From contig DATKYS010000103.1 in the NCBI GenBank assembly GCA_035528375.1, positions 1-39,322 on the forward strand: a DNA stretch of 39,322 bases. The letters are read 5' to 3'. How positions within the stretch are numbered: position 1 is the first letter of the stretch; each line of letters begins with the position of its first letter. The notes under the pieces were generated by a model. That model ran no database searches. It saw only the letters and a list, made by a program, of their open reading frames with translations, and was not told the origin of the DNA. The position numbers were made by a program, and so were the translations under genes. Below, piece after piece: positions 1 through 39,322 of the stretch. Origin of the DNA: a bacterium (GTDB lineage Bacteria > RBG-13-66-14).

Positions 1-2889
1 CGGCTTACGGCCCTTCCAACCCTCCTTGGGCACACCCTTTGGGCGTGGCTTTAACTGGTTCTTGTACTGCTCCAGGTGCCGTTTTATCGCCGGGTAGCGT
101 TTGATATCCACGCCGTGGCGGGTGAATATCAGCCAGCGGTCCTTGAACTCGTAGCGCCAGGGCTTCAGGTCCCGGCCCATGAGGAACGGCTTCAGAAGCT
201 CGGCGCTCTTCGGGTCCTCGGCTATCAGGCGGTCCTTGGTGGGACCGTCCACGATGAAGGCCTCGTTGAAGCCGGTGAGCACCCCGCGGTAGATTTCCCC
301 GACGACCTCCCTGAGCGGCCGCCCGGCGGCCACGATTTTGTCGAAAACCGCCTTGACCTCGGGCCGCAGGAAGCGGTAGCCGTCGTCGGCCAGGTCGGAC
401 TGGACCACCTCGAAGCTCCCCCGCTCGACCTTCTCCGAAAAATCGCCGTAGTCCAGGTCGGGGAGCTGGTAGTAGGCCAGGCGGCGCCCGCCGTCCGCCT
501 TCCGGTTCTTGAAAACCGGCACCACGGGGTAGGTGGTCTGGTCCTCGAAGGGCTGGAGGTCGCCGAAGTCAACCCAGCGCCGGATGGTGACGTTGTTTCG
601 CAGCCAACGGCGCAGCTTTTCGCCGAAGCCGGTGCGGGCGTAGGTGCCCGAGGAGATGAAGGTCAGGTAGCCGCCGGGCTTCAAAAGCTCGAACCCGCGC
701 TTGTAGAAGGGGACGTAGATGTCGCAGACGCTCGTGTAAACGTCTTCGTAGTGCCTGGCGAGCTTTTCCTTGTACCCGCCCTCGAACTTCTCCTGGCGCA
801 CGTAGGGCGGGTTGGCGATGACGATGTCGAATCCCTCGCGTCCCTCGCGCCAGACCTCGCCGAAGAAGAGCCGGAAGGGGAAGAAGGGGAGCGGTTTTTC
901 GGCGTCCCGAGCCTGGAGCACGATGCCCCGCAGACGGGCCTCGGCCTCGATTAAGGCCTGCCGTTCCTGTTCCAGCTTCTTCGTGCTGCGCTTGGCGACG
1001 GCCTGGTCGTGGACCTTCCATTTACGTTTAATTTCCATCAGCCCCTCGTCAACCGCGCCCTCGACGACGGCCAGCACGGCCTTCTGTATCTCCTCCTCCA
1101 GCTCCTTCCGCTCCGCGGCGGTGTGTGCGTTGAAGTAGCTTTCCTCCAGCTCGATCAGTTTCTCCTGGGCCTTCGCCACCTTGGGGGTCTGGATGCCCAA
1201 CTCCCCGTCACCGCCGCCGGCGACGGGGTAAATGGGGATGCCCTCTATCTCCTCGATGAGCGAGTCCCCGACCATGAACTTGAAGTCGAGGTTGGGGAGA
1301 GGCTCGACCTCGTCGGGGCTGCGCTGTTCGACGACCAGGGAGAGCCAGAGGCGCAGGCGGGCGATTTCGATGGCCTCGGATTTGATGTCCACGCCGTAGA
1401 GGTTGTCGGCGATGATTTTCATCTTTCGCTCGGCGGCGACGTTCGAGTCGGGTCGGATGCGCTCGCCGCGTATGACCCCGGCGGCCCGGTAGACCTGCAT
1501 CAGGTTGTGCATCATGCCCAGGGGGAAGGCCCCGGAACCCACGGCGGGGTCGAGGACCTTCACATTCTCCAACGCGTCCAGGACCCTCTTCGCCGCCGCC
1601 TGGTTCAGGCTGTATCCCAGGTCCTCGCCGTGCTCCTCCTTCCACTCGGCCTCTTGCAGCTTCTCGATGTCCAGGAGCTCCTCCAGAGATTCGCGCCCGA
1701 TGCCGGTCTGGTCGGCCAGGTATCCCAGGAGGCTCTCGCGGCACATGAAGTCCACGATGGGCCGCGGGGTGTAGTAGACGCCTTCCTTCTTCCGCTCCTC
1801 TTCCTCCAGGAGGTTCTCCAAAACCTTGCCGAGCATCTCGGGGTCCACGGCGACCTCCTGGTCGAGCGGGGTGGACTCCTCGATGGTGAAGTTGTAGCGG
1901 TCGAAGATGTCCAGGAGGCCGTCGCCCTCGCCCTGGCGGAGGTGGTCGGTGGAGAAGAAGTCGTTGGGGAGGGGCAGCAGCTCGTCGGTGTCGAAGGCGT
2001 AGTCCGGGGTGAAGAGGCCGCCGTTGAGGTAGGGGATGGACTTGTAGGGGTCGGGCAGGCCCTCACGTTTATCGGGTGTGTTCAGGCACCTGAACCAGAC
2101 GGTTTCCAGCACGTCGCGGTAAAAGTTCTTGCCCTTCTCGTCGGCCTTCCAGAATTCTTTGCGGAGGAAGTCGGTGTCGTCGCCCAGCCAGCCCTTGCGC
2201 TGGAGGAAGTAGAGGAACATGACGCGGCCCATGAGGCGCTGGGCGAACTCGTTGGGCCGGTGCTGAGTGGATGCGTCGCCGAACATGGCTCGGTTGGCCT
2301 TCGGCAACTGCCCGCTCAGACGGAGGTAGAGCCCGTGGTATTCCTCGTAAAATTCCTTGGTGACCGCGTTGACGTCGAAGGCCCTGTCGAAGCACTGCTC
2401 CTGGATTTTAAAGAGGTCGTCGCTTTCGGCGTACAAGAGGGCCAGGCGCTCGACGACGGTGCGCTTGGGCCTGCCGGCCTCGACGTATATGCGCCGGAAT
2501 ACACGGCGCCCCCGGGTTCTCTCCTTTTCGGCGACCAGCTTGACGCTGGTGAAGTCCCAGAAGCGGCGCTCCTCATCGGAGAAGACGACGAAGAGGAAGG
2601 GGAAGTCGCGTTCGAGTTGCTTGAAGATGGCGCGCTGGGGCGAGCGGGGGAGGAAATCCCGCCCGTGGATGGTCCTGGCGGGGATGGTTACGTGGGCGAT
2701 GTTGAACTGACCGCGGCGGTTGATGATGCGCGCCTCGGCGACGTTCTCCCTGGCTAAGCCGTCACCCCAACCGCTGTGGTCCACCGGCTCGTCGAAGACT
2801 TCGTAGTTGAGCTTCGCGAAGAGATTCTGGATTGCGCCAAGCTCGGTCAGGTTGGTCAGGTATTCGGCAACCTGTTTCGGGGTGACCAT
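1..2889 (-). CDS. Eco57I-type DNA methyltransferase / restriction-modification protein, 3' end beyond window
   Basis: This is one continuous reading frame of 963 codons on the minus strand with no stop before the left edge. It starts at ATG 2889, with GGGGAGG just upstream. About 370 N-terminal residues of helical sequence precede the N6-adenine methyltransferase core: GVYYTPRPIVDFM near residue 370, the SAM-binding motif LDPAVGSGAF near 447, YGVDIKSEAIEIARLRLW downstream, and the catalytic motif IANPPYVRQ with NPPY near 693. A C-terminal TaqI/Eco57I-like target-recognition region follows (GFNEAFIVDGP, then FLMGRDLKPW), and it is still running at position 1. The arrangement fits Eco57I-class enzymes (type IIG or PglX-like). 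No BREX partner genes are in view. Whether the N-terminus holds an active nuclease is not clear by eye. Composition is high-GC like the housekeeping genes, so there is no sign of recent transfer. Confidence 0.9.
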   Translation of the reverse strand, partial: MVTPKQVAEYLTNLTELGAIQNLFAKLNYEVFDEPVDHSGWGDGLARENVAEARIINRRGQFNIAHVTIPARTIHGRDFLPRSPQRAIFKQLERDFPFLFVVFSDEERRFWDFTSVKLVAEKERTRGRRVFRRIYVEAGRPKRTVVERLALLYAESDDLFKIQEQCFDRAFDVNAVTKEFYEEYHGLYLRLSGQLPKANRAMFGDASTQHRPNEFAQRLMGRVMFLYFLQRKGWLGDDTDFLRKEFWKADEKGKNFYRDVLETVWFRCLNTPDKREGLPDPYKSIPYLNGGLFTPDYAFDTDELLPLPNDFFSTDHLRQGEGDGLLDIFDRYNFTIEESTPLDQEVAVDPEMLGKVLENLLEEEERKKEGVYYTPRPIVDFMCRESLLGYLADQTGIGRESLEELLDIEKLQEAEWKEEHGEDLGYSLNQAAAKRVLDALENVKVLDPAVGSGAFPLGMMHNLMQVYRAAGVIRGERIRPDSNVAAERKMKIIADNLYGVDIKSEAIEIARLRLWLSLVVEQRSPDEVEPLPNLDFKFMVGDSLIEEIEGIPIYPVAGGGDGELGIQTPKVAKAQEKLIELEESYFNAHTAAERKELEEEIQKAVLAVVEGAVDEGLMEIKRKWKVHDQAVAKRSTKKLEQERQALIEAEARLRGIVLQARDAEKPLPFFPFRLFFGEVWREGREGFDIVIANPPYVRQEKFEGGYKEKLARHYEDVYTSVCDIYVPFYKRGFELLKPGGYLTFISSGTYARTGFGEKLRRWLRNNVTIRRWVDFGDLQPFEDQTTYPVVPVFKNRKADGGRRLAYYQLPDLDYGDFSEKVERGSFEVVQSDLADDGYRFLRPEVKAVFDKIVAAGRPLREVVGEIYRGVLTGFNEAFIVDGPTKDRLIAEDPKSAELLKPFLMGRDLKPWRYEFKDRWLIFTRHGVDIKRYPAIKRHLEQYKNQLKPRPKGVPKEGWKGRKP

Positions 2890-3009
2890 CCATTCCTCCC
2901 CAGCGGGTCGGTGCAGACCCACGAGCCCGGATTGAAGCAAGCCCGACTCATCGAATACTAACACAGGAGGATGACACGGAGGGTCATCGTGCTTCCAAAG
3001 TTTGGGCGT

Positions 3010-3141
3010 GACCCCCTCTGTGTGGGAGAAGGCTCGTCTTACTGGAGAGGGTGAGGGCTGCATTAATAAAAACGGGCGGACCAGAAGGACCGCCCCTACA
3101 TCATCGCAGACCGCCTGGCACGGGTCGGGGTTCTCGCCCCC
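3010..3141. repeat. Composite intergenic repeat, copy 1
   Basis: This space between two minus-strand genes holds a CCCTCT...GGGAGAAGG module, then GGGTGAGGGCTGCATTA, a short A-run, a GC-rich hairpin (GGGCGG...CCGCCC) and CCTACATCATCGCA. The same order of parts recurs near 19.9-20.1 kb and 24.1-24.3 kb. It is non-coding in every frame examined. Confidence 0.75.
3068..3096 (-). terminator. Repeat-derived intrinsic terminator after the FAD-oxidase-like gene
   Basis: Read on the minus strand, a GGGCGG/CCGCCC stem (one A-A mismatch, then a CC/GG inner stem and a 4-nt loop) is followed by GTTTTTATTA. It lies about 45 nt after the stop of the gene ending at 3142, so it would end the potassium/FAD transcript. 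Confidence 0.6.
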
Positions 3142-4104
3142 CTACGCGAGCGCCGCCGCGGGGACCAGCCGCGCGTCCGGCCAAAGCTCCTCGAGCACGA
3201 CGTTCGGCGGCGGAGCGGATACACCGGCGGGCGGATCCTCGTAAAATGCCAGCCACGGCCCGGCCAGCGGATCAGCGACGACCGCGTTCCCCCCCTCCGG
3301 CGGCTCGAAGCCGACCACGACGCGCGCCCCGATAGGCAGGCTCTCCCGGAGCTCCGCCTTCCGTTTCACCCACTCCCCCGGCCCCGACTCGGTGAACCCC
3401 AGTCCGGCGAGGATTTTCCCCCCCTCGTCGGCCCGCATACCGGCGACCCACGCGGCCAGCTCCGCCGAATCCCCGGACGCGAGTAATTCCACCCCGCCCA
3501 GGCCCGGCGTTCTCCACAGGGGGCCGTCCTTGGGGAGCGCGAACGCCAGCGCCTCCGTGTACGCGGAAAATTTTTTCACGAAGGAAATCCGCGGCCCGCG
3601 GCGGGGCTTGAGCGTCAGCTCGTACGCGAAGACCGGCAGGCTCGGCCGCCCGACGACCCCGGAGCGCGCCAGGTTGTACCCCGTCACCCCCTTGGCGGTG
3701 ATGCACCCGACGAGGACCGGCGCGTCGGACTCCGGCATCGGCGTGCGCACGCCGTTGAGTTGGCCCAGTCTGCGACCGCCCGCGGGCTGCATCCGGTCCA
3801 GAAAGCCCGAGAGCGCCAGGTCGTAGAGCGTGGCCCGCGGGTCGGTGAGCGGGTCGCCGAAGAGCTCGAGCCCGCGCCGCTCGGCTTCCTGTTCAATATC
3901 GCCTATAGGTGCGCCGACACCCGCCGTCACCCGCAGGTCCTCGGCCGCGACGATGATTTCCCCGTTCAACCGGGAGAGGGAGACCGGCTCGCCCGCCCGT
4001 TCGATCCCGGCCAGGGGCCACGCGCGAAGGGCGCCCCCCACGAGCAGGGGGACGCCCCCGGTCAGCATCGTCGAAAAATCGGCGGCCGTCCGCGGCGCTT
4101 CCAT
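3142..4104 (-). CDS. FAD-binding (PCMH/GlcE-like) oxidase-related protein
   Basis: The 320-residue product looks like the FAD-linked oxidase N-terminal domain of the GlcD/GlcE type. Visible parts are LTGGVPLLVGG near the start, an EDLRVTAGVGAPIGDIEQEAERRGLELF segment (residues about 55-82, typical of the second half of the FAD_binding_4 fold), and a ...TLYDLALSGFLDRMQPAGG... region followed by a VGCITAKGVTGYNLARSGVVG strand-turn region. There is no signal peptide and no iron-sulfur cysteine motif. The ATG directly follows the TAG of the trkA-type gene, so translation is probably coupled. A substrate cannot be inferred. A GlcE-like subunit would need a GlcD-like partner, and none is nearby. 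The family call is moderate and the function is unknown. Confidence 0.65.
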   Translation of the reverse strand: MEAPRTAADFSTMLTGGVPLLVGGALRAWPLAGIERAGEPVSLSRLNGEIIVAAEDLRVTAGVGAPIGDIEQEAERRGLELFGDPLTDPRATLYDLALSGFLDRMQPAGGRRLGQLNGVRTPMPESDAPVLVGCITAKGVTGYNLARSGVVGRPSLPVFAYELTLKPRRGPRISFVKKFSAYTEALAFALPKDGPLWRTPGLGGVELLASGDSAELAAWVAGMRADEGGKILAGLGFTESGPGEWVKRKAELRESLPIGARVVVGFEPPEGGNAVVADPLAGPWLAFYEDPPAGVSAPPPNVVLEELWPDARLVPAAALA

Positions 4105-4779
4105 CTACAGGGACAGCGCGAGCTGGTTGATCTCCTCGTTCGGGCCGAAGACGATGATGATGTCGTCCTGGCTCACCTGGGTCACCGCCTGGGGCGAGGC
4201 GTCCACGATGGGCGGGGTGCCGGGCTTGGCGTCGGGCGGCGGGTTCTTCAGCACCGCCACGATCCGCACCTTCGACGTGGAGAGCTCGCCCAGCGGCACG
4301 TCCTTATAGCCCCTTGGCAGGCGGACGTGCGCCAGGCCGACCCCCGGAGCCACGCGCGCGAACCGCGTGATGTTCGGCACCAGCACCGCCTGCACCAGGT
4401 TGGCGGCGATGTCGCGCTCCGGGTAGATGACCCGGTCAATGCCGATTTTGCGCAGCACGCGGCCGTGCTCCTCGCTGAGCGCCCGCGAGATGACCAGCTT
4501 GACGCCGATCTCCTTGCAGTTCAGCGATGCCAGGGTGTTCGACTCGAAGTCGTTGCCGATGGCGATGATGGCCACGTCGTCGCGGTCCACGCCCTGGGCC
4601 ACGAGTGCGGCCTTGTCCGTGGCGTCCAGCGCGGCCGCCACCGCCACGAACTCCTTGATCAACTCCACGCGGGTGATGTCCTCGTCGTAGGCGCTGACGC
4701 CGTCGCGCTGCACGTCGGCGAGCATCCGCGCCACCGCCATCCCGAACTCACCCAATCCGATCACAGAGTAGGAACGCAT
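4105..4779 (-). CDS. Potassium uptake regulatory subunit, KtrA/TrkA family
   Basis: This is a 224-residue cytoplasmic protein with an RCK_N Rossmann domain (SVIGLGEFGMAVARML near residues 4-18, with the GxGxxG nucleotide loop) and a C-terminal RCK_C domain (residues about 140-224). A single RCK unit of this length is the KtrA form rather than the double-RCK E. coli TrkA. It would form an octameric ring that gates the TrkH/KtrB channel in response to nucleotides. The probable channel gene lies at 7295-9094 in the same direction, but two AT-rich restriction-modification genes separate them. The start is ATG 4779 with GGAG seven bases upstream. It is directly followed by the FAD-oxidase-like gene with no spacer. 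Confidence 0.9.
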   Translation of the reverse strand: MRSYSVIGLGEFGMAVARMLADVQRDGVSAYDEDITRVELIKEFVAVAAALDATDKAALVAQGVDRDDVAIIAIGNDFESNTLASLNCKEIGVKLVISRALSEEHGRVLRKIGIDRVIYPERDIAANLVQAVLVPNITRFARVAPGVGLAHVRLPRGYKDVPLGELSTSKVRIVAVLKNPPPDAKPGTPPIVDASPQAVTQVSQDDIIIVFGPNEEINQLALSL

Positions 4780-4792
4780 GTGTTGCTCCAGT

Positions 4793-6325
4793 TTATAACT
4801 TAAACAACTCTGTTTGTACTTTACATGGTTTAGCTAAATTATATCGCTCCGCGATATAATTCGGTATTGGTAATTTCTCTAGTGAACGAGGTTCTACTTT
4901 GAGTGCCCCTCCTCCATACGATTTTCCGACAAGGGACAGATTATTAACAACTTCTGCGTCAGATAACATTTTGAATAAATTATTTATATATTCTTTTTCT
5001 ATATAATGAGGGTAAACGCATAAAAAACCTGTCAGTGGCACTACCCCGGAATAATTACGGATAAAACGTGCATTGCGTCTACCAAGATATGCAAATAGAA
5101 TGGGTGGTGGTATACGTTTTTCCATTTGATACCAGGGGTTTCTCATTGATATCAAGGGTTTATTAGGTAATCCAATTTCATATCCTCTTATTAGATAATC
5201 GCGGACTTGAAGAGGAAATGCATCTAATAATCGGTTATCAGGTGAGAAAAGCAATGTTGGCCTTCCTTTAGCATCAAGTATATCAAGTAATTCATTGGTT
5301 ATTTCATTTCCGGGCACATCTCGTGTACGACTTACAGCTGGTACTAGAAGATCATCCGGTATCTGTAATTTTTCTACTTGTTTTTTTGTAAGAAAGAAAA
5401 AGTCATTAGCTCCGGTTGCAATTCCACGCATAACCGAAGCAAAATCTAAAAGTATGTGTTCACAGCGTTCATTATCAAGAGGTGGCCTTGATAGTCCTGT
5501 ACTTAGGCCTTCATTTAGCTTTCTTTTATGAACTATCAGTTCAGCAGCATGGTTACTTTGAAAATCAGAACGTACCCATTCTTTAAATTTTGAGGTGTTT
5601 GGTTCGGTACATTTAACCCAATAGAAGAAATCCTTCCGCTCAGTATTCTTTATCAAAAAGATAATTGCATTGGTGTCCACACCCGGGAAAGGAGTTGCAG
5701 CCGGAGAGAAGGTTATCACAGCATCCAACCTATATTTTTGTGTTATCCAATTCCACAAATCTAACGCGAAAACACCCTCACACGTATCCGCAGGCATTAT
5801 AAAAGCTAGTCTACCGCCTTTTTCAAGCAGCTGAAGTGCGCGGATTAAAAAGAAGATATGAAGTCCAGCTCGTCCATCAATTGCCTTTCCAATTGAATTA
5901 TTACACATTCTTTTACATTCAACCTTTATTTCATTTGTTAAACGATGGTGACGAATATAAGGCGGATTAGCGACGATAGCTCTATAAGTAGCATGTGGTG
6001 GATTTATAACGAAATCCCTTATCATTACATTAGACACGTCATGCTCGGTTAAATCCTTCTCTAGCGCCTTACGAATAGCATTTGGATCTATTTCTGTCCC
6101 GATTAGATGTAAGCGATCTAGGGCCATTTCCTTAGCAACTGTCATAGCAGCACGAAAAAATACCCCTGAACCAACGGCTGGATCAAATATATGATCGGGT
6201 CTTTCGTAAAGGACATAACTTACCATTGCCTCTGCTACCCATTCAGGTGTCCAAAATTGCCCCTTCTCCCTGAGAGCTTCTCTCTCGGGTCCTGTTCTAG
6301 GTAGTGTTTGTTGGTATTTTAGCAT
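4793..6325 (-). CDS. DNA adenine methyltransferase of an acquired R-M pair
   Basis: The 510-residue protein has a gamma-type N6-adenine methyltransferase order: KGQFWTPEWVAEAMVSYV (motif X-like, residues about 20-37), FDPAVGSGVFF (SAM-binding motif I, about 45-55), TEIDPNAIRKAL (motif II), and VANPPYIRHH (catalytic motif IV, about 119-128). A C-terminal target-recognition region carries KSYGGGALKVEPRSLEKLPIP-like sequence near the end. It starts with ATG 6325, 2 nt after the stop of the putative endonuclease gene, so the two are co-translated. Composition is much more AT-rich than the flanking potassium genes. The product would protect the host from the adjacent endonuclease. M.AccI-like enzymes are a plausible relative, inferred from the neighbour. 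Confidence 0.9.
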   Translation of the reverse strand: MLKYQQTLPRTGPEREALREKGQFWTPEWVAEAMVSYVLYERPDHIFDPAVGSGVFFRAAMTVAKEMALDRLHLIGTEIDPNAIRKALEKDLTEHDVSNVMIRDFVINPPHATYRAIVANPPYIRHHRLTNEIKVECKRMCNNSIGKAIDGRAGLHIFFLIRALQLLEKGGRLAFIMPADTCEGVFALDLWNWITQKYRLDAVITFSPAATPFPGVDTNAIIFLIKNTERKDFFYWVKCTEPNTSKFKEWVRSDFQSNHAAELIVHKRKLNEGLSTGLSRPPLDNERCEHILLDFASVMRGIATGANDFFFLTKKQVEKLQIPDDLLVPAVSRTRDVPGNEITNELLDILDAKGRPTLLFSPDNRLLDAFPLQVRDYLIRGYEIGLPNKPLISMRNPWYQMEKRIPPPILFAYLGRRNARFIRNYSGVVPLTGFLCVYPHYIEKEYINNLFKMLSDAEVVNNLSLVGKSYGGGALKVEPRSLEKLPIPNYIAERYNLAKPCKVQTELFKL

Positions 6326-6327
6326 TT

Positions 6328-7275
6328 TTAGTTGGATAACCTATCTAAGATGCTTAATGCTTCTGAACTTATCTTTAAGACACCGCCCTCAAACTTCACA
6401 TATGGAAGAATGTGACCGTTTTTATCAACTATATGCGCTGGGATCAAACTAGGCTCTTCTAATGATTCTGCAAGTGGATAAGCATAATGATAATACACTT
6501 TGTAGATTTTCTTACGTGTTGTTGCTCCACCCGGTGCCTGGAATATTTGGGTAGTACCTTCAATTAAACCCTGATTAATTAAATCATTTACGTAATTAAA
6601 AGTTATTCCGTAGGCTCTATCGTAAAACGCGTGCCAAATATGTATTTGAAGACAATTTTTATCCTGCCAATCATTTAAAGGGCCTTTATCTTCTTCTTTG
6701 AGAATTACAGTCGGTAAAACCGTGTTTTTAGGTAAACCGAATTTTCCACCAAGCCTTTTCATAGGTCTTAGCTTTTCACCGTAACCAGGCATTAGAGAGA
6801 CCTTCCATAAACTGTTCTCACATTCAACTGCAAGTAAAGCGTATGATAGTAACTTTCTCATTGGGTCTTTATCTTCGGGTGTAAAGGGTAACTCCTCAAT
6901 TCCACCAACCTCCTTTATAATGCCCTTAACTACCGCTGCATTCGCTTTTCGGAATAACAGCACATCCGGGCGTTTGATCGCCCCGAGGCCCGCATCCTCA
7001 AGCCTTTCAAAGTACAGCTCGTGTTCTTTAGGATCATCCCCCGGTGCTGTTCCGCTGGGTCCATACGGAATAGCGAAATACCTATCAGTATCGTTTACAG
7101 CTTGTATAAGGCGTTTCTCACTCCATACTCCCTGTGACCACCGCATCAAGAAATCGCTACCGCGTAAACGGCGTGGATTTAAGATAAAATCATCCAAAGG
7201 TATCAATTTCTGATACCTGAATTCAAATTCGATATTTTCTAAAGAAAGACTCAGCTCTTTTTCATACAAGTTCAC
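6328..7275 (-). CDS. Putative type II restriction endonuclease, AccI-like
   Basis: This 315-residue protein sits directly upstream of a DNA methyltransferase in the same direction. It resembles what I recall of AccI-family endonucleases (GTMKAC cutters): IKRPDVLLF (residues about 98-106) followed by LLAVECENSLWKV (about 146-158) gives a PD-(D/E)xK-like D...ExE series. Later PTVILKEEDKGPLNDW, a QIHIWHAFYDRAYG stretch and FQAPGGATTRKKIYKVYYHYAYP match that family's character. The start is GTG 7275 with AGGAG six bases upstream. It lies 19 nt after the stop of the channel gene. AT-rich composition marks it, with its methyltransferase, as transferred. The nuclease role is strongly suggested by context; the AccI assignment is from memory and should be treated as tentative. 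Confidence 0.7.
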   Translation of the reverse strand: MNLYEKELSLSLENIEFEFRYQKLIPLDDFILNPRRLRGSDFLMRWSQGVWSEKRLIQAVNDTDRYFAIPYGPSGTAPGDDPKEHELYFERLEDAGLGAIKRPDVLLFRKANAAVVKGIIKEVGGIEELPFTPEDKDPMRKLLSYALLAVECENSLWKVSLMPGYGEKLRPMKRLGGKFGLPKNTVLPTVILKEEDKGPLNDWQDKNCLQIHIWHAFYDRAYGITFNYVNDLINQGLIEGTTQIFQAPGGATTRKKIYKVYYHYAYPLAESLEEPSLIPAHIVDKNGHILPYVKFEGGVLKISSEALSILDRLSN

Positions 7276-7294
7276 TAATGACTCCTGTTTTTCC

Positions 7295-9094
7295 TTACCC
7301 GATGCTGATCCTACCCTCGGGGTAGGAGTAGCGGGCTTCGCCGTGCTTCTTGCCGATGGCCAGGCCCAAGGACAGCGGTCCTACGCGGCCGGCGAACATC
7401 AACAGGATGATGATGATCCGCCCGGCGTAGGACAATTCGCCGGTGATGCCCGCGGAGAGCCCCACGGTGCCCCAGGCGGAGACCGTCTCGAAGAGTATGT
7501 CCAGCGGCGGCTGGTCCTCCAGGAGCAGCAGGATGAAAAAGCCCATGACGACGAAGGCGAGACCGCCCACCAGGACGGTCAGCGCCTGTTTGATCACCCC
7601 GGCGGGAATCTCGCGCTTGAACACCTCGACGCGCTTCTTGCCGCGCAGGTTGGCCCAGAAGTTCAGTACGATGACGGCGAAGGTGCTGGTCTTTATACCG
7701 CCGCCGGTGGAGCCCGGGCTGGCGCCGATGAACATCAGCACTATCATGATGAACAGGGTCCCGGCGCTCAGGGCGTCGGTGGGGATGGTGTTGAAGCCGG
7801 CGGTGCGCGTGGTGACGGACTGGAAGTAGCCGGCCATCACCTTCTCGCCCACGTCCATGCCCTGCATGGAGTTACTCCACTCCAGAGGGGTGATGGCGAT
7901 CCAGCCGATGACGAGCAGTATGGCGGTGACGACGAGGACGAGCTTGGTCTGGAGGGTCAGGCGGCTGTGCGGCTGGCCTTTCTTGTGGCGGCGGCGGAAG
8001 CTGGTGAGGTTCATCAGCACGATGAAACCCAGGCCGCCCAGGATGATGAGCGAGGAGATGATGAGCGAGGTGCCGACGGAGCCGGCGTGGGCCTCCATGT
8101 TGTCGGCGTTCAAACTGAAGCCGGCGTTGCAGAAGGCGGAGACGGAGTGGAAGGCCGAGGAGAACAGCAGCTCGCTCTGGTCGGCGTACTTGGGCCCCCA
8201 GGTCTGGTACAGCAGGCCGAATCCGAGGAGCTCGATCAACAGGGTGGCCAGCAACATGTACACGAGGAGTCGTCGGACGGTGGACAGGGCGTCGGCCTCG
8301 TAGGCGCGGGAGAAGAGGGCGACCTCCTTGCGCGCCAGTCGGACTCCCAGGATGGTGGAGAAGAAGGCGGTGAAGCTCATCAGGCCCAGGCCGCCGATCT
8401 GTATGAGCCCCATTATCACGGACTGGCCGAAGCGGGTGAAGTAGCTCCCGGTGTCCACCACGATCAGGCCGGTGACGCAGGTGGCGCTGGTGGCGGTGAA
8501 GAGGGCGTCTATGGGGTGGATGTAGCCGGAGACGGTGGCGCGGGGGAGTGATAAAAGCAGGGTGCCCACGCCGATGACCGCCAGGAACGTCAAGAGGATG
8601 AATCGGACCGGCCGTTGGGCGAGGGCGGCCAGGGTGCGGTTGCCCCGGACGAAGCGGATGATGAGGTTGGCGGCGATGAAGAGCTGGCCCCCCAGCATGG
8701 CCTCGGAGGCCCCGGTGTCGTCGCCGCTCCAGACGCCGGATATCCCTCCCCCGGACTCCGGCGAGCTGACGAGGAGGTAAATGACGTAAACCGCCACCAC
8801 GACGAGCTCGGCCAGGTGCTCCTTGATCCAGGTCAGCCTCTGGTGCGTGAACAGGAGCTGGGTCAGGGGCATGAGGCAGAAGATGAGGATGATGAGCGCC
8901 TGGGCGATGTGGACGATCTGGCGGAGGAAGTCGGAGGGGAAGAAGCCGTACTCGACGATGAAGCCGGCGATGGCGACGACGGCGCAGATGAGGAAGATGC
9001 GGCGCAGCAGCCGGTCCACCCTGGCCCGCAGGGCGGGCGTGAAGGTGAATTTCTGCTGAATCAGCTCCCGGACCGATTCGTTCTGTCGGGTCAT
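7295..9094 (-). CDS. Potassium channel subunit, TrkH/KtrB family
   Basis: This 599-residue integral membrane protein has the four pore loops of the superfamily: TSATCVTGL (about 202-210), FCNAGFS (about 321-327), TRTAGFNTI (about 429-437) and GTVGLSAGI (about 542-550). Each supplies the selectivity-filter glycine. A SPGSTGGGIKT stretch (about 459-469) matches the intramembrane gate region. About 160 N-terminal residues with several extra hydrophobic segments precede the first pore unit, so it is longer than typical KtrB (about 450). It should work with the RCK subunit encoded at 4105-4779. The start is ATG 9094. The downstream neighbour in the same direction is the acquired endonuclease gene, so channel and gate genes are now about 2.5 kb apart. 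Confidence 0.92.
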   Translation of the reverse strand: MTRQNESVRELIQQKFTFTPALRARVDRLLRRIFLICAVVAIAGFIVEYGFFPSDFLRQIVHIAQALIILIFCLMPLTQLLFTHQRLTWIKEHLAELVVVAVYVIYLLVSSPESGGGISGVWSGDDTGASEAMLGGQLFIAANLIIRFVRGNRTLAALAQRPVRFILLTFLAVIGVGTLLLSLPRATVSGYIHPIDALFTATSATCVTGLIVVDTGSYFTRFGQSVIMGLIQIGGLGLMSFTAFFSTILGVRLARKEVALFSRAYEADALSTVRRLLVYMLLATLLIELLGFGLLYQTWGPKYADQSELLFSSAFHSVSAFCNAGFSLNADNMEAHAGSVGTSLIISSLIILGGLGFIVLMNLTSFRRRHKKGQPHSRLTLQTKLVLVVTAILLVIGWIAITPLEWSNSMQGMDVGEKVMAGYFQSVTTRTAGFNTIPTDALSAGTLFIMIVLMFIGASPGSTGGGIKTSTFAVIVLNFWANLRGKKRVEVFKREIPAGVIKQALTVLVGGLAFVVMGFFILLLLEDQPPLDILFETVSAWGTVGLSAGITGELSYAGRIIIILLMFAGRVGPLSLGLAIGKKHGEARYSYPEGRISIG

Positions 9095-9181
9095 GGGGAT
9101 GTCGGGGTGGCGACTGTGACCCTCGGATTGTACCCCAGCCGCGCCCCCTCCGGCAAGGATAGGCGCCTGGGCCGAGCGGGG

Positions 9182-9213
9182 AAAACTAAAAAGGGCGGGG
9201 GTGACCCGCCCTT
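9182..9213 (-). terminator. Intrinsic terminator of the DUF2341 gene
   Basis: On the minus strand a perfect 9-bp stem (AAGGGCGGG/CCCGCCCTT, 5-nt loop) is followed by TTTAGTTTT. It begins about 20 nt after the stop at 9234 and separates this gene from the potassium channel gene. Confidence 0.8.
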
Positions 9214-9233
9214 GCGCCTCCGGTAGCCCGGGG

Positions 9234-10418
9234 CTACCGGTAGAGCGCCTTGAGCTGGCCGAAGGTGATCTCGACGATCATCGAGTCCGGACCTTCCTCG
9301 TCTCCGACCATGCTGGTCGGCATCGGCTGCGTCAACTTGCGCAGCAAGACGTTGTCTATCACGTGGTCGTTGGTGAGGTCGCCGGTGGCGGCGCAGAATC
9401 CCAGCCCCCCGTAGCTCCTGTCGCCGCCCGGGGTGTTGAAGATGCGCTCGTAGATGAGGGTGTCGGAGTCCAGATTCAGGGTGAGCTTTCCCCGGAGGTT
9501 AACGAGCTCCACGTGGTGCCACATCCCGTCGCACACCCGGTCGTCCTCGACGGTCTTGAGGTGGTTGTCGGTGCTGTCCTCGATGAGGGCCGCGTGCCGC
9601 CTGTTGGGGTCGCCCTCACCGGGATGGGCGTCGAACTCGATGCCGTAACCCTGGATTGCGTCCCCGTCCGCGGTGGTGAAGCCGAGGCCGCCGCCGCACG
9701 AGGGGGTGCCGCCGGCGTAGGGCGCCTCATCCTTGTAAAACATGGCGCAGAAGCCTTCGGCACCCGTTCCATCTCCCACGAGGTAATCGAAGGTCAGGAC
9801 CCACCCGTTGAACCGGTTCATGTCGAGGTCGGCGAAAAGGGCCGCCCCCAGGTTGCACTCCTGCCGGGTGAGGTAGAGGACCCCGTCCGCCGGGTCCCAG
9901 CATCCCTCGAGGGAGACCTCCCCGGCGTGGCGGTAGACGCTCCAGCCGCCGGAGCGTGTCGGGTCGTCGTTGAAGGGCTCGCAGAGCTCGGCGTACCCCT
10001 CGATGTCGCTCTCCGAGGCCGCGGCCGGGTTGCCGTAGTACATGTAGACGTTCGCGGCGGCGGGTATCTCCGGCACCCGGACCCAGACCTTGGCGTAGGA
10101 CGACCGCTCGGACTCCTCGATCCAGTACGGGAGCTGGTCGCCGTCCAAATCGGTGAAGCGGAGGTCGTCGAAGTCCGGTTGCATGCTGCCTCGGTACGAC
10201 ACGGATACAGAGATGGGGAAGTAGGTGAGGACCTCGTTGTTGTAGTGGTTATCTATGTAGACCAGCGCCCGGTGGATCCAGGCGTCGTCCCACCACTCGT
10301 CCCCCTCGGACCGGGGGTTGACGCTCTCGAAGGCCGCTCCGGAGCCGGAGTTCAATGTCGTCGCGCCGGCCGAAACGCAGATGAAGAGCAGAAAGTAGCC
10401 GATTGCCCGCGTAAACAT
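9234..10418 (-). CDS. Exported DUF2341 / lectin-like surface protein
   Basis: The start is taken as ATG 10418 because GAGG precedes it and it opens a clean signal peptide (FTRAIGYFLLFICVSAGA). In-frame sequence further upstream is not signal-like. The mature protein begins with a DUF2341 domain (WWDDAWIHRALVYID..., then VSVSYRGSMQPDFDDLRFTD, LPYWIEESE and VYMYYGNPAA, residues about 42-140). The C-terminal 230 residues look like a concanavalin-A-like jelly-roll (GWVLTFDYLVGDG, GLGFTTADGDAIQGYGIEFDA, GMWHHVELVNLRGKLTLNLD). Such pairs usually occur in extracellular carbohydrate-binding or adhesion proteins. The length is 394 residues. It has its own terminator and appears monocistronic. The ligand is unknown. 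Confidence 0.8.
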   Translation of the reverse strand: MFTRAIGYFLLFICVSAGATTLNSGSGAAFESVNPRSEGDEWWDDAWIHRALVYIDNHYNNEVLTYFPISVSVSYRGSMQPDFDDLRFTDLDGDQLPYWIEESERSSYAKVWVRVPEIPAAANVYMYYGNPAAASESDIEGYAELCEPFNDDPTRSGGWSVYRHAGEVSLEGCWDPADGVLYLTRQECNLGAALFADLDMNRFNGWVLTFDYLVGDGTGAEGFCAMFYKDEAPYAGGTPSCGGGLGFTTADGDAIQGYGIEFDAHPGEGDPNRRHAALIEDSTDNHLKTVEDDRVCDGMWHHVELVNLRGKLTLNLDSDTLIYERIFNTPGGDRSYGGLGFCAATGDLTNDHVIDNVLLRKLTQPMPTSMVGDEEGPDSMIVEITFGQLKALYR

Positions 10419-10539
10419 GACTGTACCTCGCAGATTAGGGGCTCCCAAGGGGAGGGTCGGGGATGCCGGTGTTTCATCGGAGTCGGGTAATCGTCGCGCA
10501 GATGTCACCCTAATCCACTCGTCTAGTGGGAAAAAGCAA

Positions 10540-10830
10540 GGACCGTGCCCGCGGGATGCGCGGCGCGAACGCGGGCGTGGCGGGAATCCGTTAATCGTGG
10601 GTTGGTCGGAGGGGGAGGGCGGGGTTCAGTTTGCCGCAGCAGATTGCGGTGATGGAGCGGCGGGTCTTCTACGCCCCGCTACGGCGGCCCGCAGAGGATT
10701 CGTCCTACCGGTCGCCCCTACGGGTGAAATTCGCCGTGTGGACGTAGGGGCGGGTCTTTAGACCCGCCCGCGGGCCGATCTGAAGGTCGGCCCCTACGTG
10801 GACGACGCGCGATTCACGTCAACTCGTAGG
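10540..10830. repeat. Intergenic repeat cluster, copy 2
   Basis: The 329-nt space between the DUF2341 gene and the lipoprotein gene holds no convincing gene. It contains CGGCGGCCCGCAGAGGA, CCTACCGGTCGCCCCTACG, a perfect hairpin GGGCGGGTCT/AGACCCGCCC near 10749-10770, and a second palindromic unit GGGCCGA...TCGGCCC near 10771-10793 ending in CCTACG. Both hairpins are bounded by outward CCTACGT/ACGTAGG boxes. Confidence 0.7.
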
Positions 10831-10837
10831 GTATCCC

Positions 10838-11251
10838 TTACTCTTCGGTGAGCGTGATGTCAATGCCTGTTACATCTCCCCCATCAATGGGGTAGTAGAA
10901 CAAATCGGACCAGCCCGAATACATCGTACCCTCGATATCGATCCACGCTTTGGCTATCCCTTGGTGACGTCTAGCAGCATTGACGTAAGTTATCGAGTAA
11001 GTTCCATTTAGTGCTGTTAAGACAGCCGAATCGCATGCAGGATATAGTATCGAGGTGTAGAAGTAGTATATAAACACAGAAGCAGACCCCTGTGGAGAAC
11101 CATCTCCTCTGAAGACGGTACCACTTACTTTATTACTCCTGTCCGACAGGGGGTTCTCTTCCTGGCTTGATATACCGTCCGTGCAGGCGGCCAGAATAAG
11201 GGTCAGGCAAATTACGCCGGCCAGGCCCACAGCGGCTAGCAACCTCTTCAT
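10838..11251 (-). CDS. Small lipoprotein with carboxypeptidase-regulatory-like fold
   Basis: The 137-residue product has a lipoprotein signal peptide ending in the lipobox LILAAC, with Cys23 as the lipidated residue. The mature part has the SGTVFRGDGSPQGSASVFIYY opening and the NGTYSITYV and VTGIDITLTEE strands of a CarboxypepD_reg-like or Ig-like beta-sandwich. The start ATG 11251 has a strong GAGGAGG. Its own promoter lies at 11292-11320. The coding sequence is less GC-rich than its neighbours and uses more A/T-ending codons. The function is unknown; a cell-envelope role is inferred from the lipobox only. Confidence 0.75.
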   Translation of the reverse strand: MKRLLAAVGLAGVICLTLILAACTDGISSQEENPLSDRSNKVSGTVFRGDGSPQGSASVFIYYFYTSILYPACDSAVLTALNGTYSITYVNAARRHQGIAKAWIDIEGTMYSGWSDLFYYPIDGGDVTGIDITLTEE

Positions 11252-11291
11252 CTTTCCTCCTCAAGTAGTCGTTGAAGGAACTCCGATAGTC

Positions 11292-11320
11292 ATAATACAG
11301 CCAACATTCGTATCTGTCTA
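11292..11320 (-). promoter_or_regulatory. Sigma70-like promoter of the lipoprotein gene
   Basis: On the minus strand TAGACA is followed by 17 bases and TATTAT. The -10 box lies about 40 bases upstream of the lipoprotein start. Confidence 0.6.
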
Positions 11321-11341
11321 CAGACTAAATTAGGCATTTAC

Positions 11342-11367
11342 AAAAAAAACAGGCAACCGATGCCTGT
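11342..11367 (-). terminator. Intrinsic terminator after nadA
   Basis: On the minus strand the perfect 7-bp stem ACAGGCA/TGCCTGT with a 5-nt loop is followed by eight T residues, counting the last stem base. It begins about 26 nt after the nadA stop. Confidence 0.9.
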
Positions 11368-11393
11368 GTTAAAAAGCCAGTAGTTTTAATAAG

Positions 11394-12362
11394 TTACGCC
11401 TCCAGCATCCGCTCGATGGCCCGGCGCGCGGGCGCGGCCACCTCCTCGGGAACGGCCACGGGGTAACGGTCCTCGCTGAGCGCCGTGTAAACGCTCTCCA
11501 GCGTGGTCACCTTCATGTTCCAGCAGACCATCTTCTCCGCCGCGGCGGGGTGGAAACGCCGGTCGGGGTAAGCCCGACGGAGCGGGTCCAGGAGGCCCAC
11601 CTCGGTGCCGACGATGAACTCGCGGTCGTCCACATCGGCCGGGTAGCGAAGCATCCCCCCCGTGGAGGCGACTCGGTCGGCCGCCCGGCAGACTTCGAGG
11701 CGGCACTCGGGGTGGACCATGACCTTCGCCCGCGGATGGGTTTCCTTTGCCCGCCGGAGGTCCTCCAGGGTCAGGCGGTGGTGGGTGGGGCAGAAGCCGG
11801 GCCAGAGGCGGATGTCCGTCTCGGCGGGGTAAAGGCCGATGTCGGTGCGGCCGACCTGGAGCGCGGCCCACTCGCCCAGGTGCCGGTCGGGGCAGAAGAG
11901 GACCGGTCGGCCCGCCGGCGCATTACGTAATATTTCCACCGCGTTGGCGCTGGTGCAACAAACGTCCGAGACCGCCTTCACCTCGGCGGTGGAATTCACG
12001 TAGGTGACGACGTAGAGCTCCGGGGCCTTTTCCCTCGCCTCCCGCACGTCGTCGGCGGTAATCATGTCGGCCATGGGGCAACCGGCGCGGAGCTCGGGCA
12101 GGAGCACACGCTTTTCGGGGCAGAGGATGGCCGCCGTTTCGGCCATGAACAGGACGCCGCAGAGGACGATGACCTTCGCGTCGGTCCCTGCGGCGTGGCG
12201 CGCCAGGCCGAGGGAATCGCCGGTGAGGTCAGCCGCCGCCTGAACCTCGGGGAGCTGGTAGTTGTGGGCCAGGACGACCGCGTCGCGCTCCCGGCGCAGG
12301 CGGGCTATACCGTCCAGCATGAAGTCGGTTTCCAGCGGCTTGCCCATGAGATTCGCCGTCAC
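11394..12362 (-). CDS. nadA: Quinolinate synthase NadA
   Basis: The enzyme condenses iminoaspartate with dihydroxyacetone phosphate to give quinolinate, the first ring-forming step of de novo NAD synthesis, using an oxygen-sensitive [4Fe-4S] cluster. The 322-residue sequence shows AVVLAHNYQLPEVQ near residue 28, GDSLGLARHA, VLCGVLFMAETA, CPDRHLG, MVHPECRLEV, and the C-terminal MVCWNMKVTTLESV, with the cysteines expected for cluster binding. The GTG start at 12362 overlaps the stop of the upstream secreted-protein gene in a GTGA, which indicates translational coupling. No nadB or nadC is nearby. The length is normal for the shorter NadA class. Confidence 0.95.
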   Translation of the reverse strand: MTANLMGKPLETDFMLDGIARLRRERDAVVLAHNYQLPEVQAAADLTGDSLGLARHAAGTDAKVIVLCGVLFMAETAAILCPEKRVLLPELRAGCPMADMITADDVREAREKAPELYVVTYVNSTAEVKAVSDVCCTSANAVEILRNAPAGRPVLFCPDRHLGEWAALQVGRTDIGLYPAETDIRLWPGFCPTHHRLTLEDLRRAKETHPRAKVMVHPECRLEVCRAADRVASTGGMLRYPADVDDREFIVGTEVGLLDPLRRAYPDRRFHPAAAEKMVCWNMKVTTLESVYTALSEDRYPVAVPEEVAAPARRAIERMLEA

Positions 12363-13159
12363 CTCGGCTTTTTGTTGGCCAGGGCGTCCTGGTCGGTGTA
12401 GGGCTCGTACGACTGCCCGGACACGAGAAGGCCGAGGTAGTCCTCGATGGGCAGGGGATCGGGCCAGCCTTCCAGGGAGTCCGTCGCCCCGGAGGAGCCG
12501 TAGTCGGTCAGCTCGACGACCACGTCGGTAGCGCCGCTCGAGTCGGGGATGGAGAACCGGGCGACGCCGAAGAGCGGCACCTCGTCGGCGTACCAGGCGT
12601 CGCCGGAATCGGAGGAGATTTTTCTGCAGGAGAATACGCCCGCCGGAACCTCGACCTCCACGCCGTCCTGTGTCTCGTACTCGAGGGATTCACCGGCCCC
12701 GAACATCTCGCCCAGCTCCCCGAGGGCCGACAGGAACTCGCCGAGCATCTCCGGGGTCAGCGAGAGAACAATGCGGTCCACCATCTCGGACGAGTCCATT
12801 CCGAGGAGTATCTCTCCGCCGAAGTTGCCGTAGTAGGCCAGCAGGGATTCGAGGTTTTCGAAGGGCGCCTCCTGGGCCCCCGGCTCCCGGATGTGCCGCG
12901 CGATGTCCTCCTGGAGGAACTCCGCCCCTCCCTCCTTCAGGGCCATCTGGAGCACCATCCACCCCATCCCGGGCATCAGGAGATCCACCTGGAGCCACGG
13001 CGCCTCGGCGTGCCCGGCCGGCTCCACCAGGGAGACGGTCACGGCCGCCTCGCCGTCCACGTCGGCGTAGGTCACCCATTGGCCCGCCTCCCAGGGTGTC
13101 AGCTCGAAGGCCGGCGTCCCGGCGGCGAGAATTCCAAGAAAAAGGGCGATTCGTCGCAT
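12359..13159 (-). CDS. Secreted protein of unknown function coupled to nadA
   Basis: The start ATG 13159 was chosen because it opens a signal peptide (RRIALFLGILAAGTPAFE) and lies about 42 nt downstream of a predicted promoter start. In-frame sequence further upstream has no export signal. The 266-residue product has GQWVTYADVDGEAAVTVSLV after the signal and a C-terminal part with VEVPAGVFSCRKIS, AWYADEVPLFGVARF and VVVELTDYGSSG. This resembles periplasmic DUF3108-like or outer-membrane-associated proteins that report on a substrate-dependent property, but I do not recognise the family firmly. Its TGA overlaps the nadA GTG, so the two are co-transcribed and probably co-translated. Confidence 0.75.
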   Translation of the reverse strand: MRRIALFLGILAAGTPAFELTPWEAGQWVTYADVDGEAAVTVSLVEPAGHAEAPWLQVDLLMPGMGWMVLQMALKEGGAEFLQEDIARHIREPGAQEAPFENLESLLAYYGNFGGEILLGMDSSEMVDRIVLSLTPEMLGEFLSALGELGEMFGAGESLEYETQDGVEVEVPAGVFSCRKISSDSGDAWYADEVPLFGVARFSIPDSSGATDVVVELTDYGSSGATDSLEGWPDPLPIEDYLGLLVSGQSYEPYTDQDALANKKPR

Positions 13160-13207
13160 CTTTCGACCATCCGTGGGTTGGGCGGGGGCGCGCCGCGGCA
13201 CGTGAGT

Positions 13208-13236
13208 ATTATAGCCGGTCCGGGGAGGATGCGAAA
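13208..13236 (-). promoter_or_regulatory. Promoter of the secreted-protein/nadA operon
   Basis: On the minus strand a perfect TATAAT lies 17 bases after a weak -35 (TTTCGC). It faces away from, and lies close to, the plus-strand promoter at 13247-13275. Confidence 0.55.
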
Positions 13237-13246
13237 GGGGTGCTCC

Positions 13247-13275
13247 TTGACACCCGGTGAACCGGGCTCTATATT
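13247..13275 (+). promoter_or_regulatory. Strong sigma70-like promoter with palindromic spacer
   Basis: TTGACA, exactly 17 bases, then TATATT. The spacer contains the perfect inverted repeat CCCGGT-GA-ACCGGG (13253-13266), positioned where a repressor would block polymerase. It drives the small membrane protein gene at 13340. Confidence 0.75.
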
Positions 13276-13339
13276 TGACCGGGGTTGAGGAAACCCGGCG
13301 TCGTGCGGGGCGTGACGGCAGATTGCCAAGGAGGCGGGG

Positions 13340-13702
13340 ATGGGCAGTTCCGAGTACGAGACTTACCGCCGCGAGCTCGAGCGTGAGGGGCGTATCGCGC
13401 TGTGGACCCTGTTGTCGGTGGGGCTGGCGGGCGTCACCTTCGCCGTGGTTCACGGGGCGCGCACCGGCTTCACACAAGGCGAAATTTGGTTCACGCTCAT
13501 CTTCGGCCTCTTCGTGCTGGTTGACGCCTTCTTCCTCACCCCCATCTACCGCTACCTGGCGGCCGCCTGGGTGAGACGCCGGCAGCGTCTGCGCGGAGAC
13601 CCCGTGGATGAGGAGCCCGACGCGACGGTCGTGCGGTGGGTGGACACCAAGGACGTCGAGGATTTGCTCAAAGAGGAGCCCGAGAACCGGGGAAAGGGTT
13701 AG
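13340..13702 (+). CDS. Small two-helix membrane protein, unknown function
   Basis: The 120-residue protein has two predicted transmembrane helices (residues about 20-40 and 50-72). A charged N-terminus (SSEYETYRRELEREGR) and a basic then acidic C-terminal tail (RRRQRLRGDPVDEEPD...) both probably face the cytoplasm. The start ATG 13340 follows AGGAGG. It has its own strong promoter with a palindrome and faces away from the nadA operon. I do not recognise the family. Confidence 0.7.
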   Translation: MGSSEYETYRRELEREGRIALWTLLSVGLAGVTFAVVHGARTGFTQGEIWFTLIFGLFVLVDAFFLTPIYRYLAAAWVRRRQRLRGDPVDEEPDATVVRWVDTKDVEDLLKEEPENRGKG

Positions 13703-13786
13703 GGAACGGACCGCTCGGCGCAAGCGGGACCGCCGCCCCACGTCTCGCGCGAACGGTTCCGTGAAGCGGAGGTGCCGCCGGGCCGG

Positions 13787-13815
13787 CTGACGCCCCGGCG
13801 CTCGTATGTTAAAAT
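13787..13815 (+). promoter_or_regulatory. Promoter of purH
   Basis: CTGACG, 17 bases, then TAAAAT, about 110 nt upstream of the purH start. This leaves a leader of about 100 nt with GC-rich inverted segments. Confidence 0.55.
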
Positions 13816-13924
13816 ACGCCTCCCCGCATCCCCGACGCGGGTCGAAGTCGGAGACATTCCGATTTGAGCCTGTTTTTCCCCCTTCAGGTGAAGGGGCGAC
13901 TACCGCCCGGGTGGTTTTTTGAAC

Positions 13925-15460
13925 ATGAGCGACCGTCTGATTCCCCGCCGAGCCCTGGCCAGTGTGTCCGACAAGACCGGGCTGGTGGACTTCCTCCACC
14001 GCCTCAAGGGCGTCGAGCTGCTCTCCACCGGCGGCACGGCCGGCGTTCTGCGCGAGGCCGGCCTCTCGGTCATCGAGGTGGCGGATTACACGGGCTCCCC
14101 GGAGATTCTGGGCGGAAGGGTCAAGACGCTGCACCCGCGCATCCACGGCGGCATCCTCTCCCGACGGACGGAGGATGACCAGCGGGACCTGGAGAGAATC
14201 GGCTCCGTGGAGATAGACCTGGTGGTTGTGAACCTCTACCCCTTCGCCGAGACGGTGGCCCGCGGGGCCGCCCCCGAGGAGGCCGTAGAACAGATAGACA
14301 TCGGCGGGGTGGCCCTGTTGCGCGCGGCGGCCAAGAACTTCAACCACGTCGTCACCCTGTGCGACCCGGCCGATTACCCGGTCGTCCTGGAGGAGATAAA
14401 CGCGGGCGGAGTGACCCTCGAACGCAGGCGCGACCTGGCGGCCAAGGTCTTCGCCCACACCGCGACCTACGACGCGGCCATAACCGGCTACCTGACCCGC
14501 GGGGAGGGGCTCCCCGAGCTCTACATCGCGGCATACCGCAAGGGGCGCGAGCTGCGCTACGGCGAGAACCCGCACCAGCCCGCGGCGATTTACGTGCCCC
14601 TCGCGGGCGGCGGGGGGCTTGCATCGGCCGAGCCGCTCTCGGGAAAGGCCCTGAGCTTCAACAACTACTGGGACATCGCCTCGGCGTGGAACGCCGTGTG
14701 CGACTTCTCCTCACCCGCGGCGACCGTCGTCAAGCACACCAACCCCTGCGGCCTGGCCGAGGCCTCCACCCTGGAGCGGGCCTACGAGCTGGCCCTCGAG
14801 GGCGACCCCCTGTCGGCCTTCGGCTCCGTCGTCGCCCTCAACCGCACCGTGGACCAGAAAACCGCGGAGCTCATCCACGACACCCGCTTCATCGAGTGCG
14901 CCGTGGCATCGGACTACGCTCCCGGCGTTCTCGAACTGTTGACGAAGAAATCCCAGCGCCGCTTCATCGCCCTGGGGACGCCCGAGCCGCCCACCGGGCT
15001 CGAGGGGCGCTTCATCCCCGGCGGACTGCTCCTCCAAGGGGTGGACGACGAGTGGTCCAGCGAGGAGCGCGTGGTGACGAAGCGGGCCCCGACCGAGGAG
15101 GAGTGGACGGCGCTGCGGTTCGCCTGGCGCGCGGTCAAACACGTCAAGAGCAACGCCGTCGTCCTGGCCTGCCGGGAAAAAGACGGCGCGTGCTGGCTGG
15201 TCGGTGTGGGCGCCGGGCAGATGAGCCGCGTGGATTCGGCCATCATCGCGGTGCGCAAGGCCGAGAGGCGGACCCGGGGCTCCGTGGCCGCTTCGGACGC
15301 CTTCTTCCCCATGCCCGACGGCGTGGAGGCCCTGACGTCGGCGGGCGTTACCGCCATCATCCAACCCGGCGGCTCCAAGGGCGACGAGGCGGCCATCGAA
15401 GTTGCGGACAGGGCCGGCGCGGCGATGGTCTTCACCGGCACGCGCCATTTCAGGCATTAA
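13925..15460 (+). CDS. purH: Bifunctional AICAR transformylase / IMP cyclohydrolase PurH
   Basis: The protein catalyses the last two steps of purine synthesis: formylation of AICAR with 10-formyl-THF, then ring closure to IMP. The N-terminal MGS-like cyclohydrolase domain shows LLSTGGTAGVLREAG and the strongly conserved GGRVKTLHPRIHGGIL. The C-terminal transformylase has YGENPHQPA, the KHTNPCG motif near residue 270, and FFPMPDGVEAL. The length, about 511 residues, is normal. ATG 13925 is preferred over an in-frame TTG six bases earlier. It is followed by purD and purE in the same direction, separated from purD only by a short palindromic repeat. Confidence 0.96.
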   Translation: MSDRLIPRRALASVSDKTGLVDFLHRLKGVELLSTGGTAGVLREAGLSVIEVADYTGSPEILGGRVKTLHPRIHGGILSRRTEDDQRDLERIGSVEIDLVVVNLYPFAETVARGAAPEEAVEQIDIGGVALLRAAAKNFNHVVTLCDPADYPVVLEEINAGGVTLERRRDLAAKVFAHTATYDAAITGYLTRGEGLPELYIAAYRKGRELRYGENPHQPAAIYVPLAGGGGLASAEPLSGKALSFNNYWDIASAWNAVCDFSSPAATVVKHTNPCGLAEASTLERAYELALEGDPLSAFGSVVALNRTVDQKTAELIHDTRFIECAVASDYAPGVLELLTKKSQRRFIALGTPEPPTGLEGRFIPGGLLLQGVDDEWSSEERVVTKRAPTEEEWTALRFAWRAVKHVKSNAVVLACREKDGACWLVGVGAGQMSRVDSAIIAVRKAERRTRGSVAASDAFFPMPDGVEALTSAGVTAIIQPGGSKGDEAAIEVADRAGAAMVFTGTRHFRH

Positions 15461-15465
15461 AAAAA

Positions 15466-15545
15466 CAACGTAGGGGCGGGTCTCCTGACCCGCCCGCGAG
15501 GCGACCGGTAGGACGAGTCCTCCACGGTCGCACCTACGAGGCGAC
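15466..15545. repeat. Intergenic palindromic repeat between purH and purD
   Basis: The spacer contains ACGTAGGGGCGGGTCTC followed by a CCCGCCCGCGAGG arm, then a second segment GACCGGTAGGACGAGTCC and GCACCTACG. It is the same family as the copies near 10.7 kb but lies inside a likely operon and has no T-run after the hairpin in the plus direction, so readthrough into purD is expected. Confidence 0.65.
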
Positions 15546-15547
15546 AC

Positions 15548-16834
15548 ATGCGCGTCTTCATCGTCGGCGGCGGCGGACGTGAGCACGCCCTGGCCTGGGG
15601 GGTATCCCGTTCCCCCAGGCTCGAAAAGCTCTACGCCTACCCCGGAAATGCGGGCATCGCCGGCATCGCCGAGATTCCGCCCCTCCCCGGCGATGAAATC
15701 GGCACCCTGGTTGACTTCGCCCGCGGGGCGGCCATAGACCTCACCATCGTCGGGCCCGAGGCCCCCCTCGACGGCGGCATCGTGGACGAGTTCGGGCGTG
15801 CCGGGCTCACCATCTTCGGTCCCACCCTGGCGGCCGCGCGCATCGAGTCCTCCAAGGCCTTCGCCAAGGAGCTCATGGCGTCCGTCGGGGTGCCCACGGC
15901 GCCCTTCGGCGTCTTCGACGATTTCAACGCCGCCTGGAAATACGGCACCACGCACCGACTGCCCCTGGTGGTGAAGGCCGACGGGCTGGCCGGGGGTAAG
16001 GGCGCGCTCATCTGCGAGACGCCCGCCAAGCTCGAAAAGGCCCTGGACGCCATGCTACACACCGGAGCCTTCGGACAGGCCGGGAAGACCGTCGTCATCG
16101 AGGAGTTCCTGCACGGCGAGGAGGTATCGCTCTTCGTGCTGGCCGACGGGGGCGGGGGGACCTGCGTGCTCGCCAGCGCACAGGATTACAAGCGCATCGG
16201 TGAGGGCGACACCGGCCCGAACACGGGGGGGATGGGGGCCTATTCGCCGGTGTCCATCGTGACCGACGAGCTGGTGGAGCATGTCATGCGGACGGTGGTG
16301 GAGCCGACGCTGGAGGGTATGACGGCGGTGGGGCACACCTTCGCCGGGATGCTCTACGCCGGGTTGATGCTGACGGAGAACGGGCCGCGCATCATCGAGT
16401 ACAACTGCCGCTTCGGCGACCCGGAAACCCAGGCCATCGTCCCCCGGGTGGCCGACGACCTCTTGATGCTCATCTACGCAGCCGCCACGGGGCACCTGCC
16501 CGTGAAGCAGGTGAACCTGACCAAGAAGAAGGCGGCCTGCGTCGTCCTGGCCAGCGAGGGTTACCCGGGGCACATCCAGACCGGGCACGAGATTGCGGGC
16601 ATCGGCCGGGACGATTACGCCAGCGTCGTCTTCCACTCCGGGACGCGGGTGAGCAAGGGGAAGACCGTCACCAACGGGGGGCGCGTGCTCGGGGTGACCG
16701 GCATGGGAGCCACCATCCGGGCCGCGGTGCACAACGCCTACAAGCGGGCGGAGAAGATCCGGTTCAAGGGGAAGACCCTGCGGAAGGACATCGCCTGGCA
16801 CGAGCTGGAGCGGTTGACGAACTCGTCGGGCTAG
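15548..16834 (+). CDS. purD: Phosphoribosylamine-glycine ligase PurD
   Basis: This ATP-grasp enzyme joins phosphoribosylamine and glycine to give GAR, the second step of purine synthesis. The 428-residue sequence shows the N-terminal VGGGGREHALAW, YAYPGNAGIA, IVGPEAPLDGGIVDEF, the ATP-grasp KADGLAGGKGA, the FLHGEEVSLF strand, NTGGMGAYSPV, and EYNCRFGDPETQ near the metal site. Length and order are normal. It is co-directional with purH and purE. An ATG start is used. Confidence 0.96.
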   Translation: MRVFIVGGGGREHALAWGVSRSPRLEKLYAYPGNAGIAGIAEIPPLPGDEIGTLVDFARGAAIDLTIVGPEAPLDGGIVDEFGRAGLTIFGPTLAAARIESSKAFAKELMASVGVPTAPFGVFDDFNAAWKYGTTHRLPLVVKADGLAGGKGALICETPAKLEKALDAMLHTGAFGQAGKTVVIEEFLHGEEVSLFVLADGGGGTCVLASAQDYKRIGEGDTGPNTGGMGAYSPVSIVTDELVEHVMRTVVEPTLEGMTAVGHTFAGMLYAGLMLTENGPRIIEYNCRFGDPETQAIVPRVADDLLMLIYAAATGHLPVKQVNLTKKKAACVVLASEGYPGHIQTGHEIAGIGRDDYASVVFHSGTRVSKGKTVTNGGRVLGVTGMGATIRAAVHNAYKRAEKIRFKGKTLRKDIAWHELERLTNSSG

Positions 16835-16855
16835 GGGAGAACCCTCGGAGGTGCG

Positions 16856-17377
16856 TTGAGCGGAAAAAACGAGAAAAGGGTGGCCGTGCTCCTGGGCTCG
16901 GCCTCGGACAAACCGGTGATGGACGCCGCCTTCGAGATTCTCACCGAATTCGGCGTCGGATTCACCGGACGCGTGCTCTCGGCCCACCGCACGCCCGCAG
17001 AGGTCATCCGATTCGTTCGGGAGGCGGAGGCCGGGGGCGTCGAGGTCTTCATCTGCGGGGCGGGGATGGCGGCCCATCTGGCGGGAACGGTGGCCGCTCA
17101 CACGACGAAACCGGTCCTGGCCGTCCCCCTGGAGTCCGGCGGCCTGGGGGGACTGGACGCGCTTCTGGCCAGCGTCCAGATGCCGGGGGGGATTCCGGTG
17201 GCCGTCTTCGCCCTGGGGCGGGCCGGGGCGGAGAACGCCGCCCTCTTCGCCATCGGGTGCCTGGCCCTGTCGGATAAAGAACTGGCGTCCAGGCTCGCCG
17301 AACACCGCGAAGCCCAGCGGGAGAAGGTCCGGCGGGACGACGGGGAACTACAACGAGAGCTGGGCGATGGAAAATAA
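16856..17377 (+). CDS. purE: N5-carboxyaminoimidazole ribonucleotide mutase PurE (class I)
   Basis: The enzyme moves the carboxylate of N5-CAIR to give CAIR in purine synthesis, working with PurK. The 173-residue protein shows VLLGSASDKPVMDAA, VLSAHRTPAEV (catalytic His of the SAHR loop), CGAGMAAHLAGTVAAHT, and VPLESGGLGGLDALLASVQMPGGIPV. The start is a TTG at 16856 behind a strong GGAGGT. Its 3' end overlaps the hslU start by 11 bases. No purK is in view, so the partner must be elsewhere. Confidence 0.95.
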   Translation: MSGKNEKRVAVLLGSASDKPVMDAAFEILTEFGVGFTGRVLSAHRTPAEVIRFVREAEAGGVEVFICGAGMAAHLAGTVAAHTTKPVLAVPLESGGLGGLDALLASVQMPGGIPVAVFALGRAGAENAALFAIGCLALSDKELASRLAEHREAQREKVRRDDGELQRELGDGK

Positions 17378-18782
17378 ACTCATGCCCCTCGAACCGGAAG
17401 AAAAGCGGTTGAGCTCCGATGAGCTCACCCCCCGGCGCATCGTGACCGAGCTGGACCGCTATATCGTGGGTCAGGACGACGCCAAGCGCTCGGTGGCGGT
17501 GTCCCTGCGGAACCGCTGGCGGCGGCTCCAGCTCCCGCCCGAGATCGCCTTCGAGATAACGCCCAAAAACATCATCCTCATCGGCCCCACCGGGGTGGGC
17601 AAGACGGAGATAGCCCGCCGGCTGGCCCGCCTGGTCGGCGCCCCCTTCGTCAAGGTGGAGGCCTCCAAGTTCACCGAGGTCGGCTACGTGGGCCGGGACG
17701 TGGAGTCCATCATCCGCGACCTGACCGATATAGCGATGAACATGGTCCGCGAGGAGGAGCGCGCCCGCGTCGCAGAGCTGGCCGAAAAACGGGCCGAGGA
17801 GAAGCTTCTCGAGCTGCTCCTGCCCCGACCGCCCGTGCTGCCCGGTCCGGGAGCGTCCGAGGAAGAGCGCAAGGAATACGAGGAGGCCCTGGCCCACCAC
17901 GAGCGCAGCGTGGAAAAGTTACGTGGGCTTCTGGCGGCCGGGGAGCTTGAGGACCGCGAGGTGGACGTCCAAGTGTCGAGTTCGGACAACCCGGTGCTGA
18001 GCGCCTTCTCCGGCGCGGGCCTGGAGGGCATGGGGCTCGACCTGGGCGACATGCTCTCGGGCCTCTTTCCCAAGAAGAAAAAGCGCGTCCGGTTGAAGGT
18101 CTCCGAGGCCCGCCGCGCCCTGGTGAACGAGGAAGCCGAACGCCTCATGGACCAGGAGAAGGTCACCCGAGAGGCCCTGGCCCGTACCGAGACCACCGGC
18201 ATAGTCTTCCTGGACGAGCTGGACAAAATCGTCGCGGGCGGGACGATTCACGGCCCCGACGTGTCCCGGGAGGGCGTCCAGCGCGACCTCCTTCCCCTCG
18301 TGGAAGGCACGACGGTCAAAACCAAGTACGGCCTGGTCTCCACGGACCACATTCTTTTCATCGCGGCCGGGGCCTTCCACCAGAAAAAGCCGTCGGACCT
18401 CATGCCCGAGCTCCAGGGCCGCTTCCCCATCCGGGTAAAGCTGCACTCCCTGACGAAGGAGGACTTCACCCGCATCCTCACCGAGCCGAAGAACGCGCTG
18501 GTGAAGCAGTACCAGTCGCTTCTCGGCACGGAACGCCTCCGGCTGGAGTTCGCTCCCGGCGCCGTCGAGCGCTTGGCCGAGCTCGCCGAGTACATCAACA
18601 CCCACACCCAGGACATCGGCGCCCGAAGGCTCCACACCGTCCTCGAGGCCCTGCTCGAGGAAGCCTCCTTCGAGGCCGCCGACTTGGATCGGGAGCAGAA
18701 GCTCATCGTCACGCGGGAGTACATTGACGAGAAGCTGGAGAGCCTCGCCAAGGACGAGGACCTCTCCCGGTACATCCTCTAG
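17367..18782 (+). CDS. hslU: HslU, ATPase subunit of the HslUV protease
   Basis: This AAA+ unfoldase feeds substrates to the HslV peptidase ring. The 471-residue protein opens with LTPRRIVTELDRYIVGQDDAK, Walker A GPTGVGKTE near residue 74, the pore loop region VGYVGRDVESIIRDL, a long I-domain (residues about 130-270), Walker B FLDELDKI, and arginine-finger/sensor LQGRFPIRV. It ends with EDLSRYIL, the conserved tail that docks into HslV. hslV is normally directly upstream, but here purE occupies that place and overlaps the start by 11 bases. The intact docking tail suggests that HslV is encoded elsewhere. Confidence 0.96.
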   Translation: MENKLMPLEPEEKRLSSDELTPRRIVTELDRYIVGQDDAKRSVAVSLRNRWRRLQLPPEIAFEITPKNIILIGPTGVGKTEIARRLARLVGAPFVKVEASKFTEVGYVGRDVESIIRDLTDIAMNMVREEERARVAELAEKRAEEKLLELLLPRPPVLPGPGASEEERKEYEEALAHHERSVEKLRGLLAAGELEDREVDVQVSSSDNPVLSAFSGAGLEGMGLDLGDMLSGLFPKKKKRVRLKVSEARRALVNEEAERLMDQEKVTREALARTETTGIVFLDELDKIVAGGTIHGPDVSREGVQRDLLPLVEGTTVKTKYGLVSTDHILFIAAGAFHQKKPSDLMPELQGRFPIRVKLHSLTKEDFTRILTEPKNALVKQYQSLLGTERLRLEFAPGAVERLAELAEYINTHTQDIGARRLHTVLEALLEEASFEAADLDREQKLIVTREYIDEKLESLAKDEDLSRYIL

Positions 18783-18879
18783 CTCCGGCCCTAGGCTCGC
18801 CTACGGGGCGGGGTGGGCGTTTCCACCAGTTTTCTCCGGGATCCGTGGTTTTTCACCGATCCCCCTAGCGAGGTTTTCG

Positions 18880-19833
18880 ATGAACCATTACAGTCTCAAC
18901 CGCTACGGGCTGCTCGCCATGATCGTTCCGGGCGCCCTGGCCGTGCTGGCGACATGGAGGGTGGAGATCAACCTCTTCTCCCTGTTCGGGGTGCGCGGAT
19001 TCAGCCTTACCGGCGCGCTGGTGTTCCTCGTCCTGGCACTGACCGCGGGGCTTCTGTTGTCCACCGTCTTCGGCTGGTTCGGCCGGCTGGTCCAGCGGTC
19101 CTTCTTCGGACGGATACCGGGCAGCTTTTTCCTGGAACGCGCGAGCCGCGAGGCGGGGCTGTTGAGGGTGAAACTGGCTCATGGCGCCGGGCATTCCCTC
19201 GACCGCAACTTTCCCCAGAGTTTCGCCAACGCCTTCCGCACCTACTTCAAGTACGAAACCGCCAACGACGAGCTGCGCGACAGGCTGTGCCTGTCGGCCC
19301 TGGCCGAGCACTCCGCCGAGGTCCACCGCCGTCTGGAACGGCTGGAGGCGGGTGGGCAGATGCGGATGAACCTCGCCGGCCTGTTCCTCCTCTACGCGCT
19401 AGGCCGGCTGGCGTGGATTCTCTCGTCGGGGTTGGCCTTCACCCCACTGCGCATCGTGGAATTGGCGCTATCCCTCCTGTTGTTCCTCGGCTTCGTCTGG
19501 AGCTACCTGAGCCTGGTCGGCGTCTACTACCACGAGCTCTACCTGGCCTTCTTCGCCCTGACCGTGGATGAAAACGTTGACCGGCCGCACGTCCGGCTCC
19601 AGACCCGCGCGGACGACCGTCCCCGGCAGAGGCACCGCCGGAGAAAGCCGGACTCGGGCGGTGGCGACCGTTCCTCGGGAGGTGGTAATCGTTCCTCGGG
19701 CGGGGGCGACCGTTCCTCGGGAGGTGGTAATCGTTCCTCGGGCGGCAGGGATCGTTCCTCCGGCGGGGGTGATCGTTCCTCCGACGGTAGAGACCGACCC
19801 CCGGGTGGGGGTCAACCACCCCGCGAGGGTTGA
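18880..19833 (+). CDS. Four-helix membrane protein with glycine/serine heptapeptide-repeat tail
   Basis: The start is placed at ATG 18880. In-frame sequence before it overlaps the end of hslU and is not protein-like. The 317-residue product has hydrophobic helices at about 10-25, 42-66, 165-185 and 193-215. Between the helix pairs is a soluble charged region (FKYETANDELRDRL..., EVHRRLERLEAG). After a basic linker (RQRHRRRK) the C-terminal 50 residues are seven copies of a heptad SGGGDRS/SGGGNRS, encoded by a 21-bp tandem repeat. The gene ends before a strong terminator. No family is recognised. The tail is likely disordered and its copy number variable. Confidence 0.7.
   Translation: MNHYSLNRYGLLAMIVPGALAVLATWRVEINLFSLFGVRGFSLTGALVFLVLALTAGLLLSTVFGWFGRLVQRSFFGRIPGSFFLERASREAGLLRVKLAHGAGHSLDRNFPQSFANAFRTYFKYETANDELRDRLCLSALAEHSAEVHRRLERLEAGGQMRMNLAGLFLLYALGRLAWILSSGLAFTPLRIVELALSLLLFLGFVWSYLSLVGVYYHELYLAFFALTVDENVDRPHVRLQTRADDRPRQRHRRRKPDSGGGDRSSGGGNRSSGGGDRSSGGGNRSSGGRDRSSGGGDRSSDGRDRPPGGGQPPREG
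19654..19800 (+). repeat. 21-bp in-frame tandem repeat, seven copies
   Basis: Units of 21 bp such as TCGGGAGGTGGTAATCGTTCC alternate between Asp and Asn versions, giving SGGGDRS and SGGGNRS. The last copies are more diverged (SGGRDRS, SDGRDRP). This is a coding minisatellite. Confidence 0.9.
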
Positions 19834-19838
19834 TAAAC

Positions 19839-19869
19839 GAAGAGGGGCCCGGCGCCCCTCTTCTTTTTT
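19839..19869 (+). terminator. Intrinsic terminator of the purH-hslU-membrane protein stretch
   Basis: A perfect 10-bp stem GAAGAGGGGC/GCCCCTCTTC with a 5-nt loop is followed by TTTTTT, six bases after the membrane-protein stop. Confidence 0.93.
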
Positions 19870-19879
19870 AAACGGATAC

Positions 19880-20115
19880 GGCGGCCCGCGGGCGGGTCTG
19901 GAGACCCGCCCCTACGTCATCGCAACTTTGGGTGAGGATCGGCGTGGTCTCCCTCTCCCTGTGGGAGAGGCCCGCCTCCGGGCTGGGGTGAGGATTGAGA
20001 TTGGTGTAGCAGATAGCGCGGCGGCCCGCAGAGGGGCCGCCCTACGTCATCGCAACGAGATGCGGGTCGGGGTGAGGGGTAAAAAACGGGCGGGTGTGGA
20101 CACCCGCCCCTACGT
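19880..20115. repeat. Composite intergenic repeat cluster, copy 3
   Basis: Between convergent genes lie GGGCGGGTCT/AGACCCGCCC ending in CCTACGTCATCGCAA, a CTCTCCC...GGGAGAGG module with GGGGTGAGG, CGGCGGCCCGCAGAGG...GGCCGCCCTACGTCATCGCAA, and GGGGTGAGGGGTAAAAAAC plus a third hairpin. Three hairpin units in a row share the same trailing box. Confidence 0.8.
20081..20109 (-). terminator. Repeat-derived intrinsic terminator of the pilin-like operon
   Basis: On the minus strand a perfect 10-bp stem (GGGCGGGTGT/ACACCCGCCC, 2-nt gap) is followed by GTTTTTT. It begins about 29 nt after the stop of the pilin-like gene. Confidence 0.75.
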
Positions 20116-20137
20116 CATTTATCGCAACATTGTCGGC

Positions 20138-20605
20138 CTACCGCGACGGCGTTACGAGCTGCCCCACCTCCATCCGCTCCAACCTCCCACCGGGCGGCCG
20201 CCAGAGTAGCTCCACCTTCAGCCTAAAGAAACCGGTCGGGAGGTCGAAGTCCCCGGGGACGAGCCCCGACTCGGCCAGGACTTCCGCCAGCCGCTCCCCC
20301 TCGAGGTCGGGCTCGAGCTCCGCCGAGAGCACCCACCAGCGCCGGGTGTAGAGCCCTTCGGGCGAGTCGGAGTAGGGCGCCAGCCGCGCCCCGCGGGCGA
20401 GCTCCGTCGGATCCAGCGCCGCCAGGGAATCCAGCCGCTCCTTGGCGTAGAGCGCCGCCCGACCGGCCATCCCCCCCGCGGCCACCCCCTCCTCGGCCCC
20501 GGGGATGGCCAAAAGAATCCCCGTCACGCCGATCAACAGGATGGCGCTGGCGATGAGCATCTCGATGAGGGAAAAACCGGTCTGACTGGTGGTCGAATCA
20601 GGCAT
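20138..20605 (-). CDS. Type IV pilin-like (minor pseudopilin) protein
   Basis: The start ATG 20605 gives a short leader ending in Gly, then FSLIEMLIASAILLIGVTGILLAI, the prepilin cleavage and N-methylation motif with Glu at mature position 5. Residues after the helix (about 40-155) form a small globular domain with no recognisable family. The length of 155 residues fits minor pseudopilins such as GspI/PilV. The gene overlaps the 3' end of the methyltransferase gene by 8 bases. No prepilin peptidase, PilB/PilC or other pilin lies in the window, so the assembly machinery must be elsewhere. Confidence 0.85.
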   Translation of the reverse strand: MPDSTTSQTGFSLIEMLIASAILLIGVTGILLAIPGAEEGVAAGGMAGRAALYAKERLDSLAALDPTELARGARLAPYSDSPEGLYTRRWWVLSAELEPDLEGERLAEVLAESGLVPGDFDLPTGFFRLKVELLWRPPGGRLERMEVGQLVTPSR

Positions 20606-21347
20606 CGCCCTTTGTGCACAGATGGAATCCCACGGTATCTTTGACTCCGTAAAGCGCCGCCTCCGCCGGGGAAAGGGTGGCGGCGTAATCAATGAAGCGC
20701 ACCGTGAAGCCGGATTCCTCCAGCCTTTCCTCAAAATCATTTCCGTAGACGCGGACGTGATCCCATTGGCCGAAGTGTTTCTTCCGCTCCGCGGGGGAGA
20801 CGATGGAGAAGTCCTCGTAGGTCGGCCCCCGCTGCGGATAGTGGGGCACCTGGATCAGCGCCCAGCCGTCCGATTTCAGCACCCGCCGCATCTCCCGCAT
20901 GGCCTGACGATCATCGGGGATGTGCTCCAGGACGTGGAAGCAGAACAGTACGTCAAAGCTCTCCGTCGGGTCCGGAAGGGCGGTGAGGTCGCCGTTGCGG
21001 TCCACGTACTTGCGGTGTAGGTCGAGACTGGTGTAATCGAGGTTGCGCTGCCGGTGAAAGAGGCGGTGGAGCGTCAGGTCGGGGGCGATGTGAAGCACCT
21101 TGAGAGGCTCACGGAACAGATCCGTCTCCCGGCGCAGGTAGATGAGTTCCAGACGCTGCCTCCGCGACGAGACGCAGCCGGGGCAGAGACGTTTCAAGCC
21201 GTGGGTGATGAAACGGCGAAAACGTCTCCCGCAGACCGGACATTCCACCCCGCCGCCGCGGTAAAAAAGCCCGCGGAATTTGAAGTAGAGCTGACGCAGA
21301 TAGGATCTGAGGGAACTCGGAATCAGCCGTCCGAGAAGTTGCTTCAC
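20598..21347 (-). CDS. SAM-dependent methyltransferase with N-terminal zinc ribbon
   Basis: In this 249-residue protein the N-terminal 60 residues carry CPVCGRRFRRF and CPGCVSSRRQR, four cysteines spaced like a zinc ribbon. A Methyltransf_11-type Rossmann domain follows: VLHIAPDLTLHRLF (motif I variant), LDYTSLDL, FDVLFCFHVLEHIPDD and MRRVLKSDGWALIQVP. Relatives are often found with cell-surface sugar or lipid genes, but the substrate is not evident. It starts with ATG 21347, 3 nt after the PCC-domain gene stop, and overlaps the pilin-like gene downstream. Confidence 0.85.
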   Translation of the reverse strand: MKQLLGRLIPSSLRSYLRQLYFKFRGLFYRGGGVECPVCGRRFRRFITHGLKRLCPGCVSSRRQRLELIYLRRETDLFREPLKVLHIAPDLTLHRLFHRQRNLDYTSLDLHRKYVDRNGDLTALPDPTESFDVLFCFHVLEHIPDDRQAMREMRRVLKSDGWALIQVPHYPQRGPTYEDFSIVSPAERKKHFGQWDHVRVYGNDFEERLEESGFTVRFIDYAATLSPAEAALYGVKDTVGFHLCTKGDA

Positions 21348-21350
21348 CGT

Positions 21351-21773
21351 CTACCTCCAGCACACCAGGCCGGTGGCCTCGTCGGGAAGGCGCTCCAGCT
21401 CCCGGCCGGTGAACTCGACCACGACCAGCTCGGTCAGAAAGACCACGGCCCGGCCCAGGTGCCCGCCGTACATCGCCCCGGAGTGGTCGGCCAGGCCGAC
21501 GTGGAGGTGGGCGTGGCAGCGGCCCTCACGCCGGGAGACGTTCCCCAGGAGCGAGACTATCTCCAGGCCGCCGGTGAGCTCGCGCTCTTGGTAGGCGTGT
21601 GTTTCTTGGTCGTAGAAGCCGATGACCGCCTCCGCCACGGCCCCGATGCCCGAGATGAACCCCTGCGCGATGCCCTGCTCGTTGACCAAGCGATCAATGT
21701 AGGCCACCAGCTCCTCGCCCTTGGGGACGCGGACGAGAAACCGGCGCCCTTCGCTGAACTCGTAGAGGCCCAC
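21351..21773 (-). CDS. PCC/DUF296-domain protein
   Basis: This 140-residue single-domain protein is of the plants-and-prokaryotes-conserved family. Visible parts are YEFSEGRRFLVRVPKGEELVAYI, QGFISGIGAVAEAVIGFYD, LEIVSLLGNVSRREG, CHAHLHVGLADHSGAMYGGHL with the conserved HxH metal-site histidines, and ELVVVEFTGRELER. Bacterial members form trimers; their role is unsettled, with DNA binding proposed in plants through AT-hook fusions that are absent here. The start is GTG 21773 behind AAGGAGGGG. It is the first gene of a tight operon with the methyltransferase and the pilin-like protein. Confidence 0.88.
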   Translation of the reverse strand: MGLYEFSEGRRFLVRVPKGEELVAYIDRLVNEQGIAQGFISGIGAVAEAVIGFYDQETHAYQERELTGGLEIVSLLGNVSRREGRCHAHLHVGLADHSGAMYGGHLGRAVVFLTELVVVEFTGRELERLPDEATGLVCWR

Positions 21774-21801
21774 GCCCCTCCTTCTCCGCAGTTACATTTC
21801 A

Positions 21802-21810
21802 ATCATACCA
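21802..21810 (-). promoter_or_regulatory. Extended -10 promoter of the PCC-methyltransferase-pilin operon
   Basis: On the minus strand TGGTATGAT gives a TGN-extended -10 box about 30 bases before the PCC gene start. No clear -35 box is visible. Confidence 0.5.
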
Positions 21811-21903
21811 CGTCGGCGGCGGGTGTTGGGGCTTCACCCGTGACCGTCCTGCCCGACCGGGGCGAGCGCTACCTCTCCACCGGCCTCTATTCCGGGCGGT
21901 CTC

Positions 21904-21953
21904 GAACGACCGGCGGTTGCGGCCTTGAACGGCCGGCGGTTTTCGGGTAGGAT
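21904..21953 (+). promoter_or_regulatory. Promoter with direct repeats upstream of the outer-membrane protein gene
   Basis: TTGAAC (21925-21930), 17 bases, then TAGGAT (21948-21953). Two direct repeats GAACGrCCGGCGGTT (21904-21918 and 21927-21941) are 23 bases apart and the second overlaps the -35 box, a plausible regulator site. Confidence 0.55.
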
Positions 21954-21984
21954 TGGGTATCCGTTCGACAACCAAGGAGCAACC

Positions 21985-22527
21985 ATGCGCAAGATGTTTA
22001 TCCTCCTGCCGCTGCTTCTGGCCCTGCCGAGCCTGGCCTTCTTCTCCGTGGGCGCCCGGGTCGGATACCTCATGCCGCTGGGCGATTACGGGAAAACCTT
22101 CTCCGGCGGATTCACCGGCGGCCTCAAGTTCGACCTCGGCATCCTCCCCTTCCTGGACACCTCCCTCAACATCACCTACGTCGAGGGCACGGTGAAGGAG
22201 AACTCCTACGGCATCCCCTCCACGGAGATGAACTCCATCGTGCCGATCTTCCTGCAGGCCAAATTCAAGCTGCCCGGCATCATCACCCCCTACGTCCTGG
22301 CCGGATTCGGGCTCTACTTCTACAGCCTGGAGTACACCAACGAGGACACCGGGAAGTACGTGGACGAAACGGGGGCCAAGTTCGGCTACAACGCGGGGCT
22401 GGGGCTGGAAATAGGCTTTCTCGGATTCATGGGGGCCTACGCGGACGGGACGTACCACTGGGCCGACACCGAGCCGGCGACCATCAACTCCCTCACCTTC
22501 CAGGCCGGATTTTACGTGGGATTCTAG
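21985..22527 (+). CDS. Outer-membrane beta-barrel protein (OmpA/OmpW-like fold)
   Basis: The start ATG 21985 follows AAGGAG. The 180-residue product has a signal peptide (RKMFILLPLLLALPSLAF) and then alternating amphipathic strands: SVGARVGYLMPLGDYG, GGFTGGLKFDLGI, SLNITYVEGTV, IFLQAKFKLPG, YVLAGFGLYFYSLEY, FGYNAGLGLEIGF and FQAGFYVGF. It ends in an aromatic residue (Phe), as barrel proteins usually do. About eight strands are expected. It implies a Gram-negative envelope. The specific function is unknown. Confidence 0.85.
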   Translation: MRKMFILLPLLLALPSLAFFSVGARVGYLMPLGDYGKTFSGGFTGGLKFDLGILPFLDTSLNITYVEGTVKENSYGIPSTEMNSIVPIFLQAKFKLPGIITPYVLAGFGLYFYSLEYTNEDTGKYVDETGAKFGYNAGLGLEIGFLGFMGAYADGTYHWADTEPATINSLTFQAGFYVGF

Positions 22528-22546
22528 CTTTCGGTGAACGAGCGTT

Positions 22547-22568
22547 CGGGGAGTCCGCGGGCTCCCCG
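22547..22568 (+). terminator. Possible hairpin terminator after the outer-membrane protein gene
   Basis: A 7-bp stem CGGGGAG/CTCCCCG with an 8-nt loop lies 19 nt after the stop, but only TT follows, so termination would be weak. Confidence 0.35.
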
Positions 22569-22614
22569 TTCTGGTAGAATGTCACCGTAAACGGCCGTCG
22601 CGTTCGGAGCCGCG

Positions 22615-24057
22615 GTGAAAAAAATCGCCCTTCCGCTTCTGCTCCCCGCCCTCGCCGGCGCCTGGTTCGAGGGTCCGGTGGACACCTCGGCGGTCCACGA
22701 CGACGCGTGGTGGAACCGGGCCGAGGCCCACCGCGAGCGCGCCTATGTCCCGGTGGCCTGGGACGAGGGGCTCGTCGAATTGACCTACACCGACACCCCG
22801 CCGGGGCTGGTCGGCGTCTACCTGGTCGGCCTCCGGGCGGGGTGGGAGTCCAAGCTCACCGAGCTGGAACGGATGCTGACCGAGGGACGGATAAATTGTG
22901 TCGTCTTCGACGCCAAGCCGGCGCCCGGCGAAATCTGCTTCCCCCTAAAGGTTCCCGAGGAGCCGCGGCCGGAGCTGGCGACCTACACCCCGCTCCGCGG
23001 CTCGCCCGCCGACGCGCCCGACCTCTCGCCCGAGGGGCTGGCCTGGGAGCTCAAAGCGGTCCATTCCTACTACGACCTGCCGGGGCTGGTGGAGCGCCTC
23101 CACGGGGCCGGGGCCTACGTCATCGCCCGGGTCGTCGTCCACTACGACCGATACCTGGCCCGGTACGACCCCCGGGGTGAGACCAAGGATTGGCTGGCGG
23201 TCAAGGACGAGCGCACGGGGCTGGCGTGGGTGGGTCACGCCGATTCGGTCTGGGTGGACCCCTACGCCGAGGAGGCCTGGGATTACCATCTCGCCGTGGC
23301 CCTGGCCTGCGCCGAGGCCGGGGTGGACGAGGTCCAGTTCGACTACCTGCGCTTCCCCACCGAGGGCGACGTGCTCCACGCCTACACCCCCCACGCCGGA
23401 GGCCGGTCCAAGGAGTGGGCGATCAACGCCTTCCTGGACCGGGCGGAGGAGGTGCTGCGCCCGACGGGGGTGAAGCTCTCCGTGGACGTATTCGGTTTTT
23501 CGGCCCTGTATGAAAAACGCAACCCCGAGGGGCAGGACGTGGACGACATGGCCCTGCGGCTGGACGCCCTCTCGCCGATGGACTACCCGAGCCACTTCGG
23601 CTCCGGCTTTTACTCGGGGCCGGGGCGGACCTGGCGGATTTTGGAGGACTGCGCGGCGGTGCTCAAAGGGCGTCTGGAGGCGGTGGAATACGTGGCGCCT
23701 CCGCCGCCCGATTTCCGGGCGGATTCCACCCGGGCCCTCCTCGAGCTGGCCCACCCGGGGATGGTCTACCGGTACTCGCCGCCGCCCGAGTTCCCCGGCA
23801 CTCTAGCCGCCTGCTCCAACCGGCCCTTCCTCCAGGCCTTCGATCTCATGGCGCCTTCGGACTTCACCGGGTACGTGCGGGACCAGATTCGCGGGGCGCT
23901 GGCCGGCGGCGCCGACGGCTACCTCTTCTGGCACGCCAACTCGAGCTACGGTCCGCTGTGGCCGGCGCTGGACCCGATGTGGAGGCCGCTGCCCCCGCCG
24001 CTCAACCCCCCGCCCAAAGTCGAGCCCGTCCCGATAATCCCGGCGGGGTCGAGGTAG
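22615..24057 (+). CDS. Secreted DUF4015 / GH-like TIM-barrel protein
   Basis: A 480-residue exported protein; the signal peptide is KKIALPLLLPALAGA, with a GTG start at 22615. The core matches the DUF4015 putative glycoside hydrolase family: GVYLVGLRAGWESKLTELERML, NCVVFDAKPAPGEICF, LVERLHGAGAYVIARVVVHYD, AWVGHADSVWVDPYAEEAWDYHLAVA, AGVDEVQFDYLRFPTEGD with the acidic residues expected at the barrel ends, LSVDVFGFSALYE, LSPMDYPSHF and GADGYLFWHA. It ends in a proline-rich tail. The substrate is unknown; a role in degrading or remodelling extracellular polysaccharide is inferred from the family. Confidence 0.85.
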   Translation: MKKIALPLLLPALAGAWFEGPVDTSAVHDDAWWNRAEAHRERAYVPVAWDEGLVELTYTDTPPGLVGVYLVGLRAGWESKLTELERMLTEGRINCVVFDAKPAPGEICFPLKVPEEPRPELATYTPLRGSPADAPDLSPEGLAWELKAVHSYYDLPGLVERLHGAGAYVIARVVVHYDRYLARYDPRGETKDWLAVKDERTGLAWVGHADSVWVDPYAEEAWDYHLAVALACAEAGVDEVQFDYLRFPTEGDVLHAYTPHAGGRSKEWAINAFLDRAEEVLRPTGVKLSVDVFGFSALYEKRNPEGQDVDDMALRLDALSPMDYPSHFGSGFYSGPGRTWRILEDCAAVLKGRLEAVEYVAPPPPDFRADSTRALLELAHPGMVYRYSPPPEFPGTLAACSNRPFLQAFDLMAPSDFTGYVRDQIRGALAGGADGYLFWHANSSYGPLWPALDPMWRPLPPPLNPPPKVEPVPIIPAGSR

Positions 24058-24201
24058 AGGGCTGAGCCGACATCAAAGGTCGGCCCGCGGGTAATTCACC
24101 CTCCCCCCTCTGGGGGAGGGTCGGGGAGGGGGGGCGAAAGCAGCTCCCCTCTCCCAGTGGGAGCGGCGCGCCGACGGGGATAGGGGTGAGGGCTGCATTA
24201 T

Positions 24202-24231
24202 AAAAAAACGGGCGGACCTAAAGGTCCGCCC
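24202..24231 (-). terminator. Repeat-derived terminator of the ribF operon, distal copy
   Basis: On the minus strand the perfect 9-bp stem GGGCGGACC/GGTCCGCCC with a 4-nt loop is followed by GTTTTTTTA. Confidence 0.75.
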
Positions 24232-24281
24232 CTACGTCATCGCAATCCGCGAGGCACGGGTTAGGGTGAGGGCTGCCTTAT

Positions 24282-24310
24282 AAAAAACGGGCCGACCTAA
24301 AGGTCGGCCC
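24282..24310 (-). terminator. Repeat-derived terminator of the ribF operon, proximal copy
   Basis: On the minus strand the perfect 9-bp stem GGGCCGACC/GGTCGGCCC with a 4-nt loop is followed by GTTTTTTA, about 62 nt after the ribF stop. Stem bases differ from the distal copy by compensating changes, so pairing is kept. Confidence 0.8.
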
Positions 24311-24372
24311 CTACATCATCGCAATCATCAGGGCACGGAGCCCCGCCCTACATTATGCAATCTACACAACCC

Positions 24373-25323
24373 TCAGGCGTACTCCGTCCCGACCGGGTGC
24401 GCCGCCCACCAGTCCCGGGCCGCTCGCACGTCCCGCTCTATCTGCGCCTTCAGCGCGTCGAGATCGGGGAACCGCACCTCGTCGCGCAGCCGGGCGTGGA
24501 AATCCACCGCCACCGCCGCCCCGTACGCGTCCATCCGCTGGTCGAAGAGGTGGACCTCCATCATCGGCTTGGCCCCACAGGGTGAGTCCTCCACCGTCGG
24601 GCGCCAGCCGATGTTGGCCACACCCCGGTAGACGTGCCCGATGAGCCGCCCCTCCACGGCGTAAACCCCCGGCTTGGGCGGCATCTCGTAGTAATCGGGG
24701 ATGTTGGCCGTGGGGAAGCCGAGCTTGCGCGCCAGCCCGAGCCCCTTCACCACCCGGCCCAGCAAGCGGTGCGGCTTGCCCAGAAGGCAGGCCGCCCTGG
24801 AGACGTCACCCTCGGCCAGGAGGCCGCGGACGGCCTTGCTCTTGACGACCAGGCCGCACTCGGTCACCGGCTCGAGCACCTCGTCGCGGATACCGAGCCT
24901 CCCGGCCAGCTCGCCGAGCTTCACCGCGTCGGCGTGGTCGGACCCGAAGCGGTGGTCGTAGCCCCGCGCCATACCGGTCATCCCCAGCTCCTCCACGAGC
25001 CGGCGGAGTAATTCTTCGGCGGTGAGCGCGGCGAAGACGGGGTCGAACTCCACCAGAATGGCGGCGTCGGCCCCGGCCAGGGCGAGGAGCTCGAGACGGC
25101 GCTCGACGCTGGTCAGCGGCTCCGGGGCGCTCTCGGGCCGGAGGGCGGCCAGGGGGTGGCGACGGAAGGTGAGCACCACCGCCGGGTCGTCCCCCGACAT
25201 ACCGTCGAGGAGGGCCAACAGGCGCTGGTGCCCCAGGTGCACCCCGTCGAAGGTGCCGATGGTGAAGCAGCCGCCGGGTTGCAGGCGGCCCCGGGCGGAT
25301 TCGATGCCGGGGTAGAGGTCCAT
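24373..25323 (-). CDS. ribF: Bifunctional riboflavin kinase / FMN adenylyltransferase RibF
   Basis: It converts riboflavin to FMN and FMN to FAD. The N-terminal nucleotidyltransferase shows FTIGTFDGVHLGHQRLL (residues about 20-36) and GYDHRFG. The C-terminal flavokinase shows GLGLARKLGFPTANIPD, the PTxN motif that binds ATP and metal, then VYRGVANIGWRPTVED and EVHLFDQRMDAYG. The 316-residue length is normal. It is the last gene of the rbfA-nrnA-truB-ribF operon, 9 nt after truB, and is followed by two tandem repeat-derived terminators. Confidence 0.96.
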   Translation of the reverse strand: MDLYPGIESARGRLQPGGCFTIGTFDGVHLGHQRLLALLDGMSGDDPAVVLTFRRHPLAALRPESAPEPLTSVERRLELLALAGADAAILVEFDPVFAALTAEELLRRLVEELGMTGMARGYDHRFGSDHADAVKLGELAGRLGIRDEVLEPVTECGLVVKSKAVRGLLAEGDVSRAACLLGKPHRLLGRVVKGLGLARKLGFPTANIPDYYEMPPKPGVYAVEGRLIGHVYRGVANIGWRPTVEDSPCGAKPMMEVHLFDQRMDAYGAAVAVDFHARLRDEVRFPDLDALKAQIERDVRAARDWWAAHPVGTEYA

Positions 25324-25332
25324 GACGCCTGA

Positions 25333-26238
25333 CTAGGAATCGGGGGTGACGAGGGTCGTCCGGGGTTGGATGACCGCGCCGCCGGGACCGGGCTCCACCT
25401 GGCCCACTCCGACGAAGCCCTCGGGCCCGTACACGCGCAGGAGGGTCCCCACGGGGTGCCGCTCGCCCAGGGTCACCGGGATGCCGTGGAGGTAACGGGT
25501 GAGATCATCGGTGGAGACCCGGCACTTGGTGAGGTAGGTCAGCGAGCGCTCGGGCTGGACCAGCTTTTCCAGGGCCGCCTCGTGGAGCTCCTCGGGCGGG
25601 CGGTCCACGCCGAGGGCCTCCTCCACGGTGAAGACGCCGTTGCGCGTGCGGACCAGGCCGGCCAGATGAGCCCCGCAGCCGATGACCCGGCCCATGTCGT
25701 GGGCCAGGGCGCGGACGTAGGTCCCCTTGGAGCAGGAGATGAGAAACTCGGCCTGCACGCCCTCGAGGCCGACGAAATCGAAACCGAAGACTTTCACCTG
25801 CCGGGGCGGGACGTGGACGGGCTTCCCCCGACGGGCCAGCTTGTAGAGCCTCTCCCCGTCCACCTTGGCCGCGGAATAGGGGGGAGGGCTCTGCATTATC
25901 TCGCCCGTGAACCGGGGGATGACCTCCTCGATGGCGGCGCGCAGGTCAGCGGGCGGCTCCGCCTCGTCGGTCACCTCCCCATCGGCGTCGTAGGTGTCGG
26001 TGGCGACGCCGAAGCGGACCCAGGCGCGGTACTCCTTCTCCGTGGCCATCAAGAGGTCCACCAGCCGCGTGGCCCGCCCGAGGCAGATCACCAGCACCCC
26101 GGTGGCGATGGGGTCCAGCGAGCCGGTGTGGCCCATCTTCTTCATCCCAAGGGCGCGGCGCAGCTTGCGGATGACGTCGAAGCTGGTCCAGCCCGCCGGC
26201 TTGTCGCAGTTGAGCACGCCTGTTAGCTCTTCGGCCAC
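25333..26238 (-). CDS. truB: tRNA pseudouridine(55) synthase TruB
   Basis: It makes pseudouridine 55 in the T loop of tRNAs. The 301-residue protein shows LNCDKPAGWTSFDVIRKLR, MGHTGSLDPIATGVLVICLG with the catalytic Asp in GSLDP near residue 42, KEYRAWVRFGVATDTYDADG, QSPPPYSAAKVDGERLYKLAR, and CSKGTYVRALAHDMG. The C-terminal 70 residues form a PUA-like domain. The start GTG 26238 has AGG upstream and lies 6 nt after the nrnA stop. Confidence 0.96.
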   Translation of the reverse strand: MAEELTGVLNCDKPAGWTSFDVIRKLRRALGMKKMGHTGSLDPIATGVLVICLGRATRLVDLLMATEKEYRAWVRFGVATDTYDADGEVTDEAEPPADLRAAIEEVIPRFTGEIMQSPPPYSAAKVDGERLYKLARRGKPVHVPPRQVKVFGFDFVGLEGVQAEFLISCSKGTYVRALAHDMGRVIGCGAHLAGLVRTRNGVFTVEEALGVDRPPEELHEAALEKLVQPERSLTYLTKCRVSTDDLTRYLHGIPVTLGERHPVGTLLRVYGPEGFVGVGQVEPGPGGAVIQPRTTLVTPDS

Positions 26239-26244
26239 TAATAC

Positions 26245-27240
26245 CTACCCCTCCGGTCCGCCGTCCAGGGCGGAGCGCACCGTCTCGATGACCCAGCGCC
26301 GGGCCTCGGCGAGGGTCCCCTCAAATCTGGCCCCGGCGGCACAGGGATGCCCGCCCCCGCCGATGAGCCGGGCCAGCTCGTTCACCGGCACGCCGCCCTT
26401 CGACCGCAGGGACAGCTTCACCATCCCGCCCGGGTCCTCACGCAGGAAGGCCCCCACCTCGACCCCCTCGATTCCGCGCGCGTAGTCCACGATGTCTTCG
26501 GTGTCCTCCACGACGGCGCCGGTCTGGGAAAGCATCTCCAGCGTGACGCTGATCAGGGCCAGCCGGCCCTCAAGCTCCCGCTCCAGCGTCCGGAGGGCGA
26601 GCCCCAGGAGGCGGTATCGCTCGAAGCGGTGGGACTCGTAGATCCGGTGCGCCACCCGGTCCGTTTTCAGGCCCAGCTCGACGAGCTCGGCGACCACCCG
26701 CAGACACCGGGCGTCGGTGTTGGGGTAGCGGAATCCGCCGGTATCGGTGTCTATGGCGGCGTATAGCCCCTCGGCGGCGGGTATGTCCACCGGCCAGCCG
26801 AGGCGCCCGAGGAGCTCGTACACCAGCACCCCGCTGGCGGCGGCCGTCGGATCCACCACGTTGACCCCGCCGAAGGGGGTGACGTCGGTGTGGTGATCTA
26901 TGAGGACGACCCTTTCCCTGCGCGCCAGAATCCGGTTGTGCTCCGGACCCAGGCGCCAGGGGTCGCTGCAATCAATCACCACGACCACGTCGGCGGCGTC
27001 GAGGAGGCCCGGGTCGCGGGTGAAGAGCTCGGCCCCGACCAGAAAGCGGAAAGCTGCCGGAACGGCGTCGGGGCAGTAGCAGACGGCCTCCGCGCCCCAC
27101 CCCGAGGCCAGGTGGGCCAGGGCGGCGGTGCTCCCCACCGCGTCGCCGTCGGGGTTGACGTGGGTGACCAGGAAAAGGCGACGGGCCCCCCCTATCAGCA
27201 CCGCGGCGCCGTCGAAATCTACGGTCGGGCCCTCACTCAT
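26245..27240 (-). CDS. nrnA: DHH-family nanoRNase / pAp phosphatase NrnA
   Basis: It degrades short oligoribonucleotides and 3'-phosphoadenosine-5'-phosphate. The 331-residue protein carries the DHH motifs VTHVNPDGDAVGS (about 25-37), VVVIDCSD, VLIDHHTD and the C-terminal DHHA1 GGGHPCAAGA, with the expected metal-binding Asp and His residues. It overlaps the 3' end of rbfA by 8 bases and is followed closely by truB, which is the usual order in many bacteria. Confidence 0.94.
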   Translation of the reverse strand: MSEGPTVDFDGAAVLIGGARRLFLVTHVNPDGDAVGSTAALAHLASGWGAEAVCYCPDAVPAAFRFLVGAELFTRDPGLLDAADVVVVIDCSDPWRLGPEHNRILARRERVVLIDHHTDVTPFGGVNVVDPTAAASGVLVYELLGRLGWPVDIPAAEGLYAAIDTDTGGFRYPNTDARCLRVVAELVELGLKTDRVAHRIYESHRFERYRLLGLALRTLERELEGRLALISVTLEMLSQTGAVVEDTEDIVDYARGIEGVEVGAFLREDPGGMVKLSLRSKGGVPVNELARLIGGGGHPCAAGARFEGTLAEARRWVIETVRSALDGGPEG

Positions 27241-27580
27241 CCACCGGCTCCTCGGTGTCGCGGAGCAGGCGGGAAACCCGTTCGCCCCGACGCAGGTTGC
27301 TGTCGAAGAGGAAGCGCAGCTCCGGCGTGTTGCGCAGGTTCAACATCTCCGCCAGGCCCCGGCGCAGGTAGCCGGAGGCGCGTTCGAGCGCCCGGACGGC
27401 CCGGGCGGCATCCGCCTCGTCGCCGAAAACGTCCAGGTAAACCCTGGCGTGGAGGAGGTCCGTCGAGATCACGACGTCGGTGAGGGTGACCTCCCTGACG
27501 CGGGTGTCCCTCATCCCGGCGATGAGGTCGGCGAGGGCGTTCCGGATAAGCCTGCCCACCTGGATCGTTCGTTTCCCCAT
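27233..27580 (-). CDS. rbfA: Ribosome-binding factor A
   Basis: This small KH-like protein helps mature the 5' end of 16S rRNA in the 30S subunit. The 115-residue sequence shows RTIQVGRLIRNALADLIAG, DTRVREVTLTDVVISTDLLHARVYLDVFG, and SGYLRRGLAEMLNLRNTPELRFLFD with the interhelical kink expected in RbfA. In many genomes nusA and infB precede it; here it is the first gene, opposite to cysS across a 500-nt gap. It starts with ATG 27580. Confidence 0.95.
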   Translation of the reverse strand: MGKRTIQVGRLIRNALADLIAGMRDTRVREVTLTDVVISTDLLHARVYLDVFGDEADAARAVRALERASGYLRRGLAEMLNLRNTPELRFLFDSNLRRGERVSRLLRDTEEPVDE

Positions 27581-27649
27581 CCCAACGCCTTCACGGTCGC
27601 GCCGCCCTAGGTTCCCGGCGGACGAAGAAGTATAGCACGCCGGACGTGG

Positions 27650-27780
27650 TCCATCAAGGACGGGCCCGCCGCGCCCCCTCTCCCTTCCAGGGAGAGGCTC
27701 GCCTACGGGTTAGGGAGAGGGTCGGGGCTGGGAACGTAAAAGCGGCGGGGAAAGGAATCCCCGCCCTACATTCGAACACA
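27650..27780. repeat. Intergenic repeat, copy 5
   Basis: CCCTCTCCCTTCCAGGGAGAGGC, GCCTACGGGTTAGGGAGAGGG and a GGCGGGGA...TCCCCGCC hairpin with CCTACATTCG lie between the divergent rbfA and cysS promoter regions. Unlike other copies it does not follow a gene end. Confidence 0.7.
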
Positions 27781-27833
27781 CAACGAGTGCGGGTCTCCGT
27801 CACACGACGGTGTTCGCCCCCCACAAATCGCCC

Positions 27834-27862
27834 TTGACTGCGCCCGGCCTTTGGCTTAACAT
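27834..27862 (+). promoter_or_regulatory. Promoter of the cysS leader and cysS
   Basis: TTGACT, exactly 17 bases, then TAACAT. The predicted transcript start near 27869 leaves about 26 nt before the leader-peptide ATG and about 220 nt before cysS. Confidence 0.7.
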
Positions 27863-27894
27863 GACGCCGTGATATGAATAATCCCGGGTACGCC

Positions 27895-27966
27895 ATGACC
27901 TCACCTCACCAGACGCTCCTCCTCCTCTGTGGCTGTCGGCCGGCGGGTCGGCCGACCGTCCGGTAG
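27895..27966 (+). CDS. Putative cysteine leader peptide of cysS
   Basis: A 23-codon frame reads MTSPHQ, then TLLLLCGC, then RPAGRPTVR and stops at TAG 27964-27966. The two Cys codons are both TGT and flank one Gly, after four consecutive CTC Leu codons. It sits between a good promoter and cysS, and its stop codon lies inside an RNA stem that competes with downstream pairings. This is the layout of an attenuation leader that senses charged tRNA-Cys. The ribosome-binding site is weak (no AGGAGG). The coding assignment is an inference from position, codon content and RNA pairing. Confidence 0.5.
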   Translation: MTSPHQTLLLLCGCRPAGRPTVR

Positions 27967-28050
27967 CCGCGCCCGCCGCTTTCTTAAATCCATCCCCTTC
28001 AGCGAAGGTCAGTCACGGCTACGCCGCCACCCGGACACCGGCGGCGGGCG
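27963..28050 (+). promoter_or_regulatory. Candidate attenuator with mutually exclusive RNA pairings before cysS
   Basis: Pairing A: GTAGCCG (27963-27969, includes the leader stop) with CGGCTAC (28016-28022). Pairing B: CGCCGCC (28022-28028) with GGCGGCG (28040-28046). Pairing C: CGCCCGCCGC (27970-27979) with GCGGCGGGCG (28041-28050). B and C share the 3' arm, so they exclude each other, and A and B share base 28022. An upstream hairpin CGGCCG/CGGCCG (27938-27954) overlaps the leader codons after the Cys pair. An A7CGT5 sequence follows at 28056-28069. Confidence 0.45.
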
Positions 28051-28088
28051 GCCATAAAAAAACGTTTTTCGCGGAAGACGAGGTGCGC

Positions 28089-29585
28089 ATGGCCACCACC
28101 TTAAAACTTTACGACACCTACTCCAGGCAGCTCCTGGAATTCCCGCCCGCCGACAGCCCCGCGCGGGAAAATCCCGGTACGCCCGTCACCTACTACACCT
28201 GTGGACCCACGGTCTACAACTACGCCCACATCGGCAACTTCCGCGCCTACATCTTCGAGGACCAGGTGGTACGGACGCTGGAGTATTTCGGGTGGAAGGT
28301 CCGCCAGGTGATGAACCTCACCGACGTGGACGACAAGACCATCCTGGGCGCCAACCCCGACCGGGTGGAGGTCCCCGCCGACGAGATGCGGCGGCGCCTG
28401 GACGCCTACACCGCGCCCTACATCCAGGCCTTCTTCGAGGACATAGACGCGCTGAACATCAAGCGCGCGGCGGTCTACCCCCGGGCCACCGAGCACGTGG
28501 CCGAGATGGTCCGCCTCATCGGCGCCCTGGCCGCCAACGGCTACGCCTACGAGGGGGACGACGGGAGTTGGTACTTCGCCATAAAAAAATTCCCGCGCTA
28601 CGGCCTCCTCTCCGGGATCGAGCTAGGCGACGTGCGGGTAGGGGCCCGCGTCTCCTCCGACGAGTACGAGAAGGAGGACGCCCGCGACTTCGCCCTGTGG
28701 AAGAAGGCCCGTCCCGGCGAGCCGATCTGGGACCCGAAGGAGTACGACCCCGCCTCGCCTTTACCCGTGGGGCGCCCCGGCTGGCACATCGAGTGCTCCG
28801 CAATGTCCCAGAAGCATCTCGGCGAGACCCTCGACGTCCACTCGGGCGGGCACGACAACATCTTCCCCCACCACGAGAACGAGATAGCCCAGAGCGAGGG
28901 CGCGTCGGGGAAGAAATTCGTCCGCCACTGGCTCCACTGCGGCTACCTGGTCGTGGACGGCGAGAAGATGTCCAAGTCCAAGGGGAACTACTTCACCCTG
29001 CGCGACGTGCTGGCGCGGGGCCACAACCCCCTGGCCGTCCGGCTGCTCCTGGAGAGCACCCACTACCGCAAGCCGCTGAACTTCACCTTCGAGGGGCTGG
29101 CCGGGGCGGAGACGAACCTGAAGCAGCTCCAAGCCTTCCTGCGCCGCCTGGACCGCGAGGCGGAGGCGGCCGCGGATTCCGCGAAAGGTCGGGGGGAGGC
29201 CGGCAAAGCCATCCGCAAGGCCAAGGAGAGCTTCGCCGCGGCGCTGGCCGACGACCTGAACATCTCCGCCGCCCTGGCGGCCGTCTTCGAGATGCTGGGC
29301 ACGGTCAACCGGATGCTCGACGAGGGTCGGGTCGGCCGGGACGAGATTGACCCGGCCCGGGAGGCGCTCCTCGGCTTCGATACGGTGCTGGGCCTACGAC
29401 TGGGGCGGGAAACGACGGGGGCGAAGGTTGACGCCGCCTTCGTCGAGGATAGGCTGGCCCGGCGCGCCGAGGCGAAGGGGGCCAGGGACTTCGCCCGGGC
29501 CGACGCCATACGGGACGAGCTGGCGGCGCTCGGCGTGGTCGTGGAGGACACCCCCCAGGGGACGAAGTGGCACCTCGCCGAGTAA
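28089..29585 (+). CDS. cysS: Cysteinyl-tRNA synthetase
   Basis: It charges tRNA-Cys. The start ATG 28089 is preferred to a GTG two codons earlier because GAGG sits five bases upstream. The 498-residue class I enzyme shows YYTCGPTVYNYAHIGNFR (HIGH motif and first zinc Cys), TDVDDKTI, WHIECSAMSQKHLG with the second zinc Cys, the HSGGHDNIFPHHENEIAQSEG zinc His region, and KMSKSKGN (KMSKS loop) near residue 295. The C-terminal DALR-like helical part ends at ...GTKWHLAE. It is preceded by a leader peptide and attenuator-like RNA and followed by a strong terminator, so it is probably monocistronic. Confidence 0.96.
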   Translation: MATTLKLYDTYSRQLLEFPPADSPARENPGTPVTYYTCGPTVYNYAHIGNFRAYIFEDQVVRTLEYFGWKVRQVMNLTDVDDKTILGANPDRVEVPADEMRRRLDAYTAPYIQAFFEDIDALNIKRAAVYPRATEHVAEMVRLIGALAANGYAYEGDDGSWYFAIKKFPRYGLLSGIELGDVRVGARVSSDEYEKEDARDFALWKKARPGEPIWDPKEYDPASPLPVGRPGWHIECSAMSQKHLGETLDVHSGGHDNIFPHHENEIAQSEGASGKKFVRHWLHCGYLVVDGEKMSKSKGNYFTLRDVLARGHNPLAVRLLLESTHYRKPLNFTFEGLAGAETNLKQLQAFLRRLDREAEAAADSAKGRGEAGKAIRKAKESFAAALADDLNISAALAAVFEMLGTVNRMLDEGRVGRDEIDPAREALLGFDTVLGLRLGRETTGAKVDAAFVEDRLARRAEAKGARDFARADAIRDELAALGVVVEDTPQGTKWHLAE

Positions 29586-29605
29586 CCGCCGGAAAATAAC
29601 TCGCG

Positions 29606-29635
29606 GGGGACGGCGCGCGGCCGTCCCCTTTCTTT
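29606..29635 (+). terminator. Intrinsic terminator of cysS
   Basis: A perfect 9-bp stem GGGGACGGC/GCCGTCCCC with a 5-nt loop is followed by TTTCTTT, 20 nt after the cysS stop. Confidence 0.9.
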
Positions 29636-29680
29636 ACCGCCGGCGGACTCAAGCCCCCGATTTTTCGCCGCGAATAAGGT

Positions 29681-29708
29681 TTTTCAATCGGTAAACGGAT
29701 GTTACAAT
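29681..29708 (+). promoter_or_regulatory. Promoter of murJ
   Basis: TTTTCA, 16 bases, TACAAT, about 80 nt upstream of the murJ start. Confidence 0.45.
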
Positions 29709-29787
29709 CTTTTCGTTCACCGACAACGTCTCACGGCCACGCCGACGCTCAACGAAACCCAACCGGCGCGGTCGAACCCCCGTCCGC

Positions 29788-31500
29788 ATGACCGACGAAG
29801 AGCCCAAGCGCCCGGGCGAAGACAGGCCGGCCCCCGCCGTACCCATCCCGGGGACGGGTCAGGCCGCCTACGAATCCCCCGGGGATTCGAAGCAACCACC
29901 CGGCAGGAGAATCATCCGCTCGGCCGGCGTGGTCGGCTTTATGACGCTGCTCTCGCGCATCACGGGCATGGTGCGCGAGATACTCTACGCCTCCATCTTC
30001 GGCGCCGGGGCGGTCAACGACGCCTTCCGCATCGCCTACAGCATCCCCTACTTCTTCCGGCGCGTCCTGGGCGAGGGGGCCATGGCGGCCTACTTCCTCC
30101 CCACCTTCGTGGACATCCGGGAAAACCAGAGCCCGGAGAAGGCCTGGTACCTGTCCAACAACCTCTTCAACACCCTGGGGCTCCTCACCCTCATCCTGGC
30201 CGGGATCGTGGCCGTCTTCACCCCCCAGCTCCTCCGGGTCATCGCGCCGGGTTTCGTCAGTACCGGCAACCTCGAGCTCGCCGTGGACCTGACCCGGACC
30301 ATGATCCCCTTCACGGTGACCATGACCCTGGCGGCGATTCTGATGGCGATACTGAACGCCTACCAGCGCTTCGCCCTCCCCTCGTCGGGGACCATCATCC
30401 TCAACTTCGTCTTCATCGCCGGGCTATACACTCTCGTGCCGCTCTTCGGGAAAGTGCCGGTGGAGCTCATCTACGGGGTCGGGCTGGTGGTCGTGCTCGG
30501 CGGATTCTGCCAGCTCGTCGTGCTGGGGGCCGGGGTGCGCCGGCTGGGCGGCCGGTGGAAGCCCATCATTGACCTCAAAGGGCCGGGCCTGAAGAGGGTG
30601 TTGAAGCTGATGGTGCCCGCCCTCTTCGGCATGGCGGTCGTCCGGATCAACCTGCTGGTGGACAACGCCCTGGCGAGCCTGTTGGGCGAGGGGATGATCA
30701 GCTCGCTGAACTATGCCGAGCGGATACTTCAGTTCCCCATGGGCGTCTTCGGGGTGGCCATCTCCACGGCCATCCTGCCGACCCTCTCCGGTTTCTCCGC
30801 CAAGGGGAAGCTCGGGGAGCTGCGGGACACCATGAACTACGCCCTGCGCATGGCGTTGTTCGTGGCGATTCCGGCCTCGATCGGGATAATCATCCTGCGC
30901 GAGCCGCTGGTGGCGCTCTTCTTCCAGCGCGGAGCCTTCGACGCCCTGGCCACCCACAACACCTCCTGGGCCCTCCTGTTCTACACGTCCGGGCTCATGG
31001 GGTACATCGGCGTGTCGGTCGTGGTGCCGGTTTTCTACGCCCAGAAGGACACGAAGACCCCGGTCATCGTGGGCGCCATCGCCGTGGCGGTGAACATCAT
31101 CGGCGATCTGTCCCTCATGCACTGGCTGCGTCAGGGCGGCCTGGCGCTGGCCAGCGCCTTTGCCAGCTACGTCAACCTGGGGCTGCTGCTGTTCATCATG
31201 CGGCGCCGGGTGGGGCCCATCGGCTTCACGAAGGTGTTCAAGTCGGGGTTGAAACTCCTCGTCGCGGCGGTCGCGATGGGCGCGGTGCTCTGGTTCGGAA
31301 TGGAGTGGTACGGGTTCACCGCCGAATCGAGCACCTTCCTGGACAAGCTCGCCCTGGGCGGAGGAGGCATAGTCGCCGGCGCGGCCGTCTTCCTCCTCGC
31401 CGCCTGGGCGATGCGTTCCGCGGAGCTCGCGGACCTCAAGGTGATCCTCCTCGGCATGCTCCGGCGAAGGTTCCCGCCGAAGGGGCCGGAAAGCGGATAG
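29788..31500 (+). CDS. murJ: Lipid II flippase MurJ
   Basis: This MATE/MOP-type transporter flips the lipid-linked peptidoglycan precursor across the inner membrane. The 570-residue protein has about 45 proline-rich cytoplasmic residues, then the conserved first helix region GFMTLLSRITGMVREILYASIFGAG, NDAFRIAYSIPYFFRRVLGEGAMAAYFLPTF, and further helices with QFPMGVFGVAISTAILPTLS. About 14 transmembrane segments are expected. The N-terminal extension is longer than in most MurJ proteins. It is followed by dxs after a 75-nt gap with its own -10 box. Confidence 0.95.
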   Translation: MTDEEPKRPGEDRPAPAVPIPGTGQAAYESPGDSKQPPGRRIIRSAGVVGFMTLLSRITGMVREILYASIFGAGAVNDAFRIAYSIPYFFRRVLGEGAMAAYFLPTFVDIRENQSPEKAWYLSNNLFNTLGLLTLILAGIVAVFTPQLLRVIAPGFVSTGNLELAVDLTRTMIPFTVTMTLAAILMAILNAYQRFALPSSGTIILNFVFIAGLYTLVPLFGKVPVELIYGVGLVVVLGGFCQLVVLGAGVRRLGGRWKPIIDLKGPGLKRVLKLMVPALFGMAVVRINLLVDNALASLLGEGMISSLNYAERILQFPMGVFGVAISTAILPTLSGFSAKGKLGELRDTMNYALRMALFVAIPASIGIIILREPLVALFFQRGAFDALATHNTSWALLFYTSGLMGYIGVSVVVPVFYAQKDTKTPVIVGAIAVAVNIIGDLSLMHWLRQGGLALASAFASYVNLGLLLFIMRRRVGPIGFTKVFKSGLKLLVAAVAMGAVLWFGMEWYGFTAESSTFLDKLALGGGGIVAGAAVFLLAAWAMRSAELADLKVILLGMLRRRFPPKGPESG

Positions 31501-31540
31501 TCGCTGATTCACGACCCCGGACCGATCCGCCCTTGCCGGG

Positions 31541-31564
31541 CACCCCAGTCCGGGGTGGTATAAT
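31541..31564 (+). promoter_or_regulatory. Extended -10 promoter of dxs with upstream palindrome
   Basis: TGGTATAAT (31556-31564) is a TGN-extended consensus -10. Directly before and into it lies the inverted repeat CACCCC-AGTCC-GGGGTG (31541-31557). The nearest TTGCCG is 20 bases from the -10, too far for a normal -35. Confidence 0.6.
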
Positions 31565-31575
31565 GCGCGGGTAAC

Positions 31576-33486
31576 GTGAGCCCTTCGAGCCCGATGGATT
31601 CCACCTACAAACTACTCAACCGGATTGACGACCCGTCCGATCTCCGGCGGCTCAACCTCTTCGAGCTCGCGGAGCTGGCCGAGGAGCTGCGCCGCTACAT
31701 CATCGAGACGGTGAGCGAGACCGGCGGTCACCTGGCCCCCAGCCTGGGCGCCGTCGAGCTCACCATCGCCCTCCACTACACGCTCGACACGCCCGCCGAC
31801 AAGCTCGTGTGGGACGTGGGCCACCAGGCTTACACCCACAAGGTACTCACCGGCCGGCGGGACCTCCTCCCCACCCTGCGCCAGTACGGCGGCATATCGG
31901 GCTTCCCCAAACCCTCGGAGTCGCCCTACGACACCTACGCCGTGGGGCACGCCTCGACGGCCATCTCCGCCGCGTTGGGGATGGCCCTGACCCGCGAGCA
32001 CAACGGGGGAAAGCACCGCGTGTGCGCCGTGGTCGGTGACGGCTCCCTGTCCGGCGGCATGGCCTTCGAGGCCCTCAACCACGCCGGGCGCTGCAAGATA
32101 CCCTTCCTCGTCGTCCTCAACGACAACAAGATGAGCATCTCCAAGAGCGTGGGGGCTCTGTCGAACTACCTCAACCGGATGATCACCACCCGGAGCTTCC
32201 TCTCGCTGCGCAAGCAGGTCCAGGAGATAGTCAAGAAGATACCCGGCATCGGGATGGGCATCTTCTCCCTGGCGCGCAAGATCGAGGAGGGGCTGAAGAA
32301 CATGGTCACGCCGGGGATGCTCTTCGAGGAGATGGGATTTCTGTACTTCGGTCCCATAGACGGCCACGACCTGCCCAAGCTCGTAGGCGTCCTGAAAACG
32401 GTGCGCGACCTGTCCCAGCCGGTCCTCCTCCACGTGATCACGGTCAAGGGCAAGGGCTACGAGCCGGCGGAGAACGACGCCACCAAGTTCCACGGCCTGG
32501 GGAAATTCGACGCCGCCACCGGCGTGTGCCACGTGAGCGGACCGACGCCCACGTACACGGAGATTTTCGGCTGCACCGTCACCGAGCTGGCGGCCAAGGA
32601 TCCGAACGTGGTGGGCATCACCGCCGCCATGCCCGACGGGACCGGCCTCGACATCCTGGCCGACGCCCTGCCGGACCAGTTCATAGACGTGGGCATCGCC
32701 GAGCAGCACGCGGTGAGCCTGGCCGGGGGGCTGGCCATCTCGGGGATGAAGCCCGTGGTGGCCATCTACTCCACCTTCCTCCAGCGGGCCTACGACCAGA
32801 TGGTGACGGACGTCTGCCTGATGGGACTGCCGGTGCTGTTCGCGGTGGACCGGGGCGGTCTGGTGGGCGCCGACGGCCCGACCCACCACGGATGCTTCGA
32901 CCTGACCTACCTGCGCAGCGCGCCGAACATGACCGTCTGCGCCCCGGCCGACGAGGACGAGCTGCGCCACCTCCTCTACACCGGGTACAAACACCCGGGC
33001 CCCTTCGCCGTGCGCTACCCTCGGGGGAAAGGCACCGGGGTGGACCGAACGCAGCCGCTGCACGAGATTCCCATCGGGAAGGGCGAGCTCCGCCGGGCGG
33101 GGGCCGAGGCCGTGGTCGTGGCCCTGGGCTCCACCGTGATTCCGGCGGTGGAGGCGGCGGAGGCGCTGGCGGAGGGGGGCCGCAGCGTCGCGGTGATCAA
33201 CGCCCGGTGGCTCAAGCCGCTGGACGCGGACCTGATCGTGGAATGGGCGGAGAAAACCGGCCGCGTCCTCACCGTGGAGGAGGGCACCCTCGAGGGCGGC
33301 TTCGGCTCGGCCGTACTGGAGCTTCTGGCGGACCGCGGCCTCCTGGATTCGGGGAAAATAAAACTGAGACGGCTGGGCATCCCCGACCGCTTCGTCACCC
33401 ACGGCACCCAGGAGGAACTGCGAGCCGAGCTTGGCCTGGACGCCCCGGGGATAGTGCGCGCCGTGGAATCCCTTCTGGTCGAATAG
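31576..33486 (+). CDS. dxs: 1-deoxy-D-xylulose-5-phosphate synthase Dxs
   Basis: This thiamine-diphosphate enzyme joins pyruvate and glyceraldehyde 3-phosphate, the first step of the MEP isoprenoid route. The 636-residue protein shows SETGGHLAPSLGAVELTIALHY, VWDVGHQAYTHKVLTGR, the ThDP/metal motif GDGSLSGGMAFEALNHAG...NDNKMS, and the pyrimidine-binding domain with DVGIAEQHAVSLAGGLA, FLQRAYDQMVTDV, DRGGLVGADGPTHHG, then a transketolase C-terminal domain. The start is ambiguous: GTG 31576 gives six more residues than ATG 31594. With a predicted transcript start near 31571, the 5' leader would be very short. Confidence 0.96.
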   Translation: MSPSSPMDSTYKLLNRIDDPSDLRRLNLFELAELAEELRRYIIETVSETGGHLAPSLGAVELTIALHYTLDTPADKLVWDVGHQAYTHKVLTGRRDLLPTLRQYGGISGFPKPSESPYDTYAVGHASTAISAALGMALTREHNGGKHRVCAVVGDGSLSGGMAFEALNHAGRCKIPFLVVLNDNKMSISKSVGALSNYLNRMITTRSFLSLRKQVQEIVKKIPGIGMGIFSLARKIEEGLKNMVTPGMLFEEMGFLYFGPIDGHDLPKLVGVLKTVRDLSQPVLLHVITVKGKGYEPAENDATKFHGLGKFDAATGVCHVSGPTPTYTEIFGCTVTELAAKDPNVVGITAAMPDGTGLDILADALPDQFIDVGIAEQHAVSLAGGLAISGMKPVVAIYSTFLQRAYDQMVTDVCLMGLPVLFAVDRGGLVGADGPTHHGCFDLTYLRSAPNMTVCAPADEDELRHLLYTGYKHPGPFAVRYPRGKGTGVDRTQPLHEIPIGKGELRRAGAEAVVVALGSTVIPAVEAAEALAEGGRSVAVINARWLKPLDADLIVEWAEKTGRVLTVEEGTLEGGFGSAVLELLADRGLLDSGKIKLRRLGIPDRFVTHGTQEELRAELGLDAPGIVRAVESLLVE

Positions 33487-33561
33487 CCCTCATACACCCG
33501 GTCAGAGCCGAACCGTCCGGCTCGCTGAAATCATTACCGGGGCGCCGCCACGTCCTCCCAT

Positions 33562-33590
33562 TTGAAGCCCGACTCCGGTTGGGCTATAAT
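33562..33590 (+). promoter_or_regulatory. Promoter of the first secreted-array gene
   Basis: TTGAAG, exactly 17 bases, then TATAAT. The spacer holds an imperfect inverted repeat GCCCGAC...GTTGGGC (33567-33584). Confidence 0.7.
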
Positions 33591-33622
33591 TTACCGATAC
33601 GACACACCCCCGGGGAGCATGA

Positions 33623-34156
33623 GTGAAAAAGAGCTGGATTCTCCTGATGACCCTGGCCGCCATCTGCCTGGCCGACGCCGGGGTGCTGGACTACGTCGAG
33701 CCCATCCTCGGCACGCCCGTCGTGGCGACGAGCATGGGCTACGTGACCGGTGTTCTTGCGGAGCGTGGCTGGACCCAGATCGAGGCTGACGAGGAACGGG
33801 TGACGGCCGATTATGTGGGTGACGGCCGCGACGAGCGCCTGACCTTCACCTTCAGCCCGACCGCTTCGACGCCGAGTGAAATCCACCAGGACATCCTCGA
33901 GGTGGAGTACACCCGGGTTCCCTGGCTCGAAATCGAGGGCGCCGTCGAGGGAGTGAGGGTGGAGTTCGACCGGCTAATCGTCGCCTTCGATTACCTCATC
34001 GGACCGGGGATAACGGAAAAGAACGAGGATAAGTGGAGCCACACCTGGGCCGACCGGGACGCGAGCCGGATAGAGCTCATCCTGGCGCCGATGTGGGACA
34101 CCCGGCTGACCGTCTCCGTCAACCTCGTCCCGCTCCGGGAACCGGAGGGTGACTGA
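33623..34156 (+). CDS. Secreted array protein 1 (unknown family)
   Basis: The GTG start at 33623 opens a signal peptide (KKSWILLMTLAAICLADAG). The 177-residue product is the most diverged and longest of six neighbouring secreted proteins. Shared features are a P-I/F-L opening (VEPILGTPVV), a helix ending in LAERGW (residues about 41-50), a GDERLTFTF strand-type segment and a final VSVNLVPLREP strand, which matches the ending of protein 4 (VNIYPLRVP). It has its own promoter. There are no catalytic motifs or lipobox. The mature protein should be periplasmic or extracellular. Confidence 0.75.
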   Translation: MKKSWILLMTLAAICLADAGVLDYVEPILGTPVVATSMGYVTGVLAERGWTQIEADEERVTADYVGDGRDERLTFTFSPTASTPSEIHQDILEVEYTRVPWLEIEGAVEGVRVEFDRLIVAFDYLIGPGITEKNEDKWSHTWADRDASRIELILAPMWDTRLTVSVNLVPLREPEGD

Positions 34157-34375
34157 CGCGTAGTGGGAACCGCACGCCGCCGGACCACCGTATCACGGCC
34201 GGAGGGGCGCGCCGATCCCGGTAGAAAATCGCCTCCACCCCTGGACCGGCTGCGACCCGAGCCCGCATCGCGCGGTTTTACCGAGGACCCGAAAAACGCC
34301 GCGCCACTCAGGGCGATGCTCTACGACAGGGGGAGCTTGTTTCATTAACCGCAGTCATGCCGTGAGGAGTGAACC

Positions 34376-34828
34376 ATGAAGAGCTTCGCATTGATAATCC
34401 TGGCCTTCACCGCTACTCTGGCCGCCAACGTCGTGCCGGTGGACCCCTTCCTCGAAGAAATCCCCTTCGGGGCCGACGCCGAAGCGGTGTCGGCGGCCAT
34501 GAGTGACGCGGGGTATACCGCGACGGGCACGGGGACCTTCGGGCCGGAGTCGTCCAGCGATCTGATAACCGGCGTCCGGGGGGACGAGCGCCTGGAGTAC
34601 CGTTTCAGCGGGGGCTCGCAGACTTTCGCCCGGTATTCTGTCGAGAAGGCTTCTTCGGTTGCGCTCAACGACAAGCTCGACGAGTGGAGCGAGCGCCTGC
34701 AAGAGGTCTGGGGCAATCCGGCCGCGGTGAGTGTGGACGGGTCGAAGCTCTGGATCGTCCCCGGCATGTACACCATCGCGCTGCACATAGAGGGCGCCGG
34801 CCTCCTCGTCACCGTCACCTGGGACTGA
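34376..34828 (+). CDS. Secreted array protein 2 (unknown family)
   Basis: ATG 34376 follows GAGGAG. A 150-residue product with signal KSFALIILAFTATLAANV. Mature part: PVDPFLEEIPFGADAEAVSAAMSDAGY (DPFL box, then helix ending in the GY/GW position), GDERLEYRFSGG, then LDEWSERLQEVWGNPAAV, the second-helix LxxW...GxP box, and a closing GLLVTVTWD strand. The order of parts is the same as in proteins 4 and 6. The 219-nt gap before it holds no gene. Confidence 0.78.
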   Translation: MKSFALIILAFTATLAANVVPVDPFLEEIPFGADAEAVSAAMSDAGYTATGTGTFGPESSSDLITGVRGDERLEYRFSGGSQTFARYSVEKASSVALNDKLDEWSERLQEVWGNPAAVSVDGSKLWIVPGMYTIALHIEGAGLLVTVTWD

Positions 34829-34940
34829 GTCGGGGGTCGGCTCGGACCGCGTCAACCCCGGTGCATCTTCGAGGCCGTAACCAACCGGGGAGACGAACCC
34901 CTCACTTAAATGAGATATCGTGAAGGAAGGGAGCGACGGC

Positions 34941-35450
34941 ATGAGGTTTTTTCCAATAATTATTCTCACCCTTCTCCAATCGGTGACAGCCATGTCATCA
35001 ACCGCGCCCGAAGGGGCAACCGCGGACCGGGAGCCGATCCTCGGTATCAACCCCTACGACAGCTCGTACGACGAGGTGTCGCGGGCCATAGACTCCCAGG
35101 GGTGGCTCATCGCCGCGACACTTTTGGAGGAGCCCGCCGCCTTCCGCCACTCCGAGCTCGGCGACGAGCAGGTCACGGTGTATCTCTCCAACTACGAAGC
35201 GGGCCGGGTGCTCCACCTGTCCTACGGTCTCACGGCGAAGGACGGCTCCGACGAGACCCTCGCCCACCTCGAGGCCGAGTACCGGCGTCTCTGCGAAGGG
35301 TTTGAGGCGCTTCTCGGACCGGGGCTCAAGAGCGGCACGGGGCCCGTCATCGGGTGCTACTGGACCGGAGGGGCCACCGACAGCTACGTGGAGTACCACC
35401 CGCCCGGGGAGGACGGCCCGCAGTTGTCGGTCGAGATATTCTTCGATTGA
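34941..35450 (+). CDS. Secreted array protein 3 (unknown family)
   Basis: ATG 34941 is preferred to an in-frame GTG seven codons earlier because a purine-rich AAGGAAGGGAG precedes it and the signal peptide (RFFPIIILTLLQSVTAM) starts there. The product has about 169 residues. Shared features: REPILGINPYDSSYDEVSRAIDSQGW (opening box plus helix ending in GW), a strand region ending in AGRVLHLSYGL, a second helix LEAEYRRLCEGFEALLGPGL, and the last strand LSVEIFFD. It is more diverged than proteins 2, 4 and 6. Confidence 0.75.
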   Translation: MRFFPIIILTLLQSVTAMSSTAPEGATADREPILGINPYDSSYDEVSRAIDSQGWLIAATLLEEPAAFRHSELGDEQVTVYLSNYEAGRVLHLSYGLTAKDGSDETLAHLEAEYRRLCEGFEALLGPGLKSGTGPVIGCYWTGGATDSYVEYHPPGEDGPQLSVEIFFD

Positions 35451-35498
35451 CCGCCGCCGGCGCCCGCCGGACGAAGGAGCGACAGGGGGGCATCGCCC

Positions 35499-35527
35499 TT
35501 GACCCGGTCGGGGCGCGCGACTATCAT
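35499..35527 (+). promoter_or_regulatory. Promoter of secreted array gene 4
   Basis: TTGACC, exactly 17 bases, then TATCAT, about 45 nt before the gene start. It indicates that at least some array genes are transcribed separately. Confidence 0.65.
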
Positions 35528-35571
35528 CCCAACGCAGCCCACATCGAACCACAACATCAGAAGGTGGAACC

Positions 35572-36066
35572 ATGCGCATCGGTTGGATGATCTTCCTTCC
35601 ACTCTGTCTGGCCACCGTTGCAATGGCCGCAGAAACGCAGACACTGCCCGATCCCTTCCTCGACGGCCTTTCCATCGGGGACACCTCTCTCCAGATCGAA
35701 GCCACACTGAAGGCAAACGGCTGGGAGACGAGCAACGAGTGGTACAACGTCGAAACCGACCCGGTTTTCCGCGTCCGAGGCGAGTCGGGCAACCGGAAGC
35801 TGATCTACGATTACGACGTTTACGGCCGGCTCATCTTCCTGACCTATCTCGAGCAGTGGCCCTCCATCGCGGAGTGCAAAAAGGCGTTCTCGATCTGGCG
35901 TGAGTGGTTGCAGATGTACTACGGCGAACCGATCGAGGTAAACGAGCACGACACGCACTGGTCCAATTCGGGTTACGAGATAAAAATTTACGACAAGACT
36001 TTCATCGCCAGCGAGAGCACGACACCCACCACAATGGTCAACATCTACCCACTCAGGGTGCCCTGA
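35572..36066 (+). CDS. Secreted array protein 4 (unknown family)
   Basis: 164 residues with signal RIGWMIFLPLCLATVAMAA. Mature part: LPDPFLDGLSIGDTSLQIEATLKANGW, then RKLIYDYDVYGRLIFLTYLEQWPS, then FSIWREWLQMYYGEPIEV, HWSNSGYEIKIYD, and VNIYPLRVP. It shows the full set of shared boxes (DPFLxGL, GW, YxYxxxxRL, WxxxLxxxYGxP, HW) and is a good reference member together with protein 6. The coding sequence is somewhat less GC-rich than the others. Confidence 0.8.
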   Translation: MRIGWMIFLPLCLATVAMAAETQTLPDPFLDGLSIGDTSLQIEATLKANGWETSNEWYNVETDPVFRVRGESGNRKLIYDYDVYGRLIFLTYLEQWPSIAECKKAFSIWREWLQMYYGEPIEVNEHDTHWSNSGYEIKIYDKTFIASESTTPTTMVNIYPLRVP

Positions 36067-36195
36067 ACCGGCGCCGACCGCTGGAAAGAAGCGCTACGCC
36101 CGATTAACCAATCCGAGGGGAATACCACAGGTAGCCGGCCCGGTGGAGGGATCGGCGGTGGAAGGTTAAACTTACCTAAACAAAGGGGGTGACAG

Positions 36196-36654
36196 GTGAA
36201 CAGGCTCCTGTTGCTGATCGCGGTCTTTTCCGTTCTCGCTTCGGCGAGCCGCGCCGGGGAGGAGACGCCCGTATATCCTCTGTGCCTCGACCTGTCCATT
36301 GAAACCACCTCGGAAGGGGCGGCCTCTCTGCTTCGGGAAGATGGCTGGGAAGTGTCAACCGCCGAGAACAACCTATCCCTCGACGCCTCGCGGGACGGGG
36401 CGACTCTCACGCTGGGCTGGCTCGACGAGACCTACCTGAGGGACGTGACCTACACCGAGCCCTGGGACGATGCCTGGAAATGCAAAGACCGTTTAGCCGA
36501 GTGGGTGGAATGGTTCAGGCTTTTGAACGGGAAACCCATGGTGGACACGGAGACGTTCCACTACTGGAACATCCCCGGCATGGAGGTGTGGTTCGAAATC
36601 ACCGAAGCCGGGGGTGGCGCGGCCACCCTGACCTGCAGCATCACATTCCTTTAG
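36196..36654 (+). CDS. Secreted array protein 5 (unknown family)
   Basis: A GTG start at 36196 follows AAAGGGGGTGACAG. 152 residues; signal NRLLLLIAVFSVLASASRAG. Mature part: YPLCLDLSIETTSEGAASLLREDGW, LGWLDETYLRDVTYTEPWDD, LAEWVEWFRLLNGKPMV, FHYWNIPGMEVWFEI, and a final TLTCSITFL strand. It keeps the box order but has lost the exact DPFL (PLCL instead). Its stop is 10 nt before protein 6, so those two are co-transcribed. Confidence 0.78.
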   Translation: MNRLLLLIAVFSVLASASRAGEETPVYPLCLDLSIETTSEGAASLLREDGWEVSTAENNLSLDASRDGATLTLGWLDETYLRDVTYTEPWDDAWKCKDRLAEWVEWFRLLNGKPMVDTETFHYWNIPGMEVWFEITEAGGGAATLTCSITFL

Positions 36655-36664
36655 ACGGTAACCC

Positions 36665-37129
36665 ATGCGCTACCTGACGGTGCTTCTCGGCCTTCTGCAG
36701 ACCGCCGCGGTCCTCGGCTACTCCGACCCCTTCCTGCCGGGACTTCCCCTCGGCGCCGATTCAACGGCCGTCTTCGCGGCCCTGGAGGACGCGGGCTGGA
36801 CGGTCGAGGACCACTTCGACAACGCCGACGAGCTCTTCATCATCGAAGGGACTCAGGACGGGCGGCTGCTGCGGTACGCCTACGATTATTCGGAGCGCCT
36901 GGCGGAAGTCGTCTACGCCGAGGCGCACCCCCCCGACGAGACGCGCACCGACGCCTACGGGGCCTGGCTCGACGTTTTAAAAAAGACCTTCGGCGAGCCG
37001 GAGGTCGTGGATTCCTTCCACCACTGGGAGACCGGCGGCTGGTCGGTGGACATCGCGGCGGATGACTTCGATTTCGGCGACGGCTACCCGGCCCCCGTCG
37101 TCCTGATTACGATAACAAAGCTCCCCTAG
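36665..37129 (+). CDS. Secreted array protein 6 (unknown family)
   Basis: 154 residues; signal RYLTVLLGLLQTAAVLG. Mature part: YSDPFLPGLPLGADSTAVFAALEDAGW, LLRYAYDYSERLAEVVYAEAHPPD, YGAWLDVLKKTFGEPEVV, FHHWETGGWSVDIA, and VVLITITKLP. The closest visible relatives are proteins 2 and 4. Its stop overlaps the convergent GNAT gene by 4 bases and no terminator separates them. The predicted fold is beta-alpha-beta-beta-alpha-beta-beta, which recalls BamE/SmpA-like small envelope proteins, but this is only a resemblance. Confidence 0.8.
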   Translation: MRYLTVLLGLLQTAAVLGYSDPFLPGLPLGADSTAVFAALEDAGWTVEDHFDNADELFIIEGTQDGRLLRYAYDYSERLAEVVYAEAHPPDETRTDAYGAWLDVLKKTFGEPEVVDSFHHWETGGWSVDIAADDFDFGDGYPAPVVLITITKLP

Positions 37130-38073
37130 GCCGCGCCCTCCCGTTCCCGCACCAGGCTCAACAGCGACGGCATCGGCTCGAAGCCGAGCTTTTTATTTAT
37201 GGCCAGCATGGCGGCGTTCTCCCGGGCGTTGCCGGTCACCAGCGCCGGCACGCCCCGCTTTTCGTAGAGTTCCATCGCCGCGTACTTGAGCGCCGTGGCG
37301 ATGCCCCGCCCGCGATACTCCGGCACCGTGCCCGTGATGAGCGGCATGGCCGGCGCGTCCGGGCCGCCGGGGAGCATCAGCCCCGTCACGCCTACGAATT
37401 CCTCACCGTCCAGGGCCACGACGTAGGTGTCGGTGTCCATCGGGGGACCGGCGAACGCTTTTTTCCACTCCTCGAAGTCCTGCTTGCGGTAGGGCACGGC
37501 GTGGGGCACGTCGGCCTCCGAGTCCTCGAAGATGCGCCACAGCCGCCGTTCCTTATCATTGTCGTTGATTTCGGCGTAGAGCCGGATTACAATTCCCTGT
37601 AGTTCGACGCGCCGCAGACGCTCGGAGTAATCCTCCGGCCTTTTATACCGGGCGAGCTCCAGTCGGAGGAAGAGGTCCTCGTGGGCGACCGCGAAACCGC
37701 GCCGCCCGAGCATCGCCAGCGCCGCCTCCCGGTCCGCCCACGTCTGCGCCATGAGCTTTTTCCAGGCGAGAAACGCGAGTTGGCTTTCCAGCAGGTTCCA
37801 CAGCGTGCGGCCGTGGCCCCGGCCCCGGTAATCCGGGTGGACGAAACAGCCGACCCGGAACGTCCCCGGCTCGGCGAAGAAGCCGCCGGAGATGGAGACG
37901 GAGGCCATGAGGCGGCCGTCCTGTTCGCCGATGAAGCGCATCAGGAGCCGTTCCGGGGGTATGTTATCCTCACCGTGTCGGGCGTTGGAAAGCGACGCGG
38001 GGAGGGGGTTCTCCAGGTTGGAGAGCTCCACCAGCGCGGCCAGGTCGTCGTCCTGATACCGGCGGATGCGCAT
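37126..38073 (-). CDS. Tandem-GNAT acetyltransferase-like protein
   Basis: A 315-residue protein with two GNAT folds. The N-terminal copy (residues 1-150) shows MRIRRYQDDDLAALVELSN, FRVGCFVHPDYRGRGHGRTLW with the acetyl-CoA loop RGRGHG, and MLGRRGFAV. The C-terminal copy (residues about 155-315) shows TYVVALDGEEFVGVTGL, ITGTVPEYRGRGIATALKYAAM with a canonical QxxGxG-like RGRGIA, and NAAMLAINKKLGFEP. The substrate is unknown; similar double-GNAT proteins include mycothiol synthase and antibiotic-modifying enzymes, but no diagnostic residues were seen. It converges on the secreted array with a 4-base overlap. Confidence 0.88.
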   Translation of the reverse strand: MRIRRYQDDDLAALVELSNLENPLPASLSNARHGEDNIPPERLLMRFIGEQDGRLMASVSISGGFFAEPGTFRVGCFVHPDYRGRGHGRTLWNLLESQLAFLAWKKLMAQTWADREAALAMLGRRGFAVAHEDLFLRLELARYKRPEDYSERLRRVELQGIVIRLYAEINDNDKERRLWRIFEDSEADVPHAVPYRKQDFEEWKKAFAGPPMDTDTYVVALDGEEFVGVTGLMLPGGPDAPAMPLITGTVPEYRGRGIATALKYAAMELYEKRGVPALVTGNARENAAMLAINKKLGFEPMPSLLSLVREREGAA

Positions 38074-38172
38074 CTTGATACTACACTAATCTTTCTTTGA
38101 ACAAGCAGACAATAGAATACCACTTGACAAATAAATTGAGAAGCAGGAAGTAATAAACGAAAAGCAAAGGAC

Positions 38173-39009
38173 ATGGACATAATATTCAACAGCATAGCAA
38201 TTGGTTTAAGTCTTATAGCGATATTTATAGCTGTATCTGTTTATTCCAGTACAAAACGCAGTACATTTTTTATCTATTTGGCAAAGGAATATAGAGAACT
38301 TACAAAAGATTTATACAGTCGATATTCTGAAATTTATAATCTTATTGAACAATATGAAAGACAACTGGATACTGGTGGTGAAATAGAAATTCGAATAAAA
38401 AGGAATGAATCCATAAACAACGTCGTATCATTTATTGAAGATAAAGAATTTCAATACAGACGTATTATAAGTAACCTATATATCAAACATTATGACATCC
38501 CATTTATCATACCAGAATGTTTTCCAATAACATACGAAGTACTCACAAAATATATAGATAGCATATATGAAATTAAAAGTGATCTCTATAAAAAAGCAAA
38601 AACTGAAACCCATTTATACAACATTTCCGCTGCATATAGAGCTAATGCTTTATATAAAATACATGGGAACAGAAATTTACATGATAAATGTGTAATAATA
38701 GGAAACAATATATCTTTAAATGCAAATATTTATTACTACCTAATTGATACTTTCATCACCATAATAAATAACCCTCTATCGACTTGTTACAAGGAGATGA
38801 AGAGGAATATTGTAAAAGAAAGAAAACAAAGTAAAAAAACAAAAAATATTGATACCAATGAACTGTTGGACCTGTACTGCAAATTATATGATTATGATGA
38901 AGAAAACTCAAAAAACCTTAAAAGTTATTTCTCAGTAAAAGAAATTACCGATAAATATGTACCTATTAAACATTTATTTATTGCCCCACAGAAAAACACA
39001 AAATCCTAA
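38173..39009 (+). CDS. AT-rich orphan membrane-anchored protein
   Basis: The 278-residue product has one N-terminal transmembrane helix (residues about 7-25: SIAIGLSLIAIFIAVSVYS), then a Lys/Asn/Ile/Tyr-rich, mostly helical soluble region with YRELTKDLYSRYSEIYNLIEQYERQL and a long charged middle (KEMKRNIVKERKQSKKTK). No known family is recognised. GC is roughly 30% by eye against more than 60% for neighbours, so recent horizontal transfer is likely. It sits beside the start of a dTDP-sugar gene. Phage-defence and surface-polysaccharide loci often carry such genes, but no function can be assigned. Confidence 0.7.
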   Translation: MDIIFNSIAIGLSLIAIFIAVSVYSSTKRSTFFIYLAKEYRELTKDLYSRYSEIYNLIEQYERQLDTGGEIEIRIKRNESINNVVSFIEDKEFQYRRIISNLYIKHYDIPFIIPECFPITYEVLTKYIDSIYEIKSDLYKKAKTETHLYNISAAYRANALYKIHGNRNLHDKCVIIGNNISLNANIYYYLIDTFITIINNPLSTCYKEMKRNIVKERKQSKKTKNIDTNELLDLYCKLYDYDEENSKNLKSYFSVKEITDKYVPIKHLFIAPQKNTKS

Positions 39010-39056
39010 ATTATTACTTATGCATCCCTCTGAATGTTACAAATAGGAGTGCTTAA

Positions 39057-39322
39057 TTGAAAATTCTCGTCACCGGCGGGGCGGGGTTCATCGGCTCCAA
39101 CTTCGTCCACCTCCTCCGACGCGAAAAACCCCGCTGGGACATCGTCGTCCTGGACAAGCTGACCTACGCGGGCAGCCTGGCCAACCTCGACGCGGTCTGG
39201 GGCGACATCACCTTTTTGAAGGGCGACGTGTCGGTGCGCGCCGACGCGCTGGGCGCCATGGACGGCTGCGACGCGGTGGTCAACTTCGCCGCCGAAACCC
39301 ACGTGGACCGCTCCATCGTGGC
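39057..39322 (+). CDS. rmlB: dTDP-glucose 4,6-dehydratase RmlB, 5' part only
   Basis: It starts at TTG 39057 behind AGGAG and runs off the right edge. The first 88 residues show the Rossmann LVTGGAGFIGSNFVHLL, then WDIVVLDKLTYAGSLANLD (the conserved DKLTYAG) and DAVVNFAAETHVDRSI (AAETHVDRSI, diagnostic for RmlB). The enzyme converts dTDP-glucose to dTDP-4-keto-6-deoxyglucose for rhamnose and other deoxysugars in surface polysaccharide. High GC contrasts with the AT-rich gene just upstream. Confidence 0.93.
   Translation, partial: MKILVTGGAGFIGSNFVHLLRREKPRWDIVVLDKLTYAGSLANLDAVWGDITFLKGDVSVRADALGAMDGCDAVVNFAAETHVDRSIV

Follow-up and report, generated by a model that had tools for sequence, protein, structure and literature searches.

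Positions 33623–37129 of the window, by which we mean the whole 39,322-base stretch of DNA analysed here (one entire contig, C103, of a 2.63 Mb genome from the uncultured phylum Candidatus Coatesbacteria), carry six plus-strand ORFs whose products are proteins of 150–177 amino acids with export signals, and these six are copies of a single small exported protein that have since diverged. The reading that we favour, with a probability of roughly 0.4, is that they form an old and still changing tandem family of Sec-exported, probably periplasmic, proteins that would have a two-unit BLIP-like fold and bind partner proteins, with the individual copies specialised for different partners.

Two branches, A and B, make up the array. 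Member 1 (33623–34156; 177 amino acids, GTG start) belongs to branch B, the profile of which it matches with an E-value of 1e-68, and member 2 (34376–34828; 150 amino acids) belongs to branch A; their orthologues have identities of 77 and 75% respectively in genome G001 and of 58 and 56% in G003. Member 3, again of branch B, has an alternative GTG start at 34920 giving a 176-amino-acid form, but the ATG at 34941 (34941–35450; 169 amino acids) is the better start, because a normal signal peptide results and GGAAGGGAG precedes the ATG; its orthologues are 79% (G001) and 66% (G003) identical. The remaining three belong to branch A: member 4 (35572–36066; 164 amino acids), with orthologues in G002, G003 and, as two copies, G001; member 5 (36196–36654; 152 amino acids, GTG start), with orthologue identities of 84% in G002 and 55% in G003; and member 6 (36665–37129; 154 amino acids), 64% identical with its G001 orthologue. 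Genes 5 and 6 are separated by 10 nt, as in the first-pass annotation. Promoter-like sites, recognized from sequence only, lie at 33562 and 35499 with 10 of 12 matches each, and the region has three such sites compared with 0.9±0.8 in shuffled sequence.

When the whole genome was searched with member 6, members 4, 2 and 5 were found with E-values of 1.8e-14, 2.9e-7 and 1.5e-4 respectively, and nothing else at E≤1, a resemblance well beyond chance. Iterated profiles of the mature parts, from which the signal peptides had been removed, link all six members; these data unite the ‘divergent small secreted paralogues’ of the first-pass annotation as one family and rule out signal peptides as the sole source of the similarity. 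Against all ORFs of at least 80 amino acids in 12 sequences, every match of these profiles lay inside such arrays, which serves as a control against profile drift. A single comparison of members 1 with 3 gives a match at E=3e-4, and a maximum-likelihood tree splits branch A (2, 4, 5 and 6) from branch B (1 and 3) with support of 99/97, so that of the earlier grouping of 2, 4 and 6 against 1, 3 and 5, the divergence of 1 and 3 stands, but member 5 sits with 2, 4 and 6. Profile–profile comparison of the two branches gave a probability of 96.9% (E=1.8e-10, 152 columns); without signal peptides the first halves align at 94.5%, whereas the second halves taken alone gave no alignment. No internal sequence repeat was detected within either branch (hhalign below 1%).

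As each of the six members groups in the tree with its orthologues from sister genomes, the six lineages predate the genus. There are also younger events: G001 carries member 4 twice, some array copies are truncated in both G001 and G003, and the G003 orthologue of member 3 contains a TGA, so that the array shows copy gain, loss and decay among relatives; the ‘layered duplication’ proposed at first pass is supported by both the old lineages and these newer duplicates. Frame and order are preserved in related genomes and orthologue dN/dS values are 0.22–0.61, indicating that the six genes are real and that their proteins are maintained by selection; every dN/dS value was below 1, and positive selection over whole genes was not seen. 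Between G000 and G001, dN was 0.12–0.27 for the array genes compared with 0.04 for dxs, so that the array genes change at approximately three to seven times the rate of dxs. The exposed strand face varies more than the inner face, the faces having been assigned by hydrophobicity, and as any fold would show this we have set it aside as evidence. In G001 (L021:6476 and 7550–7735), a short CGAGCGAAGCGAGCTATGCCCCCGGC-like repeat occurs in frame inside the member-1 orthologue (PSEASYAPGEPSYAPGK) and again ahead of the member-3 orthologue; no such repeat is present in the window.

Profiles of branches A and B detected members in each of the seven genomes analysed from one Coatesbacteria family, but in none of seven other Coatesbacteria genomes and in none of approximately 370 other bacterial genomes, the large scans having scored the best nine first-look candidates per genome, from which remote relatives could escape. 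So far, then, the protein family is confined to one family of the phylum, as the suggestion of a lineage-specific envelope family anticipated. A phage or plasmid origin was rejected, as single members or member-4 orthologues used as queries found no relatives in phage, plasmid and viral collections.

The array lies directly downstream of dxs (1-deoxy-D-xylulose-5-phosphate synthase; 31594–33486, plus strand, TIGR00204) in all five readable genomes (G000, G001, G003, G004 and G006), and on its right is a convergent GNAT acetyltransferase gene (37126–38073, minus strand, PF00583), which adjoins array members in G000, G001 and G006. In addition, murJ precedes dxs in G000, G001, G004 and G006, and an rfbB-like gene is found on the array contig in G001, G003 and G004; several of these neighbours were named from how their sequences begin, with no family search behind the name. 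In the phylum's other four families, dxs adjoins tlyA-like genes, with ispA-like and xseB-like genes also nearby in two of the four (all named by sequence start), and no array is within reach of dxs. Because dxs has other neighbours and no array in these families, the array and the present dxs location are features of one Coatesbacteria family, the neighbours of dxs having changed within the phylum, with the tlyA-like (and ispA/xseB-like) set elsewhere and murJ and the array here. No candidate partner gene was found near the array, the neighbours being mostly housekeeping genes.

An ORF of 278 amino acids at 38173–39009, with 27% G+C compared with 63.5% for the window and an N-terminal hydrophobic stretch, had no match in Pfam or PADLOC and looks recently acquired; near the corresponding place G004 encodes a different, 257-amino-acid, membrane-type protein (L025:5441–6211). 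A YhhN-family membrane protein gene (PF07947, E=1.4e-29) adjoins array members in G006 (L026:1676–2362), as does a YhhN-like gene, named by sequence start, in G004 (L025:8282–9013); in the window there is none beside the array.

All six N-termini have a brief positively charged segment followed by a hydrophobic stretch and then a cleavage region of small residues, N-termini in relatives with complete starts being likewise like signal peptides, and none of the six has a lipobox cysteine at the end of the signal peptide. The host genome has five Omp85 matches, which indicates a diderm, and the periplasm is therefore a likelier site than secretion, leaving the ‘secreted effector’ of the first-pass annotation without support. 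Soluble periplasmic proteins, acidic ones with pI values of 4.1–4.6 (calculated for the array proteins alone), would thus be the likeliest products of the array, given Omp85 in the genome and signal peptides lacking a lipobox. The G001 orthologue of member 6 (L022:1095–1694) is extended at the N-terminus by a segment that carries another hydrophobic stretch (IFFGLYLGGLMAALLS) ahead of the conserved domain and on that account may be membrane-anchored; a similar hydrophobic stretch is present in G002 (L023, near 2950).

Searches of the array proteins against Pfam, NCBIfam, PHROGs and PADLOC, and against the sequences of solved structures (PDB), gave nothing significant; family-library matches all fell below cut-off, so that the earlier description as having ‘no recognised family’ still holds. 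None of the Pfam families of the BLIP-like superfamily was matched significantly, an anti-phage defence identity was rejected for want of a PADLOC match, and a PepSY_2 match of one relative (E=0.022) was discarded because it covers mainly the signal peptide. Members 1 and 3 resemble DUF6301 (PF19818) over approximately 100 residues, with scores of 18.2 and 19.2 bits against a curated cut-off of 27.2, whereas members 2, 4, 5 and 6 have no match at all; as the scores are under the cut-off and the number of hits over 386 genomes is at chance level, we reject DUF6301 as the family and regard the resemblance as a lead.

Membership in BamE (PF04355) or DUF3862 (PF12978) was likewise rejected at the sequence level, since hhalign against 13 units gave probabilities of 0.5–1.8%, several of the short alignments falling on the helix and G-x-P turn; the host genome has no BamE/DUF3862 match. 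BamE was undetected in the seven genomes of the array-bearing family and also in most other genomes. Short proteins with a membrane anchor and a weak, below-cut-off DUF3862/BamE-like unit are encoded in three genomes from a sister family within Coatesbacteria (L082, L084 and L085, around 1500).

AlphaFold2 was run with family alignments on members 4 and 3, giving models with mean pLDDT values of 86.6 and 85.0 and pTM values of 0.78 and 0.77 respectively. Member 4 is predicted to consist of a helix, four strands, a helix, a two-residue bridge and three strands, and member 3 of a helix, a two-residue bridge, three strands, a helix and four strands, so the two models agree in the order of their elements, a helix and four strands occurring twice if each bridge is counted as a strand. 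In Foldseek searches, the best solved match of member 4 was 3d4e, with a probability of 0.97 over 157 of 162 residues (E=0.009, TM-score 0.35), and no BLIP, PepSY or DUF2874 structure was among its top 50; member 3 matched 1vr8 at a probability of 0.85 and the BLIP-type entries 3gmx, 3gmv and 3gmw at 0.33–0.41. For both members, all PDB fold matches had E-values above 0.001, and the remaining weak ones were scattered over PUR repeats, EspG3, START and others. Among predicted viral proteins, the best fold matches of member 4 are to the phage proteins A0A6J5MCF6 and A0A8S5T817 (E<0.001, TM-scores 0.48–0.55), although these are uncharacterized and have only 10–13% identity with it.

The entry 3d4e is a putative BLIP, and the BLIP-like superfamily comprises BLIP, PepSY, DUF2874, SmpA_OmlA and DUF3192, periplasmic, exported proteins with four-strand units and helices, often in tandem, which are suspected inhibitors (PMC2954215). 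Given that a helix and four strands occur twice in the models and that 3d4e is the best solved match, we consider it rather probable that the array proteins have a BLIP-like fold. The loose BamE/SmpA resemblance noted at first pass becomes more specific without being proved: the predicted fold resembles a superfamily to which BamE belongs, and at the sequence level the BamE/DUF3862 tests were negative. A different, new two-layer α/β fold with an unrelated role, the likeness to BLIP being a chance match of elements, would be consistent with the low TM-scores, the PDB E-values and the spread of the weak matches; we think this unlikely, though worth keeping in view, as 3d4e is matched at 0.97 over nearly the full length, branch B independently matches BLIP-type entries, and export and size agree.

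On the reading that we favour, the array would be an ancient tandem family, still changing, of Sec-exported acidic proteins in which a helix-plus-strands unit occurs twice to give a BLIP-like fold, and each copy would bind, and restrain or assist, a partner protein of the envelope, by analogy with the superfamily. We infer, rather than observe, the periplasmic site, protein binding, inhibition and partner specialisation: binding is suggested by superfamily members of known role, which work by binding other proteins (PMC2954215), and inhibition of an envelope enzyme would by the same analogy be the leading case. As the copies have remained adjacent since before the genus, they should differ in task, most simply by having diverged to serve different partners. 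A stronger version, in which the array is a lineage-specific tandem repertoire and each BLIP-like copy has its own target, be it an enzyme of the envelope or a foreign protein, seems to us doubtful.

The same fold might instead serve envelope assembly, the copies being scaffold proteins with a BamE-like role that aid Omp85-dependent assembly or attach to peptidoglycan or to proteins of the outer membrane. BamE (SmpA_OmlA) is of the same fold superfamily (PMC2954215), and the genome has its five Omp85 matches while BamE is undetected in the seven array-family genomes, but its absence tells little because most other genomes lack a detectable BamE too; moreover, BamE is a lipoprotein and the array proteins have no lipobox cysteine, no sequence relationship links them, and a rapidly changing array of several copies is not what one expects of a core assembly factor. 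We hold such a role to be unlikely. Quite improbable is an immunity-like role for these small proteins within a contact-dependent or polymorphic toxin system, the array being maintained against changing toxins. Immunity genes typically occur as arrays of diverged paralogues, and the sub-threshold DUF6301 matches of members 1 and 3 point the same way, yet those matches are at chance level over many genomes and DUF6301 is itself uncharacterized; no toxin gene adjoins the array, and a constant place after dxs, purifying selection and orthologues preserved across the genus all argue against this role. We give marginally less credence still to periplasmic carriers of small ligands, e.g. lipids or isoprenoids, tied to the dxs neighbour: the position after dxs is constant and lipid-binding proteins are among the weak fold matches, but these have probabilities of approximately 0.2 or less, dxs works in the cytoplasm, and other Coatesbacteria carry dxs without the array.

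The array defines an unnamed protein family limited to one family of an uncultured phylum, with a constant location, duplications that are old and proteins that change rapidly, the proposed fold of which is testable. If the BLIP-like fold is correct, the array would amount to naturally diverged binders sharing a scaffold, useful for asking how such inhibitors switch partner, and in the repertoire version it would be multi-specific; if the fold is wrong, it is an ordinary orphan family.

Among known systems, BamE (SmpA_OmlA) and DUF3862 resemble the array proteins in having a helix that ends in a G-x-P-like turn, after which strands follow, but BamE is a lipoprotein of one unit, whereas the array proteins have two predicted units and no lipobox. 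From 3d4e of S. mutans, BVU2987/DUF2874 (PF11396) and BLIP (PF07467) the array proteins differ in having no detectable sequence relationship (with a TM-score of 0.35 to 3d4e), no visible internal repeat and a tandem arrangement of diverged copies. They share with these proteins a signal peptide, a mature size of 125–165 amino acids and, as far as the order of elements in the models suggests, perhaps two units of a helix with antiparallel strands, as well as an acidic character with BVU2987, which has an acidic concave face (PMC2954215), and the array is probably a new branch of the BLIP-like envelope proteins.
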